This document shows, piece after piece, positions 1 through 64,000 of a stretch of DNA of 64,000 bases. Location of the stretch: NCBI RefSeq assembly GCF_023955655.1, contig NZ_JAMXHT010000002.1, forward strand, positions 248,001-312,000, in the 5' to 3' direction. Every line of letters begins with the position of its first letter. The first letter of the stretch is position 1. The notes under the pieces were generated by a model that had not been told where the DNA came from, searched no databases, and worked only from the letters and a program-made list of their open reading frames with translations. The position numbers and the translations under genes were made by a program. This DNA comes from Ralstonia soli (lineage in GTDB: Bacteria > Pseudomonadota > Gammaproteobacteria > Burkholderiales > Burkholderiaceae).

Positions 1-714
1 GACCTGATCATGCGCGGGGACGTGGGGCCCGGCACGAACCCTGACTTTGCGCTGGCCATGAAGTATCTGTTCGACCGCGAGCAGATGAAGCGGACCATTG
101 CGCTGGGCAACGCCGTGATCGCCAACGACCAGCCGATCGACCCGACCAACCGCTTCTACTTCAAGGGATTGCCGCAGCGCCCGTTCGACCTGGACAAGGC
201 CAAGTTCCACCTGAAGAAATCCGGCGTGAGCGGAAAGGTTCCGGTGGTGGCATCGCCGGCGGCCACGTATTCGGTGGAGATTGCGCTGGTGCTGCAGCAG
301 ACCGCGCAGCGCATCGGGCTGGATCTGGACGTCAAGCGCATGCCGGCCGACGGTTACTGGTCCAACCACTGGCTCAACAGCCCGGTGGGTTTTGGCAACG
401 TCAACCCGCGCCCGAGTGCCGACACCATCCTCACGCAGTTCTTCAAGTCCGATGCAGCGTGGAACGAGTCGCGCTGGAAGAACCCCAAGTTTGACCAGTT
501 GCTGATGGCCGCACGCGCGGAAACGGACGTTGCCAAGCGCAAGCAGATGTATGCGGACATGCAGACGATGATCCACGACGAGGCCGGCATCGGCATTCCG
601 ATGTTCCTGGCCAGCATTGACGGGCACACGTCCAAGCTCAAGGGTTTCTCGGCGATCCCGCTGGGCGGCCTGATGGGCTATGCGTTTGCTGAGCACGTTT
701 GGCTTGAAGCCTGA
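1..714 (+). CDS. ABC transporter substrate-binding protein, family 5 (C-terminal part)
   Basis: The reading frame is open from the first base, so the start lies outside the window; about 237 residues remain. The sequence has the C-terminal lobe features of peptide/nickel/dipeptide-type binding proteins (SBP_bac_5): the stretch ALAMKYLFDREQMKRTI, a late segment in which a short peptide is aligned (KRKQMYADMQTMIHDEAG), and an ending in IPMFLASIDG. In this family the protein binds its ligand in the periplasm and delivers it to the two permeases. Two permease genes and a double ATPase follow in the same direction, so this is the first visible gene of a complete importer operon. The ligand cannot be read from the sequence; the downstream dehydrogenases hint at an organic acid or amino-acid-derived compound. 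Confidence 0.85.
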   Translation, partial: DLIMRGDVGPGTNPDFALAMKYLFDREQMKRTIALGNAVIANDQPIDPTNRFYFKGLPQRPFDLDKAKFHLKKSGVSGKVPVVASPAATYSVEIALVLQQTAQRIGLDLDVKRMPADGYWSNHWLNSPVGFGNVNPRPSADTILTQFFKSDAAWNESRWKNPKFDQLLMAARAETDVAKRKQMYADMQTMIHDEAGIGIPMFLASIDGHTSKLKGFSAIPLGGLMGYAFAEHVWLEA

Positions 715-768
715 CGGCGCGCCCGGGGTGTCAATGGCGTTCTTGCCCAAGGTGATGAAGGAGCTGTC

Positions 769-1725
769 ATGAATCGAGTCATCCTGAAGCTGCTGGCGCG
801 GCGGGTGGCGCTGGCGTTGCTGTCGCTGCTGGCGGTGTCGGTGATCGTCTTCTCGATCACCGCCGTGCTGCCGGGCGACGCGGCGCAAGAGCAGTTGGGG
901 CAGGACGCCACACCCGAGGCGCTCGCGGCGCTGCGCGCACAGATGGGGCTGAACGTGCCGGCACCGCAGCGCTATGCACACTGGCTGGCCGGCATTGCAC
1001 GCGGTGACCTGGGCCAATCGACCACCACGCAGATGCCGGTGGCCGACCTGGTGGCGAGCCGCTTGCCCAACTCGCTGCTGCTCGCCGCGGTGACGGCGCT
1101 GTTCTCGGTGCCGGTTGCGCTCAGCCTCGGGGTGGCTTCGGCCGTGTGGCGCGGGTCGTGGTTCGACCGGCTGGCATCCACGGCTTCGGTGGCGGTGGTG
1201 TCGGTGCCCGAGTTCCTGGTGGCGACGCTGGCGGTGCTGGTGTTTGCCGTCAAGCTGCGCTGGTTGCCAGCGCTGTCATACGTCAACGACATTGAATCGC
1301 TCGGCCAGATGTTGCAGGCCTTTGCCATGCCGGTGCTCAGTCTGTGCTGCGTGATCGTCGCGCAGATGATGCGCATGAGCCGCGCGGCCGTCATTGACCA
1401 GCTCGAGGCGCCGTATATCGAGATGGTCCGCCTCAAGGGCGCTTCGCCGATGCGTGTGGTACTGGCGCACGCCTTGCCAAACGCCGTGGGGCCGATCGCC
1501 AATGCGGTGGCACTGTCGCTGTCGTACCTGCTGGGCGGGGTGATCATCATCGAGACGATTTTCAACTACCCCGGCATCGCCAAGCTGATGGTCGATGGCG
1601 TGTCGCAGCGCGACATGCCGCTGGTGCAGGCCTGCGCGATGATCTTCTGCGCCGGCTACCTGCTGCTCGTGACCACTGCCGATGTGCTGGGCATCGTTGC
1701 CAACCCGCGTCTGCGGCACCGCTGA
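769..1725 (+). CDS. ABC transporter permease, DppB type
   Basis: A 318-residue inner-membrane protein with about six hydrophobic segments. The N-terminal helix (residues 10-30) is followed by the periplasmic region with the DppB/OppB-type text LPGDAAQEQLG and by the cytoplasmic coupling loop near residues 220-245 (EMVRLKGASPMRVVLAHALPN), which docks on the ATPase. The length is usual for the family. It lies 54 bases after the binding-protein gene. The start is the ATG preceded by GGAG. The stop codon falls in the first copy of a short tandem repeat at 1721-1753. Confidence 0.9.
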   Translation: MNRVILKLLARRVALALLSLLAVSVIVFSITAVLPGDAAQEQLGQDATPEALAALRAQMGLNVPAPQRYAHWLAGIARGDLGQSTTTQMPVADLVASRLPNSLLLAAVTALFSVPVALSLGVASAVWRGSWFDRLASTASVAVVSVPEFLVATLAVLVFAVKLRWLPALSYVNDIESLGQMLQAFAMPVLSLCCVIVAQMMRMSRAAVIDQLEAPYIEMVRLKGASPMRVVLAHALPNAVGPIANAVALSLSYLLGGVIIIETIFNYPGIAKLMVDGVSQRDMPLVQACAMIFCAGYLLLVTTADVLGIVANPRLRHR

Positions 1726-1753
1726 AATCGCGCTGAAATCGCGCTGAAATCGC
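1721..1753 (+). repeat. three perfect 11-bp tandem repeats over the permease stop codon
   Basis: The unit GCTGAAATCGC occurs three times head to tail at 1721-1731, 1732-1742 and 1743-1753, and a degraded fourth start (GTTGATA) follows. The TGA stop of the upstream permease is inside copy 1, so copy-number change would not alter that protein but would change the 43-base spacer to the next permease gene. Confidence 0.95.
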
Positions 1754-1768
1754 GTTGATACGGATCCT

Positions 1769-2686
1769 ATGAATAAGAGCCTGACGATGGAAACCACGCC
1801 TACCTCTCCAACGTTGCCGGCTACCACGCCGCCGCCTGCCCCGCGCCACCGGGTCCGGCACCTGCTGAGCAGCTTTGGCATCACGGGCCTCATTGGCCTG
1901 ACGGTGTTGGTGTTCTGGCTGCTGGCAGCCGTGGTCGGCCCCGCGCTGCTGCCGGCCCACCTGATCACCAATGGCGACGGCAATGGCGATGTGTTCGGGC
2001 CCATGAGCGCCGCGCACTGGTTCGGCACCGATTACCTCGGCCGCGACATGTTCGTCCGCGTGGTCGAAGGTGCGCGCTACACGGTGGGCGTAGCGCTGGT
2101 GGCCACCCTGCTGGCCAGCGGCACGGGCACGGTGCTGGCGCTGTTTGCGGCGGCCATGGGCGGGCTGGTCGATGCCACATTGAGCCGCGTGCTCGATACG
2201 CTCACGGCCATCCCGAGCAAGATGTTCGCCCTGCTGATGGTGGCGGGCTTCGGCTCGTCGGTGACGATGCTGGTGGTGACGGCGGCCATCATCTACGTGC
2301 CGGGGGCGTATCGCATTGCACGCTCGCTGGCGGTCAACATCAACGCGCTGGATTACGTGGTCGTGGCACGCACGCGCGGCGAGGGCACGCTGTACATCAT
2401 GCTGCGCGAGATTCTGCCGAACATTCTCGGGCCCATGCTGGCCGATCTGGGGCTGCGCTTTGTGTATGTGGTGCTGCTGCTGGCGAGCCTGAGCTTCCTC
2501 GGTCTCGGCATTCAGCCGCCGTCGGCCGACTGGGGTTCGCTCGTGCGCGAGAACATCGGGGCGCTGCCGGACGCGGGCGCCTCCGTCATCGTGCCGGCGC
2601 TGGCCATTGCCAGCCTGACCATCGCCGTCAACATCGTCATCGACAACCTGCCGGGCCGCGCGGCTCGCGAACGAGGAGGGCGTTGA
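1769..2686 (+). CDS. ABC transporter permease, DppC type
   Basis: A 305-residue permease. It has a proline-rich cytoplasmic N-terminus (residues 8-30), a first membrane helix at about 35-60, the DppC-type text HWFGTDYLGRDMFVRVVEGAR at about 89-109, and four to five further helices. The EAA loop (ARTRGEGTLYIMLREILPN) is recognisable but diverged from the usual form. The C-terminus carries LSFLGLGIQPPSADWG, strongly conserved in this permease class. The ATG at 1769 has only a weak ribosome site; ATG 1787 is an alternative. The gene overlaps the ATPase upstream region, which indicates a tight operon. Confidence 0.9.
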   Translation: MNKSLTMETTPTSPTLPATTPPPAPRHRVRHLLSSFGITGLIGLTVLVFWLLAAVVGPALLPAHLITNGDGNGDVFGPMSAAHWFGTDYLGRDMFVRVVEGARYTVGVALVATLLASGTGTVLALFAAAMGGLVDATLSRVLDTLTAIPSKMFALLMVAGFGSSVTMLVVTAAIIYVPGAYRIARSLAVNINALDYVVVARTRGEGTLYIMLREILPNILGPMLADLGLRFVYVVLLLASLSFLGLGIQPPSADWGSLVRENIGALPDAGASVIVPALAIASLTIAVNIVIDNLPGRAARERGGR

Positions 2687-2688
2687 AT

Positions 2689-4326
2689 ATGGGCGCGTCC
2701 GTCGTTGTAGAGGGCCTGCGCATTACCGCAGGCGAACAGACCCTCGTAGAGAACCTCAGCTTCGCCATCCAGCCCGGCGAGGTACTGGCGCTGATTGGTG
2801 AATCCGGCTCGGGCAAGACCACCACCGCGTTGGCGCTGATGGGCTATGCGCGCCACGGTTGCGAGATTGCCGGTGGCAGCGTGCGCATCGGCGAGGTTGA
2901 CGTCCTGCACCTGCCGGCCGCCCAGCAGCGCGCCCTGCGCGGGCGCACTGTGGCCTATATCGCGCAGAGCGCGGCGGCGTCATTCAACCCGTCGCGCACG
3001 ATCCTGGATCAGGTGGTGGAGCCGGCACGCATTCACGGCACGATGACGCGCGCGCAGGCGGAAGCCAAAGCCGTACAGCTGTTCCGCGAACTGGCGCTGC
3101 CCAATCCGGACACCATCGGCCAGCGCTATCCGCACCAGGTCTCCGGCGGCCAGCTGCAGCGGCTCATGGCGGCGATGGCGCTCATCACCGATCCGGATCT
3201 CGTGATCCTAGACGAGCCCACCACCGCGCTGGATGTGACCACGCAGATTGAAGTGCTGCGCGCGTTCCGCCGCGTGGTGCGTGAGCGTCGCGCCACCGCC
3301 GTCTATGTGAGCCACGACCTGGCCGTGGTGGCGCAGATGGCGGATCACATCCTGGTGCTGCGTGGCGGCCAGATGCAGGAGCTGAATCCGACGGCGCACA
3401 TCCTGGCCGCGCCCGATCACGATTACACGAAGAGCCTGCTGGCCGCAGCCCGGCCCGCAGCCCGCCCCGCCGAACGCTGCATGGGCGAGGGCGAACTGCT
3501 GCTCGACGTACACGAACTGGGCGCCGGATACGGACCGGTGGATGCCAAGGGCCAGCCGGCCACGCGCATTCTCGATGACATCAACTTCAAGCTCTATCGC
3601 GGACAGGCCATTGGCGTGATCGGCGAATCGGGCTCGGGCAAGACCACGCTGGCGCGGGCCATTGCGGGCCTCATTGCGCCGTGCCAGGGCAACATGATGT
3701 TTGCCGGCCGCGAGCTCAAGCCGCTGCTTGCCAATCGGACCCATGAAGAGCTGCGCCGCATCCAGATCGTCTTCCAGATGGCCGATACGGCGCTCAACCC
3801 GTCGCACACCATCGAGCGCATCCTGGCGCGGCCGCTGCAGTTCTACAAAGGTTTGAAGGGCGAGGCGTTGCAGCGGCGCATTCGCGAGCTGCTCGACCTC
3901 GTGCGGCTGCCGCACAGCGTGGCGCAACGTCTGCCGGGTGGGCTGTCGGGTGGGCAGAAGCAGCGGGTGAATCTGGCGCGCGCGCTGGCCGCCGAGCCCG
4001 ATTTGATTCTTTGCGACGAGGTGACTTCCGCGCTCGACACGGTGGTGGGTGCGGCGGTGCTCAACCTCATGGCCGACCTGCGGCGCGATCTGGGCGTGTC
4101 GTACCTGTTCATCAGTCACGACCTGCATACCGTGCGGGCCGTGTGCGACGAGATCGTCGTCATGCAGCATGGCCGCAAGCTCACGCAGGTGGCGCGCGCC
4201 GATTTTGATCGCGGCCCGCACCATCCGTATTACGAACAACTCGCCAACTCAGTGCCGGAGCTGCGCCAGGGGTGGCTTGATGAGCGGGACCGCTTGATGC
4301 CCCATCCAGCGGCCCTCTCTGCCTAA
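2689..4326 (+). CDS. ABC transporter double ATPase (fused DppD/DppF type)
   Basis: A 545-residue protein with two complete ATPase modules in tandem, powering the importer from the cytoplasm. Each half has a Walker A (GESGSGKTT at about 42-50 and again at about 317-325), a signature (VSGGQLQRL; LSGGQKQRV) and a Walker B (LVILDEPTTALD; LILCDEVTSALD). The typical peptide-transporter ending of the first half is visible (HDYTKSLLAA). The ATG at 2689 is chosen over the TTG at 2683 because a strong GAGGAGG site lies 8-9 bases before it; the ATG is three bases after the permease stop. Fusion of the two ATPases in one chain is common in this subfamily (GsiA/YejF-like). Confidence 0.92.
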   Translation: MGASVVVEGLRITAGEQTLVENLSFAIQPGEVLALIGESGSGKTTTALALMGYARHGCEIAGGSVRIGEVDVLHLPAAQQRALRGRTVAYIAQSAAASFNPSRTILDQVVEPARIHGTMTRAQAEAKAVQLFRELALPNPDTIGQRYPHQVSGGQLQRLMAAMALITDPDLVILDEPTTALDVTTQIEVLRAFRRVVRERRATAVYVSHDLAVVAQMADHILVLRGGQMQELNPTAHILAAPDHDYTKSLLAAARPAARPAERCMGEGELLLDVHELGAGYGPVDAKGQPATRILDDINFKLYRGQAIGVIGESGSGKTTLARAIAGLIAPCQGNMMFAGRELKPLLANRTHEELRRIQIVFQMADTALNPSHTIERILARPLQFYKGLKGEALQRRIRELLDLVRLPHSVAQRLPGGLSGGQKQRVNLARALAAEPDLILCDEVTSALDTVVGAAVLNLMADLRRDLGVSYLFISHDLHTVRAVCDEIVVMQHGRKLTQVARADFDRGPHHPYYEQLANSVPELRQGWLDERDRLMPHPAALSA

Positions 4327-4343
4327 TAAGACAAAGGAGCGAC

Positions 4344-5432
4344 ATGATTCCCGCATTCCGTATTGCGATCATCCCCGGTGACGGCATTGGCAAGGAGGTC
4401 ATGCCCGAGGGCTTGCGTGTAATTCAGGCCGCAGCCGAGCGCTTCGGCTTCGAGCTGGAGTGCCACACCATCGAATGGGCCAGCTGCGACTACTACCAGC
4501 AGCACGGCAAGATGATGCCCGACGACTGGAAAGCGCAGCTCAAGGGCATGGACGCGATTTTCTTTGGCGCTGTGGGCTGGCCGCAGACGGTGCCCGACCA
4601 CATCTCGCTGTGGGGCTCGCTGCTCAAGTTCCGCCGCGAGTTCGACCAGTACATCAACCTACGCCCGGTGCGCCTGTTTGAAGGCGTGCCGTGTCCGCTG
4701 GCCAACCGCAAGCCCGGCGACATCGACTACTACGTCGTGCGCGAAAACACCGAGGGCGAATACACCTCGCTCGGCGGCATCATGTACGAAGGCACCGACC
4801 GCGAGATCGTGATCCAGGAATCGGTCTACTCGCGCAAGGGCGCCGAGCGCTTGCTGAAGTTCGCCTTTGATCTCGCGCAGAGCCGCGCGCGCAAGCACGT
4901 GACGCTCGCCACCAAGAGCAACGGCATCGCCATCAGCATGCCGTGGTGGGACGCCCGCGCGGATGAAGTCGCGCAACACTACCCCGACGTCACGCTCGAC
5001 AAGCAGCACATCGACATCCTGACCGCGCGTTTTGTGCTGCAGCCGGGCCGTTTTGATGTGGTGGCCGCCACCAACCTGTTCGGCGACATCCTCTCGGACC
5101 TGGGCCCCGCGACCACCGGCACGATTGGCCTGGCACCGTCGGCCAACCTGAACCCGGATCGCACGTTCCCCTCGCTGTTCGAGCCGGTGCACGGCTCCGC
5201 GCCGGACATCTACGGCAAGAACATCGCCAACCCAATTGCGATGATCTGGTCGGGCGCGCTGATGCTCGATTTCCTGACGCAGGGGCAGGGGCCTGGGCGC
5301 GCGGCGCACGATGCCATCGTCGCCGCCATCGAGGCAGTGCTCAAGGACGGCCCGCGTACGCCGGACCTGGGCGGCACGGCCAACACCACGCAGGTGGGCG
5401 AGGCGATTGCCGCTCTTGTTGCCGCCGCTTGA
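4344..5432 (+). CDS. tartrate dehydrogenase/decarboxylase-like NAD-dependent beta-decarboxylating dehydrogenase
   Basis: A 362-residue enzyme of the isocitrate/isopropylmalate dehydrogenase family. The start IAIIPGDGIGKEVMPEG and the motifs VRENTEGEYTSLGG, TKSNGI (catalytic lysine) and NLFGDILSDLGP (metal-binding aspartates) are intact. The text AVGWPQTVPDHISLWGSLLK is the form seen in tartrate dehydrogenases (TtuC/YeaU) rather than LeuB. The family oxidises tartrate, D-malate or related 2-hydroxy acids with NAD and Mn/Mg. It starts 17 bases after the ATPase stop with an AAGGAG site, so it belongs to the transporter operon; the transported ligand may feed into its substrate. The exact substrate is unproven. 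Confidence 0.85.
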   Translation: MIPAFRIAIIPGDGIGKEVMPEGLRVIQAAAERFGFELECHTIEWASCDYYQQHGKMMPDDWKAQLKGMDAIFFGAVGWPQTVPDHISLWGSLLKFRREFDQYINLRPVRLFEGVPCPLANRKPGDIDYYVVRENTEGEYTSLGGIMYEGTDREIVIQESVYSRKGAERLLKFAFDLAQSRARKHVTLATKSNGIAISMPWWDARADEVAQHYPDVTLDKQHIDILTARFVLQPGRFDVVAATNLFGDILSDLGPATTGTIGLAPSANLNPDRTFPSLFEPVHGSAPDIYGKNIANPIAMIWSGALMLDFLTQGQGPGRAAHDAIVAAIEAVLKDGPRTPDLGGTANTTQVGEAIAALVAAA

Positions 5433-5455
5433 TCCATCTTCTGCAGACCCGAACC

Positions 5456-6925
5456 ATGTCTCTCGCCCTGACCCGCACCGATCTGATCCGCAACGCCAAC
5501 TACATCGCTGGCGAATGGGCGGCCACCGCTGGCCCGTTGCTGGAAGTGACCGATCCTGCGACCGGTGACGTCATTGCCCGCGTGCCCGATTCGGGCGCAG
5601 CCGAAGCACGCGCCGCGCTCGAAGCCGCGCATGCGGCCTTCCCGACCTGGCGCAAGGTGCCCGCCAAACAGCGCGCGCAGATCATCAAGCGCTGGAACGA
5701 TCTGGTGCTCGCGCATCAGGATGATCTAGGCAAGCTGATCTCGCTGGAACAAGGCAAGCCGCTGGCCGAAGGCAAGGGCGAAGTGTCCTACGCCGCAAGC
5801 TATATCGAATGGTTTGGCGAACAGGCCACGCGCATGAATGGCGAGGTCATTCCCGCACCGGTGCCGGGCCGGCGCATGTTTGCGCTCAAGGAGCCGGTGG
5901 GTGTGGTCGCGGCCATTACACCGTGGAATTTTCCGGCGGCGATGATTGCGCGCAAGATTGCACCGGCGCTGGCCGTGGGCTGCACCGTGGTCTGCAAGCC
6001 GGCCGAAGACACGCCGTTGACGTCGCTGGCCCTGGTGCGCCTCGCGCAGGAAGCGGGTGTGCCGCCGGGCGTGCTCAACATCGTCACCGCCTCGCGCGAA
6101 CGCACGCCCGAGGTGGTGGATGTGTGGCTGGACGATGCGCGCGTGCGCAAGATCACGTTTACGGGCTCCACCCCCGTGGGTAAGCACCTCGCGCGCCGCA
6201 GTGCAGACACGTTGAAAAAGCTCTCGCTCGAGCTGGGCGGTAACGCGCCCTTCATCGTGTTCGAGGATGCTGACATCGACGCCGCTGTGGATGGCTTCAT
6301 GGCCGCTAAATTTCGCAATGGCGGGCAGACCTGCGTGTGCCCGAATCGTGTGTTCGTGCATGACGCCGTGCACGACGCGTTTGCGACCAAGCTGGCGGCG
6401 CGCGTTGCCGCACTCAAGGTCGGGCCGGCCAGCGATCCGGCGTCGCAGATCGGTCCGATGATCAACGCGCGCGCCGTCGAGAAGATCGACCGGCATGTGC
6501 GGGATGCCATCGCGAAGGGGGCCAAGCTGTTGACGGGCGGCGAGCGCCTGACGCAGCTCGGCGCAAACTATTACGCGCCCACTGTACTCACCAACGCCGA
6601 CGCAACCATGGCCTGCGCGTGCGAAGAAACCTTTGGCCCCGTGGCGCCGCTCACGCGCTTCACCACTGAAGCCGACGTGATTGCCGCCGCCAACGACACG
6701 CCGTTCGGCTTGGCTGCCTATTTCTACAGCCAGGATGTGCGCCGCATCTGGCGCGTGGCCGAAGCGCTGGAGAGCGGCATTGTCGGTATCAACGAAGGCG
6801 CGCTCGCTGCCGAGGCCGCCCCGTTTGGCGGGGTGAAGGAATCGGGCTACGGCCGAGAGGGCTCCGTCCATGGATTGGACGACTACCTCCACACCAAGTA
6901 CGTCTGCCAAGGTCAGCTCGACTGA
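5456..6925 (+). CDS. NAD(P)-dependent succinate-semialdehyde-type aldehyde dehydrogenase
   Basis: A 489-residue aldehyde dehydrogenase most like GabD. It carries the cofactor-site text ITPWNFPAAMIARKIAPAL, the catalytic glutamate in LELGGNAPF, the catalytic cysteine C293 in NGGQTCVCPN, and the C-terminal SSADH-type ending APFGGVKESGYGREGS. GabD enzymes oxidise succinate semialdehyde to succinate; related members take glutarate semialdehyde or other short semialdehydes. The ATG at 5456 is used because the preceding in-frame TTG (5429) overlaps the upstream gene and adds nine unconserved residues. It is the last gene of the importer operon; a terminator follows at 7005. Confidence 0.88.
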   Translation: MSLALTRTDLIRNANYIAGEWAATAGPLLEVTDPATGDVIARVPDSGAAEARAALEAAHAAFPTWRKVPAKQRAQIIKRWNDLVLAHQDDLGKLISLEQGKPLAEGKGEVSYAASYIEWFGEQATRMNGEVIPAPVPGRRMFALKEPVGVVAAITPWNFPAAMIARKIAPALAVGCTVVCKPAEDTPLTSLALVRLAQEAGVPPGVLNIVTASRERTPEVVDVWLDDARVRKITFTGSTPVGKHLARRSADTLKKLSLELGGNAPFIVFEDADIDAAVDGFMAAKFRNGGQTCVCPNRVFVHDAVHDAFATKLAARVAALKVGPASDPASQIGPMINARAVEKIDRHVRDAIAKGAKLLTGGERLTQLGANYYAPTVLTNADATMACACEETFGPVAPLTRFTTEADVIAAANDTPFGLAAYFYSQDVRRIWRVAEALESGIVGINEGALAAEAAPFGGVKESGYGREGSVHGLDDYLHTKYVCQGQLD

Positions 6926-6957
6926 TCACTTGCACCGAACGACTTGATACAGGCATG

Positions 6958-6981
6958 AAAAACGGCGGACTGCGTCCGCCG
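6958..6981 (-). terminator. rho-independent terminator of the M1 peptidase gene
   Basis: Read on the minus strand, an eight-pair GC stem (CGGCGGAC/GTCCGCCG, three-base loop) is followed by five U. It lies about 60 bases after the minus-strand peptidase stop. Confidence 0.6.
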
Positions 6982-7004
6982 GAAATCAGGAGCCAACGTT
7001 GTAG

Positions 7005-7039
7005 CGGGCCGCATCGTAAGACGCGGCCCGTTTGCTTTT
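7005..7039 (+). terminator. rho-independent terminator of the importer operon
   Basis: The stem CGGGCCGC (7005-7012) pairs with GCGGCCCG (7023-7030), and TTTGCTTTT follows. It ends the rightward operon just before the convergent peptidase gene. Confidence 0.65.
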
Positions 7040-7043
7040 GCGC

Positions 7044-9290
7044 TTACCGCTTGATGTCAGTCAGGTGCTTCATGACGCCTTCGTAGCGGAATGTATGGAT
7101 CGGGCGATCCATCGACTGCATCTGCTGCAGTTGCACCGCTTGCGGACGCAGCGAGCCGGTCGGCGTGACCGACTGCGCGGCCAGTGTTGCCACCGCCGGC
7201 TGGAAGTTCTGGATGCCGACGATCTGGTCATACAGCGCCTTGTCGATGATCTGCGCGTTGTACAACTGCGTGGCGTCGCCCGCGATGTTGGTCGTCGCCG
7301 CCTTGTTGGTGATGGAACCGGCCTGCGCCAGCAGCGCGCTCCACAGCGTGGGGCTGTAGTTGGTCACGTAGTAGTCCAGGCCGCTCGGGTTGGCGAGCAC
7401 GGCTGAGCACGTCGGCAGCGTGACCTGCGCGGTCTGCTGGTCCAGCACGACAGTCTGCGTCTGGCCGAAGTTGTCGCCGTAGGCCAGCGTGAGCGGAATG
7501 TTCCACTGGTAGCCGGAATAGACGTTCTTGTTCGGGAAGGCACTCTGCGTGATGGTCAACACGTTCTGGTTGGTGGCGGGGTTGCACTGCGCGTCGATGG
7601 TCACGAGCGGCACGCCGGTCTGGCGCACGAAGCTGTCGCCCACCTTGCTGACCATGCCCGCGGGCTTGCCGCTGGCGGCTTCCAGTTCTGCCCACAGGCG
7701 CGGTGGCGTGCCGTTGCCGAACTTGTATTTGTTCAGGTAGCTCTGCAGACCCTTGCGCATCGCATCCTTGCCGACGTAGTTCTCCAGCATCTGCAGGACA
7801 TGGCCGCCCTTGTTGTAGGCAAAGCGGTCCAGGAAGTCCATCGAGCCGGCATCGCTCAGGTTGTGCTGCACCGGCACGGCGGTCGGCTGCAGGTCCAGTG
7901 TCATCACACGTTGCTTGACTGCCGCATAGCCATCCCACGTATTGCCCTGGAACTCGGGGTGCAGCGTGATCTTGGTGACGTTCTCGAACCAGTTGGCGAA
8001 GGATTCGTTCAGCCAGATGTCGTCCCACCAGTCGAGCGTGACGAGGTCGCCAAACCATTGGTGTGCCAGCTCATGCGACACCACCACGAACGAGCGCGCT
8101 TTGCCCATCGAGTGGACGGTCGTGGGTGCCCCATCGGGCGGCACCAGCACCTGGTCGGCAAATTCGAAGATGGCACCCCAGTTCTCCATGCCGCCAAAGC
8201 CCGCGTTCTTGTTGTTGTAGCTGTCGTTGGCAACGATGGTGTCCATCTTGTCGAACGGCAGGGGGATCTGGAAGTAGTTGTAGTAGTGGTTCAGCGCTTC
8301 CTTCGTGAACTGCATGCCGGCCACCGCCGAGTGCGCCTCGCCGGGCGGCACCCACCAGCGCAGGCGCATGCTGCTGCCGTCAAGCGGGTTGGTGAACTGG
8401 TCTTCCAGAATGTCGAACTTGCCGCCGCCGAAGAACAGAAGGTAAGCCGGCATCGACGGCGTCTTGGCAAACGAGACCAGTTGGTAGCCATCCGGCAGCT
8501 TGGTCGCGCCGGTCTGCTTGCCGTTGGCCACGGCCTTCCAGTCGCCCGGGATCTCCGCCGTCACCTCGAAAGTGTTGCGGAAGGCCGGCTCATCCCAGCT
8601 CGGGAACCACTCGCGCGCGAAGTTCGATTCACCCTGCGTGACGATGGCGTCGGAGCTCTCACCAGTCGCTGCCTGCAGGCCCAGCTTGAAGATGCCCTCG
8701 GCCTTGGTGAAGTTGATCGTGCCTGTCCATTCCATATGGAGCACGTAGTTGCCGGGCTTGATGTCCCCGGTCGGGTCGCGCAGGTCGTAGAAGGCGCCTT
8801 GTGATTGCGGGATCGGCACAAGCACGCGCGACGGGCCGCCCGACGTGGGCGTGAGCGTCAGGCGCGAGGCATCGAACTTCAGATCGCGCACGGCCAACGT
8901 GACAGCGCCGGTCTGCTTGGTGACCTTGATCTCGACATCGGCACGGCCCGAGAAGCTGTTGAGGTCTGCACTCGGGCGGAACCACAGCTTGTAATTGACT
9001 GGCTTGATGGTGTCCGGCAGCTCCACCGGCGGCACGGATGCGTCGACGGCCGGGGCAGGCGCATTGGTGTTGCCGGTATTGGCATTGCCCTGCTGCTGCG
9101 AGCCGTTTGCGTCGACCTTGCTGCCCGCCGGGGTGAGCGCATCATCTCCACCGCCGCCGCAGGCGGCCAGAATCAGCGCGGCCGCAGCCTGCGCCACGAG
9201 CGCCAGCTTGAATGAGCGGCGCGCTCGCAGGTCGCCCGTGTGGCTTGCGTGTGTCGTGGCCGTACGACGCTGGGTTGTCAAATCCCGCAT
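7044..9290 (-). CDS. M1 family aminopeptidase, predicted lipoprotein
   Basis: A 748-residue gluzincin. The N-terminus has a basic region, a hydrophobic run and a lipobox ending in LAAC, then GGGG and a low-complexity linker, so it is predicted to be lipid-anchored outside the inner membrane. The substrate-binding GGMENWG and the zinc site HELAHQW with LNESFANW (glutamate 19 residues on) lie at about residues 350-430 and are intact. M1 enzymes remove N-terminal residues from peptides. The start at 9290 is chosen for its AGGAG site; an earlier in-frame ATG (9398) would place 36 non-signal residues before it. The C-terminal ERAP1-like region is short. Most bacterial M1 enzymes are cytoplasmic, so export is notable. 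Confidence 0.88.
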   Translation of the reverse strand: MRDLTTQRRTATTHASHTGDLRARRSFKLALVAQAAAALILAACGGGGDDALTPAGSKVDANGSQQQGNANTGNTNAPAPAVDASVPPVELPDTIKPVNYKLWFRPSADLNSFSGRADVEIKVTKQTGAVTLAVRDLKFDASRLTLTPTSGGPSRVLVPIPQSQGAFYDLRDPTGDIKPGNYVLHMEWTGTINFTKAEGIFKLGLQAATGESSDAIVTQGESNFAREWFPSWDEPAFRNTFEVTAEIPGDWKAVANGKQTGATKLPDGYQLVSFAKTPSMPAYLLFFGGGKFDILEDQFTNPLDGSSMRLRWWVPPGEAHSAVAGMQFTKEALNHYYNYFQIPLPFDKMDTIVANDSYNNKNAGFGGMENWGAIFEFADQVLVPPDGAPTTVHSMGKARSFVVVSHELAHQWFGDLVTLDWWDDIWLNESFANWFENVTKITLHPEFQGNTWDGYAAVKQRVMTLDLQPTAVPVQHNLSDAGSMDFLDRFAYNKGGHVLQMLENYVGKDAMRKGLQSYLNKYKFGNGTPPRLWAELEAASGKPAGMVSKVGDSFVRQTGVPLVTIDAQCNPATNQNVLTITQSAFPNKNVYSGYQWNIPLTLAYGDNFGQTQTVVLDQQTAQVTLPTCSAVLANPSGLDYYVTNYSPTLWSALLAQAGSITNKAATTNIAGDATQLYNAQIIDKALYDQIVGIQNFQPAVATLAAQSVTPTGSLRPQAVQLQQMQSMDRPIHTFRYEGVMKHLTDIKR

Positions 9291-9852
9291 TGCATTTCTC
9301 CTGAGATGGAAACGAATCGGCGGCCCAGGACTCAAAAAAGGAAAATGGGCAGGCCGCAGAATCGGGACAAGGAATGACCCGCTTGTTGCGCGGTGCAAAT
9401 CACAGCCCGCGCACGGGATGCACGGATTCTGGAGGAAATGGCTTGTGAATCGAGACGAAGTTTTTTAAATCTCGTCCGATAAAGTACGCGGCGATATTTG
9501 CAGTTTTAGGTGCCCGCGTCTGCAAGGTGGCGGGCGAACCGGCAGGCTTTAGCCCACTTTTGCAAAGTGCGTTGAAAAAACGAAACGTATTCTGCGGTTT
9601 GTGAAACTATCTTAAAAATAGAAACGATTATTTTTACAACGCCAGATAAAGCAAAACTGAATACGGCGTATTTCGAGGGAAACCCCGTTCGGGAACTTTC
9701 GTGGGGTGTCTCAAGGTATTGCGCTGCGACAGCGAGCAGAACGTCGCCAGTGTGGGGGTAATCCTTCCGGATGAGGCGGTGGCCATGCGCGGTGTTGCGC
9801 AAAGCCGTTACGCTCCTGAAGTTTGCGAAAAGCGTTTCTCGTTGAGTAATTC
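9291..9852. other. 562-base intergenic region, AT-rich in the middle
   Basis: This lies between the divergent peptidase and diguanylate cyclase genes. The part from about 9450 to 9700 is clearly richer in A+T than its surroundings and presumably holds both promoters. Copies of GAAAC followed by an AT-rich trinucleotide occur at 9582, 9603 and 9621 on the plus strand. I see no convincing gene; a 98-codon minus-strand frame at 9506-9802 has no recognisable features. Confidence 0.6.
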
Positions 9853-11325
9853 ATGCAATCCGCGTCCGATAGCGTCAACAGCCCGGCGGCTGTGGGAGTC
9901 GACCTGATCGACTTCTTCGATGTCACTCCCACCTCGCTGTGGTTGGAGGATTACAGCGATCTGCACCGCCTCTTTGCCCAGTGGCGCGCAGCCGGTGTCA
10001 CCGACCTGCGGCGCTTTCTCGAGGAAGACACATCGCGCGTGGCGGCGTGCTCGGCCTGCATCAAGGTGCTGCGTGTGAACCGGCGCACGCTGTCGATGTA
10101 CCGTGCGCCGGATGCCGCAACCCTGACCGCCCGCCTGGCCGACGTGCTGCGCGACGACATGCTCGAAGCCCACGTGGGCGAGCTTGTCCAGATGTGGTCT
10201 GGCGAGCGATCGTTCGAGAGTCGCAGCGTCAACTACACGCTGGACGGCCGCCGCCTCGACATCCTGCTCAAGGGCGTGTTGCTGCCCGACCACGACAAGC
10301 CATGGGACCGCGTGCTTGTGGCCGTGGACGACATCACCGAGCTTGAAGACGCGCGCCGCCGGGCCGCGGCCAGCCAGCTCTATGCGCGTGGCGTGTTCGA
10401 ACACGCGCCGGTGTCGCTGTGGGTGGAGAACTTCAGCACCATCAAGATGCTGCTGGACGAAGTGCGCATGCAGGGCATCACTGATTTCCGCACCTTCACC
10501 GACGTGCATCCGGAGTTTGTCGAGCGCTGCATGCAGGAGATCCAGGTGCTCGACGTCAACGGCTTCACGCTGGAGATGTTCAAGGCGCGCAACCGCAACG
10601 ACCTGCTCAGCCGCCTGCCCGAAGTCTTTCGCGACGACATGCGCCCGCACTTTCGCGAGCAGTTGATCGACCTGTGGGACGGCAAGCTCTTCCAGCAGCG
10701 CGAAGTCGTCAACTACGGCGTGGACGGCAACCCGCTGAACATCCACCTGCAGTTCTCCGTTTTCCCCGGCCGCGAACAGGACTGGGACATGGTGCTGCTG
10801 GCGCTGACCGACATCACGGCGCGCAAGAAGGCCGAGTCGTACCTCGAATACCTCGGCAAGCACGACGTGCTCACCAAGCTGAAGAACCGCTCGTTCTATG
10901 TGGATGAGGTGAACCGCCTGGAGCGCAAGGGGCCGTTTCCCGTCACGGTCATCATGATCGACCTGAATGATCTGAAGACCGTGAATGACCAGCTCGGCCA
11001 CGCCGCGGGCGACGCCTTGCTGCGGCGTGCCGGCGAGGTGCTCGGCAAGGCCATCGACAAGCCGGCGCATGCCGCGCGCATTGGTGGCGACGAGTTTGCC
11101 GTGCTCATGCCCGGCGCAGATGCAGAGGCGGGCCAGGCGTTGATGGAAAGCCTGCGCAAGCTGGTCGAGCTCAACAACCAGTTCTATTCGGGCCCGGCGC
11201 TCGGGTTCTCCATGGGCTGTGCCACCTGCCACGAAGGTGAGCGTCTGGAAGACGTCCTGCGCGAAGCGGATGTCGCGATGTACGAAGACAAGCGCGTGCA
11301 GCACGAAGGGAAGCGTACCGCGTAG
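9853..11325 (+). CDS. diguanylate cyclase with two PAS-like domains
   Basis: A 490-residue cytoplasmic protein predicted to make cyclic di-GMP from GTP. Two related sensor domains stand in tandem (about 20-165 and 180-320): each begins with a SLWLE/SLWVE segment, has an RDDM-x-HxxE/REQL helix, and ends in D-x-DIT. They look like an internal duplication. The GGDEF domain begins with HDVLTKLKNR, and the active site GGDEF is at residues 411-415. The positions where an RxxD inhibitory site would be read KPAH, so product feedback through the I-site is not expected. No EAL domain and no membrane segment are present. The ribosome site is poor, so the start is uncertain. Confidence 0.88.
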   Translation: MQSASDSVNSPAAVGVDLIDFFDVTPTSLWLEDYSDLHRLFAQWRAAGVTDLRRFLEEDTSRVAACSACIKVLRVNRRTLSMYRAPDAATLTARLADVLRDDMLEAHVGELVQMWSGERSFESRSVNYTLDGRRLDILLKGVLLPDHDKPWDRVLVAVDDITELEDARRRAAASQLYARGVFEHAPVSLWVENFSTIKMLLDEVRMQGITDFRTFTDVHPEFVERCMQEIQVLDVNGFTLEMFKARNRNDLLSRLPEVFRDDMRPHFREQLIDLWDGKLFQQREVVNYGVDGNPLNIHLQFSVFPGREQDWDMVLLALTDITARKKAESYLEYLGKHDVLTKLKNRSFYVDEVNRLERKGPFPVTVIMIDLNDLKTVNDQLGHAAGDALLRRAGEVLGKAIDKPAHAARIGGDEFAVLMPGADAEAGQALMESLRKLVELNNQFYSGPALGFSMGCATCHEGERLEDVLREADVAMYEDKRVQHEGKRTA

Positions 11326-11332
11326 CTCCCGT

Positions 11333-11357
11333 GATTTGTGCGTGCAGTGCACAAATC
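11333..11357 (+). other. hairpin after the cyclase gene
   Basis: The nine-base arms GATTTGTGC and GCACAAATC pair around a seven-base loop, eight bases after the stop. No U-tract follows, so this is a stable 3-prime hairpin rather than a clear intrinsic terminator. Confidence 0.5.
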
Positions 11358-11432
11358 CTGTAGTCCGACCGGTCTGGTCCTGACCAAGATGCGCTGACAG
11401 ACTGCGCTCCTGATCTTTCCTCAGGAGCCGCC

Positions 11433-12137
11433 ATGACCTTCCGCCTTTTCCATTTTGTCAAAACGATCGCCACCGGCATGTCGCTCACGGCTGCTGTGGT
11501 GCCCACCGCACCTGCGGCGCAACCCAATCCGCATCCGACCATTCGCGCCATGGCCGGTGCCGGCACCCTGGACCATCTCGACCCGAAGACGACGGCGCTG
11601 GTGGTCATCGATTTCCAGAACGAATATTCCACCGGCAAGATGCCGATTCCTGACGGTGCCAAGGCCGCTGCCAACGCGAAGAAGCTGATCGCCTTTGCCG
11701 ACAAGAACAAGATGCCCGTGTTCCAGGTGCAGCACGTCACGCCGGCCGGCTCCGCCGTGTTTGCCATTGACGGCGACTCCGTCCAGTTCCAGCCGGGCAT
11801 GGAGCCGCGAGCGACCGATATCGTTGTGAAGAAGGACACCGTGAGCGTGTTCGCCAGCTCCGACATCGACAGGCAACTGAAGGCCAGGGGCATCAAGACG
11901 CTGGTGATTGCCGGCCTGATGACGCATGCCTGCGTGGCCGGTGCTGCGCGGGATGCGGCTCCGCTGGGCTATGGCGTCGTGGTAGCATCCGACGCCTCGG
12001 CCACGCGTGACATCACGCGCGCAAACGGCCATGCGATCGACAAGGACTCGCTGCATCGCGCCGCATTGGCGGAAGTCGAAGACACCTTCGGCGATGTCAT
12101 GACGACGTCTGAGATCACGCATCTGCCCCTGCGCTAA
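11433..12137 (+). CDS. exported isochorismatase-family cysteine hydrolase
   Basis: A 234-residue protein. A signal peptide is likely at residues 1-29 (basic start, hydrophobic run, PAAQ-like end). The core is an isochorismatase-like fold with the catalytic triad visible: aspartate in VVIDFQN, lysine in VVKKD, cysteine in THACV. Family members hydrolyse amides (nicotinamide, ureidoacrylate and others) or the isochorismate ether bond; the substrate here is unknown. An export signal is unusual for this mostly cytoplasmic family. The ATG has an AGGAG site eight bases upstream. A LysR gene follows only 10 bases later in the same direction and may be its regulator. Confidence 0.85.
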   Translation: MTFRLFHFVKTIATGMSLTAAVVPTAPAAQPNPHPTIRAMAGAGTLDHLDPKTTALVVIDFQNEYSTGKMPIPDGAKAAANAKKLIAFADKNKMPVFQVQHVTPAGSAVFAIDGDSVQFQPGMEPRATDIVVKKDTVSVFASSDIDRQLKARGIKTLVIAGLMTHACVAGAARDAAPLGYGVVVASDASATRDITRANGHAIDKDSLHRAALAEVEDTFGDVMTTSEITHLPLR

Positions 12138-12147
12138 GACTCCTCAC

Positions 12148-13044
12148 ATGATGGACCAGTTGCTTGCCATGCGCGTGTTCTGCGCCATCGTTGAGGCGCA
12201 AGGGTTTTCCGCTGCGGCGGAGCGCCTCGACAGCACGCACTCGTCCGTATCACGGCAGTTGAAGCGGCTGGAAGCCGAGCTGGGCGTACAGTTGCTCAAT
12301 CGCACCACCCGACGGTTTGCACTCACGGCCGCAGGACAGCGGTACTACGACGCCTGCGTCGACATCCTCGCGCGCGTGGAAGCCGCCACACAAGCCATGG
12401 CGCATGAGCATCAGCGTGTGGCGGGCACCTTGCGCGTGAGCGTGCCGCTGGCCATTGGCACGCTGGAGCTTGCCGATTGGCTGCCGGCGTTTCAGCAGCG
12501 CTATCCCGATCTCCACCTCGATCTGTCGTGCAGCGACGAGATGGTTGATCTCGTGGCCGACGGTTTCGATGTCGCCCTGCGGATCAGTCAGCCGCTGGGC
12601 GACAGCAGCTTGGTGGCGAAAGTCCTGGTCGAGTCCGACATCGTGCTGGTCGCATCGCCGGCCTATCTGGCCCGGCACGGTTTGCCCGTTGCGCCGCAAG
12701 CGCTGGAGACGCATGCGCTGATCGCGTTCTCCGGTTCGCAGACGGCGACCGAATGGGTAATCGAAACGGCGCAAGGCGACACGGTCCGGATTCCGCTGGA
12801 AGGGCGCCTGAGCACGGACGCCATTACCGCCGCCTATTCGGCCTCGCTGTCAGGCGTTGGCATTGCGGCATTCACGTGGAATACCGTGCGGCCAGCGCTG
12901 GCGCGCGGCCATCTGGTCCATGTCCTGCCAAGCTGCACGCTCGGCAAGCGCCTCTATTACGCGCTTTATCCGCATACCCGCCATGTGGCGCCCAAGGTGC
13001 GCGCCTTTGTCGACTACATGGGCGAGCACTACCGCGCGGCGTAG
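12148..13044 (+). CDS. LysR-family transcriptional regulator
   Basis: A 298-residue regulator. The N-terminal winged helix-turn-helix (residues 1-60) has the family text AAERLDSTHSSVSRQLKRLE and LLNRTTRRFALTAAGQRYY. The remaining 230 residues form the two-lobed effector-binding domain, with GTLRVSVPLAIG starting it. The sequence resembles the DsdC/PtxR-like group with diverse targets. It lies co-directional to and 10 bases from the hydrolase gene, an arrangement that differs from the usual divergent LysR-target pair. The start could be the first or second ATG of the ATGATG pair. Confidence 0.9.
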   Translation: MMDQLLAMRVFCAIVEAQGFSAAAERLDSTHSSVSRQLKRLEAELGVQLLNRTTRRFALTAAGQRYYDACVDILARVEAATQAMAHEHQRVAGTLRVSVPLAIGTLELADWLPAFQQRYPDLHLDLSCSDEMVDLVADGFDVALRISQPLGDSSLVAKVLVESDIVLVASPAYLARHGLPVAPQALETHALIAFSGSQTATEWVIETAQGDTVRIPLEGRLSTDAITAAYSASLSGVGIAAFTWNTVRPALARGHLVHVLPSCTLGKRLYYALYPHTRHVAPKVRAFVDYMGEHYRAA

Positions 13045-13205
13045 CCCGCACTTTCAGTGCCAACGCTTTGCCGATTCGGAGCGATCCGATACGCCTGATC
13101 ATTGCCCATGGGTACATTCACTTGTGCTGAATTGTGACGCGAGCCTCGGGCTCACTACCGGCACAATCCGATCCTGTTTTTGATTCTCCAGCGAGTGATG
13201 ACGCC

Positions 13206-14309
13206 ATGCGGTTCGACCTGCCTTCCCGTCTCGCACGCGAACCAGGTCAACCAGCCGGGCTCGAAGCCACCAAGCGTCGAGTACGGCGGTCATTGGCATG
13301 CATGGCGCTGCTGGCCGGGTTCGTGACTGCGGTGGTTCCCGTTGCCGTATTCGGCGTGATGTCGACAGCCAATACGAATACGCCTGCGCCAACGCCCCCC
13401 GCGATTGCAACGCGCGATCTGTTCGGCGTGCCCGCCCAGCCTTCGCAACCGGACGCCCGTGCCGGCGCGATTACGACCACATTGCGCCATGCGCTCGCCC
13501 AGGCCGATCTGCCGGGCGATCTTTCGCAGCAGATCCTGCGTCTGCTGCGCGGGTCGGTTGATGCGTCGGCGCAAGCATCGCCGGGGGACTACTTTCGCGT
13601 GATCTACGAACCGGCGGGCGATGGCTGTTGCGGTCAGGATGTCCGCATGACCGCGCTCGAGGTGCAGCTTCGTGGCAGTCACCACAGTGGCGTCTGGTTC
13701 GCGACAGCCGAGCGCCCGCAGGGTGACTATTACCGCTTCGACGGCACCCTCATGGCCGGACTGCGCTTCACGTTTCCGGTAGTGGCCACACGTGTGAGTT
13801 CGACCTTTGGCGGGCGCGTGCATCCGGTTTCTGGCACACAGCATGTGCACTCTGGCGTCGACCTCGCCGCACCGAAGGGCAGGGCCGTCCATGCGTCGGC
13901 TGACGGTGTCGTCTCGCACATCGGCAATGACTCGCGCGGCTACGGCAAGTACGTGGTGATCCGGCACGCGAATGGTTACGCGTCGTACTACGCCCACCTC
14001 TCCAAGATCGAGCGCGGCCTGCGTAACGGTATGCGCGTTACGCGTGCGCAACGCGTGGGCGCGGTCGGCAGCACCGGCACCGCCACCGGTCCGCACCTGC
14101 ATTTCGAGGTCAAACGCGGTGATCGGCCGATCGATCCGCTCGCCCTGATCCGGAAGACGAACGTGTCTGCATTGCGAGGTGAGCAACTCGCTGCCTTCCA
14201 GCGCGTTGCCAGCGTGGCGCGGATGCGCCTTGCTGCGGCGGGGCCAGACGCGTTGACCGCCGCCAACAAGACCGGCGATGCAACCGGCCGACCCCTCACA
14301 CGCTCATGA
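13206..14309 (+). CDS. M23-family metallopeptidase, membrane-anchored
   Basis: A predicted cell-wall endopeptidase of 367 residues from this start. A basic segment is followed by one membrane helix (about residues 33-55), then a periplasmic region. The LytM/M23 domain (about 190-320) has the zinc ligands H and D in HSGVD and the HLH motif in GPHLHFEV. Such enzymes cleave peptidoglycan cross-bridges, or act as amidase activators when degenerate; both metal motifs look intact. A GTG at 13134 would add 24 residues; neither start has a strong ribosome site. Its stop overlaps the ATG of the next gene (ATGA), so it is translationally coupled to a histidine kinase, an uncommon partner. Confidence 0.82.
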   Translation: MRFDLPSRLAREPGQPAGLEATKRRVRRSLACMALLAGFVTAVVPVAVFGVMSTANTNTPAPTPPAIATRDLFGVPAQPSQPDARAGAITTTLRHALAQADLPGDLSQQILRLLRGSVDASAQASPGDYFRVIYEPAGDGCCGQDVRMTALEVQLRGSHHSGVWFATAERPQGDYYRFDGTLMAGLRFTFPVVATRVSSTFGGRVHPVSGTQHVHSGVDLAAPKGRAVHASADGVVSHIGNDSRGYGKYVVIRHANGYASYYAHLSKIERGLRNGMRVTRAQRVGAVGSTGTATGPHLHFEVKRGDRPIDPLALIRKTNVSALRGEQLAAFQRVASVARMRLAAAGPDALTAANKTGDATGRPLTRS

Positions 14310-15748
14310 AGATTTCCACCCGTGTCCTCATGCTGTCGGCCTGGCTCGTGTTGAGCCTGGCCGGTACCGCGCTGATCGTCTCGCGCTCAGTTTCGGAGGC
14401 ATACAACCGCTTTTTCCAGGACTCCAGCATCGCGATCCGGCAACTCAGCCAGAAGGCCGCGCAACACGAGGCCATCCTGGCGACGCTGGGCGCAACGCCG
14501 CTCTCGGCGCCGCCGGCAGACATGCTCGACAGCCTGCGCGAACGCATGCCGCAAGTCACGGCCATCGCCTTCTGGAAACCCGGCGCCGGATGGCAAGGCG
14601 AGGGCGGTGTCATGCCGACAGCGGCGCTTGCACACGCCAACAACGGAAAGTTCGCGCTCCAGTTTGACGGCGCGCAGGCGTACTGGCTCGTGGCCGAAAG
14701 TGGTTGGGCCGTGCGTGTCGAGCCCGCCCGGATGCTGGATGCGGGGGACTGGCCGGATTCGATCTCGTCTTCCGCACTACGCTTGCGCGACCACACATTC
14801 GCGTTGTTGCAACGGCCCGATTTCAACACGCAGCCAGGTTGGACGTTTCGTCTCGAAAAACACCTGCCTGTGCTGCCGCAAGCGTTCGTGCTCGACACCA
14901 CCCGCACGCTGACGCTGACCGATCTGCCCTGGCTGCCGATTGCGCTCTGGAATGCCGTCGCCGTGTTGATTGCGCTGGGGGCGTCGAGTATCTGGCGGCT
15001 GCGAGAAGTCCATCGCCGTGAACACACCCGCGCCCGCATCGACCGCTTTGGCCGGCTCGATACCTTTGGCGAGATGGCCGCCGGCCTCGCTCACGAACTC
15101 AACCAGCCGCTGACGGCCATCATCACGCATACCCGTGCGGCGGAACGCATGCTCGATATGCCAACCGAGCGAGACAGCGTGCGCCGGGCGCTGCAAACCG
15201 GTGTCGCCCAGGCCAAGCGGGCCGCCGCCATTCTCGATCGGCTGCGTACCGCCGTCACGTCCACGCAAGCTGGCAAACGCAGCTCGCTCGATACCGATGC
15301 GTTGATGGGCACCTTGCTGTTCCTGTTCCGCGATGAACTGGCACGCGACAACATCCACCTCGTTTGGAACAACACCGCGCCGCGCGCGCAACCGCTTGGC
15401 GAGCAGGTGGCTGTGGAGCAGATTCTCTACAACCTGATCCGCAATGCGCGCGATGCCCTCGCGGCCACGTCTCGCAATGGCGCCCGCGGTGAGATTCGCG
15501 TCAATGGCGGCTGCATCGGGCGGCGCTACCGCTTCAGCGTCGTCGACAACGGCCCCGGCGTGCCCGCCGATGCATTGCCGCGTCTGTTCGAACCCTTCTT
15601 CACCACGCGCTCCGGCGGTCTGGGCCTTGGCCTGCCGCTGTGCGAAACGCTTGCCCAGCGCCTTGAGGGCACGCTGACACTGCAGAACCTGCCGACCGGC
15701 GGCGCCGAGGCAGTGCTGATGCTCCCGCTTGCAGAGGAACCCGCATGA
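14306..15748 (+). CDS. sensor histidine kinase
   Basis: A 480-residue membrane kinase. It has helices at about 7-26 and 209-235 that bracket a roughly 180-residue periplasmic sensor of unknown type. The HisKA box AHELNQPLTA places the phosphorylated histidine at H263, in the form used by FixL/DctB/TtrS-like kinases. The ATPase domain has NLIRNARDAL (N box), VVDNGPGVP (G1) and SGGLGLGLPLC (G2). It overlaps the peptidase gene before it and the response regulator gene after it by four bases each (ATGA), so the three are made together. The signal is unknown; the peptidase partner suggests a cell-wall cue. Confidence 0.9.
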   Translation: MKISTRVLMLSAWLVLSLAGTALIVSRSVSEAYNRFFQDSSIAIRQLSQKAAQHEAILATLGATPLSAPPADMLDSLRERMPQVTAIAFWKPGAGWQGEGGVMPTAALAHANNGKFALQFDGAQAYWLVAESGWAVRVEPARMLDAGDWPDSISSSALRLRDHTFALLQRPDFNTQPGWTFRLEKHLPVLPQAFVLDTTRTLTLTDLPWLPIALWNAVAVLIALGASSIWRLREVHRREHTRARIDRFGRLDTFGEMAAGLAHELNQPLTAIITHTRAAERMLDMPTERDSVRRALQTGVAQAKRAAAILDRLRTAVTSTQAGKRSSLDTDALMGTLLFLFRDELARDNIHLVWNNTAPRAQPLGEQVAVEQILYNLIRNARDALAATSRNGARGEIRVNGGCIGRRYRFSVVDNGPGVPADALPRLFEPFFTTRSGGLGLGLPLCETLAQRLEGTLTLQNLPTGGAEAVLMLPLAEEPA

Positions 15749-16425
15749 ACACCCCTCAGAATTTGCAGACGGCGACACCCATCGTCGCCATCGTTGACGA
15801 CGACGAAGCCGTGCGCGATGGCCTTGCGCTGCTGCTGCGCACGGTTGGCCTGCCCACGCGCTGCTACGCCGACGCCGCCACCTTCCTCGCCGACGCAGAC
15901 GACAGCGCGCTCGGCTGCGCGCTGGTTGACGTGCGCATGCCCGGCATGAGCGGGCTCGACCTGCTGGACCGCATGAGCGAGCGCACCCATCTGCCCGTCA
16001 TCGTGTTGACGGGGCACGGCAATGTCGACTCGTGCCGGCGCGCATTCAAGAGCGGCGCGCTGGATTTCCTGCGCAAGCCCGTGGACGACGATGAGCTGAT
16101 CGGCGTGGTTCAGGAGGCCATCCGCCGCCACGAGCAATCGCGCGATTGCGACGACGCAATGCACGAGCGCGCAGCCCGCATCGCGACACTCAGCGCCCGC
16201 GAGCGCGAAGTGCTCGACGGCATCGTGCGGGGCCTGAGCAACAAGGAAATCGCGCGCGATCTTGGCGGGCTGTCTCCGCGCACGGTCGAGACCTATCGCG
16301 CCAACGTGTTCGACAAGTTGCAGGCGAGTTCGGTGGTCGAGCTTGTCCGTGACTACGCGATCCTGTTGGGCGTGATTGGCGGCGGCTCAGGCGCCCTGGA
16401 TGTCGGCAGATGGCTCGCCGCATGA
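15745..16425 (+). CDS. FixJ/NarL-type response regulator
   Basis: A 226-residue regulator. The receiver domain (12-130) has the acidic pair in VDDDEAV, the phosphoacceptor D62 in LVDVRMPGMSG, the threonine in VLTGHG and the lysine in LRKPV. The LuxR-type helix-turn-helix at about 150-205 reads LSAREREVLDGIVRGLSNKE and SPRTVETYRANVFDKL, the FixJ form. It is the cognate partner of the kinase just upstream (4-base overlap). Targets are not visible; the fimbrial operon begins 324 bases downstream and is one possibility. Confidence 0.92.
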   Translation: MNTPQNLQTATPIVAIVDDDEAVRDGLALLLRTVGLPTRCYADAATFLADADDSALGCALVDVRMPGMSGLDLLDRMSERTHLPVIVLTGHGNVDSCRRAFKSGALDFLRKPVDDDELIGVVQEAIRRHEQSRDCDDAMHERAARIATLSAREREVLDGIVRGLSNKEIARDLGGLSPRTVETYRANVFDKLQASSVVELVRDYAILLGVIGGGSGALDVGRWLAA

Positions 16426-16749
16426 CGGAATGGCGGGGTCGCGCGAGCACATGTATTCCAAATGTTGCGCGATTCGTGGCGCGTTGAACACAGACTTGAG
16501 CGCGGTTTGCGTATCGGACTGATCCGATGGTCTTTAGGGGGGGGCTTTCCTAATATCGCATCGGCATGTCAGGGGCGGGATGCTACAGCGGCTGGATGTT
16601 CGGGCTTGTTCTGTATGTCGTGGACGGCTTGAGCCTAGGTTGTCCGGCTGCCACTGCGTGCCAGATGGTTTGTTGTGGATTCACACAACACAGGCACTCA
16701 TCGCATTGATGAGCAGTCGTTCTATTCGATACGTAAGGAAGTCAATCTC
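16426..16749 (+). promoter_or_regulatory. leader region of the fimbrial operon with a G8 tract and inverted repeat
   Basis: This 324-base region has no gene. It contains the inverted repeat ATCGGA-CTGA-TCCGAT (16513-16528), then eight consecutive G at 16537-16544, then TAATAT at 16551-16556, which could be a -10 element six bases after the G tract. The operon start codon (16750) has AAGGAA nine bases upstream. Layout recalls Bordetella fim promoters, where a C tract next to the -10 varies in length; here the tract is short and the promoter is not proven. Confidence 0.45.
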
Positions 16750-17322
16750 ATGAAGAGCATCAAGTTTGTGTCCGCAGTCGCAATGGCCGCCGGCGTTCTG
16801 GTGATGGGCAACGCTCAGGCACAAGCGGCCAGTGGAGGCACCATCCGCATCACGGGTTCCGTGACCGACGCAACCTGCACGATCACCGGCGGTCCGGGCA
16901 CGGATGGCGGTACGGGGAACGTTGGTGTGGCGCTGGATCCGGTTGCCGCAACCTCGCTGCAAAATCCCGGTGACGTCGCCAACCGCAAGGACTTCAGCCT
17001 GATCATCGGTGGTCCGGGTCAAGGCTCGTGCGTCAACGGCAAGGTTGCTTCGCTGTCGTTCAACGTTGCCAGCCCGCGTATCGACGCCGCTACCGGCACG
17101 CTGACCAACGCACTTGTGGGTCAGGCGACGCACACCAACATCCAGATGACGGACGCCACCGGTACGGCGCTGAATCTGGCTAGCCCGGCCACTGTCATTA
17201 ATAGCCCGGCAATCGCAGATAACACGTCCACGATCAACCTGGGCGCTCAGTACTACGCTACCGGCGCTGCAACGCCGGGTCTGGTTGACACCAGCGTGCA
17301 GTACGGCGTGACTTACAACTAA
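16750..17322 (+). CDS. fimbrial major subunit (type 1 pilin family)
   Basis: A 190-residue precursor. The signal peptide ends after AQAQA (about residue 27). The mature pilin has the family's paired cysteines (DATCTITG and GSCVNG), an alternating beta-strand pattern and the C-terminal strand ending VQYGVTYN, which donor-strand complementation would use. It is first in an operon with chaperone, usher and a second pilin; first position and the hairpin behind it fit a major subunit made in excess. The ATG at 16750 is chosen for its ribosome site and because it starts a proper signal peptide; an in-frame ATG-free extension to 16675 is unlikely. Confidence 0.88.
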   Translation: MKSIKFVSAVAMAAGVLVMGNAQAQAASGGTIRITGSVTDATCTITGGPGTDGGTGNVGVALDPVAATSLQNPGDVANRKDFSLIIGGPGQGSCVNGKVASLSFNVASPRIDAATGTLTNALVGQATHTNIQMTDATGTALNLASPATVINSPAIADNTSTINLGAQYYATGAATPGLVDTSVQYGVTYN

Positions 17323-17337
17323 GTCTCAGCTGCTAAG

Positions 17338-17365
17338 GCATCGGTGCTGCATGCAGCACCGATGC
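17338..17365 (+). promoter_or_regulatory. 28-bp perfect palindrome between pilin and chaperone genes
   Basis: The bases 17338-17365 read the same on both strands (arms GCATCGGTGCTGC and its complement). The transcript would form a long hairpin 15 bases after the pilin stop and 27 bases before the chaperone ATG. There is no U-run. This is likely a partial terminator or RNA-stabilising element that keeps pilin mRNA in excess over the downstream genes. Confidence 0.75.
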
Positions 17366-17392
17366 TGTTATCAACGAATCGAGGCACCAAAA

Positions 17393-18139
17393 ATGCACAA
17401 TGTGTTGCGTAATGCTGTAGCCAGCGTGGCGGTTGCCGCTGGGTTGTTCGCTGCCCATGCCAACGCTACCGTTGTCATTGGTGGTACGCGCATCGTCTAC
17501 CCTGCCGACGAGAAAGAAGTCACGGTCAAGCTGACCAACGAGGCCACGATTCCCTCATTGGTTCAGGTTTGGTTGGATGACGGCGACGAAAAATCCACAC
17601 CGGACTCGGCCAAGGTTCCGTTTACGGTGGCGCCACCCATCTTCCGCATGGACGGAGGAAAGGGGCAGGCCGTGCGCTTGGTGTACACCGGAGAACCGTT
17701 GCCCACGGATAAGGAATCGCTGTTTTGGGTGAACGTCCTGGAAGTGCCCCCCAAGGCAGATAACAAGGATGGGCGCAACAGGCTGCAGTTTGCATTCCGT
17801 ACGCGCATCAAACTGTTCTTCCGCCCTGCCAAGCTTGCGGGCGACGTTGACCAGGCCGCGGACAAACTCTCTTGGAAGCTCATGCCTGCCGAAGCCGGCA
17901 AGGATCTGGCACTGCAGGTTTCCAATCCCACACCGTACTACGTCAACTTTGCTCGGGTGGGCATTGGCGCCAACGGCAAAACCATCGATGGTGACGGTGG
18001 CATGGTGGCTCCCGGACAGACTGCAACGCTTCCGCTCAAGAGTGGAGCGCATGCCCCGTCAGGCGAGATCAAAGCCGACTTCACGGTCATCACTGATTAC
18101 GGCTCGCTGGTTCAGAAGCAAGCGCCGCTCGCGCGCTGA
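17393..18139 (+). CDS. fimbrial periplasmic chaperone
   Basis: A 248-residue PapD-like protein. The signal peptide ends near HANA (about residue 23). The N-terminal Ig-like domain has RIVYPADEKEVTVKLTN and the chaperone signature region with RIKLFFRP, whose basic residue anchors the subunit C-terminus. Chaperones of this family fold pilins in the periplasm by lending a beta strand and deliver them to the usher. The ATG at 17393 is used because it begins the signal peptide; an upstream in-frame ATG lies inside the palindrome. The second cluster holds a clear paralogue at 37129. Confidence 0.92.
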   Translation: MHNVLRNAVASVAVAAGLFAAHANATVVIGGTRIVYPADEKEVTVKLTNEATIPSLVQVWLDDGDEKSTPDSAKVPFTVAPPIFRMDGGKGQAVRLVYTGEPLPTDKESLFWVNVLEVPPKADNKDGRNRLQFAFRTRIKLFFRPAKLAGDVDQAADKLSWKLMPAEAGKDLALQVSNPTPYYVNFARVGIGANGKTIDGDGGMVAPGQTATLPLKSGAHAPSGEIKADFTVITDYGSLVQKQAPLAR

Positions 18140-18323
18140 TTGTTCTCTCGCAATCATTGGGGGTACCGCCTCTCAAGGCGGATAGGGTGACGGTTTCCTC
18201 CGCGTGTCGGGCGGCAAGCTGACACCCGTTACGCCCCCAACGTTTTCCCAAAGTTTCATGGCTCGTGCCGCCTCTGGTGGGGTGGTATGGCCGCCTGCTG
18301 CTCTTGATCTGGAGAAGTTAAGG

Positions 18324-21098
18324 ATGCTGTCTCGTGACGCCAAGACAAAAGCTGCGTGCGCCGTAGGCGTACCGCGTGCCTATGTGCTGTCTGCGATGAT
18401 CGCTGCGGCACTGGCGCCGAAGGCCTATGCCGAGCCAGCAGAGACAGACGCCGCGCCCTCCGCCTCCGGGGCCGTGACGTTTGACCCCGACTTCTTCCCA
18501 AAGGGTACGACCAGCAGCATCGACATTTCCCGCTTCGAGAAAAGCGGGTACATCACGCCTGGTACCTATCGCGTCGATGTGGTCCTGAACCGGCAGTGGC
18601 GCGCTCGCGAAGACATCACGTTTGCGACGGAGCCCGGCTCGCAGGAGGCGCAACTGTGCCTCGACGCGCAATCGCTTTCGCGTTACGGCGTGGATGTCTG
18701 GAAAGTCGCGATGGCAGCCGCAGAGGGCAAGGCCGAGCGGTTACCCGAGGGGCGTTTCTGCGCACCCTTGAGCCGCTACATCCCGGATGCCACAACGAGC
18801 TTCGATATGGGCAACCAGGAGCTGACGCTCACGGTTCCCCAGATCTACGAGCAACGCCAGGCACGCGGCTATGTCGACCCTTCCCAATGGGATGCGGGCA
18901 CCACGGCAGCCACCCTCAGCTATAACGCAAACGCCTACACCAATACGGGCGGTACCAACTATTCGAGCGGGTACCTGGGCATCAATGCCGCCGCTCACAA
19001 AGGCGCGTGGCACCTGTATCACCAGGGCGCCCTGAATGTGTCGTCCTTTGGTGGATCCAGCTACCAATCGGCGGCGACCTACCTTCAGCACGACTTGCCG
19101 GCGTGGCGTGAGCAACTGACGGCGGGTGACCTGTTCACCTCCGGCGAGATGTTCGACAGTGTGCGCGTGCGCGGCGTGCGCCTGGCGACGGAAGACCGCA
19201 TGCTGCCGCAATCGCTGCGCGGCTTTGCACCTGTGGTGCGCGGCGTTGCCGAAACCAACGCGCGCGTTGTCGTCCGCCAGAACGGCTATCTGATCTACGA
19301 AACCAACGCGGCTCCCGGCCCGTTCGTGATTGACGATCTGTACCCCACCGGGTACGGCGGCGATCTTCATGTGGAGGTGATCGAGGCCGATGGGCGTGTC
19401 AAGCGCTTTGTCGTGCCGTTCTCGACGGTGGCCCAGCTGCTGCGCCCCGGTATCAGCCGGTGGAGCGCAACGGTGGGTAAGGTCAATGGGCTGAACCTGC
19501 AGGACACACCCAATATCCTGCAGGGTACGTACCAGCGCGGCCTCACCAACATCTTGACGGCTTACGGCGGTGTCACGCTGGCATCGGGCTATCGCTCGTT
19601 TCTCGCCGGCAGTGCCGTGAACACGGATGTCGGTGCGTTCTCGCTGGATGTCACGCAGGCGCATCAGTCGGTATCGGGGCAGGCTACGTCCGATGGATTG
19701 TCCGTGCGGGTGGGCTACAACAAGAACATCGTCAATACCGGCACCAACTTGGCAGTCGCTGCTTATCGGTATTCCACCAGCGGATTCGTGGGGTTGAACG
19801 ATATGGTGGCCGTTCGTGACGCGGCGGCACGTGGCTTGCCGACGGATACAGTGCTGCGTCAACGCAGCCGCGTCGACTTGAACGTGGCCCAGTCGCTCGG
19901 AGAAAGGGCGGGCTCGCTCAACGTGTCCGCGTCCATGCGTAACTACTGGTCGGGTGGCGGCAGTCAGCTGGACTACACCATCGGCTATTCGAACCGGTGG
20001 CGCGACCTGACCTACAGCGTGACCGCACAACGCACGCGGGAATCGATTGCCAGCGTGGGCCGATGGAGCGATTTCAACCAGATTCCCGGTGCGATCGAGG
20101 CTCCCACCCCGACGGTGGATGCCCGGTGGGATACGCGCATCTTCTTTACCGTGACGATTCCCCTGGGCACGAAGGCCACCTCGCCCACGGTCACGACAAC
20201 GTACAACCAGTCGCAGCGGGACGGCAACAGCAGCCAGGTCAGCCTGTCCGGCAATGCCGGTGAGAACCAGCGCATCGGCTACGGCGTGACCGCCGGCCGC
20301 AACGATGGCAGCACGGCGCTGAGTGCCAACATGCGATACAACGGCGCTTACGGCCAGGCGGGTGCCAACTATAGCCAGGGTAGTGGCTATCGCCAGTTTG
20401 GCGTGGGCGCATCGGGTGGTCTGGTGGTCCACGGCGGCGGCGTGACGTTTGCCCCGGCGCTGGGTGACACCATCGGGCTGGTGTATGCCCCCGATGCCGC
20501 TGGGGCTCGGGTGTCGAACGGGCAGGGCGCCGTTGTCGACCGCAAGGGCTACGCTGTCGTGTCGAACCTGAATCCGTACGAGCTCAACACGGTCACGCTT
20601 GATCCCAAGGGCATGGCGGCCGGTACCGAACTGAAGTCGACCACGGCAAGTGTCGCGCCGCGCGCGGGCTCGGTGGTCAAGCTGACTTACGAGACGAAGG
20701 CCGGGCGTGCCGTGATCATCGAGAGTCGGAAGCCCGACGGGCAGCCGCTGCCGTTTGGCGCGGAAGTCCTGGACGATCAAGGCACGAACGTTGGCGTGGT
20801 CGGGCAGGCCAGTCGCGTCATCTCCACCGGCCTGTTGACTTCAGGGGGGCTGACGGTGCGTTGGGGCGAAGGGGCGGAAAACAGCTGCCGCATCAACGTG
20901 ACCTTGCCTGACAAGCCGGCGGCAAGTGGTTTCGAGCGCTTCGATGCGGTTTGCGAGCCGGCTGGGCCGCTGGTGGCGCCAGTCAATCTTTCCGAAGCCT
21001 TCGGTCAGGCACCGCAGCCAAACGGCACCGTGCTGACAAAGGCGCGCTTCTCATCCATGCGAGTGGCACTGTCACCGCGCACTGAAATGCAGGGCTGA
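18324..21098 (+). CDS. fimbrial outer-membrane usher
   Basis: A 924-residue usher from this start. The signal peptide ends near APKAYA. The periplasmic N-terminal domain (FDPDFFPKG, SIDISRFEKSGYITPGTYRVDV) binds chaperone-subunit complexes; the 24-strand barrel with its plug follows (PVVRGVAETNARVVVRQNGY); the C-terminal domains carry the conserved cysteine pair (NSCRINV, DAVCEPAG). It exports and polymerises pilins across the outer membrane. The ATG at 18324 has GGAG upstream and gives a proper signal; GTG 18204 would add 40 residues. It is the only usher in the window. Confidence 0.93.
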   Translation: MLSRDAKTKAACAVGVPRAYVLSAMIAAALAPKAYAEPAETDAAPSASGAVTFDPDFFPKGTTSSIDISRFEKSGYITPGTYRVDVVLNRQWRAREDITFATEPGSQEAQLCLDAQSLSRYGVDVWKVAMAAAEGKAERLPEGRFCAPLSRYIPDATTSFDMGNQELTLTVPQIYEQRQARGYVDPSQWDAGTTAATLSYNANAYTNTGGTNYSSGYLGINAAAHKGAWHLYHQGALNVSSFGGSSYQSAATYLQHDLPAWREQLTAGDLFTSGEMFDSVRVRGVRLATEDRMLPQSLRGFAPVVRGVAETNARVVVRQNGYLIYETNAAPGPFVIDDLYPTGYGGDLHVEVIEADGRVKRFVVPFSTVAQLLRPGISRWSATVGKVNGLNLQDTPNILQGTYQRGLTNILTAYGGVTLASGYRSFLAGSAVNTDVGAFSLDVTQAHQSVSGQATSDGLSVRVGYNKNIVNTGTNLAVAAYRYSTSGFVGLNDMVAVRDAAARGLPTDTVLRQRSRVDLNVAQSLGERAGSLNVSASMRNYWSGGGSQLDYTIGYSNRWRDLTYSVTAQRTRESIASVGRWSDFNQIPGAIEAPTPTVDARWDTRIFFTVTIPLGTKATSPTVTTTYNQSQRDGNSSQVSLSGNAGENQRIGYGVTAGRNDGSTALSANMRYNGAYGQAGANYSQGSGYRQFGVGASGGLVVHGGGVTFAPALGDTIGLVYAPDAAGARVSNGQGAVVDRKGYAVVSNLNPYELNTVTLDPKGMAAGTELKSTTASVAPRAGSVVKLTYETKAGRAVIIESRKPDGQPLPFGAEVLDDQGTNVGVVGQASRVISTGLLTSGGLTVRWGEGAENSCRINVTLPDKPAASGFERFDAVCEPAGPLVAPVNLSEAFGQAPQPNGTVLTKARFSSMRVALSPRTEMQG

Positions 21099-21100
21099 CC

Positions 21101-21634
21101 ATGCGACAAAGCTATTCGTCGATCCGCACGCTGTGGCTCTCCCTGGCGTTGCTGGCGCTGTGCGGCGGCGTGTCTTCTGGCGCCGTGGCGCAATCCAATG
21201 TGAGCGTGACGGGAAATTTGACTGCGGGAACGTGCCAGTGGGGCGTCGGCGGCAGTGATCACGCCGTCCTTTTGGACCCGGTCAACGTTTCCCAGCTCAG
21301 GCGGGGGCAGGTGGTGGGGCTGAAGACGTTCGATCTTGTGTTGACCAACTGCTCCGCAGGAACGGTCAGCGCAACGTTCACTTTTTCAGGAACGTCAGAT
21401 GCCACCGACAAGCTGCGCTATCGCAACAACGGCACCGCGCGCGGCGTGGCCGTCGAGCTTCAATCGCGCGATGGACGGACGATTGGGGCCGATGGCACAG
21501 ACAACCAACGTGTCGCCACCGTCGCAGCTACTGAGGTGACGCTGCCCCTGCAGGTCGGTTACTGGCAGGTTGGGGCGACAGCGTCGTCTGGTGACGTGGA
21601 TACAGGCATTACCTTTACGATCGACTACAAGTAG
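21101..21634 (+). CDS. minor fimbrial subunit
   Basis: A 177-residue pilin-domain protein. The signal peptide ends near AVAQS. Cysteines at GTCQWG and TNCSAG, and the terminal ITFTIDYK strand, match the type 1 pilin fold. It starts two bases after the usher stop, so it is the last gene of the operon. It has one domain only, so it is a minor or anchoring subunit or adaptor rather than a two-domain tip adhesin. Confidence 0.85.
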   Translation: MRQSYSSIRTLWLSLALLALCGGVSSGAVAQSNVSVTGNLTAGTCQWGVGGSDHAVLLDPVNVSQLRRGQVVGLKTFDLVLTNCSAGTVSATFTFSGTSDATDKLRYRNNGTARGVAVELQSRDGRTIGADGTDNQRVATVAATEVTLPLQVGYWQVGATASSGDVDTGITFTIDYK

Positions 21635-21709
21635 ACGGAAGTTGCCAGTCTGCAGCCCGTCACAGGCGGTTGCAGTGGTCTCTTCGATTCAGACCATCGG
21701 ATGCGCGTG

Positions 21710-21744
21710 CACCGGCGTTGTTCTCAACGCCGGTGTTTTCTTTT
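21710..21744 (+). terminator. rho-independent terminator of fimbrial operon 1
   Basis: The arms CACCGGCGTTG (21710-21720) and CAACGCCGGTG (21725-21735) pair perfectly around TTCT and are followed by TTTTCTTTT. Confidence 0.9.
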
Positions 21745-21877
21745 GCAGACTGTGCTGGTTATGAAGCGCGCTCCGTAGCGTTACGGAGGCAAGGCCCGTA
21801 ATCAACCGGGTTCAGCAAAGGCGGGGTGTTTCTTACGATGACGGTCTCTCTCCTCTCATCGTTCAAGGACTGTTTTC

Positions 21878-22585
21878 ATGATCAAGACTGTTGCTCTGCC
21901 TGGCGCGCTGGCGCTCCTGTTCTCGGGCGCGGCGTTTGCCCAAACCGCTGCCGATGCTTCGAAGGAAGAAGGCTACTACGGTGCCGCGCGCATCGTCGGT
22001 GCCAAGCACAAGGCCAACAACATGGACGCCACTGCGCGTCCGGGTATTGGTTCCTTCGTTCAGATGGACGACAGCGCCAACCTCGTCACCGGCTCGTTCG
22101 CCCTGGGTTACGACTTCGGCAACGGCTGGCGTACCGAGGGTGAATACACCCTGCCGCGCAACGATACCTTCACGAGCGGTTCGTCGGCGTTCCCCAGCTA
22201 CAACCAGAACAACATCCGCTCGCAACGTGTGATGGCCAACGTGTACCGCGATTTCGCTGTCGCCAAGAATGTGTCGGTGTACGCCATGGGCGGTCTGGGC
22301 CTGGCGAGCCTGAAGTCGGGTGGCTCGCAGAACAACCCGAATACGGGGGTGAACAACCCGTTCAACTCATCCAGCCAGACGAATCTGGCCTGGTCGCTGG
22401 GTGCGGGCGTTTCGTACTCCCCGATGAAGAAGGTGAACCTGGACCTTGGTTACCGCTATGTCGACATGGGTAAGGCCGAAAGCGGCTGGAATGCCTTCCG
22501 CAACGCTCGCGGCCTGCAGGATGAAATGATGCGCGCCAACCTGGTGTCGCACGAAATCTATCTGGGTGCGCGTTACAAGTTCTAA
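21878..22585 (+). CDS. small outer-membrane beta-barrel protein
   Basis: A 235-residue precursor with a clear signal peptide (ending AFAQ). The mature part has alternating strand patterns of an eight-stranded barrel of the OmpA/OmpW/Opa-like class: GYYGAARIVGAKHK at the start, GSFALGYDFGNGWRTEGEY, ANVYRDFAVAKNVSVYAMGG, VNLDLGYRYVDMG, and the outer-membrane ending GARYKF with terminal phenylalanine. Function is not evident; related proteins act as minor porins, adhesins or membrane stabilisers. It is a single gene with its own downstream hairpins. Confidence 0.82.
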   Translation: MIKTVALPGALALLFSGAAFAQTAADASKEEGYYGAARIVGAKHKANNMDATARPGIGSFVQMDDSANLVTGSFALGYDFGNGWRTEGEYTLPRNDTFTSGSSAFPSYNQNNIRSQRVMANVYRDFAVAKNVSVYAMGGLGLASLKSGGSQNNPNTGVNNPFNSSSQTNLAWSLGAGVSYSPMKKVNLDLGYRYVDMGKAESGWNAFRNARGLQDEMMRANLVSHEIYLGARYKF

Positions 22586-22642
22586 GAACGTGTTGCCGAT
22601 GGATGTATGGTCGCCGCGCGGATAACTCCCCGTGCTGGCTAG

Positions 22643-22672
22643 ACGCCCGGAGCGCTGATGCGTTCCGGGCGT
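22643..22672 (+). terminator. terminator-like hairpin after the beta-barrel gene
   Basis: ACGCCCGGAGCGC pairs with GCGTTCCGGGCGT (one G-U) around TGAT. The U-tract after it is weak (TGTCGCTT). Confidence 0.5.
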
Positions 22673-22694
22673 TGTCGCTTCTGGCAGACGAGAT

Positions 22695-22729
22695 AATCGC
22701 CTGGGCTTTGTGTCCAGGCGATTTTCTTA
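22695..22729 (+). terminator. second terminator after the beta-barrel gene
   Basis: AATCGCCTGG (22695-22704) pairs with CCAGGCGATT (22714-22723), followed by TTCTTA. Together with the hairpin at 22643 it would stop read-through toward the autotransporter. Confidence 0.6.
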
Positions 22730-22941
22730 TACATGCCAGGCGGTGATCCGAGATTGGGCATTCTCGCGGCGGGACGCCGCTCAGCCTTCCTGTCGGGCGA
22801 GATTATCTCGGGCACATCGGAGAAATCTAGGTCGTTTCAGCTGCGGCCGCAAATCGTCAGCGTTGCGAATAAAGCACCATCGACTCCGCTGAATGGCCGC
22901 CAAGTTTCCCCATAGCGCGCTCCGATATTTGTTACCGGTTC

Positions 22942-22971
22942 TTGCGGAGATTTTGAGGCAGGTGATATAAA
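22942..22971 (+). promoter_or_regulatory. candidate promoter of the autotransporter gene
   Basis: TTGCGG (22942-22947) and TATAAA (22966-22971) are separated by 18 bases, close to the sigma-70 pattern, 64 bases before the start codon. Confidence 0.4.
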
Positions 22972-23034
22972 CCCATCCACGTAACAAGTTGTAATGGATC
23001 GCAGAACGCCCCCGTCATATTGCGAGAGAAAAAA

Positions 23035-26000
23035 ATGAAAAGAAATGCGTGGAAGTTGGGTGTTGGAGGTGTAGCGATTCTCACCGGCGCGGTGCCGGTG
23101 GGCGCTTATGCAGCGTGTTCGGCCACCGCGCCGACCAGCAATACGACCGTGACCTGTTCGGGGGCGGGCATTCCTTCGGTGGTGGCGGCCGGCGGCAGTA
23201 CTAATGTCGCAATCAATATCGATTCCACGGCCACAGGCAGTTATGCATTGGCGACCACGCCGACGCCATTTTCTGTCGATACGTCGAGCACCATTACGAA
23301 CAGCGGCAATCTGTCGATGTCGGGTAACGGCACCGGCGTGACCAACCGTGGTGCGATGCTGCTCGGCGTGAACAACGGCAACACCATCACCAACGCCGTC
23401 GGCGGCGCCATTTCCACGACGGGTGCTTACAACGACGGCATTGCGGCAAATGGCAATAACAACACGCTCGTCAACAACGGCACCATTACCACGACCGGCA
23501 ACAATTCTTACGGCATGACTGCCGCGTGGGGGCAGAGCAATACGGGCGCGTCGGGCAATACGATTATCAATACCGGTACGGTAACGACGTCCGGCAACAA
23601 CGCACGCGCAGCGTCGTTGCTCGGCGGTGGCGGCACGATCAACAACAGCGGCACGCTCACCACCAACGGCCGCGATGCGCCGGCCGTCTACATGCAGGGC
23701 AACAACAACACGCTCATCAACAGCGGCACGGTCCAGACCACGGGCACGGCCACCAGTGGCGGCAGTGTCGATGCGGTCGTGTCGAACACGCTCGGCAGCT
23801 CGTTCACCGCCACGATTACGAACCAGGCCGGCGGGCGGATCATCAGCAACAACGGCATCGGCGTGCGCTCGACCAACGGTGCCACGACCATCACCAACGC
23901 GGGCCTGATCCAGGGCGGCGGCGGTACCGCCATCCAGGGCGGCAACGGCAATGTGACGCTGATCCTGCAGACGGGCTCGCAGATCATCGGTACCGCCAAC
24001 GGCGGCGGTGGCACCAACACGGTTACGCTGCAAGGCACAGGCACGGCATCGAACGCGTTCACGAACTTCCAAAGCCTGACGATGGCCGGTACCGACTGGA
24101 CGTGGGCCGGCACTGGTACGTTCTCGACCGCACTCGTGCAGAGCGGCACGCTGAACCTGACCGGTACGCTGGGCACGACCACGGCATCGGTCGTGGCGAC
24201 GGTCAACAACGGCGCCACGCTGCAGGCCAACGCATCGAACCTGCCGCTGTCGGTCTCGGACAACGGGCTCGTGCGCTTCCAGCAGGACAGCGCGGGCACC
24301 TACGCCGGCACCATCAGCGGCAGCGGTGCCGTCGAGAAAACCGGCGCCGGCACGCTGACGGTCTCCGGCAGCAACGCCTACGCCGGCGGCACGACTATCA
24401 CGCAGGGCACGCTGTCTGCGGCGGCGGACAGCGCGTTGGGCGCTTCGTCTGGTGCGCTCACGTTCAACGGTGGCACGCTGCAGCTCGGCAGCGCATTCAA
24501 TCTGGCCTCGGGCCGCGCGGTATCGATTACCGCCCACAACGGCAGTATTGATACGCAAGGCTTTAATTCGACGGTCGTGCAGAACATCACGGGCGCGGGC
24601 GCGCTGACCAAGCTCGGTAGCGGCACGCTCACACTTAATGGTGCCAACAGCTATGCCGGCGGCACGAACGTCAACGCGGGCACCGTAATCGTGGGCGACG
24701 GCACCAGCGCATCGGCCGCACTGAGTGGCGGTGGCCCCGTGGCGGTGGCCTCCGGCGCAACGCTGGGCGGCTACGGCAGCGTGACGGGCAACGTGACCAG
24801 CAGCGGCACGATCGCCGCGGCCGATGCGGTGTCGGGGCTCGCGAGCGGCGCGACCGGCAACTTCCAGATCAACGGCAACCTGACCAACGCCGGCCTGGTG
24901 CAGCTTGGCGGCAGCGGCGTCGGCAATACGCTCACGGTGGTCGGCAACTACGTGGGCCAGAACGGTACGATCGGGCTGAACACCTACCTTGGTACTGATG
25001 GTTCAGCATCCGACAAGCTGGTCGTAAGCGGCGGCAACGCCAGTGGCACCAGCACGCTGAAGGTGGCGAACGTTGGCGGCCCCGGTGCGCAAACGATGGC
25101 GGACGGCATCCAGGTCGTGCAGGCAACCAACGGCGCGACCACCAGCGCGAGTTCGTTCACGCTCTCGGGCGGCACGGTCAATGCCGGCGCGTATTCGTAT
25201 TACCTGGTGAAGGGCGGCTCGGCAGCGGGTTCGAGCGATAGCTGGTATCTACGCAACACGGTCCCACCGGCACCCACGCCTTCGCCCACACCGACCCCCA
25301 CGCCTTCGCCCACACCGACCCCCACACCTTCGCCCACACCGACCCCCACCCCCGTCCCGCCGATCACGCCGGCAGATGGCACGCCGACGGCCATCACCGA
25401 AGCCATTGCGGATGCCGCACCCGGGACGAATCCGCTCCCCGTGTACCGCGAATCCGTGCCGCTGTATGCGGAAGCCCCGTCCGTCGCACGCCAGCTTGGC
25501 CTGCTGCAGATCGACACATTCCACGACCGCCAGGGTGAGCAGGGCTTGCTGACCGAGAACGGCTCGCTGCCCGCATCGTGGGCGCGGGTGTGGGGCGGCA
25601 ACACCAAGCTGTCGCAGAAAGGCGATGCGAACCCTGCCTTCGACGGCACTGTATGGGGCATGCAAGTCGGGCAAGAGCTGTATGCGGATACCCAATCGGA
25701 CGGGCATCGCAACCACTACGGCGTGCTGCTCGGCTTCTCGCGTGCCGTGGGCGACGTCAACGGCTTCGCGCTCGCGCATCAGGGCTTGGGCGTCGGCTCG
25801 CTGCAAGTCAACGCGTACGACCTCGGCGCTTACTGGACGCATATCGCCCCGAGCGGCTGGTACACCGATGCCATCCTGATGGGTAGCGCCCTGACGGTGC
25901 GCGCCAGCGCAAACGACGGCGTGCGCGGTTCTGCCAACGGCAACGCGCTGAGCGGTTCGATTGAGACGGGGCTGCCGATTCCGCTTGCGCAGAACCTGAC

Positions 26001-26394
26001 GCTGGAGCCGCAGGCCCAGCTCGTGTGGCAGTGGACCTCGCTCAACTCCTTCAACGACGGCGCGTCCGACGTGAGCTGGAACCACGGCAACACGTTCCTT
26101 GGCCGCGTGGGCGCACGGCTGCAATGGTCGTTCGACGCGAATGGCGTGAACTGGAAGCCGTACCTGCGCCTGAACGTGTTGCGTTCGTTCGGCGCCGATG
26201 ACAAGACCACCTTCGGTGGCAGCACCACCATCGGCACGCAGATCGGCCAGACGGCAGGGCAGATCGGCGCGGGCCTCGTTGCGCAGGTCACCAAGCGCGC
26301 CAGTGCCTATGCCACGATCAGCTATCTGACCAACCTCGGCGGCGAGCATCAACGCACGCTGATGGGTAATGCCGGTGTGCGCTGGGCGTGGTAA
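23035..26394 (+). CDS. classical autotransporter (type Va), surface protein
   Basis: A 1119-residue precursor. The signal peptide ends near GAYAACS. The passenger (about 30-740) is a serine/threonine/asparagine/glycine-rich beta-helix with many TITNxG repeats and at least two autotransporter-associated strand repeats (GAGTLTVSGSNAYAGGTTI; GSGTLTLNGANSYAGGTNV). A Pro-Thr-Ser linker at about 743-775 comes from a 24-bp DNA repeat. The last 280 residues form the translocator barrel, ending VRWAW. No protease motif is seen, so it is probably an adhesin or structural surface protein. ATG 23035 follows GAGAG; TTG 23020 is less likely. Confidence 0.9.
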   Translation: MKRNAWKLGVGGVAILTGAVPVGAYAACSATAPTSNTTVTCSGAGIPSVVAAGGSTNVAINIDSTATGSYALATTPTPFSVDTSSTITNSGNLSMSGNGTGVTNRGAMLLGVNNGNTITNAVGGAISTTGAYNDGIAANGNNNTLVNNGTITTTGNNSYGMTAAWGQSNTGASGNTIINTGTVTTSGNNARAASLLGGGGTINNSGTLTTNGRDAPAVYMQGNNNTLINSGTVQTTGTATSGGSVDAVVSNTLGSSFTATITNQAGGRIISNNGIGVRSTNGATTITNAGLIQGGGGTAIQGGNGNVTLILQTGSQIIGTANGGGGTNTVTLQGTGTASNAFTNFQSLTMAGTDWTWAGTGTFSTALVQSGTLNLTGTLGTTTASVVATVNNGATLQANASNLPLSVSDNGLVRFQQDSAGTYAGTISGSGAVEKTGAGTLTVSGSNAYAGGTTITQGTLSAAADSALGASSGALTFNGGTLQLGSAFNLASGRAVSITAHNGSIDTQGFNSTVVQNITGAGALTKLGSGTLTLNGANSYAGGTNVNAGTVIVGDGTSASAALSGGGPVAVASGATLGGYGSVTGNVTSSGTIAAADAVSGLASGATGNFQINGNLTNAGLVQLGGSGVGNTLTVVGNYVGQNGTIGLNTYLGTDGSASDKLVVSGGNASGTSTLKVANVGGPGAQTMADGIQVVQATNGATTSASSFTLSGGTVNAGAYSYYLVKGGSAAGSSDSWYLRNTVPPAPTPSPTPTPTPSPTPTPTPSPTPTPTPVPPITPADGTPTAITEAIADAAPGTNPLPVYRESVPLYAEAPSVARQLGLLQIDTFHDRQGEQGLLTENGSLPASWARVWGGNTKLSQKGDANPAFDGTVWGMQVGQELYADTQSDGHRNHYGVLLGFSRAVGDVNGFALAHQGLGVGSLQVNAYDLGAYWTHIAPSGWYTDAILMGSALTVRASANDGVRGSANGNALSGSIETGLPIPLAQNLTLEPQAQLVWQWTSLNSFNDGASDVSWNHGNTFLGRVGARLQWSFDANGVNWKPYLRLNVLRSFGADDKTTFGGSTTIGTQIGQTAGQIGAGLVAQVTKRASAYATISYLTNLGGEHQRTLMGNAGVRWAW
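25273..25344 (+). repeat. three 24-bp tandem repeats in the autotransporter linker
   Basis: Units at 25273-25296, 25297-25320 and 25321-25344 differ at one base. Each encodes the eight residues PTPSPTPT, so unit gain or loss keeps the frame and changes the length of the flexible linker between passenger and barrel. Confidence 0.95.
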
Positions 26395-26461
26395 CTCCGC
26401 TTTGACGGTGTTCTGGCATGCAGCCGTTGCCCGCGGCATGCCGGACCCGACGGCCTTTGTG

Positions 26462-26500
26462 AACAACCCGCTGGCGTGCGTGCAGCGGGTTGTTGCTTTT
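26462..26500 (+). terminator. rho-independent terminator of the autotransporter gene
   Basis: AACAACCCGCT (26462-26472) pairs with AGCGGGTTGTT (26484-26494), and GCTTTT follows. Confidence 0.85.
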
Positions 26501-26554
26501 CGCCTCACGTAAGATGGCGCGCAACGCCTTGCGCCGCCGAAGGATTTCCCCGCC

Positions 26555-29527
26555 ATGCCCAACACCCACTCATCCACCGTGCTCTCGACCATGCGCCGCT
26601 TCCGGCGTTCGGCGTTGTTTGGCGGTGGAATTGTCCTGACGGTGATGGCGCTGCTGACGTTCGGCATTGCAGTGGCCTCCATGGTCCACGCGCACATCGA
26701 GGCCGAGCGGCGCGAACTGGCCATCGAAGGACAGCGCATGGCGAGCGAAGTCATGAAGGCCGAGATCGTCCTGCGCAGCACGATCTACCTGGCCGAGTTG
26801 GTCTGGAACCAGCAGGCCAAGACCGATGCCGACACCGCCGCACGCTTTCGTGCCGACGGCGGCAAGCTGGTGCGCCAGCACGAGAGCGGCCTGCATTCCG
26901 TCATCTTTGCGAGTGCCACACCGGACACCACCGCGCCCGATCTCGAACGCTTCATCGCGTTGACGGACAGCGTCTCGCGCACGCTGGCCGCTACCGCCAG
27001 CATCCAGGGCTACCGGTTCACCACGTATCTGTACACCCCGTCGCGCGACTTCCTGGCGATGTCGCCGTTCCCGTGGCCGGATCAGGCCAAGCTCGATGCG
27101 GCGCTCGCCAACCGGCCGGCGTTCTTTGCGGCGTTGATGCAGGATGCCGAGGGCTCCATCGCCCCGGCCACCACCACGGACGCGCGCAACGGCCTGCACA
27201 CCGTGCGCTGGCTCGCGCCGTATCGCAACCCGCTGACCGGTGTGCCGTCGATCCGCATGTCGATCTACGGGCTGGACGCCAGCAACACGCCGTTTGCCGT
27301 GTTCGTGTGCGAATTGCCGGCCGATGCGGTGCTGGGCCCGCTGTCGACCGACCGGTTTGACGGCACGTTCGTCGTGCTCGGCCGCAATGGCGAACCCATT
27401 GCCACCAGCGCCGGGGACAGCCGCCCCGACGTGCTGAGCGCCGTGCGCGAGCTGTCTGCCACGCCGGGCGTGTCCATCCAGCGGGCCAGCAACGGCGTCT
27501 TCATGGCCGCCACGCCGCCGGGGCAGGCTGGGGGGCGCGTGGTCTACGCCTTCACCTGGCGCGACGTGTTTGCCGGCGTGTGGCCGCAGATCCGCCTGAC
27601 GACGATCCTCACCGCCGGCCTGATCGCCGTATTGTGGATCCTGCTGTGGTGGTTCAACCGGCGCGTGTTCGTACCGATGCTCGAACGCTCCGAGCGCGTG
27701 GTGGAGACCGAGCACCTGAACCGCATGCTGATCGAGACCGCACCGATCGGCCTCGGTGTCATCGACGCAAAAACCGGCGAGCCGATGCTGCGCAGCCCCG
27801 TCATGGCAGACATCGCCGCGCAGACCAAGGTGGATGCGCTATCGCTGTCGGCCAAGCTGACGCAGCGCTATGCCAAGCACGGCGGCACGGGCATGGTGCG
27901 CGACGACATTGCGCTCGCCACGGTGGACGGCGGCCAGATCGACCTGGCCGTCAACCTGGTGCCCACGCACTACCGCAACGCCGACGTGCTGGTCACGGCC
28001 TTTACCGACATCACCGACAAAAAGCGCACCGAGCAGGCATTGCGTGAAGCCAAGCAGGCGGCCGACAACGCCAACCGTGCCAAGTCCGTCTTCCTTGCCA
28101 CGATGAGCCACGAGATCCGCACGCCGTTGAATGCGATTCTCGGCAACCTCGAACTCATCCAGCGCACGCCGCTGCCGCCCGCCATGCGTGCGCGGCTGCA
28201 GACGGTCACGTCATCGTCCAACGCGCTGCTCGGCATCATCAACGACGTGCTGGATTTTTCGAAGATCGAGGCCGGGCAGCTCTCGACCGAGTCGATTCCG
28301 TTTGACCCGGCAGCCGTGGTGCGCGACGTTGCGGCCATCTTCGCGCCCATCGCGCAGGAGAAGGGTTTGCAGTTCGGCTGCATCATCGATGACAACGTCG
28401 GGCCCGCCTACGTGGGCGACCCGACGCGCGTGCGCCAGATTGCCTCCAACCTGCTCAGCAACGCCATCAAGTTCACCGACACGGGCGAGGTGCGGATCGA
28501 ACTGCGCGCAGCCGAAGGCGCCGATGGCAAGCCCGGTATCGCCATCGGCGTGATCGACAGTGGCATCGGCATCAGCGCCGAGCAGCAGGCGCGCCTGTTC
28601 GAACCGTTCGTGCAGGCCGATTCCACCATCACGCGCCGCTTTGGCGGCAGCGGCTTGGGCCTTGCGCTGTGCCGCCGGCTGGTGGCGTTGATGGGCGGGA
28701 CGATCGCGCTGCGCAGCACGCCGGGCGAGGGCAGCGCGTTCGACATCACGCTGCCGTTTGCCGCCGCAGATGTGCCCGTCGAGGTGTCCAATGACGTCGA
28801 GCCTGTGGCCAGCCCCGGAAGCACCACAGCCAACGTGCGCGTCCTGGGCGCTGACGACCAGCTCGCCAACCGCGAGCTCATCCGCATGCAGGTCGAAGAA
28901 CTCGGTTACCGCGTCGACATGGCCGAAAGCGGCGGCGATGCCCTGCGCCGCTTCAACGCGCAGCCCTACGACATCGTTCTGACCGACCTCAACATGCCGG
29001 GCATGGATGGCTACGCGCTGGCACGTGCCCTGCGCGCACAGGGCGCGAAGGTGCCGATCATCGCCCTGACTGCGCATGCGGAAGTGGAAGAGCACCGCCG
29101 CTGCCTGCAGGAGGGTATCGATGCGGTGCTCGTGAAACCGGTGCTGCTCAAGACGCTCGATGCCACGCTGCGCCGCATGCTGCGGACCAACGTGTCAGCA
29201 CCCGAGGCAACTCAACCTGCACCGCGCACCGGCATTGCCGAAGGGCGCCTGCCGGACGCCATCCTCGCGGCGCTCACGCGTTCCACGCAGGAGCAGCTTG
29301 CCGCGCTGCGCGTGGCGTTGCCTGCTGGCGACCGCCAGGCTGTACTGCGCGACCTGCATGCCATGAAAGGCACGTTTGCGATGATCCATGAACAGGCGGT
29401 GTCCGAGGCCTGCGCGGCAATGGAGCAGCAGGCCAAGCAGGGCGATGACTTGGCCGCACTGCAACCCGCGCTCGACCAGCTGGCTGCGCTCGTGCAGGAC
29501 ACCCTGGCGCGCCGCTCGGCAGGGTAG
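26555..29527 (+). CDS. hybrid sensor histidine kinase with receiver and HPt domains (RcsC/BvgS-like)
   Basis: A 990-residue membrane phosphorelay kinase. Membrane helices at about 21-45 and 350-370 bracket a roughly 300-residue periplasmic sensor without a recognised fold. After them come a PAS-like segment (about 390-490), HisKA (TMSHEIRTPLNAILGNLELI, H519), the ATPase domain (NLLSNAIKFTDTG, IDSGIGIS, GGSGLGLAL), a receiver with D811 in LTDLNMPGMDG, and an HPt domain with H935 in LHAMKGTF. The HisKA text with GNLELI is the RcsC/BvgS type. Its likely output is the LuxR-type regulator encoded convergently at 29819. The nearby adhesin genes are plausible targets. Confidence 0.9.
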   Translation: MPNTHSSTVLSTMRRFRRSALFGGGIVLTVMALLTFGIAVASMVHAHIEAERRELAIEGQRMASEVMKAEIVLRSTIYLAELVWNQQAKTDADTAARFRADGGKLVRQHESGLHSVIFASATPDTTAPDLERFIALTDSVSRTLAATASIQGYRFTTYLYTPSRDFLAMSPFPWPDQAKLDAALANRPAFFAALMQDAEGSIAPATTTDARNGLHTVRWLAPYRNPLTGVPSIRMSIYGLDASNTPFAVFVCELPADAVLGPLSTDRFDGTFVVLGRNGEPIATSAGDSRPDVLSAVRELSATPGVSIQRASNGVFMAATPPGQAGGRVVYAFTWRDVFAGVWPQIRLTTILTAGLIAVLWILLWWFNRRVFVPMLERSERVVETEHLNRMLIETAPIGLGVIDAKTGEPMLRSPVMADIAAQTKVDALSLSAKLTQRYAKHGGTGMVRDDIALATVDGGQIDLAVNLVPTHYRNADVLVTAFTDITDKKRTEQALREAKQAADNANRAKSVFLATMSHEIRTPLNAILGNLELIQRTPLPPAMRARLQTVTSSSNALLGIINDVLDFSKIEAGQLSTESIPFDPAAVVRDVAAIFAPIAQEKGLQFGCIIDDNVGPAYVGDPTRVRQIASNLLSNAIKFTDTGEVRIELRAAEGADGKPGIAIGVIDSGIGISAEQQARLFEPFVQADSTITRRFGGSGLGLALCRRLVALMGGTIALRSTPGEGSAFDITLPFAAADVPVEVSNDVEPVASPGSTTANVRVLGADDQLANRELIRMQVEELGYRVDMAESGGDALRRFNAQPYDIVLTDLNMPGMDGYALARALRAQGAKVPIIALTAHAEVEEHRRCLQEGIDAVLVKPVLLKTLDATLRRMLRTNVSAPEATQPAPRTGIAEGRLPDAILAALTRSTQEQLAALRVALPAGDRQAVLRDLHAMKGTFAMIHEQAVSEACAAMEQQAKQGDDLAALQPALDQLAALVQDTLARRSAG

Positions 29528-29534
29528 GGCCGTC

Positions 29535-29741
29535 TCAGGCGCTGTCGGGCGAAGCGGGCGGAACCCCATCGCCCTGCGTCTGCCCCTGTTCCTTCCACGC
29601 GTGCATGATCACCCGCCTGCGCTGCGGCGACGCGAACAGGTATTCATTCATCGCGGCCAGGAACTCCACGCGTGCGGGCGCCCCCAGACCCGCAAAGTGG
29701 ATGAGAATCCGGCGGACGTCCTCTCTCTTGATCGACTTCAT
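29535..29741 (-). CDS. small protein of unknown function
   Basis: A 68-residue frame between the convergent hybrid kinase and regulator genes, on the regulator's strand. It is basic and predicted helical in the first 50 residues (EDVRRILIHF, RVEFLAAMNEYLFASPQRRRV) with a polar tail. No family is recognised. The upstream G-rich stretch is only a weak ribosome site. It could be a small partner of the phosphorelay or a chance frame; codon use looks like that of neighbours. Confidence 0.5.
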   Translation of the reverse strand: MKSIKREDVRRILIHFAGLGAPARVEFLAAMNEYLFASPQRRRVIMHAWKEQGQTQGDGVPPASPDSA

Positions 29742-29818
29742 GATGTGGTGCCCCCCACAGTGGTAGCGCGCTTGTCTATTGGAATGCCGCGCCGGTGGCC
29801 CGACGCGTGGCCGCTACG

Positions 29819-30535
29819 TTACGAATCGCCCGGCGGCAAATCCATCGGACTCGTCCGGTACTGCGCATCGCCCGCGCGCCCAACGGAGGGCACGAGCCCC
29901 GTCTCGATGCCGTAGTGCACCAAGTCCACCTCGCGCTCGATGTTGAGCTTGCGCATGGCCGCGTTCTTCTGCGTGCTGATTGTTTTCTTGCTGCGGTGCA
30001 GCCGCGCCGCGATCTCGTTCACGGTCAGCCCCGACACAAACAGCCGCACCACCTCTAGCTCGCGCGACGTCAGCGCGGATGTGCCATGCGCACTGCGGCG
30101 GCTCGGCTCTGCGGTGCGCAGGATCTTCTCGATGGCCGGCGACGCATAGCGGCCGTTGGCAAACGCCGCGTGCACCGCCAGCGACAGGTGATTCGTCAGG
30201 TCGGACTTGCTCACGATGCAGCGCACTTCGGTCATGAGCGTCTGCAGGATCGCGGGGTTCTCGATCATCGTCAGCACCACGATGCGCACATGCGGATAGC
30301 GCTGCTGGATCAGCGAGAACAATGCAATGCCATCGCCATAGTGGCCGTTGGGCATGGCGTAGTCGCAGATGAGCACGTCGATGCGCTGGCGGTTCAGCAG
30401 GTCGATCAGCTCGCTGGAGTTGCGCGCCATGCCGTCGACCAGGATCGAGCGGTTGTCGGCAAATTCATGCTTGACGCCGAAGAGGATGGCCGGATGGTCA
30501 TCGGCCACCGCAACGCGGATGAGAATGGAGTTCAT
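29819..30535 (-). CDS. RcsB-like response regulator (LuxR family)
   Basis: A 238-residue regulator. The receiver has the acidic pair in VADDHPAIL, the phosphoacceptor D58 in LICDYAMPNG and lysine in VSKSDL. The DNA-binding domain reads LTSRELEVVRLFVSGLTVNEIA and HRSKKTISTQKNAAMRKL, and the VNEIAARLHRSKKTISTQK form is that of RcsB. It faces the hybrid kinase gene and is its probable partner by the RcsC-RcsB model. The ATG at 30535 begins the receiver; further upstream in-frame codons run through the terminator of the next gene and are not coding. Confidence 0.88.
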   Translation of the reverse strand: MNSILIRVAVADDHPAILFGVKHEFADNRSILVDGMARNSSELIDLLNRQRIDVLICDYAMPNGHYGDGIALFSLIQQRYPHVRIVVLTMIENPAILQTLMTEVRCIVSKSDLTNHLSLAVHAAFANGRYASPAIEKILRTAEPSRRSAHGTSALTSRELEVVRLFVSGLTVNEIAARLHRSKKTISTQKNAAMRKLNIEREVDLVHYGIETGLVPSVGRAGDAQYRTSPMDLPPGDS

Positions 30536-30658
30536 AAGCGGCGGGCGCAGCCGGCAGCAACGGGGTGCCACCGGCCGGAAGGGGGCAGGAGAAGCTGGGA
30601 CTGTATTGACGCCGGCACGGCACGCAAAGCGGAAGAGTCCGAAAAGGCGACGCGGCAA

Positions 30659-30698
30659 ACAAAAAAAAGGGCCCCGGTTTCCCGGAGCCCTTTCCCTC
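30659..30698 (-). terminator. terminator of the trimeric autotransporter gene
   Basis: On the minus strand AAAGGGC pairs with GCCCTTT with an inner CCGG stem, followed by a run of U (the A-tract at 30659-30668). It lies about 100 bases after the adhesin stop codon and before the regulator promoter region. Confidence 0.8.
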
Positions 30699-30801
30699 AT
30701 GTGCGGCACGTTGTCCCCGTTCGCCCCCCAAGGAAGGAGCGGGATGAACGGAACCGGAAGACGAACAGGTCTGACGTGCGCGCTAGAGCCAACGTGGTGG
30801 C

Positions 30802-33800
30802 TTACCAGTAGAAGCCGCCACCCACCACCGCGCCAACTTCACCGCGGCTGCTGGTGTTCATCGCGCCCTTGACGACCCACTTGCCGTTTTGGGACATGTA
30901 CGACGCACCGATTGCCGTGCCTTGTTCACCGCCGTACGTGCTGCCCGCGATGGCCATGAACGTCTTGCCCGGCATGGACGACTGCGGCAAACCTGCCACC
31001 GCCATTGCGGCCGCCACGCCGCCCATGGCGTCACGGTGGTTGCTGTCGATCTTGTTGTTCAGGCCGCCGATGGCGTTGTTCATCTGACGCACGTTCACTG
31101 CATCGGTATCGCGCACGCCATCCGCCACGTTCGACAGGATGCGTTCGTTGCCCGGCGAGCCAAACGACACTTCGTTGTCACGGCTGGTGGTCGAACCTGC
31201 GCCGATGGCCACCGAATTGTTGTTCGACGCTTGCGCACCCTGGCCCAGCGCCGTGCTGTTCTCGCCCGAAGCCACTGCGCCGTTGCCCACTGCCGAGCTG
31301 CCGCTGCCCGACGCCACCGCACCGTTGCCGATGGCCGAGCTGTTCTTGCCCGAGGCATCCGAACCTGCGCCGACTGCCGTGCTGCCATCACCCTTGCCCG
31401 GCGAGGGGACCGAGCCTTCCGGCGTGCCCGTGCCCGGGCCACCGATGGAGCCGTCCGCAATACCCGACTCGATCTTGCCCACGCGGCCATCCAGATCGCC
31501 GATCAGGCCGTCGTACTTGGCTTGCATGTCGAACAACTGGCCGCCGTTGACCGCTTGCATGCTGCCCGCGGCGATCAGGCCCGCGCCAACGTTGTTCAGC
31601 ACCGTGCCGAACATCGGGTCGCCACCGAAGGTGACGGACTTCATGCTCGCATCGTCATAGCGCACGGCCATCAGCGGATCGAGCGGATCGACCAGGTTGT
31701 AGCCGATCACCGACTTGAGCTGCCCGACACTCACCGCGTCGTTGTTGCCGATGCCCGCGCCGATACCGCTGAGCACACGCACGCCATCCGTACCCGTAAA
31801 GTTCACGGCCGTGCCGCCAGTACCAGCCGCCACCGTCACGTCGCCCGTGGGCGTGGCTTGCCGCACCAGGCCCAATGCGCCGCTGCCCAACTCGCTGCGG
31901 ATATCGCCGATGGCGGTTTCGTTGCCCGTCACGCGCCCATCCAGGTTGCTGACCACCGCCCCCACGTTATGCACCACCGTCGTGCCGCCGGCGCCATCGC
32001 CAACGGTAAAGCTCGGTGCCGAGATCGAGCCATCGACGTTGACGGTCGAACCCGCGCCAATCGCGTCTGCCACGCTGGTCGACACCGCGTGCAGTTGCGC
32101 GCCGTTGATGGCCTCGGTGCTGCCGGTGGCCACCGCCCCTGCGGTCACGCCCGTCAGCTTGCGCGTGCCAGCCGTGCCGGTGAAGTCCACTTCCGCGCCG
32201 TCCGTATCCTTACCGACGGTCAGCTTCTGGCCTGCGCCGGCTTGCTGCACCAGGCCCACCGTACCGCTGCCCAGTTCGCTGCGGATATCGCCGATGGCGG
32301 TTTCGTTGCCCGTCACGCGGTCGTTCAGGTTGGTCACCACGGCGCCCACGTTATGCACGGTGGTCGTGCCACCCATGCCGTCGCCGACAGTGAAGCTCGG
32401 TGCCGTGATCGACCCATCCGGATTGACGGTCGAACCCGCACCGATGGCGTCTGCCACGCTGGTCGACACCGCATGCAGTTGCGAGCCGTTGATCGCCTCC
32501 GTACTGCCAGCGGCCACTGCGCCCGCAGTCACGCCCGTCAACGTACGCGTTGCGCTGGTGTTGTTGTGGAAGTCCACTTCCGTGCCGTCCGTGTCCTTGC
32601 CGACGGTCAGCTTCTGGCCAGCGCCAGCTTGCTGGACGAGGCCGATCGTGCCCGAGCCGAGTTTGCCTTCCAGGTCGCCCACACGGCCATTGGTGGTCGT
32701 CAGAGCGCCGTCGAGCTGGCTGAATGCGTCACCGATAGTGGTTGCGGGCGTGCCCGTGCCGTTGGCCAGGTTGTACGTCGGGCCAGTGACTGAGCCGTCC
32801 GGGTTGATGGTGGCGCCGCCGCCCAGTGCCGTTACCACCGGGGCGAGCTGCGACACGTTCACTGCATCCGTGGGTGCCGTACCGGCAGCCATGTTGACGA
32901 CGCGGCGTTGCGTGGTGGCGTTGCCTACCGACACGGTGTTGGCCACCGTCGCGGCCGAGCCCGCGCCCAGTGCCACAGCGTTTGCTGCCGACACGTTGGC
33001 GCCATTGCCCAGCGCCACGCTGTTGTTCGCATTGCCGGCAGCCGTGGCGGTGACACGTGCGCCGCCACCGATGGCGATACTGCCATTTGCGTTGTTGGTG
33101 ATGGCGCCACCGTCGGTATAGCCCAGCACGTTAGCGTCGGTGCCAAATGCCATGCCGCCCGCCGCATTGGCGTCCACGGTGGCGCGAATGCCGAAGGCCG
33201 TGCTAGTTGCACCCGTCGCCCGGGAAGCCGAACCAAATGCCATGGCGCCACTGTTGCCGGTGGCACGGGCGTCGTTACCGAAAGCCATCGACGGGCTACC
33301 CCCGGCTGCGGAGGTCGATTGCGCGCCGTTACCGATGGCGATGTTGTTTGCATGGCCGCTGACCATCGCGTCGGTGGCGCCCCCAACCTTGACGAGGTTG
33401 TTGTCCACCTTGGTCGACAGCGCGGTGTTCATCTGGCCGAGGTTGACGGCATCGGTGTTGGCCGTGCCAGCCGCCAAATTGACGATGCGACGTTGCCCGC
33501 CGGCAACGGTGGTGCCGACCGACACGGTATTGGCTTGATCTGCCACCGAGCTGCCGCCCAGCGCGACCGCATTGTTGGCCGTCACGCGGGCGGCGTTGCC
33601 CAGTGCCACGCCGTTGTCTGCGCCGCTGGTCGTGGTGGCCGTTACGGTAGCGCCGTTGCCGAGCGCCAAGGCGTTGCGTGCCAGGTTGGTGCCGTTGTTG
33701 GAAATCGTAGCGCCCGAGCCCATGGCGGTGCCGTTGGCCTGGTTGACGTTGGCGTTGACGCCGATGGCGGTGCTGTTGGCCTGGCTGACGTTGGCGTTGA

Positions 33801-34449
33801 CGCCGATGGCCACACTATTGGCGCCGGTGTTCACATACGCACGGTTACCAATGGCGACGCTGTTGCCCGTTTCTGCGCGTGCATTCACGCCGGCGGCAAA
33901 GGAATCGGAGCCTGTTGCCATCGCACTGGGGCCGATCGCCGTGGCGTGAGAACCTGCCGAGCTGTAGGCGCCCACTGCCACGCCGTAGAAGCCGCCGGTT
34001 ACGGCGTGGTCACCGACTGCCGTGCCGCCGTAGGTACCCGCTGCACCATTGCCGATGGCCGTGCCGATGAGGGTCGTGCCGCTGGTCCAGGTGGGATTCA
34101 AGATGGCGCCGTCGACTGGGGTGCCGTTAGAGGCGGTGGATGCCACGGAGCCGCTCACCTTAATGAAGGTATCGTCCAGAGTTGCCATCGTGCCGATGCT
34201 CTCGGTGCCAAAGCCGCTGGTCTTCATCTTGGGTGCTGCGTTGGGGATGACCAGTTCGGTTTTTGCCTCGTCGTTTTCCTCATCGTCAGCGCTGTCCGCT
34301 GCAAACGCGGCACCCGGCAGCGCTAGTAGCGCGGCCGCAGCCAGCACCACGGCGCTCTTGCTGCTCTTCTTGCGGCCCTTGGCCAGTTCCGATGCCGCTG
34401 CCCACGTGCCGGTAGCGGCGTTAAAGATGGTGCGATAGGTCTTGTTCAT
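30802..34449 (-). CDS. trimeric autotransporter adhesin (YadA/Hia type)
   Basis: A 1215-residue type Vc adhesin. The N-terminus is a textbook extended signal peptide region (MNKTYRTIFNAATGTW, SELAKG), then a hydrophobic signal ending AAFA. From about 115 to 460 the head consists of 14-residue YadA repeats (SVAIGxNAxxxxAN). Neck motifs (DAVNLGQM, DAVNVSQL) lead into a stalk with repeated units of about 128 residues. A second head patch (GSGSSAVGNGAVASGENS) is followed by a neck and the four-strand membrane anchor ending GGGFYW. It would form a trimer on the surface and bind host or abiotic surfaces. ATG has AAGGAA just upstream. Confidence 0.93.
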   Translation of the reverse strand: MNKTYRTIFNAATGTWAAASELAKGRKKSSKSAVVLAAAALLALPGAAFAADSADDEENDEAKTELVIPNAAPKMKTSGFGTESIGTMATLDDTFIKVSGSVASTASNGTPVDGAILNPTWTSGTTLIGTAIGNGAAGTYGGTAVGDHAVTGGFYGVAVGAYSSAGSHATAIGPSAMATGSDSFAAGVNARAETGNSVAIGNRAYVNTGANSVAIGVNANVSQANSTAIGVNANVNQANGTAMGSGATISNNGTNLARNALALGNGATVTATTTSGADNGVALGNAARVTANNAVALGGSSVADQANTVSVGTTVAGGQRRIVNLAAGTANTDAVNLGQMNTALSTKVDNNLVKVGGATDAMVSGHANNIAIGNGAQSTSAAGGSPSMAFGNDARATGNSGAMAFGSASRATGATSTAFGIRATVDANAAGGMAFGTDANVLGYTDGGAITNNANGSIAIGGGARVTATAAGNANNSVALGNGANVSAANAVALGAGSAATVANTVSVGNATTQRRVVNMAAGTAPTDAVNVSQLAPVVTALGGGATINPDGSVTGPTYNLANGTGTPATTIGDAFSQLDGALTTTNGRVGDLEGKLGSGTIGLVQQAGAGQKLTVGKDTDGTEVDFHNNTSATRTLTGVTAGAVAAGSTEAINGSQLHAVSTSVADAIGAGSTVNPDGSITAPSFTVGDGMGGTTTVHNVGAVVTNLNDRVTGNETAIGDIRSELGSGTVGLVQQAGAGQKLTVGKDTDGAEVDFTGTAGTRKLTGVTAGAVATGSTEAINGAQLHAVSTSVADAIGAGSTVNVDGSISAPSFTVGDGAGGTTVVHNVGAVVSNLDGRVTGNETAIGDIRSELGSGALGLVRQATPTGDVTVAAGTGGTAVNFTGTDGVRVLSGIGAGIGNNDAVSVGQLKSVIGYNLVDPLDPLMAVRYDDASMKSVTFGGDPMFGTVLNNVGAGLIAAGSMQAVNGGQLFDMQAKYDGLIGDLDGRVGKIESGIADGSIGGPGTGTPEGSVPSPGKGDGSTAVGAGSDASGKNSSAIGNGAVASGSGSSAVGNGAVASGENSTALGQGAQASNNNSVAIGAGSTTSRDNEVSFGSPGNERILSNVADGVRDTDAVNVRQMNNAIGGLNNKIDSNHRDAMGGVAAAMAVAGLPQSSMPGKTFMAIAGSTYGGEQGTAIGASYMSQNGKWVVKGAMNTSSRGEVGAVVGGGFYW
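31855..32660 (-). repeat. internal repeats of about 384 bp in the trimeric adhesin gene
   Basis: Matching landmarks at 31883 and 32267 are 384 bases (128 codons) apart, and a diverged third landmark lies near 32652. The encoded blocks share QQAGAGQKLTVGKDTDG, STSVADAIGAGSTVN and VTGNETAIGDIRSELGSG. The identity is high enough to allow recombination that shortens or lengthens the stalk. Confidence 0.8.
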
Positions 34450-34513
34450 GTCCGTTCCTTCGTCCGTGTTGATGTGTTACGGACATGCTAGGGATCGGGT
34501 CGCCTCCGCCAAA

Positions 34514-34527
34514 TGAGAAAAATCCTA
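34514..34527 (-). promoter_or_regulatory. RcsB-box-like motif upstream of the trimeric adhesin
   Basis: Read toward the adhesin gene the bases are TAGGATTTTTCTCA, 65-78 bases before the ATG. It resembles the RcsAB box (TAAGAATATTCTTA pattern). The 11-base core TAGGATTTTTC recurs at 35221-35231. Confidence 0.4.
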
Positions 34528-34591
34528 AAACTTGTGCGAGTGCGCAAGCCAGAATGTCGCACCGGACGGCCATTTGCGGGGCATCAGAAAT

Positions 34592-34623
34592 AAAAAGCCC
34601 CCGCACCGGGCGGGGGCCTTTTT
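34592..34623 (-). terminator. bidirectional terminator before the adhesin gene
   Basis: A GC-rich stem (GCCCCCGC with GCGGGGGC) flanked by A5 on one side and T5 on the other. It ends the minus-strand gene at 34638-35108 and isolates the adhesin promoter. Confidence 0.85.
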
Positions 34624-34637
34624 ACGGCAGTGGTGTG

Positions 34638-35108
34638 TTACTCAGCCGCTGCTTCTTCCTTCTTCACGGCGCGGCTGCTGAAGCGTACCGACAGCGCCTT
34701 GCGAGCCGTGTCCAGCGCTTCACCCTTGCCCGAGACTTTCAGCAGCGCGTAGCCCTCCAGCGACGCGGTCATCAGATCGCTGCCCAGCGCGAGCTGCGAG
34801 TCGCGCATCTTTTCGTAGATGCGTTCGATGCGGGTCAGGCGCGTGCGCAGGGTGTCGAAGCCGGTCAGGTCGCGGCGCATTTCCGGCAGGCTGAAGGTGG
34901 GCGGCAGCACGTTGGGGTTGGCGGTCAGCACTTCCACCGCCTTGCGGCAGAACGCTTCGGATTTGTCACCCATCTTGGTGAGCGTGTGGCGTTGTTCGGG
35001 CGACAGATCAACTAGGCCGGTGAGCCGATCTTCCAGCGTCTTGATGGCGGCGTCGATGGCGGTGAGGTCGGCGGTGCTGGGGGCAAACGTGATGAGGTTC
35101 TGTGGCAT
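34638..35108 (-). CDS. conserved-looking hypothetical protein, helical
   Basis: A 156-residue soluble protein with no recognised family. It is mostly predicted helix: DLTAIDAAIKTLEDRLTGLVDL, then RHTLTKMGDKSEAFCRKAVEVL, PEMRRDLTGFDTLRTRLTRIER, and a charged end (KKEEAAAE). The pattern suggests a helical bundle and may bind a partner. The ATG at 35108 has AAGGAA six bases upstream, which supports real translation, and a terminator follows the stop. Its upstream region shares an 11-base motif with the trimeric adhesin gene, so the two may be co-regulated. Confidence 0.75.
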   Translation of the reverse strand: MPQNLITFAPSTADLTAIDAAIKTLEDRLTGLVDLSPEQRHTLTKMGDKSEAFCRKAVEVLTANPNVLPPTFSLPEMRRDLTGFDTLRTRLTRIERIYEKMRDSQLALGSDLMTASLEGYALLKVSGKGEALDTARKALSVRFSSRAVKKEEAAAE

Positions 35109-35220
35109 TGCATTCCTTCGTGAGTGGATCAGACAACGTCGTGCGTGGCGCACGACCGCAGGAGCGTGGCAAGCAATGCATCCAACAACAAGGTCAAACG
35201 CGGGGTTGTCGAGAAAATCT

Positions 35221-35231
35221 GAAAAATCCTA
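35221..35231 (-). promoter_or_regulatory. second copy of the TAGGATTTTTC motif
   Basis: On the minus strand this 11-base sequence is identical to the core of the motif upstream of the trimeric adhesin. It lies 113-123 bases before the hypothetical gene's ATG and could equally serve the plus-strand fimbrial cluster. Confidence 0.4.
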
Positions 35232-35268
35232 TGCGCCCGGCGGTGCGTGGGGAAGGGTGACTCTCCAA

Positions 35269-35584
35269 GACCCGGCGTTGAGACCCGCAGAGCCAGCATC
35301 GGCTCTCAAAGAGCCAGCCGCGAGGCATTGAGAGCCAGCTGGCGGAAAAAATTGCCGGCAGCGTGGGCCTTTGCGAGCCAGCGTCGGCACTTCCGGAGTC
35401 GGCGCTGGGTTTTTTAGAGCCGGCGGCGGGTCTCAGCGAGCCGGAGGTCGCTTCCAGGGAGCGGGCATCGGCTCGGAAAGCCTCAGAGGTGGCTCTCAGA
35501 GAGCCGGTGCCGAGACTCGGAGCGCCAGCGGTGGGACGCAGGGAGCCGGTGCCGGGCCTTGGCGTGCCAGCGTTGCAGCACGCG
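35269..35584 (+). repeat. degenerate 21-bp tandem repeat array, about 15 units
   Basis: Units begin at 35269, 35290, 35311, 35332, 35354, 35375, 35396, 35417, 35438, 35459, 35480, 35501, 35522, 35543 and 35564, a strict 21-base period with one 22-base step. The best-conserved part is GAGCCRGCGGCGGG; the second part varies around YCTYRG. The period is two helical turns and seven codons. There are no spacers, so it is not CRISPR. Function is unknown. Confidence 0.85.
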
Positions 35585-35814
35585 ACGCGGCGCCTCGCAC
35601 GGGGAAACGGCCAGTCGCCGCACCGAACTTTAAGAGCAGTCTGATTACGGTCATGCCTGCCTGTTGCAAGAATGTGCGCTCTTCATACGCGCGTGCCTCT
35701 GCAACGCAACCGGTCGTCGGCCTGAAGCCGCGCGGCCCGGTTCACGCCCTTGCAGGGGTTGTTGCATGTGGCGGCTTTCGAGGCTGCCGCTGCCCCTTCA
35801 TCCGTGATTCGAAT

Positions 35815-36843
35815 ATGTCTCTCATTCCGTTCGTGCCTGGGTTAAAGCGGCGTGGTCGCCTGGCTCTTCTGGCTGGGCTCTGTCTTTGCGCAGGGTGGTT
35901 CTCGGCCCCGGCCGAAGCGTCTCTCACACGTGCCTGTGTGCGTCCCCCGGGCGGTACAACGGCCTACCCGAACCTCGGCACCATCACGGTCAACCTGCCG
36001 GCCACCATCAGCGTGCCCGCAACACTTGCCGACGGTGGCACCATCGCGCAGGCAACCGGGGTTTCGGCAGCGGCAGATGGCGTGCGCTATTGCATCGGCA
36101 CCATCTACGACCCGCTGACGCAGGAGGGACGCATTACAAGGTTCACCACCGCAACCAGTCTCACCAGTGTTTACGCCACCAACGTGACCGGCGTCGGTAT
36201 TCGGATCGAGGCAACCGGCGGTACGGCCTATCCGATTGCGGCTTTCACGACGGATGCCCGTGGTGCGGGCTACTTCATGAACGGGGGCCGGGTCGCCTCT
36301 TACACGGTGACGCTGATCAAGACCGGGCCCGTGCGCGCAGGCACGATCACGTCGGGCGCCATCGGGTCATTCTGGTGGGATCGCGCGCAGGTCTTGCAAC
36401 TGAGTCTGGGTCGCAACACCGCCATTACGGCCCCGGCGCCGACATGCACCGTTGGCACGACCAGCGTCAATATCCCGCTGGGCGATGTTGCGGCGAGTAG
36501 CTTTGCCAACGTTGGTGCGACATCCCCCATCAGCCATCCGGCGAACATCTCGCTCAGTTGCGCGAACAACCCCAGGGTGACAATGACCTTGCAAGGCACG
36601 CAAGCCCCTGGTGGCCCAGACACGACGGTGGCTCTGTCCGGCGCAGGCGCTGCGCAAGGGGTGGGCGTGCAGGTGCTCTATAACAGCACGCCGATGGTGG
36701 TCAATTCCACTACCCCGACGCTGGTGGATGTTTCTGCAGCCGCTTCCGTGACGGTGCCCATTTCGGCCCGCTACTACCGCACCGGTGCCATTACGGCGGG
36801 TAGGGCAAATGCGTCCCCCACGCTGCGCTTTGACTACAACTGA
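35815..36843 (+). CDS. two-domain fimbrial tip adhesin-like protein
   Basis: A 342-residue precursor. The signal peptide ends near APAEA. An N-terminal domain of about 190 residues (starting SLTRACVRPPGG, with a second cysteine in VRYCIG) is followed by a C-terminal pilin domain with cysteines in PTCTVGT and LSCANNP and the last strand ASPTLRFDYN. Such a lectin-like plus pilin layout is that of FimH-type tip adhesins; the receptor is unknown. The ATG at 35815 is chosen because it starts the signal peptide; the longer open frame upstream runs through the 21-bp repeats. It heads cluster 2, with a chaperone and a pilin after it. Confidence 0.8.
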   Translation: MSLIPFVPGLKRRGRLALLAGLCLCAGWFSAPAEASLTRACVRPPGGTTAYPNLGTITVNLPATISVPATLADGGTIAQATGVSAAADGVRYCIGTIYDPLTQEGRITRFTTATSLTSVYATNVTGVGIRIEATGGTAYPIAAFTTDARGAGYFMNGGRVASYTVTLIKTGPVRAGTITSGAIGSFWWDRAQVLQLSLGRNTAITAPAPTCTVGTTSVNIPLGDVAASSFANVGATSPISHPANISLSCANNPRVTMTLQGTQAPGGPDTTVALSGAGAAQGVGVQVLYNSTPMVVNSTTPTLVDVSAAASVTVPISARYYRTGAITAGRANASPTLRFDYN

Positions 36844-36869
36844 CGCAGTCGCGGCGCAAAGCGGAAGCG

Positions 36870-36900
36870 GACTTGAACTGCGCGGCTCAAGTCTTCTTTA
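36870..36900 (+). terminator. possible weak terminator after the adhesin gene
   Basis: GACTTGA (36870-36876) pairs with TCAAGTC (36887-36893), followed by TTCTTTA. The stem is short, so it may only attenuate transcription toward the chaperone gene 230 bases on. Confidence 0.4.
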
Positions 36901-37128
36901 CGGTGGGGGCGCTCCACGGAGAAAACATTTCGGAGCAGTCTGATAACGCGTCGTTGCTTTGATCCCGAGAATTGGGCGCGTCGTTTCGGACCTCTCCATT
37001 GGCTTTGCCGGCAGCACGGCGGAGCTTTTGCTGAGACGCTTGGGTCATCCATCTCCTCGCCCGGATGCGCTATGTATGCGCCGACCGGTCAGGCCGCTTC
37101 CTTCTCGATTCCAGCACTGAGGTAACGC

Positions 37129-37941
37129 ATGTCTCTTCGCCGTTTCATGGCCGCTTGCCTGTTCATTGCGGGGTGTGGGGCCGGCGTAGTTCAGGCCAGT
37201 GTGGTCATTGGGAGCACGCGCGTGATCTATCCCGCCAGCGAGAAGGAGGTGACGGTTTCGCTCGCCAACCGGAACACGCAGCCCGTATTGGTGCAAGCGT
37301 GGGTGGATACCGGAGACGCGTTGGCGACGCCGGACACGATCAAGATTCCGTTCATCGTCCACCCGCCCATGTTCCGCATGGAGCCTGATCGTGGCCACGC
37401 TGTTCGCTTGACGTATACGGGCGACCCGCTGCCCGACAACCGCGAAACCATGTACTGGTTCAACGCGCTGGAGGTGCCGCCCAGGCAGGTGGGTGCGGCT
37501 GGTACCAATCACGTCCAGTTTGCGTTGCGCACGCGTATCAAGCTCATCTTCAGGCCGTCAGGTTTGCCGGGCAATGCCGCAGAGGCATTCAAGCAGCTTG
37601 GCTGGAAGTGGACGACAGGGGCGGGCGGAAAAGGTGTTGCACTGGCGGTGACCAATCCTTCCGCGTACTACGTCAACTTTGCGGACGTGGGGCTGAAAGT
37701 CGACGGCGTACGCAAGCTCGTTGGCAACGGCGGCATGGTTGCGCCGGGCGGCACAACCACGTTTTCGCTCGACCCGCTCAAGCTGGCCGATCGCCCGAGT
37801 GGCGACGTCAAGGTGAGCTTTGACGTGATCGACGATTCTGGTGCGTCGAGCGAGCAGGAGGCCGCGTTGGTGCCCCGACCGGCCGCGTGCTCCGTTCATC
37901 AACCCGATTGTTTGCACAGCGCACAGCGCAGCAACCCTTAG
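37129..37941 (+). CDS. fimbrial periplasmic chaperone, cluster 2
   Basis: A 270-residue PapD-like chaperone with a signal peptide ending near VVQA. It is a clear paralogue of the chaperone at 17393: RVIYPASEKEVTVSLAN and TRIKLIFRPSG occupy the same places, and the C-terminal domain has NPSAYYVNFADVGL. It has about 20 extra residues at the C-terminus (PRPAACSVHQPDC). A GAGG site precedes the ATG. It should fold the adhesin and pilin encoded on either side. No usher gene is next to it. Confidence 0.9.
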   Translation: MSLRRFMAACLFIAGCGAGVVQASVVIGSTRVIYPASEKEVTVSLANRNTQPVLVQAWVDTGDALATPDTIKIPFIVHPPMFRMEPDRGHAVRLTYTGDPLPDNRETMYWFNALEVPPRQVGAAGTNHVQFALRTRIKLIFRPSGLPGNAAEAFKQLGWKWTTGAGGKGVALAVTNPSAYYVNFADVGLKVDGVRKLVGNGGMVAPGGTTTFSLDPLKLADRPSGDVKVSFDVIDDSGASSEQEAALVPRPAACSVHQPDCLHSAQRSNP

Positions 37942-37949
37942 CCCTAACC

Positions 37950-37971
37950 GGCACGACTGCCGTGCCTTTTT
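37950..37971 (+). terminator. compact terminator or attenuator between chaperone and pilin genes
   Basis: GGCACG (37950-37955) pairs with CGTGCC (37961-37966) and is followed by five T. It sits eight bases after the chaperone stop and 18 bases before the pilin ATG, so it would reduce or stop transcription within the cluster. Confidence 0.6.
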
Positions 37972-37989
37972 CTACTCACTGAGTTCCTT

Positions 37990-38541
37990 ATGAAGATCGC
38001 GAACCACAAGCGTTGTCTGCCTCAAGCCCTGGCTGCCCTGCTGCTGATTGCCGGTGGTGCTACCGAGGTTTTTGCACAGACCACTACGGTCAACGTGACG
38101 GGCAATATCGTTGGCACGTGCGCAGCCGGCGCGGCTAGCCCCGATACACTCAACTTCACGCTCCCCGATACGCAGGCTGCCACCTTGACTGCCGCCGGCC
38201 CCGTGACGGCCAGTCGTGCTGCAGTCCAAAGGGTTACGGTTGCGTGCAGTGGCAATCCTGGCGTCAGGATGACCATGTCGATCGCTGGCACATCACCCGT
38301 GCCAGCACAGAACGTGGTGCCGAATACAGGCACAGCAACCCAAGTGGGGGTGCAGATTCTCTATGGCGCTGCCGGGGGCGCCACTGCTCCGACAGTGATG
38401 CCGATTGGCGGTACGGGCGTTACCTTTGTTGGCGGAGCCCCCGTCGTTATTCCTATTTCGGCGCAGTACTACGTCATGAGTGCCAATCCCAACGCGGGTA
38501 GCGTTACGGCCACGGCCACGTTGACGTTCACCCCGAACTGA
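37990..38541 (+). CDS. fimbrial subunit, cluster 2
   Basis: A 183-residue pilin. The signal peptide ends near EVFAQ. The mature domain starts VNVTGNIVGTCAAG, has the second cysteine in VACSGNP, and ends ATATLTFTPN. It is the last gene of cluster 2. A single pilin domain fits a shaft or minor subunit. The ribosome site is weak. Confidence 0.85.
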   Translation: MKIANHKRCLPQALAALLLIAGGATEVFAQTTTVNVTGNIVGTCAAGAASPDTLNFTLPDTQAATLTAAGPVTASRAAVQRVTVACSGNPGVRMTMSIAGTSPVPAQNVVPNTGTATQVGVQILYGAAGGATAPTVMPIGGTGVTFVGGAPVVIPISAQYYVMSANPNAGSVTATATLTFTPN

Positions 38542-38930
38542 CCGTTTGACGCTCCGGGGCATTTTCCTGGAGCACGGGCATCAAAGAAGAAGGGCTTGCG
38601 CCGTAGGGGCTCAAGCCCTTTTTGCATGTTGGCTGATTGCGTTTGCAATACGGACGAATCTCATTGTTCCAAAGGTCAATAAGAAACAAGCTGACGGTGT
38701 CACTACGTACCCACTACGTACAGCGAGGCCGGCATGGCCTATGCGCCCCGGCTTCTGCGTTCGCCGGGCAGTCGTAGCGTTCTCCAGACGTCTTTACCGC
38801 GATCAGTCCATCCGGCCGAGTCGGCGATGGGCGCAAGCGTGTGCCGCGTGCGGCTCTGTGTGCGACGTCATCGTGGGACGCCAGCCATCACTTGAACCTG
38901 CTTTGGAGCTATCAGGAAAGCGCACTCTCT
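38542..38930 (+). other. 389-base intergenic region
   Basis: It contains the cluster 2 terminator at 38590 and a 10-base direct repeat CACTACGTAC at 38701-38710 and 38712-38721, which is 11 bases per step and could bind a regulator of the catalase gene. No gene is visible. Confidence 0.55.
38590..38623 (+). terminator. rho-independent terminator of fimbrial cluster 2
   Basis: AAGGGCTTG (38590-38598) pairs with CAAGCCCTT (38612-38620), and TTT follows to complete a five-T tract. Confidence 0.85.
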
Positions 38931-40013
38931 ATGTCAAAACTGGATCTCAAATCAAAACGCACCTGGGGCGCGCTAGCCGTCATCGCCCTGACTGCCGGGG
39001 CATTGACCACCGCCTTCGCCTGGACGGAGGGCTGGATCGGGTCACGCCTGACCAGCGCACAGTTGTTTTCGGAAACCCCGCAGCCGTTCCCGCCGGGCTT
39101 TCGCCGTGCGCATGGCAAGGGCATCTGCATTGCCGGCACGTTTCGGCCGACGGATGCCGCGGCACCGTTGTCGACCGCGCGCGCCTTTACCGAGCCGAAC
39201 ATCCCCGTTGTGGGCCGGCTTGCGATTGCCATGGGTGACCCGCATGGGCCGGACAGCGCTTCCAACGTAGTGAGCATGGCGCTGCTGCTGAAGACCGACG
39301 ACGGCCAGCAGTGGCGCATGGCCATGAACAACCAGCCGTACTTCCCCACGCACAATGCGCAAGGCTTTACGGTGGATATGCCGAAAGCCATGGCGCCCGA
39401 CCCCGCCACTGGCAAGCCCGACCCGGCGCGCGTGGCTGCCTTTCTCAAGCAGTATCCCGAAGCGGAAAAGTTCTTGAAATGGGCCGCGCAAGCACCCCAA
39501 CCCGGCAGCTTTGGCGGGGTGGAGTTCGACGGCATCAATGCGTTCTACCTGGTGGCCGCCGATGGCAAGCGCCAAGCCGTGCGCTGGTCCATGCGGCCGC
39601 AAGAGCCGTTCGTGCAACTGAGTCAAGACCAGTTGCAGCACGTGGGCCACGACTACATGTTCGAAGACCTGCGCGCGCGGCTTGCGCAAAAGCCCCTGCA
39701 CTGGGACATGGTGATGCAACTGGCCGAACCGGGTGACCCGGTCGACGATCCATCCTTGCCTTGGCCGCAGGAGCGCAAACAGATCGTGGCGGGCACGCTG
39801 GAGGTGACGCAGGCCGTGGAACAGGCCGAGGGTGCCTGCCGCGATGTCAACTTCGATCCGACGATCGTCCCCACCGGGATTGAGATTTCAGACGACCCAA
39901 TTCTGCAGGCGCGTTCCGGCGCGTACACCCACTCGTTCAACCGCCGGGAACGCGAGATCGGTTATGGCAAGGCCACCGACGCCGTTGGCAAGCCGGAGGT
40001 CCCATCCAAATGA
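38931..40013 (+). CDS. membrane-anchored catalase-family peroxidase (SrpA-like)
   Basis: A 360-residue heme protein of the short catalase-related family. An N-terminal helix (residues 13-31) probably exports and anchors it. The distal histidine lies in RRAHGKGICIAGTF, NNQPYF matches the catalase substrate channel, and the proximal tyrosine is in ARSGAYTHSFNRRE. Short members often work as peroxidases rather than full catalases. It overlaps the cytochrome b561 gene by four bases (ATGA), so the two are co-translated; the cytochrome may pass electrons to it for peroxide reduction. The ATG at 38931 has AGGAAA 12 bases before it. Confidence 0.85.
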   Translation: MSKLDLKSKRTWGALAVIALTAGALTTAFAWTEGWIGSRLTSAQLFSETPQPFPPGFRRAHGKGICIAGTFRPTDAAAPLSTARAFTEPNIPVVGRLAIAMGDPHGPDSASNVVSMALLLKTDDGQQWRMAMNNQPYFPTHNAQGFTVDMPKAMAPDPATGKPDPARVAAFLKQYPEAEKFLKWAAQAPQPGSFGGVEFDGINAFYLVAADGKRQAVRWSMRPQEPFVQLSQDQLQHVGHDYMFEDLRARLAQKPLHWDMVMQLAEPGDPVDDPSLPWPQERKQIVAGTLEVTQAVEQAEGACRDVNFDPTIVPTGIEISDDPILQARSGAYTHSFNRREREIGYGKATDAVGKPEVPSK

Positions 40014-40558
40014 AGACACGCAACCCACGTCATTTCAACGCGCTCGCACGGGGCTTGCACTGGCTGATGGCGGCGATGATTCTGTCCATGCTCTTCATCG
40101 GCGCGGGCATGATGACCTCGGTCACGCATCGAACCGAATTGATCGATCTGCATCGGCCGTTGGGCATTGCCATTCTGGTGTTGGCGGTGGTCCGCCTGAT
40201 CAATCGGCTGCGTCACGCGCCGCCGCCGTTGCCGGCTAGCGTGCCGCCGCTGCAGGCACTGGCCGCCAAGGCGTCGCACGTTGTGCTGTATGCGCTGATG
40301 TTGGCGCTGCCGCTGATCGGCTGGGCGCTGCTGTCTGCGGGCGGCTACCCAGTCGTGCTGTTCAAGGGCGTCAACCTTCCGGCGATTCTGCCCGCCAGCC
40401 CCGAGCTGTATGCGTGGCTGCGCGATGCGCATGGCTGGTTGGCCCGACTGCTGTTTCTGGTTGTGATCGCCCATCTGTCCGCGGCACTGCTGCACGGGTT
40501 GGTCTATCGGGACGGCGTGTTCTCAAGCATGGCCAAGGGCGACGGACATCGCGGGTAA
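40010..40558 (+). CDS. cytochrome b561-family membrane protein
   Basis: A 182-residue integral membrane protein with four helices and the heme-binding histidines in place (ARGLHWLMAAMI, IDLHRPLGI, ASHVVLYALM, LFLVVIAHLSAALLHGL). The family carries electrons between quinol and periplasmic partners. Overlap with the catalase-like gene suggests it is the electron donor for that enzyme. A strong bidirectional terminator follows at 40598. Confidence 0.9.
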   Translation: MKTRNPRHFNALARGLHWLMAAMILSMLFIGAGMMTSVTHRTELIDLHRPLGIAILVLAVVRLINRLRHAPPPLPASVPPLQALAAKASHVVLYALMLALPLIGWALLSAGGYPVVLFKGVNLPAILPASPELYAWLRDAHGWLARLLFLVVIAHLSAALLHGLVYRDGVFSSMAKGDGHRG

Positions 40559-40597
40559 GGCGTTGATCGACGCCTCATGAGGCGCTGAAAAAAAAGA

Positions 40598-40627
40598 AAA
40601 GGGACGGAAAGCGATTTCCGTCCCTTT
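40598..40627. terminator. bidirectional terminator
   Basis: A 13-pair stem AAAGGGACGGAAA/TTTCCGTCCCTTT around GCGA, with A-rich sequence on the left. It serves the cytochrome b561 operon and the convergent methyltransferase gene. Confidence 0.85.
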
Positions 40628-40654
40628 GTCTTTGATCAGTCGGGCTGGCGGCTA

Positions 40655-41491
40655 TCAGGCTGGCGCAAAGAAGCGCTCGTGCAGCTCTTCCAGCCCCAGC
40701 GTGCTGATCACCTCGTTCAGTCGCTCGGTCGGGCGGCGGCGCGGCAGGTTCTTGTACTGCGCGATGATCAACTCGTTCTTCATCGAATGCTCCCAGCCGA
40801 CCAGCTCCGTCACGCTCACCTGATAGCCGTGGGCCTCAAGCTGGAGGCAGCGCAGCACGTTGGTGACCTGGCTGCCGAATTCACGCGTGTGCAGCGGGTG
40901 GCGCCAGATCTCGGTGAGCGCATTGCCGAGCGATTTGCCCTTGTTCTTGCGCAGCACGCCGGCCACCTCTGCCTGGCAGCACGGCACGAGCACGATGTAC
41001 TGCGCCTTCTTCTCCAGCGCAAAGCGGATCGCATCGTCCGTGGCGGTATTGCAGGCATGCAGCGCGGTCACGATGTCGATGGTGGCGGGCAGCTTGTCTG
41101 ACGTGATGGAGTCCGCCACCGACAGGTTCAGGAACGACATCCCCTTGAAGCCGAGCCGAGCGGCAAGTTCGGTCGATTTGGTGACCAGCTCTTCGCGCGT
41201 TTCAATGCCGTAGATGTGCGAGGTGCCGTCACCGGGTTGTTCCTTGCAGAAGAGGTCGTACAGGATGAAGCCGAGGTACGACTTACCCGCGCCGTGGTCG
41301 ACCAGCGAGACATGCCCCTTGGCCTGCTGCACGTCGGCCATCAGCGGCTCGATGAACTGGAACAGGTGGTAGACCTGCTTGAGCTTGCGGCGGCTGTCCT
41401 GGTTCATCTTGCCGTCGCGCGTCAGGATGTGCAGCTCCTTGAGCAGTTCGATCGACTGGTTGGGGCGGATTTCGTGGGTGTTGTTGGACAT
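40655..41491 (-). CDS. SAM-dependent methyltransferase (Methyltransf_32-like)
   Basis: A 278-residue cytoplasmic protein. The SAM-binding loop reads VSLVDHGAGKSYLGFILYDL, the acidic residue after the second strand is in IYGIETREEL, and ALHACNTATDDAI and VPCCQAEVA are further conserved text of this family, related to the RNA methyltransferase-like group with TPCC/VPCC motifs. The substrate is unknown. The ATG at 41491 is chosen because the product starts just before the conserved part; upstream frame codons overlap the promoter of the divergent flavoprotein gene. Confidence 0.8.
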   Translation of the reverse strand: MSNNTHEIRPNQSIELLKELHILTRDGKMNQDSRRKLKQVYHLFQFIEPLMADVQQAKGHVSLVDHGAGKSYLGFILYDLFCKEQPGDGTSHIYGIETREELVTKSTELAARLGFKGMSFLNLSVADSITSDKLPATIDIVTALHACNTATDDAIRFALEKKAQYIVLVPCCQAEVAGVLRKNKGKSLGNALTEIWRHPLHTREFGSQVTNVLRCLQLEAHGYQVSVTELVGWEHSMKNELIIAQYKNLPRRRPTERLNEVISTLGLEELHERFFAPA

Positions 41492-41698
41492 CGTCAGGAC
41501 AGCCTGGCGGCATGCGGCACGGTGTGTGCGGCAGCCATGGGAAAAACGGAGCGAAGGCGTGAGTTTACCGAAAAGCGTGTCCGACGATGGGAAGGGCGCC
41601 TGCATGAGCACGATGGGCCGCTTGGTTTGCCCGGGCCAAGCCGGGATGTGACAATAGCGCCCCGCCTGTCTGCTCGTATGTCATCTGTCCACCTTCGC

Positions 41699-42961
41699 AT
41701 GTCTGAACCGCAAAACATTCCCCTCGTTGCCGTGATCGGCGCCGGCCCCGCCGGGCTGATGGCTGCTGAAGTGCTGTCCGGCCAGGGCGTGCGCGTGGCG
41801 GTGTTCGATGCCATGCCGTCGGCCGGGCGCAAGTTCCTGCTGGCGGGTATCGGCGGGATGAATATCACGCATTCGGAGCCGATCGACGCGTTTCTGGGCC
41901 GGTATCGCGCGCGACGCGAGCAGCTTGCGTCGCTCATCGATCGGTTCAATCCCGATGCGCTGCGCGCGTGGATTCACGGCCTGGGCATCGATACGTTTGT
42001 CGGCAGCTCGGGCCGCGTGTTTCCGACCGAGATGAAGGCGGCGCCGTTACTGCGGGCGTGGCTGCACCGGCTGCGCGCGGCGGGGGTGCAGTTGCACATG
42101 CGCCATCGCTGGGTGGGCTGGGCGGAGCCGTCCGACTACGCGCAGGTGCTGCGCTTTGACACGCTCGACGGCCAGCGGCTTGTGCAGGCCGATGCCGTGG
42201 TGCTGGCGATGGGCGGGGGCAGTTGGCCGCGTCTGGGTTCCGATGCGGCATGGGTGCCGCTGCTGGAGGCGCGTGGCGTGCAGGTGCAGCCGCTTCAGCC
42301 CGCCAATTGCGGGTTCGATGCGGATTGGAGCGCGTATTTTCAGGAGCGCTATGCGGGGCAGCCGGTCAAGTCGGTGGCGATTGGTTTGCCGTCCGGCGAG
42401 GGCGGTGCGTTGCAGTTCCGCCAGGGCGAGTTCGTCGTTACGCAGACGGGCGTGGAAGGCAGCCTCGTCTATGCGTTGTCCGCGCCCATCCGCGATGCGC
42501 TGCTGGCCGGCGGTGACACCACGATCTGGTTGGACTTGGCGCCCGGCTGGAGTGCGCAGCGTGTGACCGACGAGCTGATGCGCCCGCGCGGCGCGCGTTC
42601 GATGTCGAGCCACCTGCAGAGCAAGCTGAACATCACGGGGGTGAAGCTTGGGCTGCTGCGGGAGTGCCTGTCGAAAGAGGCGTTTGCCGATCTCGCCCAG
42701 CTTGCGAAGGCCATCAAAGCGTTGCCGCTGCGCCTCACTCGCGCCAGGCCGATCGACGAAGCCATCAGCAGTGCAGGCGGCGTTGCCTTTGAGGCGTTGA
42801 ATGCGCAGTTGATGATCGAGCGCCTGCCCGGCGTGTTCTGCGCGGGCGAGATGCTCGATTGGGAGGCGCCGACCGGCGGCTATTTGCTGACCGCATGCTT
42901 TGCGAGCGGCGCCGCGGCCGGGCACGGCGTGCTCGATTATCTGGCCGCCCTGGGTCGCTGA
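41699..42961 (+). CDS. NAD(P)/FAD-dependent oxidoreductase, HI0933/TIGR03862-like
   Basis: A 420-residue flavoprotein. The dinucleotide fold is at the start (VAVIGAGPAGLMAAEVL), followed by GRKFLLAGIGGMNITHSE, the signature of the HI0933 (BaiN/RdsA-like) family. A second nucleotide-linked motif ALAMGGGSWP and the C-terminal FCAGEMLDWEAPTGGYLLTACFASGAAAG close the FAD site. The function of this subgroup is not settled. ATG 41678 is an alternative start seven codons earlier. Confidence 0.85.
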   Translation: MSEPQNIPLVAVIGAGPAGLMAAEVLSGQGVRVAVFDAMPSAGRKFLLAGIGGMNITHSEPIDAFLGRYRARREQLASLIDRFNPDALRAWIHGLGIDTFVGSSGRVFPTEMKAAPLLRAWLHRLRAAGVQLHMRHRWVGWAEPSDYAQVLRFDTLDGQRLVQADAVVLAMGGGSWPRLGSDAAWVPLLEARGVQVQPLQPANCGFDADWSAYFQERYAGQPVKSVAIGLPSGEGGALQFRQGEFVVTQTGVEGSLVYALSAPIRDALLAGGDTTIWLDLAPGWSAQRVTDELMRPRGARSMSSHLQSKLNITGVKLGLLRECLSKEAFADLAQLAKAIKALPLRLTRARPIDEAISSAGGVAFEALNAQLMIERLPGVFCAGEMLDWEAPTGGYLLTACFASGAAAGHGVLDYLAALGR

Positions 42962-42962
42962 A

Positions 42963-44150
42963 TTACTGGCGGGCCTTCAGGCGCCACAACGATGTCACCT
43001 CGGCCACGCGCGCCTTGTGGAGCGGGTCAGTGGCGTCGGACGACTTCGGGTGCTTGGGTTTGATGTCGTCGCGGCCGACGACTCGCAGGCCCGCCGCATC
43101 GATCATCGCCAGCAGGGCGTCGCGCGTGCGCAGGCCGAGGTGCTCGGCAAAGTCGGACAGGATCAGCCAGCCCTCGCCGTTAGGCTCCAGATGCGCGGCG
43201 AGCCCGTCGAGAAAGCCCCGCAGCATGCGGTTGTCCGGATCATAGACGGCGCGCTCGATGGGCGAGCTGGGCCGCGCGGGCAGCCACGGCGGATTGCACA
43301 CGACCAGCGGCGCACGGCCTTCGGGAAATAGATCGGCTTCGACGATGTCCACCTGGGTTTGCAGGCCGAGGCGTTCGACGTTTTCGCGTGCGCAGGCCAG
43401 GGCGCGCTGGTCCTGGTCGGTGCCGATCACGCGCTTTACACTACGTTTGGCCAGCACGGCCGCGAGTACGCCCGTGCCCGTGCCGATATCGAACGCCAGG
43501 GCTTTCGATGGCAGCGGCGCGTTCGCCACCAGATCGATGTATTCCCCCCGTATCGGCGAGAACACGCCGTAATGCGGGTGGATGTGTACGCCGCCCAGCG
43601 CGGGAATCTCGACGCCTTTCTTGCGCCATTCGTGCGCGCCGATCAGGCCAAGCAGCTCACGCAGCGAGACGACGGAGGCGGCATTGCTCGAGCCGTAGGC
43701 CTCAGTGCAGGCGTCGCGCACATCCGGGGCGCGGCGCAGGGGGATGGTGTAGCCGGCATCCAGCGGGATCAGCAGCATGCCGAGCGTGCGCGCGCGCTGC
43801 GACTGCGCTTGCCGATGCAGGTTGAACGCGTCGATCGGCGACGTGGCTTCTTTGCGCGGTTTCCGGTCGGTGCGGCGGGACATGGCCTGCAGCAGTTGGC
43901 GCGCGTTCTGGAAGTCGCCGCGCCAGAGCAGCGCCGTGCCTTCGCAGGCGAGGCGATAGGCGGCATCGGCAGTGGTGCGGTCATCGGCAATGACCACGCG
44001 CTTGGGCGGCGGGTTGCCGGCTTCGGAGCGCCAAAGGGTGGTGTGCGCGGCGCCGGTTTCGGCGTCGGTCCAGGAGAGGGTGGGGAGATCGGTCACGGGA
44101 AATCTGGTAAAGCGGGGGAAGGGCGCGGCTGCGGGCGTTGTGGGCGACAC
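42963..44150 (-). CDS. class I SAM-dependent methyltransferase (HemK/RsmC-like)
   Basis: A 395-residue protein from a GTG start, which is uncertain; GTG 44096 is another choice and neither has a good ribosome site. The C-terminal half has the catalytic domain: FDIGTGTGVLAAVLA for SAM binding, IGTDQDQRAL for the ribose contact, and NPPW, the motif of enzymes that methylate amide or base nitrogens. The N-terminal 200 residues are a less conserved region. It ends one base after the convergent flavoprotein stop. The target (RNA, protein or other) is unknown. Confidence 0.78.
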   Translation of the reverse strand: MSPTTPAAAPFPRFTRFPVTDLPTLSWTDAETGAAHTTLWRSEAGNPPPKRVVIADDRTTADAAYRLACEGTALLWRGDFQNARQLLQAMSRRTDRKPRKEATSPIDAFNLHRQAQSQRARTLGMLLIPLDAGYTIPLRRAPDVRDACTEAYGSSNAASVVSLRELLGLIGAHEWRKKGVEIPALGGVHIHPHYGVFSPIRGEYIDLVANAPLPSKALAFDIGTGTGVLAAVLAKRSVKRVIGTDQDQRALACARENVERLGLQTQVDIVEADLFPEGRAPLVVCNPPWLPARPSSPIERAVYDPDNRMLRGFLDGLAAHLEPNGEGWLILSDFAEHLGLRTRDALLAMIDAAGLRVVGRDDIKPKHPKSSDATDPLHKARVAEVTSLWRLKARQ

Positions 44151-44354
44151 GATACCGCCGGTGGTGCAAACACACAATGCGGGCGGGTGGCGCTGCGGTA
44201 TCGCGGTCTTGCCGGCGCGGCCTGCTAGCATGATTTCCATGCGAAGCGTTCGCGCAATCCGAACCGTTTTTTGCCGCGCTCCGGCGTACCTTGTCCTAAT
44301 CAATATGCGGTCGCGGCCGAACTCTCGTCCGCACCACAGCCTGAGGTATTCAAC

Positions 44355-44933
44355 GTGAACTCGCCCGACCTGCAGCGCCAGCTTGCCTTCCTCAGAGAAA
44401 TTGATCGACTGAAAACCGTGATACGAAAGTCACCGCTGATCGACCAGTCGCGGCGCGAGAACAGCGCCGAGCACTCGTGGCATCTCGCCATGTACGCGCT
44501 GGTGCTGTCGGAGCACGCGGCTGCGCCGGTTGACGTGCTGCGCGTGGTGAAAATGCTGTTGATCCACGACATCGTGGAGATCGACGCGGGCGATGTCCCG
44601 TTTCACGAGCCATCGACGCATGCCGGCCAGGCCGAGCGGGAGCAACTGGCGGCCGAGCGCATCTTTGCCTTGTTGCCGGATGCCCAGGCAGCAGAGTTGC
44701 GCAGCTTGTGGTTTGAGTTCGAGGCCGGCGACAGCAACGACGCGCGATTCGCCAAGGCGCTGGACCGCTTCCAGCCCATGGTGCACAACGCCGCCACCGA
44801 AGGCGGGACCTGGGTGGAATTCGAGGTCACGGAAGCGCAGGTGATTGCCCGTGGCAAGCCGCCCATCGAACGCGGGGCGCCCACCTTGTGGGAGGCCGCG
44901 TCCGAGCTTGTGGAAGGGCATTACCGCCGCTGA
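44355..44933 (+). CDS. HD-domain hydrolase (YfbR/5'-nucleotidase-like)
   Basis: A 192-residue cytoplasmic phosphohydrolase. The metal ligands are in the two motifs [12 protein letters not shown] and [13 protein letters not shown], with the later aspartate in [11 protein letters not shown]. YfbR-like enzymes hydrolyse deoxynucleoside monophosphates; this member has not been tested. The GTG at 44355 is chosen because GAGG lies eight bases before it and homology begins at once. The gene ends just before the acnB promoter. Confidence 0.82.
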
Positions 44934-44935
44934 CT

Positions 44936-44947
44936 CTTATATAAGAT
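44936..44947 (+). promoter_or_regulatory. palindrome TCTTATATAAGA before the acnB promoter
   Basis: A 12-base perfect palindrome, overlapped by a further TATAAGAC copy to 44954, sits directly upstream of the -35 element. It is a good candidate operator (a GntR-type factor is plausible, but this is inference). Confidence 0.5.
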
Positions 44948-44956
44948 ATAAGACAT

Positions 44957-44986
44957 TTGACGTTATAGGGGCATTGCGATTAGAAT
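44957..44986 (+). promoter_or_regulatory. sigma-70 promoter of acnB
   Basis: TTGACG (44957-44962) and TAGAAT (44981-44986) are 18 bases apart; each matches the consensus in five of six positions. The start codon is 78 bases after the -10. Confidence 0.65.
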
Positions 44987-45063
44987 CGCGCCCAATTGGC
45001 GCCCAGAGCAGTCTCGGTTGTCTGGAAGCCCTTCCCCTGAAACGCAATCTCAGCAGGTCCCCC

Positions 45064-47649
45064 ATGCTTGAAAACTATCGTGCTCACGTGGCCGCCCGCG
45101 CCGCGCTCGGTATTCCTCCCCTGCCGCTGACGGCTCAGCAAACCGCCGAACTGGTGGAACTGCTGACCAACCCGCCCGCTGGCGAAGAGCAGACCCTGGT
45201 CGACCTGATCACCCACCGCGTGCCCGCCGGCGTGGACGAAGCCGCCCGCGTAAAGGCCGGCTTCCTGGCCGCCGTGGCCAAGGGCGAGACTGCCTGCCCG
45301 CTGATTTCGCGCGCCCACGCCACCGAACTGCTCGGCACGATGCTGGGCGGCTACAACATCGCCCCGCTGATCGAGCTGCTGTCGGATGCGGAAGTCGGCG
45401 CCACCGCTGCCGAAGCGCTGAAGAAAACCCTGCTGATGTTCGACCAGTTCCACGATGTCAAGGAACTCGCCGACAAGGGCAATGCAAATGCCAAGGCCGT
45501 GCTGCAGAGCTGGGCCGACGCCGAATGGTTCACGAGCCGCCCGGAAGTGCCGGAAAGCCTGACCATCACCGTCTTCAAGGTGACGGGCGAAACCAACACC
45601 GACGACCTGTCGCCGGCGCCGGACGCCACCACCCGCCCGGACATCCCGATGCACGCGCTGGCGATGCTGAAGAACGCACGCCCGGGCATCACGCCGGAAG
45701 AAGACGGCAAGCGCGGCCCGGTCAAGTTCATCGAATCGCTGAAGGAAAAGGGCCACTTGGTCGCCTACGTGGGCGACGTGGTCGGCACCGGCTCCTCGCG
45801 CAAGTCGGCCACCAACTCGGTGCTGTGGTTCACCGGCGAAGACATCCCGTTCGTCCCGAACAAGCGCTTCGGCGGCGTGTGCCTCGGCGGCAAGATCGCC
45901 CCGATCTTCTACAACACGATGGAAGATGCCGGCGCGCTGCCGATCGAGCTCGACGTGTCGCAGATGGAAATGGGCGATGTGGTTGAGCTGCGCCCGTACG
46001 AAGGCAAGGCGCTGAAGAACGGCGCGGTGATCGCCGAATTCCAGGTCAAGTCCGACGTGCTGTTTGACGAAGTGCGCGCTGGTGGCCGCATTCCGCTGAT
46101 CATCGGCCGCGGCTTGACTGCCAAGGCGCGTGAAGCGCTGGGCCTGGCCCCGTCGACGCTGTTCCGCCTGCCGCACCAGCCGGCCAACAGCGGCAAGGGC
46201 TTCTCGCTCGCACAGAAGATGGTCGGCCGCGCCTGCGGTCTGCCGGAAGGCCAGGGCGTGCGCCCGGGTACGTACTGCGAACCGAAGATGACCTCGGTCG
46301 GCTCGCAGGACACCACGGGCCCGATGACCCGCGACGAACTGAAGGACCTGGCGTGCCTCGGCTTCTCCGCCGACCTCGTAATGCAGTCGTTCTGCCACAC
46401 CGCCGCGTATCCGAAGCCGGTGGACGTGAAGACGCACCAGACGCTGCCGAACTTCATCAGCACGCGCGGCGGTATCGCGCTGCGCCCGGGCGACGGCGTG
46501 ATCCACTCGTGGCTGAACCGCATGCTGCTGCCCGACACCGTCGGCACCGGCGGCGATTCGCACACGCGCTTCCCGATCGGCATCAGCTTCCCGGCAGGTT
46601 CGGGTCTGGTCGCCTTCGCGGCCGCCACCGGCACGATGCCGCTGGACATGCCGGAATCGGTGCTGGTCCGCTTCAAGGGCAAGATGCAGCCGGGCGTCAC
46701 GCTGCGTGACCTCGTCAACGCAATCCCGCTGTACGCGATCAAGCAAGGCATGCTGACGGTCGCCAAGCAGGGCAAGAAGAACATCTTCTCGGGCCGCATT
46801 CTCGAAATCGAAGGCCTGCCCGATCTGAAGGTCGAGCAAGCGTTCGAGCTGTCGGATGCATCCGCCGAGCGTTCGGCTGCCGGTTGCACGGTGCACCTGA
46901 ATAAGGAACCGATCATCGAATACCTGAACAGCAACATCACGCTGCTCAAGTGGATGATCGCCGAGGGTTACCAAGACCCGCGCAGCCTGCAACGCCGTAT
47001 CAAGGCGATGGAAGCGTGGCTGGCCGATCCGCAACTGCTGCAACCGGATGCCGACGCAGACTACGCTGCCGTCATCGAGATCGACCTGGCCGACATCCAC
47101 GAGCCGATCGTGGCCTGCCCGAACGACCCGGACGACGTGAAGACGCTGTCCGACGTGGCTGGCGCCGTGATCGACGAAGTGTTCATCGGTTCGTGCATGA
47201 CCAACATCGGCCATTTCCGCGCCGCGTCGAAGCTGCTGGAAGGCAAGCGCGACATTCCGGTCAAGCTGTGGGTTGCGCCGCCGACCAAGATGGACCAGAA
47301 GCAACTGACCGAAGAAGGCCACTACGGCGTGTTCGGCACGGCCGGCGCGCGTACCGAAATGCCGGGCTGCTCGCTGTGCATGGGTAACCAGGCACAAGTG
47401 CGCGAAGGCGCGACGGTCATGTCGACGTCGACCCGTAACTTCCCGAACCGTCTGGGCAAGAACACGAACGTGTATCTGGGCTCGGCGGAACTGGCGGCGA
47501 TCTGCTCGCGTCTGGGCAAGATCCCGACCAAGGAAGAGTACATGGCCGACATGGGCGTGCTCACTGCCAACGGCGACAAGATCTACCAGTACATGAACTT
47601 CGACCAGATCGAAGACTTCAAGGAAGTGGCCGACACCGTGCAGATGTAA
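45064..47649 (+). CDS. acnB: bifunctional aconitate hydratase 2 / 2-methylisocitrate dehydratase
   Basis: An 861-residue enzyme that isomerises citrate to isocitrate in the TCA cycle; AcnB also dehydrates 2-methylisocitrate. The AcnB domain order is evident: the N-terminal HEAT-like region (1-160), the swivel domain moved to the front ([16 protein letters not shown]), then the three core domains. The 4Fe-4S ligands are C711 (GSCMTN), C769 and C772 (GCSLCMGN). The length matches the family. The ATG at 45064 is used although the frame extends upstream. AcnB proteins can also bind their own mRNA when the cluster is lost. A strong promoter and a terminator flank the gene. Confidence 0.97.
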
Positions 47650-47701
47650 ACGTGCTGTCGGGCGACGGCGGGTTGTTGGCACCGTCGTAACTCGATAAGA
47701 C

Positions 47702-47734
47702 GCCGCAGGCGAATGCCTGCGGCTTTTTTTTTTT
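47702..47734 (+). terminator. rho-independent terminator of acnB
   Basis: GCCGCAGGC (47702-47710) pairs with GCCTGCGGC (47715-47723) around GAAT, followed by eleven T. The last T is also the complement of the tRNA-like gene's terminal A. Confidence 0.95.
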
Positions 47735-47810
47735 GGTGGGACGTACAGGAGTTGAACCTGCCTGCCTGCAACGGTTAGCCGCTGCCGCTCGACCCATGAG
47801 CTACCGTCCC
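47734..47810 (-). tRNA. tRNA-like gene with unassignable anticodon
   Basis: On the minus strand the 77 bases fold as a cloverleaf with encoded CCA. Acceptor GGGACGG/ACGTCCC (last pair mismatched), D arm GCTC-ATGGGTC-GAGC, T arm with the canonical GGTTCAACTCC, variable region of six, discriminator A. The anticodon arm is GCAGC-GGCTAACC-GTTGC: the loop is eight bases (or four or six if inner G-C pairs form), never seven, and no U lies where U33 should be. A TATAGT box is seven bases upstream. It may be a degenerate tRNA, a tRNA-like RNA, or an unusual tRNA. Confidence 0.55.
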
Positions 47811-48168
47811 GCCTTCACTATATCGACCCTTGCTGAGCAAACCCGAGTCCGGACATGTCCCTAGCCGGATCGGCCGGTGAAGGCTGGTGGCGCAGGCATC
47901 CAGATGTTCTACCCCGTCAGTGTTTCCAAGTGTCGGCGAGAGCCTAATGCGACGTGCCCCAGCATTGCCGCGCAGCATGCCGCGGTCGGATTGAGATGCC
48001 ATTGATGCCTGTACGTCAGCGGTCTTTATGGCCGCCCGCGGAGCTTGCCTAGGCTGTCGCGTCCCCACGTTGGAAGGGCGTAGCGATCACCTGCGTAAAT
48101 CCCTTCAAGTTGCCCGGTACCGTGCCGTTTACCGCCACATAACGTGTGCCTGAACGGGGGAAGACGCA
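47811..48168. other. 358-base intergenic region
   Basis: It lies between the tRNA-like gene and cheV. It holds the putative -10 (TATAGT on the minus strand, 47817-47822) of the tRNA-like gene. No protein gene is convincing. Confidence 0.55.
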
Positions 48169-49122
48169 ATGTCACTGCATTCGCAATTGGAAGTGGATGA
48201 ACGGACCAATCTGACGAACAACAACCGCTTTGAGCTGTTGCTGTTCCGCCTGGGGGAATCTGCGCGATCCAACCAGCGCGAGATGTTCGGCATCAACGTG
48301 TTCAAGGTGCGCGAGATCATGGTCATGCCGCCCGTGACGCACGTGGCGGATGCCGGTGCCCATATCCTGGGTGCGGTCAACGTGCGCGGCCAGATCATCC
48401 CCGTGATTGACCTGGCCAGCGTGATCGGCACCAAGAACGGCAATGCAAACATCCTGCTGATTACCGAGTACGCGCGCTCCACGCAAGGCTTTGCGGTGGA
48501 AGAGGTGGACGAGATCGTGCGGCTGGAATGGAGCCAGGTCTTCCCGGCCGAAGCGAGCGTGGGCAGCAGCAACATCACGAGCCTCGCGCGCCTGGACGGC
48601 AACGCCGACAACTCGCGCCTGGCGCAGGTGATCGACGTCGAGCAGATCCTGGTGGATGTGTTCCCGACCCGCCGCACCGATCTGGCCCCCGACAACGACG
48701 AGCGCCCGATCAAGCTGGCGCCGGGCGCCAAGCTGCTGGTGGCGGACGATTCGGGCCTGGCCCGTTCTCTGATCGCCAACGGCCTGGAGGCGATGGGCAC
48801 GCCGTACGTGATGACCAAGAGCGGCCAGGAAGCGTGGGACACGCTGCAGAACATCGCGCGCGACGCCGCGCGAGAAGGCAAGACCGTGCGCGACAAGATC
48901 GCGCTCGTGCTGACCGATCTGGAAATGCCCGAGATGGACGGCTTCACGCTCACGCGCAAAATCAAGACCGAGCCTGCATTCCAGTCGATTCCCGTGGTGA
49001 TCCACTCGTCGCTGTCGGGCTCGGCCAATGAGGACCATGTGCGCCGCGTGGGTGCCAATGGCTACGTCGCCAAGTTCGAGGCCAACGAACTGGCGCAGGC
49101 GATCGCGTCGGCGCTGGGCTGA
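48169..49122 (+). CDS. cheV: chemotaxis protein CheV
   Basis: A 317-residue coupling protein. Residues 15-165 are a CheW-like domain (MFGINVFKVREIM, AVNVRGQIIPVIDLA) that links receptors to the CheA kinase; residues 185-317 are a receiver with the phosphoacceptor in LVLTDLEMPEMDG. CheV tunes receptor arrays, with phosphorylation serving in adaptation. The gene stands alone here, away from other che genes. The ATG has a GGGGGA site. Confidence 0.93.
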   Translation: MSLHSQLEVDERTNLTNNNRFELLLFRLGESARSNQREMFGINVFKVREIMVMPPVTHVADAGAHILGAVNVRGQIIPVIDLASVIGTKNGNANILLITEYARSTQGFAVEEVDEIVRLEWSQVFPAEASVGSSNITSLARLDGNADNSRLAQVIDVEQILVDVFPTRRTDLAPDNDERPIKLAPGAKLLVADDSGLARSLIANGLEAMGTPYVMTKSGQEAWDTLQNIARDAAREGKTVRDKIALVLTDLEMPEMDGFTLTRKIKTEPAFQSIPVVIHSSLSGSANEDHVRRVGANGYVAKFEANELAQAIASALG

Positions 49123-49189
49123 TCGCGCCGCATTCATACCCAGGTTAGGGCGGTGTGCAATGCGCCGCCCGGTTTGACGCGGGCCGGCT

Positions 49190-49705
49190 TTATTTGCGGG
49201 CGTCGCGATCATTGCCGCCCAGTGGGTCGACCACGATCATGGTGCGGTCCAGCACGCCGTTGTCATCGAACAGCGCGTTGAAATGCGCTTGTTGATACCC
49301 CGCAACGTACATCCGGTATGACCAGGCTTCCCGCTTCATCAGCGGGTAGTACTGCGTCGGCTCGCGCGGCATGCCGAAGCGCTCGGCCACATCGTGCTTG
49401 GTCCACACGCCGGGGCGCGCTTCGTAGATTTCCTTTTCCGTCAGCATCTGCCGGTAGTGGGTGAGCTTGCCCTGCCCGTCAAAATCGGCGGCATACACCT
49501 CGTGCCCCAGCGGTTGCCTGGAGTAGATCCAGCGGTGTGTGCCATCGGCCAGCTGATACGTCTCGGTCGGTGCGCCAAAGGTTTCGCGTACGGCACTTTC
49601 TGGCTGGCCGATCAACTTTTGCGCGGTCTGCAGGGGGGTGAGCGAGGCACAGGCGCACAGCGCGAGTGCCGTCACGCTGATCCATCGGCTGAGTCGGGCG
49701 GGCAT
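49190..49705 (-). CDS. predicted lipoprotein of unknown function
   Basis: A 171-residue protein. The signal region SVTALALCACAS contains a lipobox, so it is probably lipid-anchored. The mature part has SmpA/OmlA-like text near the start (QKLIGQPESAVRETFGAPTET) and a second such unit (WTKHDVAERFGMPREPTQYY), that is, two short repeats of the SmpA/BLIP-like kind. The role is unknown. The ATG at 49705 has GGAG eight bases upstream. Confidence 0.75.
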   Translation of the reverse strand: MPARLSRWISVTALALCACASLTPLQTAQKLIGQPESAVRETFGAPTETYQLADGTHRWIYSRQPLGHEVYAADFDGQGKLTHYRQMLTEKEIYEARPGVWTKHDVAERFGMPREPTQYYPLMKREAWSYRMYVAGYQQAHFNALFDDNGVLDRTMIVVDPLGGNDRDARK

Positions 49706-49815
49706 GGCGTTCTCCGGGAGGATGCGGGGATTGATCTTCAGGATGGTAAACGCCTTGGCCGCTCGAAATATTCCATCCGTCCAAACTGGCGCCTCGCCGC
49801 ACAACATTGGTGCGA

Positions 49816-50904
49816 TCAAGCGGGCTTGTTCGCCGACGCTGCGATGACACGGTGCACGAACCGCAGCTTGTCGATCACGGGCGGGGCCAGCGTGAACGGG
49901 TAACCGTCGGGCTGCCCGAGGCTGCGATTGAGGCTGTTCAGCACATAGGTGAGCGGAAACCATCGGCTCATCAGGTTGTTGAAGCTGGCTTCTTCCACGG
50001 GGGTCTGGTCGGTCAGTTCGGGCTCCAGCGGGTGGTCGGGTAGCAGGGCCAGGCCGTATGACACAGCAGTGTCCAGCGCGTCGACCATGTGCAGGTAGTG
50101 CGCCCAGGTTTCGGCCCAGTCTTCCCAGGGGTGCATGGAGGCGTAGGCACTGATGTAGTGCTGCGCCCAGTCTGCGGGTGGCCCATTGTCATAGTGGGCT
50201 TGGAGGGCATCGGCATAGCTTGCGCGCTCGTCGCCGAAGCGCAGGCGGAAAGCCGCTTCCCACATGGGTCTGCCGGCAATCAGGCGGTCGAAGAAGTAGT
50301 GCCCGGACTCGTGGCGGAAGTGGCCGAGCAGCGTGCGATAGGGCTCGCCCAGTTCAGTGCGCGCCTTCTCGCGTGCGGCGTCATCGGCCTCGGCAATGTT
50401 GAGCGTGATGCGGCCATGGTGGTGGCCGGTCATCACGGGGTCGCCCTCTTCCTGGTTTTCCAGAAACGCAAACTCCAACCCTGTCTCGGGGTTTTCCTGC
50501 CGTGATTCCAACGGCAAGCCCAGCGTCATGAGCGTATAGAGCAACCGGCGCTTGGCCACCTCCAGCCGGTACCAGTAGAAGCGATTTTCCGGCACCGTCA
50601 GGTCGGGGATGGTGGCCGTGAACTGGCAGGCCCGGCACAGTGCGTCGGGCGAATCCGCCGGGATCATCCAGTTGCAGACGTTTTCGACTGCGTAGTTGTG
50701 GCATTGGCGGTAGAGCCGGCCTTGCGCATCGGGGTGCAGGCTGCGCCAGAGGTTGCCTCCTGCTTCCGGCGCGGCGTCGACGGGCTCGAAGGCGCTGATC
50801 TCGCCCACGTCGGGCAAGTAGCCGAGCAGGGCGTCGCAGCGCTCGCACAAGACGTTTTCAAAGAAGACGAGTTGCTGGCAACGGTTGCAGTGGAACGTTT
50901 TCAT
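49816..50904 (-). CDS. zinc-ribbon plus zincin-like putative metallopeptidase (DUF2248/COG4307 type)
   Basis: A 362-residue cytoplasmic protein. The N-terminus is a zinc ribbon-like segment (CNRCQQL, CERCDAL), with more cysteines at about 68-92. The active-site motif HFRHESGHYFFD at about 195-206 supplies HExxH, and EDWAETWAHYLH at about 262 may carry the third ligand. This family occurs together with DUF2126, ATP-grasp/alpha-E and transglutaminase genes, and those genes lie divergently next to it. It is the predicted protease of that system; the substrate is unknown. Confidence 0.85.
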   Translation of the reverse strand: MKTFHCNRCQQLVFFENVLCERCDALLGYLPDVGEISAFEPVDAAPEAGGNLWRSLHPDAQGRLYRQCHNYAVENVCNWMIPADSPDALCRACQFTATIPDLTVPENRFYWYRLEVAKRRLLYTLMTLGLPLESRQENPETGLEFAFLENQEEGDPVMTGHHHGRITLNIAEADDAAREKARTELGEPYRTLLGHFRHESGHYFFDRLIAGRPMWEAAFRLRFGDERASYADALQAHYDNGPPADWAQHYISAYASMHPWEDWAETWAHYLHMVDALDTAVSYGLALLPDHPLEPELTDQTPVEEASFNNLMSRWFPLTYVLNSLNRSLGQPDGYPFTLAPPVIDKLRFVHRVIAASANKPA

Positions 50905-51138
50905 GGTGATCCCAGGGCCGGGGCTGGCATGTTGGCGCGCGCTCCACCAAGATGGTGGAAGGCGGCGAGGTGCTCAGCAAGCGTTGTACCGCATCGGCCT
51001 GTCATACGCACGGCCTTGCACGGCTGGCACGATGGCAGGAGCCCCAAGGAGGGGTGTGCCGCGCAAACGGCATGAACCTTGCTTTGACCGCACGCCGGCA
51101 CTGCGCCGGCAAGCCATAAGAGCCATTGAGGAGCCCGT

Positions 51139-54100
51139 GTGTCGATCCGAGTCGCGTTGAATCACGTTACCCACTATCGCTATGACCGGCTCGTCGAGCT
51201 GTCGCCCCAGGTGGTTCGCCTGCGGCCGGCGCCGCACTGCCGCACGCCGATCCATTCGTATTCCATGCGGGTGGAACCGGCCGAGCATTTCATCAACTGG
51301 CAGCAGGACGCGTTTGCCAATTACCAGGCCCGGCTGGTGTTTCCGAACAAGACGCGCGAGTTCAAGGTGACCATCGACCTGGTTGCCGAGATGGCGGTCT
51401 ATAACCCGTTCGATTTCTTCCTGACGCCCGAAGCCGAGTCGTTCCCCTTCACCTACGCCGATGACCTGGCTGCCGAGCTGGCGCCCTACCTCGTCAAACG
51501 CGAGATGACACCGCGCTTTGCCGCGTTTGTCGCCAGCATTGACCGCACGCCGCGCCGCACGATCGACTTTCTGGTGGGCCTGAACCAGCGCCTGCAGCAG
51601 GACATCCGCTACCTGATCCGCATGGAGCCCGGTGTGCAGACGCCGGAAGAGACGCTGTCGCTCGGCTCCGGCTCATGCCGTGACTCGGGCTGGCTGATGG
51701 TGCAGACGCTGCGGCAGTTGGGGTTGGCCGCGCGCTTTGTATCCGGTTACCTGCTGCAGCTCACGCCCGACGTGAAAGCCGTCGATGGCCCCAGCGGCAC
51801 CGAGGTGGACTTCACCGACCTGCATGCCTGGTGCGAGGTCTATCTGCCGGGCGCCGGTTGGATCGGCTTTGACCCGACCTCGGGCCTGCTGGCGGGCGAG
51901 GGGCACATCCCCGTGGCCTGCACGCCGGAGCCCGGCAGCGCGGCGCCCATCTCGGGTGCGGTGGACGAGTGCGAGGTGGAGTTCGAGCACACGATGTCGA
52001 TCACGCGCGTGCTGGAGGCCCCGCGCGTGACCAAGCCCTACACCGAAGCGCACTGGGAAGACGTCGTTCGCATGGGGGCACAGGTGGATGCCGACCTCGA
52101 GGCCATGGACGTGCGCCTGACCATGGGCGGCGAGCCAACCTTCGTGGCTGTGAGCGACCGCGATGCCGCCGAGTGGAACACCGACGCCCTTGGCCCTACC
52201 AAGCGCAGCTACGCCGTCGGGCTGATGGACAAACTGCGCCAGCGTTACGGCGCCAACGGCTTCCTGCATATCGGGCAGGGCAAGTGGTACCCCGGCGAGC
52301 AACTGCCGCGCTGGGCGCTCTCGCTCTACTGGCGCACCGACGGCCAGCCCTGCTGGAGTAATCCAACGCTGTTTGCCGACGAGCGCGAGCCCGGCCGCTA
52401 CACCTCCGCCGATGCACAGCGCTTTCTGCACCATCTGGCGCGCAAGCTGTCGGTGGACGAACAATGCATCCAGCCCGGCTACGAGGACACGTGGTACTAC
52501 CTCTGGCGCGAGCGGCGTCTGCCAGTGAACGTCGACCCGTTCGATTCGCGGCTCGACGATGAACTGGAGCGCGTGCGCCTGCGCCGTGTGTTCGACGCCG
52601 GCCTGTCTGCCGTGACGGGCTACGTGCTGCCGCTCGCGCGCAATGACGATGCCGCGCTGGCTGGCCCCCGCTGGGTGACGGGCCAGTGGTTCTTCCGCGA
52701 CGAGCGCATGTATCTGATTCCCGGTGATTCGCCGATGGGCTATCGCCTGCCGCTCGACTCACTGCCGTGGGTCAGCAAGAGCGACTACCCGTATCAGCAC
52801 GCGCACGATCCGTTTGGCCCGAGCGCGCCGCTGCGCACGGCGACGGAGTTGCGCATGCAATACCAGGGCGACTCTGCCGGCGCTGCAGTGGGAACGAAAG
52901 CCGTATCGGCCGCGCTCGGCACCGGCTCGCGGGCCGATGCTCGCCTGCCTGGGCAGAACGAATCCGCCTCGTGGGTCCACCGCACCGCGGTGTGCGTGGA
53001 AGCGCGCGACCCCGCCCGCGCCGCCGGCCCCAAGGTCGAGAACGACACCTTCGGCTCCGGCCATAGTCAGCTGCATGTCTTCATGCCGCCGCTGACGGCG
53101 CTGGACGACTACCTCGACCTGCTGGCCGCCGTGGAGGCCACCGCCGCCGAACTGCGCGTGCAGATCGTCATCGAGGGCTATCCGCCGCCGCGCGACCCGC
53201 GCCTGAAGCTGCTGCAGGTGACCCCCGACCCCGGCGTGATCGAGGTCAACATCCACCCCGCCAGTAACTGGGAGCAGTTGGTCGACCATACGGAATACCT
53301 GTACGAATCCGCCCATCAGTCGTACCTGAGCACCGAGAAGTTCATGCTCGACGGGCGCCACACCGGCACCGGCGGCGGCAACCACTTCGTGCTGGGCGGG
53401 GCCACGCCGGCCGACAGCCCGTTCCTGCGCCGGCCCGATTTGCTGGCGAGCCTGATTGCGTACTGGCACAACCATCCGTCTCTGTCGTATCTGTTCTCGG
53501 GGCTGTTCATCGGCCCGACCAGCCAGGCGCCGCGCGTGGACGAAGCGCGCAACGACCAGGTGTACGAGCTGGAGATCGCGTTTGCCGAGCTGCAGCACCA
53601 GCTTGACCGGCTGGGTGCGGCCAATGTCCAGCCCTGGCTGATCGACCGCATCCTGCGCAACATCCTGATCGACGTCACCGGCAACACGCACCGCGCCGAG
53701 TTCTGTATCGACAAGCTCTATTCGCCCGACGGCCCCACGGGGCGCCTGGGCCTGCTGGAGCTGCGCGGCTTTGAGATGCCGCCGCACGCGCGCATGAGCC
53801 TGGTGCAGCAACTGCTGCTGCGCGCGCTGGTCGCCCGCTTCTGGAAGACGCCGTACACCACGCGCCTCACGCGCTGGGGCACCGAGCTGCACGATCGGTT
53901 TTTGCTCGGCACCTTCGCGCAGATGGATTTCGATGATGTGCTCGCCGATCTGCGTGAGGCGGGCTACGCCTTCGAGCGCCATTGGTTTGCGCCGCATTTC
54001 TCGTTCCGCTTCCCGCTGGTGGGCGAGCTGCATACGGGCGGGATTTCGCTCACGCTCAGCGGCGCGCTGGAACCCTGGCACGTGATGGGCGAGGAGGGCG

Positions 54101-54549
54101 CGCAGGGCGGCACGGTGCGCTATGTCGATTCCTCGGTCGAGCGGCTGGAGGTGCGCGTGCTGGGCCTGAACGAGAACCGGCACGTGGTGACCGTCAACGG
54201 CATTCCCTTGCCATTGCAACCAACCGGCCGCGTGAGCGAGCAGGTGGCGGGTGTGCGGTTCCGGGCGTGGTCGCAGGCGTCGGCCTTGCACCCCACCATT
54301 GGTGTGCACGCGCCGCTGACGTTCGATTTGGCAGACACTTGGACTGGCCGCTCGCTGGGCGGTTGCCAGTATCATGTGGCGCATCCGGGTGGGCGCAATT
54401 ACCAGACGTTTCCCGTCAACGCTTACGAGGCGGAAAGCCGCCGGCGCGCGCGCTTCTTCACCACCGGGCACACGCCCGGGCCGCTGGAGGTGCGAGCGCC
54501 CGAGCGCAGTCTGGAGTTTCCGTTTACGCTGGATTTGCGCCGCTACTAA
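51139..54549 (+). CDS. transglutaminase-like protein fused to DUF2126
   Basis: A 1136-residue protein. The first 290 residues form a bacterial transglutaminase domain: the beta-rich N-terminal part (LNHVTHYRYDRLVELSPQVV), then the catalytic triad C180 (SGSCRDSGW), H229 (DLHAWCEV) and D245 (IGFDPTSG). From about 300 to the end is DUF2126 (COG4196), which starts VRLTMGGEPTFVAVSDRD. The fold may act as a peptidase or amidase/ligase on peptide bonds; activity is unproven. GTG start with GAGGAG just upstream. First gene of a three-gene operon, divergent from the zincin gene. Confidence 0.9.
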   Translation: MSIRVALNHVTHYRYDRLVELSPQVVRLRPAPHCRTPIHSYSMRVEPAEHFINWQQDAFANYQARLVFPNKTREFKVTIDLVAEMAVYNPFDFFLTPEAESFPFTYADDLAAELAPYLVKREMTPRFAAFVASIDRTPRRTIDFLVGLNQRLQQDIRYLIRMEPGVQTPEETLSLGSGSCRDSGWLMVQTLRQLGLAARFVSGYLLQLTPDVKAVDGPSGTEVDFTDLHAWCEVYLPGAGWIGFDPTSGLLAGEGHIPVACTPEPGSAAPISGAVDECEVEFEHTMSITRVLEAPRVTKPYTEAHWEDVVRMGAQVDADLEAMDVRLTMGGEPTFVAVSDRDAAEWNTDALGPTKRSYAVGLMDKLRQRYGANGFLHIGQGKWYPGEQLPRWALSLYWRTDGQPCWSNPTLFADEREPGRYTSADAQRFLHHLARKLSVDEQCIQPGYEDTWYYLWRERRLPVNVDPFDSRLDDELERVRLRRVFDAGLSAVTGYVLPLARNDDAALAGPRWVTGQWFFRDERMYLIPGDSPMGYRLPLDSLPWVSKSDYPYQHAHDPFGPSAPLRTATELRMQYQGDSAGAAVGTKAVSAALGTGSRADARLPGQNESASWVHRTAVCVEARDPARAAGPKVENDTFGSGHSQLHVFMPPLTALDDYLDLLAAVEATAAELRVQIVIEGYPPPRDPRLKLLQVTPDPGVIEVNIHPASNWEQLVDHTEYLYESAHQSYLSTEKFMLDGRHTGTGGGNHFVLGGATPADSPFLRRPDLLASLIAYWHNHPSLSYLFSGLFIGPTSQAPRVDEARNDQVYELEIAFAELQHQLDRLGAANVQPWLIDRILRNILIDVTGNTHRAEFCIDKLYSPDGPTGRLGLLELRGFEMPPHARMSLVQQLLLRALVARFWKTPYTTRLTRWGTELHDRFLLGTFAQMDFDDVLADLREAGYAFERHWFAPHFSFRFPLVGELHTGGISLTLSGALEPWHVMGEEGAQGGTVRYVDSSVERLEVRVLGLNENRHVVTVNGIPLPLQPTGRVSEQVAGVRFRAWSQASALHPTIGVHAPLTFDLADTWTGRSLGGCQYHVAHPGGRNYQTFPVNAYEAESRRRARFFTTGHTPGPLEVRAPERSLEFPFTLDLRRY

Positions 54550-54570
54550 TCTCTTCCAGCCAAGCCGATC

Positions 54571-57159
54571 TTGTCTTACCAGTCGACCCTGCCGCTTGAT
54601 CCGCAAGAGCCCGCTGCCGCCCACGCGGATGTGCTGGCCCTCCTTCGCATGCTGCCGGTGCGGGAGGGCCACTGGGATGAACTACACGACGCCACGGGCG
54701 CATTGCGTGAACCCTGGCGGCAGTTCTTCGAGCACGTACGCGAGGGCGGCCTAGTCGGGCTGGAGCAGGCCCGTGCCTCCGTCGCCCAGCAGGTGCGCGA
54801 CAACGACATCAGCTACAACGTCTACGCCGACAAGGGCGAGCCGCGCCCGTGGGCGCTCGACCTGCTGCCTTTCCTCATCGACCCTGCCGACTGGGCCGTG
54901 ATCGAGCAGGGCGTGATGCAGCGCGCGCGGCTGCTCAACGCCATCGTGGCGGATACCTACGGCCCGCAGTCGTTGCTGGCGCAGGGGCTGATGCCGCCGG
55001 CGCTGGTGTTCGGCCATCCGGGCTATCTGCGCGCGGTGCGCGGCTTCACGCCCCCGGGCGGGCAGTACCTGCAGATCGTGGCGGTGGACCTGACCCGTGG
55101 GCCCGACGGTAACTGGGTGGTCGTCGGCCATCGCACCGAAGCCCCATCGGGCCTGGGCTATGCGCTGGAGAACCGGTTGATCGTCTCCGGCCTGTTTGCC
55201 GATGCCTTTCGCGAGTTGCGCGCGACACGCCTCGCGCCAACGTATTCGCAGTTGATCAGCACACTGGCTGCTGCCGCGCGCACCACGATGTCTGATGACG
55301 AGGCGGGAGAATCACCGCACATCGCGCTGCTCACGCCGGGCCCTTTTAGCGAGACGTATTTCGAGCACGCCTTCCTGGCGCGCTATCTGGGCATGACGCT
55401 GGTCGAGGGCAAGGACTTGACGGTGCGCGGCGACAAGCTCTATCTGAAGACGTTCAACGGCCTGGAACGCGTGCACGTGGTGCTGCGCCGCCTGGACGAC
55501 GTCTTCTGCGATCCGGTGGAGCTGCGCGCGGACTCCACCATCGGCGTGCCGGGGCTGCTGCAGGTGATGCGTGCGGGCAATGTGATGGTGTCGAACGTGC
55601 CCGGCGCGGGGTTTGTCGAATCGCCGGCCATGCTGGGTTTTTTGCCGGGGATTGCCCAGGCGCTGCTGGGCGAGCCGCTGGCGCTGCCCAGCGTGCCGAC
55701 ATGGTGGTGCGGCGAGGCCCTCGCCCGCGAAGAAGCGCAGGCCAGCCTGTCCGAGGGGCTGCTGCTGCCGACCTGGCCCGGAAACCACCCCGACGGCCCG
55801 CCCGGCATGGCGGGTGGGCCGCAGCCCCTGGCCGACTGGCGCGCGCGCATTGATTGCGCGCCGGACACCTTCACCGTCCAGGCGCCGTTGCCGTATTCCT
55901 GCACGCCGCGCTACGAGGCCGGCATGCTTGCTGGGCGGCCCTCGGTGCTGCGCGTGTTTGCAATTGCGGACATGGCAGGCGGCTGGCATGTCATGCCCGG
56001 CGGATTCACGCGCCTGGCGGCCGATCGACAGGCCTCTGCATCCATGCAGATGGGCGGTAGCAGCGTCGACACCTGGGTGTTGTCGAACCAGCCACAGCCT
56101 GCTGCGCCGTTTACGTTGTTGCCCTCGCCGATGCGGCCGGCGGACCTCGCGCGCAAGCACCGCACAGTGTCGAGCCGCGCGGCGGAGAACCTGTTCTGGT
56201 CCGGCCGCTATGGCGAGCGCGCGGAAAACGGCGTGCGGCTATGCCGCCTCATCCTCGGCTCGCTAGAGGCCAACGATGCCGACACCATGTTCGGCACGTT
56301 GACGGAACTGGCGGCCGAATGCGGGCTGATCTTCAGCGCCGATGTGTTCGCGCGCAGCAGCCCAAGCGCGTTTGAGCGGGCGCTCGTCGCGGGCTTGAGC
56401 GAGCAGTCGGGCACCGCGGGCGTGGGTCAATGCCTGGCCGCGCAGGCGCGTGCCTCGGGCGAGGTGCGCGGGCGCCTGTCGAATGATCATTGGAAAACCA
56501 TCCTTGCCGCGCGCAACGACTTTCGTGACGGGCTGGCCAACCTGAGCGCCGAAGGCGCGCCCGATCGCGTTGCGCTGGTCGACCAGCTCGAATATCTGGC
56601 GACGCAACTGTGCGCCATCAGCGGTGCCCAGGGCGACCGCATGACACGTGACGAGGCCTGGCGCCTGTTGTTTGCCGGCCGCCATATCGAGCGCGTGTGG
56701 GCCATGACCACGTTCCTGCGCGTGATTGCCGAGCAGGGCAAGCTCGCTACTGCCGAGGGGTTTGATCTGCTGCTGCAGTTGTTCGACAGCACGCTCACGT
56801 ACCGGTCTTTGTATCCGGGGCGGCAGGAGGTGCCTGCGCTGCTGGACCTGCTCGTGGTCGAATCGACCAACCCACGTGGGTTGTATGGCGTGTATGACCG
56901 GCTGCGGACCAAGCTGGCGCAGATCGAGCGCGCCGCTGCGCCGATGCACGCCCAGCGCCGCCACCCCTTTGCCGACCTGATGCCCCCGGTGGAGACGCTC
57001 CCATCGCTGGAAGCGCTGTGCGAGACCGATGCCGACGGCCGCTACGCCAACCTCATCCGCCTGTGCGACACGCTGGTGGACTACGTGGCCGCCGCGTCCA
57101 ACGAGATCAGCGCGCGCTACTTCAGCCACGCCAGCACCCCAACCGCACAGGTGGCTTGA
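54571..57159 (+). CDS. circularly permuted ATP-grasp enzyme fused to an alpha-E domain
   Basis: An 862-residue protein from a TTG start (21 bases after the previous stop; no better start is visible nearby). Residues 1-480 are the permuted ATP-grasp part (COG2308/DUF404-407: NDISYNVYADKGEPRPWALDLLP and RLLNAIVADTYG). Residues about 530-862 are the alpha-E helical domain (COG2307/DUF403: SSRAAENLFWSGRYGERAEN, WRLLFAGRHIERVWAMTTFL). In many genomes these are separate genes; here they are fused. ATP-grasp enzymes of this kind are predicted to join amino acids or peptides through amide bonds. The substrate is unknown. Confidence 0.9.
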   Translation: MSYQSTLPLDPQEPAAAHADVLALLRMLPVREGHWDELHDATGALREPWRQFFEHVREGGLVGLEQARASVAQQVRDNDISYNVYADKGEPRPWALDLLPFLIDPADWAVIEQGVMQRARLLNAIVADTYGPQSLLAQGLMPPALVFGHPGYLRAVRGFTPPGGQYLQIVAVDLTRGPDGNWVVVGHRTEAPSGLGYALENRLIVSGLFADAFRELRATRLAPTYSQLISTLAAAARTTMSDDEAGESPHIALLTPGPFSETYFEHAFLARYLGMTLVEGKDLTVRGDKLYLKTFNGLERVHVVLRRLDDVFCDPVELRADSTIGVPGLLQVMRAGNVMVSNVPGAGFVESPAMLGFLPGIAQALLGEPLALPSVPTWWCGEALAREEAQASLSEGLLLPTWPGNHPDGPPGMAGGPQPLADWRARIDCAPDTFTVQAPLPYSCTPRYEAGMLAGRPSVLRVFAIADMAGGWHVMPGGFTRLAADRQASASMQMGGSSVDTWVLSNQPQPAAPFTLLPSPMRPADLARKHRTVSSRAAENLFWSGRYGERAENGVRLCRLILGSLEANDADTMFGTLTELAAECGLIFSADVFARSSPSAFERALVAGLSEQSGTAGVGQCLAAQARASGEVRGRLSNDHWKTILAARNDFRDGLANLSAEGAPDRVALVDQLEYLATQLCAISGAQGDRMTRDEAWRLLFAGRHIERVWAMTTFLRVIAEQGKLATAEGFDLLLQLFDSTLTYRSLYPGRQEVPALLDLLVVESTNPRGLYGVYDRLRTKLAQIERAAAPMHAQRRHPFADLMPPVETLPSLEALCETDADGRYANLIRLCDTLVDYVAAASNEISARYFSHASTPTAQVA

Positions 57160-58058
57160 TGCAAGCACGCGCCACGCTCCTGACGGTCTCGCACAGCACG
57201 GTCTATCACTACGCAACTGCGGTAGAAACGGCGCAGCATCTGGCGACCATCCGCCCGCGTGCCTGCCCGTGGCAAGAGATCGTCGCGCACGATGAGCAGA
57301 TCGATCCGTCACCCTCGTACCTGACCAGCCGTGTCGACGGCTTTGGCAACGACGTGCTGTATTTCTCGCTTGATGCCCCGCACGACAGCCTGCGCATGAC
57401 CAGCGAGACCACGGTGCGCTTGCTGCCGCGCTGGAACGACCTGGACCCAGCCGCCACGCCCGCGTGGGAGGTTGTGGCGCAGCGCCTGCGGTATCAGGCC
57501 GGCTCCATGTTCTATCCGGAAGCCGAGTTCTGTTTTGCCTCGCCCAACATCGCGCTGACCCCCGAACTGGAGCGCTATGCGCGAGAGAGTTTCGCTGCAG
57601 GCACGCCTGTGGTGGCCGGCGCCATCGACCTGATGCATCGCCTGCATGCCGACTTTGAATACGCCCCCACCGCAACCGCTTTCGATACGCCGGCCGCGCA
57701 AGCGTTTGAGCTGCGTCGGGGCGTCTGCCAGGACTTTGCCCAGGTGATGATCGGCTGCCTGCGCGCACTGGGATTGCCCGCCCGCTATGTGAGCGGCTAT
57801 CTGCGGACCGAGCCGCCGGCTGGGCAGCCCCGATTGATCGGGGCCGATGCCTCGCACGCGTGGGTGTCGGTGTTCTGCCCGCAAAGCGGTTGGGTGGATC
57901 TTGACCCGACCAACGACGTGCTGGCCGATCTGGACCACGTGACGCTCGCCATCGGACGCGATTACAGCGACGTTTCACTGCTGCGCGGCATGATCCTCGG
58001 CGGTGGCGAGCATCAGGTGGACGTGGCGGTCAGCGTAGGGGAAGTCACGGGCCTCTGA
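57159..58058 (+). CDS. transglutaminase-like protein, second copy
   Basis: A 299-residue protein that overlaps the previous stop by one base (TGATG). The N-terminal beta domain is followed by the core with C190 (RRGVCQDFAQ), H233 (ASHAWVSVF) and D249 (DLDPTND). This is the compact transglutaminase-like family found in the same operons as DUF2126 and alpha-E. It could cleave or transfer isopeptide links. Unlike the longer protein at 51139 it has no DUF2126 part. Confidence 0.9.
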   Translation: MQARATLLTVSHSTVYHYATAVETAQHLATIRPRACPWQEIVAHDEQIDPSPSYLTSRVDGFGNDVLYFSLDAPHDSLRMTSETTVRLLPRWNDLDPAATPAWEVVAQRLRYQAGSMFYPEAEFCFASPNIALTPELERYARESFAAGTPVVAGAIDLMHRLHADFEYAPTATAFDTPAAQAFELRRGVCQDFAQVMIGCLRALGLPARYVSGYLRTEPPAGQPRLIGADASHAWVSVFCPQSGWVDLDPTNDVLADLDHVTLAIGRDYSDVSLLRGMILGGGEHQVDVAVSVGEVTGL

Positions 58059-58091
58059 GGGGGCCGATTTGGTAGCACAGCAGGGAGCATC

Positions 58092-58370
58092 ATGAAAAAC
58101 GAAATCTCTTGGCAAGACCTGCCCGACCCGGCCGATGTATCGGGCGTTTTCGCTTTTGCCATGTCGTTCAACGGCTATGAAGAACTGGGCTCGTTTGAAG
58201 CCTGCACGAGTGCCGCGCGCGAACGCAGGCGCGCTTCGCTTGCCGACCTGCGCAACGAGCTGTTCTGCGCCGCGCGTGCATCGCGCCATGCCGGTTCAAC
58301 GGGCTACCTGGGGACGTACGAGGCGTTGCTTCCGCTTTTCCGGCATATGCTGGGTGCGCCTGGCAGGTGA
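58092..58370 (+). CDS. small protein of unknown function downstream of the transglutaminase operon
   Basis: A 92-residue frame starting 33 bases after the transglutaminase stop, with a good GGGAG site seven bases before the ATG. It is acidic to neutral, soluble and predicted helical after residue 20 (FAFAMSFNGYEELGSFEACTS, RRRASLADLRNELFCAARAS). No family is recognised. Position in the same transcript makes it a candidate partner or substrate of the peptide-modification genes. It could be unrelated. Confidence 0.6.
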   Translation: MKNEISWQDLPDPADVSGVFAFAMSFNGYEELGSFEACTSAARERRRASLADLRNELFCAARASRHAGSTGYLGTYEALLPLFRHMLGAPGR

Positions 58371-58482
58371 GCGATACAGCGCGGCTGTCATCGTTGCGTT
58401 GAAGGCCGAGCACGCAAACGCAGCGGCGCGCACGTGCTCAGATGGTGCGCGCGCATGGCCACGCACATCGACGCAGCCGGGC

Positions 58483-59127
58483 CTACAGGCCATTTTCCAC
58501 CATCTCCACCACGCGCAGTGCGATGGCGCCGGTCTGCTCCGGCGGGCGGCTGCGCAAGGGGCCGTCGATGATGAGCAGCGCGAGCCCATGCACCGCAGAC
58601 CATGCGAGGTATTCGGCACCGGGCCGGCGCTCGGCGGGTAGCACGCCGGCGGCGGTCATGCGATCCAGCGCGAGGCTCAGCAACTGGAACGGGTTCAATC
58701 CGCTGTCGCCGGCCTTGGCGGGGTCGGCGTCGTTTTCCACTTCATCGGGCACGGCAAAGGCGGTGCGGAACAGGCCCGTCTCCATTTGCGCAAAACGCAG
58801 GTAGCCGACCCCGATGGCACGCAGTGAAGCGCGTGCCCGTGCGTCTTCGGGCCCGGTCGGGTCGATGGCGTTCAGTTCGGCTTCCATCGCGCGCGCCAAC
58901 GCGGCGAGCGCTTCCGCCCGCACACCCTGCAGCAGATCCAGCCGGTTGGCGAAGTGGCGGTAAGCCGCATTCGGCACGACACCGGCACGGCGCGTGGCCT
59001 CGCGCAGCACGATGGCATCCGGCCCGCCTGCGCGCGCCAACTCAATGCCCGCGTCGAGCAGCGCGCGCCGCAGGTCGCCATGGCGATAGGTGGTACGCAC
59101 CGGCGGCCGGGGTGGTTCCTGGGTCAT
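58483..59127 (-). CDS. TetR-family transcriptional regulator
   Basis: A 214-residue repressor-type protein. The N-terminal helix-turn-helix reads RRALLDAGIELARAGGPDAI and TRRAGVVPNAAYRHFANRLDLLQGV, the form with a C-terminal domain of the TetR_C_13-like kind. It is divergent from the SnoaL-like gene. A 21-base inverted repeat at 59181-59201 in the shared upstream region is the probable operator. The ATG at 59127 starts the conserved part; the open frame upstream covers the operator. Confidence 0.88.
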   Translation of the reverse strand: MTQEPPRPPVRTTYRHGDLRRALLDAGIELARAGGPDAIVLREATRRAGVVPNAAYRHFANRLDLLQGVRAEALAALARAMEAELNAIDPTGPEDARARASLRAIGVGYLRFAQMETGLFRTAFAVPDEVENDADPAKAGDSGLNPFQLLSLALDRMTAAGVLPAERRPGAEYLAWSAVHGLALLIIDGPLRSRPPEQTGAIALRVVEMVENGL

Positions 59128-59180
59128 GCAAACACGCTCCGCAAGCTTGATGTGGACACCGTCCATTATGTCTGCTATCG

Positions 59181-59201
59181 TTTGTGAACAGTGTCCACAA
59201 A
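59181..59201. promoter_or_regulatory. inverted repeat, likely TetR operator
   Basis: The half-sites TTTGTGAACA and (complement) TTTGTGGACA face each other around one central base. They lie 54-74 bases before the regulator start and 66-86 before the SnoaL-like start, so a regulator bound here could control both genes. Confidence 0.6.
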
Positions 59202-59266
59202 TCAACCCTAGGCGCTGTTGCGCAAATTTCCAAGACCGGATTGCGGCAAAGTTTTCGGAGGCCGGC

Positions 59267-59698
59267 ATGACGACTGCAACAAACGCCGTGGACGATGAAG
59301 CGCAATTGCGTGCGTTGATCGACGCATGGGCCGCCGCCGTCCGCGCCAAGGATATCGACGCCGTCATGCGCAATTACGCACCCGACGTGGTGGTGTTTGA
59401 TGTGATGCCACCGCTCTTCGTGAAGGGTGTCGAGGCCTACCGCCGCAACTGGCAGGGTTGGTTCGAGGCACTGGAGGGGCCAGCCGATTTCCAGTTCACC
59501 GAACTGCACCTCGAGGTGAGTGGCGATCTGGCCTATTGCTTCAGCACGAACCGCCTGAGGGCGCGTTATCGCGATGGCGGCAGGCACGATGCACAAACGC
59601 GCGCCACCGTGTGTTTTCGCAAAACCGATGGTCGTTGGCAGGTCGTGCACGAGCACGCCTCGGTGCCGATGCCGGTGCCGGAAACCGCGTGCAACTGA
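59267..59698 (+). CDS. SnoaL/DUF4440-like protein
   Basis: A 143-residue protein of the NTF2-like alpha/beta barrel class: EAQLRALIDAWAAAVRAKDI, then VMRNYAPDVVVFDVMPP, and strands ending WQVVHEHASVPMP. The family covers ketosteroid isomerase-like and ligand-binding proteins; the function is not assigned. The ATG has CGGAGG six bases before it. The divergent TetR regulator probably controls it, and VOC and MFS genes follow. Confidence 0.82.
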   Translation: MTTATNAVDDEAQLRALIDAWAAAVRAKDIDAVMRNYAPDVVVFDVMPPLFVKGVEAYRRNWQGWFEALEGPADFQFTELHLEVSGDLAYCFSTNRLRARYRDGGRHDAQTRATVCFRKTDGRWQVVHEHASVPMPVPETACN

Positions 59699-59782
59699 CC
59701 TGATTGAGGTGCATTCCCCCGACCGCGTGGTGTGATGCGCGGCTTTGCAGTCCCCACTGCGTTCCTATCCCAAGGAGTTGTG

Positions 59783-60214
59783 ATGCAAATTCAACCGTAT
59801 CTGTTCTTTGAAGGTCATTGTGAAGAAGCGCTGGAGTTTTACAAGAAGACGCTTGGCGCCAAGGTCGACATGCTGATGCACTACAAGGATGCCCCCAAGG
59901 ATGCGCAACCGACTGCCGAGCAATGCGGCGGCATGGCACCGCCGCTCGACAAGGTGATGCACGCGGCGTTTCGCGTTGGCGAAACCCAGGTGCTGGCATC
60001 CGACGGCATGGCTTCGGGCAAGCCCGACTTCAAGGGCTTTGGTTTGTCCGTCAGCGTGGCCGACAAGGCCGCCGCCGAGCAAACGTTCAAGGCGTTGGGT
60101 GAGGGTGGCCAGGTCACGATGCCGATGGCCGAGACGTTTTTTGCCGTCGCCTTCGGCATGGTGGTCGACCGATTTGGCGTGACGTGGATGGTGATCGCAC
60201 CCAAGCCGATGTAA
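59783..60214 (+). CDS. VOC-family protein (PhnB/glyoxalase-like)
   Basis: A 143-residue protein that starts IQPYLFFEGHCEEALEFYKK, the typical opening of the PhnB-like (DUF899/3-demethylubiquinone-9-like) VOC fold. Two beta-alpha-beta3 modules are seen, the second with VADKAAAEQTFKALGEGG and ending DRFGVTWMVIAP. The substrate is unknown. AAGGAG precedes the ATG. It is 84 bases from the SnoaL-like gene and likely in the same transcript. Confidence 0.85.
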   Translation: MQIQPYLFFEGHCEEALEFYKKTLGAKVDMLMHYKDAPKDAQPTAEQCGGMAPPLDKVMHAAFRVGETQVLASDGMASGKPDFKGFGLSVSVADKAAAEQTFKALGEGGQVTMPMAETFFAVAFGMVVDRFGVTWMVIAPKPM

Positions 60215-60231
60215 GCGCGCCTGCGCACCAC

Positions 60232-60261
60232 GAACGGCCGCCATGCAGGTGGCCGTTCTTC
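60232..60261 (+). terminator. possible weak terminator
   Basis: GAACGGCC (60232-60239) pairs with GGCCGTTC (60251-60258); the following T-tract is short. It lies between the VOC and MFS genes. Confidence 0.4.
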
Positions 60262-60312
60262 ACTTGGTGCACCTCAACCTCGTTGCACCCATTGCGAATA
60301 AGGAGCGTTTCC

Positions 60313-61761
60313 ATGACGCATGGCATCGACGAACGCAAGCGCTGGCTTGCCCTCATCGTGCTCTGCCTGGGCGTGTTGATGATCGTGCTGGACACGACCA
60401 TCGTGAACGTTGCACTGCCGTCCATCCGGGCGGACCTGGGCTTTACCGAGACCGCGCTGGTGTGGGTGGTCAACGCCTACATGCTGACCTTCGGCGGCTT
60501 TCTGCTGCTGGGCGGCCGGCTCGGTGACCTGTTCGGGCATCGCAAGCTGTTTCTGCTGGGCATCACGCTGTTCACGTTGGCGTCGGCCGCGTGCGGGCTG
60601 GCAAATTCGCAGGGGGTGCTCATCACGGCGCGTGCCGTGCAAGGGCTGGGTGGGGCGGTGGTGTCGGCGGTGTCGTTGTCGCTCATCATGAATCTGTTTA
60701 CCTCGCCCGCCGATCGCGCCAAGGCCATGGGCATCTACGGCTTTGTGTGCGCGGGCGGGGGCAGCATTGGAGTGCTGCTCGGCGGCCTGTTGACCAGCGC
60801 GCTGAGCTGGCACTGGATTTTCCTGGTCAACCTGCCGATCGGTGTGGCGGTGTATGCGGCGTGCGTGGCGTTGCTGCCGGCGGGCAAGCCGCTGGCCGAT
60901 CGCGCCAAGCTGGACGTGGCAGGTGCCATTGCAGTGACGGCCTCGTTGATGCTGGCGGTGTACGCCATCGTGCATGGCAACGAAGCTGGCTGGGCATCCA
61001 CGCAAACGCTTACGCAGCTGGGCATTGCCGTTGCGCTGATGATCGCGTTCCTGGTGATCGAATCGCGCGTGTCGCATCCACTGATGCCACTGCGTATGTT
61101 CGCGCTGCGCAATGTGGCCACTGCCAATGTGGTAGGCGTGCTGTGGGCTGCGGCGATGTTCGCGTGGTTCTTCATCTCAGCGCTGTACATGCAGCGCGTG
61201 CTGAACTACAGCGCCATGCAGGTGGGGCTGGCCTTCCTGCCGGCCAACATCATCATGGCGGTGTTCTCGCTGGGCTTGTCGGCCAAGCTGGTGATGCGCT
61301 TCGGTATTCGGGCGCCGCTGTCGCTCGGGCTGCTGGTGGCGGCCGTTGGGCTGATGCTGTTTGCGCGCGCGCCAGCGGATGGCAGCTTTGCGCTGGACGT
61401 GCTGCCCGGCATGCTGCTGCTGGGCCTGGGTGCGGGCGTGGCCTTCAACCCGGTGCTGCTGGCGGCGATGAGCGACGTGGCGCCGGATGAATCCGGCCTT
61501 GCGTCGGGCGTGGTCAACACGTCGTTCATGATGGGCGGTGCGCTGGGGCTGGCCATCCTGGCGAGCCTGGCAGCCGCGCGCACGGAGGGGCTGGCCGCAG
61601 CCGGCGCCGATGCAACGGCGGCGCTCAACGGCGGTTACCACCTTGCGTTCCTGCTGGGTGCCGTTGCAGCCGTGTTGGCCTCGGCCTTGGCGGGCGTGTT
61701 CGTGCGCACCCGCGCGCATGGGGCGGCGTCGGACGAGGCTTCGTCCGCAGCATCCATCTGA
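60313..61761 (+). CDS. MFS drug exporter, DHA2 (EmrB/QacA) family
   Basis: A 482-residue transporter with about 14 helices. The start LALIVLCLGVLMIVLDTTIVNVALPSI is the motif D1-type opening of DHA2 exporters, and GGRLGDLFGHRKLF is motif A. It uses the proton gradient to export small compounds; the substrate is not known. ATG 60313 has AGGAG seven bases upstream. Together with the TetR gene and the small enzymes before it, it may form a resistance or detoxification unit. Confidence 0.9.
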   Translation: MTHGIDERKRWLALIVLCLGVLMIVLDTTIVNVALPSIRADLGFTETALVWVVNAYMLTFGGFLLLGGRLGDLFGHRKLFLLGITLFTLASAACGLANSQGVLITARAVQGLGGAVVSAVSLSLIMNLFTSPADRAKAMGIYGFVCAGGGSIGVLLGGLLTSALSWHWIFLVNLPIGVAVYAACVALLPAGKPLADRAKLDVAGAIAVTASLMLAVYAIVHGNEAGWASTQTLTQLGIAVALMIAFLVIESRVSHPLMPLRMFALRNVATANVVGVLWAAAMFAWFFISALYMQRVLNYSAMQVGLAFLPANIIMAVFSLGLSAKLVMRFGIRAPLSLGLLVAAVGLMLFARAPADGSFALDVLPGMLLLGLGAGVAFNPVLLAAMSDVAPDESGLASGVVNTSFMMGGALGLAILASLAAARTEGLAAAGADATAALNGGYHLAFLLGAVAAVLASALAGVFVRTRAHGAASDEASSAASI

Positions 61762-61817
61762 GCCCGCAGAGGAAACTCTCCGCGTGCCTCCATCGGAGCG
61801 CGCGGTGAAGCTGCGCT

Positions 61818-62429
61818 TCAGCCCTGTTTATCGCTCAGGCCGTTTTCCAGCATGTCGATCACCATCTCGGCATAGCCCTCATACGAAAGCGGCCCGTCGG
61901 GTTTCAGCCAGGTGAACGTCCAGTTCATCATGCCGAACAGCATCATGGTGATGGGCCTGCAGTTGGCATCGTCCACCTTGTGGGGGTAGGCGGCGCCCAG
62001 TTGCCGGCCCACGGCAGCCACGACGTCCCGCTCGCGCGCGAGCACGATGTCGCGCTGCTCCGGTGACAGGTATTTCACGTCATTGAGCAAGGCCACGTGC
62101 CGCGTGCGCGAGGTGGCGTACTCGGCCAGGAACGTGCGGACCAGCAGATGCAGCGTGGCGCGGGCGGAGAGCCTGGCGTGCCGCGCGTCGCTCTCGGCGC
62201 GTTCAACCAGATCCGCCAGCCGCCGCGTGTAGCGGTCGAGCAGATCGAACAAGATGGCTTCCTTGCCTTCATAGTAGTGATACAGGCGCGACTTCGAGCC
62301 ACCGCATGCAGCGGCGAGCTGGTTCATCGACACGCTCGGGTAGCTGTCGGCCGCAAAGGCTTCGGCGGCGGTGTCGAGCACGCTTTCGCGGCGCAACTCG
62401 AATTCGTCTTCGTTCTTGACGCGGGACAT
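61818..62429 (-). CDS. TetR-family transcriptional regulator
   Basis: A 203-residue regulator. The helix-turn-helix region reads RRESVLDTAAEAFAADSYPS and MNQLAAACGGSKSRLYHYYEGKEAILFDLLD. The C-terminal part (ARLSARATLHLLVRTFLAEY) is a ligand-binding domain. ATG 62429 is chosen as the conserved region starts there; ATG 62444 is possible. A 24-base inverted repeat lies at 62512-62535. It is divergent from the methyltransferase gene. The MFS gene converges on it. Confidence 0.87.
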   Translation of the reverse strand: MSRVKNEDEFELRRESVLDTAAEAFAADSYPSVSMNQLAAACGGSKSRLYHYYEGKEAILFDLLDRYTRRLADLVERAESDARHARLSARATLHLLVRTFLAEYATSRTRHVALLNDVKYLSPEQRDIVLARERDVVAAVGRQLGAAYPHKVDDANCRPITMMLFGMMNWTFTWLKPDGPLSYEGYAEMVIDMLENGLSDKQG

Positions 62430-62511
62430 GTCTGGGCGGCACATCGATTGGATGCCCGCCATGTTAACCGGGTGGGTTGCCAGGTGTCGATGCAGTTGCG
62501 GCGCATCAGGC

Positions 62512-62535
62512 GATTTCATGCATGGCCATGAAATC
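62512..62535. promoter_or_regulatory. inverted repeat between TetR and methyltransferase genes
   Basis: GATTTCATG (62512-62520) and CATGAAATC (62527-62535) are perfect inverted arms around six bases. The site is 83 bases before the regulator start and 154 before the methyltransferase, so it is a plausible TetR operator. Confidence 0.5.
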
Positions 62536-62688
62536 CGGTCCTGCGTCAGCAAATGCGTCCTTGGAAGGTGGCGCGCTCGTGCCTGGGCAGGCGCACTTGG
62601 TCGTCTAGTCGACTTGACGGAGTGCCTGCCGCGCGGATCCGGACTATAACCACACATGCCCGACCCTCACTTCGGGCAAAGGCGGTGA

Positions 62689-63510
62689 ATGATGGAAGCA
62701 CGCGGCAACGACAAGGTGTTCGCCGGCTCGATTCCCGAGCTGTATGACACGCTGCTGGTCCCGTTGATCTTTGCGCCCTATGCGGTGGACATGGCTGCCC
62801 GGGCCGCACGGGGCACGCCGAAACGCGTACTGGAAGTGGCGGCCGGCACCGGCGCCGTGACGCGCGCGATGGCGCATGCACTCTCAGAAGCCACCGAGAT
62901 TGTCGCCACCGACTTGAACCCGCCGATGCTCGATCGCGCTGCCGCGGTAGGCACCACCCGGCCCGTGACGTGGCAACAGGCCGATGCGCAGCAGTTGCCG
63001 TTTGATGACGGCAGCTTTGACCTCGTGGTCTGCCAGTTTGGCGTGATGTTCTTTCCAGACCGGCCCAAGGCCTTTGCTGAGGCGCGGCGCGTGCTGACAC
63101 CGGGCGGAACGCTGCTCTTCAGCGTATGGGATCGCATCGAGGACAACGATTTCGCAAACGCCGTCACGCGTGCCCTGGCGAAACGCTTTCCCGAGAACCC
63201 GCCGATGTTTCTGGCACGCACGCCGCATGGCCACTACGATCGCGCCGCGCTTCAGGCAGATGCACGCCAGGGCGGTTTTGCCGCAGAACTCGCCTGTGAT
63301 GTCGTGACAGCACGCAGCCGCGCAGATACGGCGCGCGTGGTGGCCATGGCCTACTGCCAGGGCACCCCAGTGCGAGGCGAGCTGGAGGCTTTGGGCCCCA
63401 CTGCCTTGGACGATGCCACCGATGCCTGCACAGACGCGTTGGCCGCACAGTTTGGCGCCGGGCCGGTCGATGGAAAGCTTCAGGCGCTGATGTTCAGCGT
63501 CACGGCCTGA
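62689..63510 (+). CDS. class I SAM-dependent methyltransferase (UbiE/Methyltransf_11-like)
   Basis: A 273-residue protein. SAM-binding motifs: VLEVAAGTGAVTRAM (motif I), VATDLNPPML (ribose aspartate), QADAQQLPFDDGSFDLVVC (motif II/III). Small-molecule substrate is likely but unknown. The ATGATG start follows AAAGGCGG. It is divergent from the TetR gene and could be its target. Confidence 0.85.
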   Translation: MMEARGNDKVFAGSIPELYDTLLVPLIFAPYAVDMAARAARGTPKRVLEVAAGTGAVTRAMAHALSEATEIVATDLNPPMLDRAAAVGTTRPVTWQQADAQQLPFDDGSFDLVVCQFGVMFFPDRPKAFAEARRVLTPGGTLLFSVWDRIEDNDFANAVTRALAKRFPENPPMFLARTPHGHYDRAALQADARQGGFAAELACDVVTARSRADTARVVAMAYCQGTPVRGELEALGPTALDDATDACTDALAAQFGAGPVDGKLQALMFSVTA

Positions 63511-63537
63511 GATATCGGTAGGTGCTACGCAAAGGTG

Positions 63538-64000
63538 TCACGGCTTTTGCGTGCCCAGTCGCGTGCGCCAGGCATGCCGCCGGTCGCGCATCCAAGCGAT
63601 CGTGCGACGGCCCAGCGCAATGGACGGCAGTTCCACATAGCGATGCAGCAGCATGGCCAGCACAAGCGTGAGCGCAAGGTTGACGGCGAACAGCATCAAC
63701 TGTGTACCGATCCATTGCGGCGACAGCACGCCCACCAGCCGGTGCGTGGCTTCGATCACGCTCGGGTGCGCCAGGTATAACGCGTACGACAGCTCGCCCA
63801 GCCAGACAGCGACACGTGGCACGCGCAGTTCACCGCAGTGCTCCATGGCCACCATGCCGATCAGCAGAGCGCCTGCGGGTAGCCCGCGCCAGAACAGGTC
63901 GAACTTGGGTGCCGGCCCCACCGCCGACATCACGAAGGTCGCCACGCCCACGGCCAGCAGCACGCGCGCAAACGCGGGTGTCAGGCGCTGGCGATGTGCC
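63538..64000 (-). CDS. acyltransferase 3 family membrane protein (C-terminal part)
   Basis: The reading frame is open to the right edge, so the gene starts outside the window. The visible 153 residues are mostly hydrophobic helices with LGELSYALYLAHPSVIEATHRLVG, the C-terminal signature of OafA-like acyltransferases, which acylate sugars of surface polysaccharides. It ends with a basic tail. The substrate is not visible. Confidence 0.85.
   Translation of the reverse strand, partial: AHRQRLTPAFARVLLAVGVATFVMSAVGPAPKFDLFWRGLPAGALLIGMVAMEHCGELRVPRVAVWLGELSYALYLAHPSVIEATHRLVGVLSPQWIGTQLMLFAVNLALTLVLAMLLHRYVELPSIALGRRTIAWMRDRRHAWRTRLGTQKP

Follow-up and report, generated by a model that had tools for sequence, protein, structure and literature searches.

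Which protein, if any, performs an ATP-dependent amide-forming step at the enzyme cluster found between positions 49,816 and 58,370 of a 64 kb stretch of the Ralstonia soli genome (the window, 64,000 nucleotides)? A first-pass annotation, made from the sequence, assigned this step to a protein in which an ATP-grasp domain is fused to an alpha-E domain. We examined the gene content of the locus, the catalytic residues of its proteins, their co-occurrence with related genes and the predicted promoters, and arrive at a different assignment.

Gene content and conservation of the locus

The genes of the locus are as follows.

49816-50904, minus strand: zincin, a divergently encoded zinc-ribbon and HExxH metallopeptidase (PF10005 and PF15887, E 5.9e-108), HESGH present
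51139-54549, plus strand: transglutaminase-DUF2126 protein (TG-DUF2126), GTG start (PF08379, PF01841 and PF09899, E 0)
54571-57159, plus strand: fusion of a circularly permuted, predicted pseudo-ATP-grasp and alpha-E, TTG start (PF14403 at residues 100-483, E 1.1e-130; PF04168 at residues 534-851)
57159-58058, plus strand: second transglutaminase (TG2), 299 amino acids, with Cys143, His186 and Asp202
58092-58370, plus strand: small conserved protein of 92 amino acids without a Pfam match, a lineage-limited companion

The four enzymes described in the first-pass annotation are all real genes, as judged by their open reading frames and Pfam matches, and the ATG of TG2 does overlap the TGA of the fusion (TGATG). 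The circularly permuted ATP-grasp, alpha-E and transglutaminase domains are co-present in the window, each above the Pfam cut-offs, and the Pfam domains agree with the proposed assignment of these genes to the predicted amidoligase/transglutaminase operons. By domain content, the locus is the DUF2126 module of a predicted permuted ATP-grasp/alpha-E/transglutaminase amide-modification system. The system is already predicted: operons of this kind, often carrying Anbu, were put forward by Iyer et al. in 2009, as related in the available portions of three later papers (PMC6376114, PMC5666114, PMC3597751).

Rather than having freely varying neighbors, the fusion sits in a strongly conserved order, TG-DUF2126 > fusion > transglutaminase. 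TG-DUF2126 is found upstream of the fusion at a distance of up to 400 bp in 76 of 95 cases and with a larger gap in 8; a contig edge intervenes in 5 and the gene is absent in 6. A transglutaminase follows the fusion directly in 89/95 cases and with a gap in 5, and is absent in one. The system is widespread, with DUF2126 present in 43 of the 140 genomes sampled in the phylum, and it is patchy within the genus (5/16 genomes). In 5 of the 11 same-genus genomes without DUF2126 the corresponding slot was read, and TG-DUF2126, the fusion and TG2 were all missing together, with a remnant of TG-DUF2126 left in two of the five. Of 50,697 phage records, 4 match the fusion. A role in anti-phage defense was also considered and rejected, none of the five proteins having a PADLOC match at E 0.01.

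The catalytic residues of the transglutaminases and of the peptidase were reported as intact, and they occupy conserved columns throughout the fetched homologs. The Cys, His and Asp columns (Cys180, His229 and Asp245 in the window protein) are kept in 84/84 TG-DUF2126 proteins and likewise in all 94 transglutaminases of the TG2 kind, defined by an identity of 42% or more to the TG2 of the window, while HExxH is kept in 34/34 zincins.

The DUF2126 region belongs to PF09899 (E 0), a family whose Pfam name is only "putative amidoligase", and no second Pfam family was found for any of three such regions at E 10. DUF2126 has been termed a permuted COOH-NH2 ligase, with a putative glutamine synthetase-like fold. 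Comparison with GCS2 carboxylate-amine ligases by hhalign, including a doubled alignment that allows for permutation, was not significant; the best local pairing is of PGVIEVNIHPA with a DSMIEIS stretch of GCS2 (E 0.077, probability below 1%). Against solved structures, the TG-DUF2126 profile gave two matches to the transglutaminase part and two at chance level (E 1.2). DUF2126 is thus a putative ligase by virtue of its Pfam name.

The fused ATP-grasp domain and its intact paralog

The ATP-grasp fold of the fusion is indicated by sequence matches to PF14403 and to PDB 3n6x, a putative glutathionylspermidine synthase of 474 residues that is the sole solved match at E 0.01 (E 1.8e-67, residues 63-505). 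This structure leaves the alpha-E part unmatched and, in the alignment, shows the EDN and K...GGYG motifs that mark unfused proteins. Three sites set the fusion apart from the intact paralog encoded in the same genome.

55126-55134, plus strand: degenerate metal motif, Gly-His-Arg (residues 186-188) against Glu-Asp-Asn in the intact paralog
55765-55767, plus strand: lost ATP-grasp lysine, Leu399 against Lys in the intact paralog, with the glycine loop that follows also lost
56065-56067, plus strand: lost invariant lysine, Val499 against an invariant Lys in the intact paralog

The loss of nucleotide-binding residues, which the first-pass annotation had named as the observation that would count against its ligase, is what both the alignment and a comparison of motifs with those of GshB from this genome indicate. 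The GshB motifs KPLDGMGG and EVNVTSPT resemble KETHGAGG and EDNLRVPS of the unfused ATP-grasp, in permuted order; the window fusion is without the metal Glu, the metal Asn, both lysines and the glycine loop. Among aligned homologs, the metal Glu is found in 1/121 and the Asn in 0/121 fused sequences, and both are found in 49/49 unfused ones, so that both ligands are missing in 120 of 121 fused proteins and in 0/49 unfused proteins. Lys401 is kept in 63/121 and Lys500 in 20/121 fused sequences (2 gaps each), against 48/49 unfused sequences, the remaining one being a piece that ends before these columns. The unfused sequences form one clade (support 1.0), and dN/dS values of 0.071 and 0.107 point to purifying selection on the fusion. 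Since all of these catalytic features are lost here and kept in the unfused paralog, we read the fused domain as a pseudo-ATP-grasp, and as a conserved one by its dN/dS values.

That the fused protein is instead a working ligase, which builds or attaches an amide-linked peptide while the transglutaminases and zincin attach or remove it, appears highly improbable. This explanation describes the genes, their order and the overlap correctly, both lysines are kept in 10/121 fused homologs, and a related ATP-grasp encoded in a Yersinia Anbu operon liberates phosphate from ATP, according to the part of that study available (PMC6376114). However, in the window protein Gly, His and Arg replace Glu, Asp and Asn, Leu and Val stand at the lysine positions and the glycine loop is missing, and either metal ligand is kept in only one of the 121 fused homologs.

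It is also conceivable, if unlikely, that the fused domain has been re-purposed, with Trp379, Gly381, Glu317, Glu350 and kept pocket residues together making up a new site of non-canonical type, for catalysis or for substrate binding. The fused-specific Trp379 and Gly381 occur in all 119 readable sequences and Glu317 and Glu350 in 120/121, and residues common to the unfused form, such as Asp282, Asp314, Arg461 and Asp500, are conserved as well; conservation of this kind could, however, just as well reflect a role in the fold or at a protein interface.

The Pfam text for PF04174 presumably mentions inactive forms, frequently as fusions with alpha-E; if so, the inactivity of the fused form was already predicted. 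Among the literature matches listed, in the portions available, no report of active-site loss in the fused form was found. Intact and degenerate forms alike go under the annotation "circularly permuted type 2 ATP-grasp protein", and both are so named in a single plasmid record.

The intact, unfused ATP-grasp is encoded elsewhere in the genome, on another contig, together with alpha-E, a transglutaminase and an Anbu-like gene. Three PF00227 (Anbu-like) matches are present in this genome, none of them on contig C12; the one adjoining the unfused module (G000:C23:195857-196396) is a weak match, at 22.5 bits against a cut-off of 22.4. The window operon shares the domains of the previously described Anbu operons but differs from them in having the fused degenerate ATP-grasp, TG-DUF2126 and zincin and no Anbu-like peptidase gene.

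Across the 140 sampled genomes of the phylum, in which related genomes were each counted singly and not collapsed, the unfused ATP-grasp is present in 79 and always accompanies the fused form (42/42). In a second sample of 61 genomes, the fused form occurs with the unfused one in 17/17 cases and DUF2126 in 21/21. An open frame of the size of the fusion is found with no DUF2126 match in 3/140 genomes (G084, G173 and G183). Shared ancestry and genome size may explain part of this nesting.

Co-occurrence also bears on the explanation that the operon is chiefly degradative and serves nitrogen scavenging, with transglutaminase-like proteins and zincin cutting peptides or amides and DUF2126 forming no bonds. 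The intact catalytic residues of the peptidase and of the two transglutaminase-like proteins would suit such a role, as would the noncommittal family name of DUF2126 and, as far as the sources available in part tell, the control of related operons by nitrogen limitation. Nevertheless, DUF2126 is found with an unfused ATP-grasp in 43/43 genomes of the 140-genome sample, which argues for an ATP-using bond-forming step somewhere, and we consider a chiefly degradative operon quite unlikely.

Predicted promoters and probable nitrogen control

The intergenic stretch between zincin and TG-DUF2126 contains three candidate regulatory elements (the NtrC consensus is TGCACY-N5-RGTGCA).

50943-50959, no strand assigned: NtrC-like palindrome TCCACCAAGATGGTGGA, 2 mismatches to the consensus, weak evidence
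50976-50991, minus strand: sigma-54-like site CGGTACAACGCTTGCT facing zincin, 3 mismatches
51068-51083, plus strand: sigma-54-like -24/-12 site CGGCATGAACCTTGCT, 1 mismatch, 71 bp before TG-DUF2126

Since 2.4 one-mismatch sigma-54 matches are expected by chance in 64 kb, only the place and the conservation of the 51068-51083 site carry weight. Sites with at most 2 mismatches lie within 160 bp upstream of TG-DUF2126 in 56/84 loci (3.1 expected), and a module gene lies just upstream on the same strand in 0/56 of the loci with a site, versus 13/28 of those without. Sites were also found before zincin (20/34, at most 2 mismatches) and before unfused ATP-grasps (29/44, 1.6 expected), and before only 1 of 92 fusions (2.6 expected). 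Other transglutaminases are preceded by a site in 11/108 cases (3.9 expected); four of these 11 sites precede a transglutaminase that is 24-25% identical to TG2 and is encoded in the same orientation, immediately before TG-DUF2126. Reverse-strand sites, found in 24/84 loci, are an unclean negative control, since 17 of these 24 loci have a divergent zincin that could explain the site; in the remaining 7 there is no zincin. In the same genome, no sigma-54-like site lies within 300 bp of the intact ATP-grasp, where the best candidate has 4 mismatches, and one with 2 mismatches lies at -399, so co-regulation of both modules here is not supported.

The NtrC-like palindrome occurs with at most 2 mismatches in 16/56 loci (3.05 expected), mostly from Paraburkholderia and Caballeronia, and at this stringency it was not found in the three loci tested from the genus itself (L031, L034 and L035); with 3 mismatches allowed it occurs in 28/56 loci against 20.0 expected. 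No sigma-70-like promoter was found in 49000-58700 (0.9 expected), and no Rfam family was found in the window at gathering scores or in the intergenic stretch at E 1.

The following comparisons draw on the available portions of the cited papers. The I35_5080-83 genes of B. cenocepacia (BCAM1233-1236), which encode an ATP-grasp (DUF404/407), DUF403, a transglutaminase and a large transglutaminase protein, are sigma-54/NtrC-dependent (PMC5491218); DUF404/407 and DUF403 are listed as separate genes there and transcription was measured, whereas in the window they are fused and control is predicted only. In P. putida, PP_2685-2688 likewise comprise a proteasome-like beta subunit, a transglutaminase and a permuted ATP-grasp that respond to nitrogen limitation, but, unlike in the window, neither DUF2126 nor a fused form is named (PMC7801951, PMC8050072). 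PP_2686-2688 were up 11- to 37-fold under nitrogen limitation, PP_2685 changed little in two of three strains (PMC7801951), and a reporter driven by the PP_2688 promoter was induced 3.7-fold (PMC8050072). The main text of a study of nitrogen starvation in P. phymatum does not name these domains (PMC5748707), and no order-wide sigma-54 survey of this operon was found among the literature matches listed. The operon is probably expressed under nitrogen limitation from the predicted sigma-54 promoters.

Functional interpretation and the small companion gene

The explanation that we favor, at a probability of roughly 60%, is a nitrogen-limitation system of amide formation and transglutaminase action, with ligation carried out by DUF2126 and the distant ATP-grasp and the fusion serving as a non-catalytic partner. 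DUF2126, the distant intact ATP-grasp or both would form an amide in an ATP-dependent manner; the fusion, using no ATP itself, would most simply pair with the active paralog, or hold the substrate for DUF2126 by means of its kept fold and alpha-E. The transglutaminases would then transfer or cut the amide, and zincin would trim or recycle the product. No established substrate is reported for related operons in the literature available in part, and pull-downs of the Yersinia Anbu operon proteins showed no specific complex (PMC6376114, also seen in part).

A bolder version, which we put forward tentatively and regard as rather doubtful, is that the fusion is a regulatory or adaptor subunit that re-targets the distant intact ATP-grasp/alpha-E/Anbu machine onto DUF2126 substrates in nitrogen starvation. 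This would make a two-ligase, pseudoenzyme-gated system for tagging proteins or metabolites, which genomes would gain and lose as one unit in addition to the Anbu operon. Under the favored explanation, DUF2126 and the distant intact ATP-grasp replace the fusion as the likely place of the chemistry, nitrogen limitation is the condition in which to look, and dependence on the pseudoenzyme becomes testable.

The 92-amino-acid open frame ends at 58370, the end of the studied stretch, and was absent from the first-pass annotation. As a universal substrate of the system it was rejected, being present in 6/61 relatives and absent from the operon-bearing G011; in G043 and G059, two genomes that are more distant, the gene stands apart from DUF2126. 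With 91-97% identity among same-genus loci and dN/dS of 0.04-0.09, it looks like a real gene.

The fused ATP-grasp and its intact paralogue

Positions 49816-58370 of the window, on contig C12 of the 5.7-Mb genome, contain five genes:

leftward, divergent from the other four genes: zinc-ribbon HExxH peptidase (zincin)
rightward: transglutaminase fused to DUF2126 (TG-DUF2126)
rightward, 54571-57159: permuted ATP-grasp/alpha-E fusion
rightward: second transglutaminase
58092-58370: 92-aa ORF, downstream of the second transglutaminase

TG-DUF2126 and the fusion are 21 bp apart, and the fusion shares one base (TGATG) with the second transglutaminase; gene set, directions and overlap are as described in the first-pass annotation, whose end coordinate is explained by the 92-aa ORF ending there. 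In comparison with two same-genus relatives dN/dS is 0.04-0.11 across the five genes, all of which are under purifying selection. The 92-aa protein, which has no Pfam match, closes the operon in some same-genus genomes (L007:1498-1770; L008:1477-1785), and its remoter homologues are found apart from the operon.

The genome encodes two permuted ATP-grasps, the fused one in the window and an unfused one on contig C23, whose neighbours are a transglutaminase, an alpha-E encoded on its own and an Anbu-like gene with a PF00227 match barely above the cut-off. Further PF00227 matches lie at G000:C26:61910-62464 of the same genome (43 bits) and, stronger, on contig C1. Alignment of 95 fused and 44 unfused sequences revealed that residues invariant in the unfused form are missing from the fused form. 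With six plasmid and twenty other phylum-sample fused sequences and five more unfused ones added, the metal Glu is present in 49/49 unfused versus 1/121 fused sequences, the metal Asn in 49/49 versus 0/121, the lysine preceding the glycine loop in 48/49 (the remaining one is a piece ending earlier) versus 63/121, and a second lysine in 48/49 versus 20/121. The fused set spans one Acidobacteriota (Granulicella) plus Alpha- and Gammaproteobacteria. In the window fusion EDN is replaced by GHR and the two lysines by Leu and Val, so that, as aligned, it lacks every one of these residues. Their assignment to ATP and Mg binding rests on motif resemblance to the genome's own glutathione synthetase (KPLDGMGG ... 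EVNVTSPT) and on which of its residues we take to bind Mg and ATP; the motif order is opposite, as expected because the ATP-grasp domain is permuted. Bond formation by the fused ATP-grasp, as initially proposed, is on this evidence not upheld, since the catalytic residues appear to be lost. A system of this kind was reportedly predicted as early as 2009, probably with a mention of inactive fused forms; added here is that the residue loss is complete in the window fusion and nearly universal among fused proteins. A tree built from 167 sequences groups all 48 unfused ones in a single clade (support 1.0); the midpoint root lies inside the fused set, and therefore we claim only the fused/unfused split.

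Nested occurrence, loss and plasmid carriage

The own genome and its relatives, 61 in all, comprise 39 with the unfused form, 21 with DUF2126 and 17 with the fused form; the 39 include every genome carrying DUF2126 or the fused form. Across the phylum (140 genomes) the corresponding counts are 79, 43 and 42, and the unfused form accompanies the fused form in 42/42 and DUF2126 in 43/43 (hypergeometric 4.6e-14 and 1.7e-14, relatedness ignored). This co-occurrence with the intact paralogue, exceptionless in two samples, is also added here. Proteins were called fused at an open frame of at least 800 aa and unfused below, a contig-edge fragment in genome G141 being counted as fused; twenty fetched fused sequences agree with the call, save that of G173, where an alpha-E match is absent. 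DUF2126 occurs without the fused form in four genomes of each sample (in G109 at the end of a contig), and in the relatives' four it lies 1-2.5 kb from the unfused ATP-grasp on the same strand (L033, L040, L042, L043); the fused form occurs without a DUF2126 match in 3/140 genomes. Nesting and the genomes with DUF2126 alone of these two thus point to dependence on the intact ATP-grasp. We suggest that DUF2126 and the intact ATP-grasp would be the ligases and that the fusion may be their non-catalytic partner. DUF2126 has a mean column identity of 68% (48 sequences); its putative ligase activity is inferred from the Pfam name, and its match to GCS2 in a homology test was not significant. According to the available text of a Yersinia study, the ATP-grasp of the Anbu operon releases phosphate from ATP, and pull-downs with proteins of that operon gave no specific complex, which calls for caution with any complex model (PMC6376114).

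TG-DUF2126 lies at most 400 bp upstream of 76/95 fused genes, and a transglutaminase directly downstream of 89/95. A RidA/YjgF-like gene (L125:12563-13093 and relatives) is near the module in 29 loci, at a median distance of about 60 bp. We inspected the slot between bamE and a tetR gene in five of the 11 genus genomes without the operon, and none of the five has a fusion or second transglutaminase match there. Of the operon, genomes G008 and G009 retain just the zincin and a 65-aa remnant of DUF2126 (L194:10609-12027, L196:10995-12416); these remnants indicate operon loss, and the zincin can persist without the other genes. In G010 and G014 bamE is joined to tetR, and G004 has about 2.4 kb of other DNA. 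Joint absence of the operon genes, together with deletion remnants within the genus, is a further addition.

One plasmid carries both forms:

NZ_CP116251.1 3951-30377 (L151): clinical Enterobacter roggenkampii IncFII plasmid

Here unfused ATP-grasp, alpha-E, TG-DUF2126, fused form and transglutaminase are consecutive on one strand, flanked on both sides by IS6/IS26 and IS110 elements. Azospirillum, Caballeronia and Sinorhizobium plasmid records also match the fusion. A Halomonas megaplasmid record (L155) has the fused gene as a single uninterrupted frame; its zincin, TG-DUF2126, second transglutaminase and unfused ATP-grasp genes are all fragmented, through decay or sequencing error. Four phage-collection records (H101-H104), two from human fecal samples, match the fusion and may be bacterial contamination.

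Sigma-54-like sites and probable nitrogen control

Upstream of the window TG-DUF2126, at a distance of 71 bp, is a sigma-54-like element in which GG and GC are both intact. Allowing at most two mismatches within 300 bp for all gene groups, such sites precede 56/84 TG-DUF2126 genes, every one within 160 bp (3.1 expected from shuffles, 2.6 from the background rate), 29/44 unfused ATP-grasps (1.6 expected), 11/108 other transglutaminases (3.9) and 1/92 fusions (2.6). The 56 sites comprise 31 distinct 16-mers (relatives not collapsed), and close descent alone is therefore insufficient to account for their conservation. A module gene lies directly upstream of TG-DUF2126 in 0/56 loci with a site versus 13/28 without; in those 13 the promoter would be expected at a greater distance upstream. 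A separate site precedes the divergent zincin in 20/34 loci; in the window, as in three loci of the same genus, that site has three mismatches. These conserved, predicted sites on both locus arms are likewise new here. For the own unfused module no near site was found, the best match within 300 bp having four mismatches; one with two mismatches lies at -399. NtrC-like palindromes are only modestly enriched: at two mismatches they are upstream of 16/56 TG-DUF2126 genes (3.05 expected) and 10/29 unfused ATP-grasps (1.33 expected), and at three mismatches in 28/56 (20.0 expected).

Nitrogen control of related operons is consistent with published measurements. B. cenocepacia I35_5080-83 have table values of -6.0 to -9.4 in an ntrC mutant (PMC5491218); P. 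putida PP_2686-2688 increase 11- to 37-fold under nitrogen limitation and PP_2685 1.1- to 4.8-fold (PMC7801951), with 3.7-fold induction of a PP_2688 promoter reporter (PMC8050072). A P. phymatum study of nitrogen starvation makes no mention of these domains in its main text (PMC5748707), and a marine metagenome study links them to urea metabolism domains (PMC3597751).
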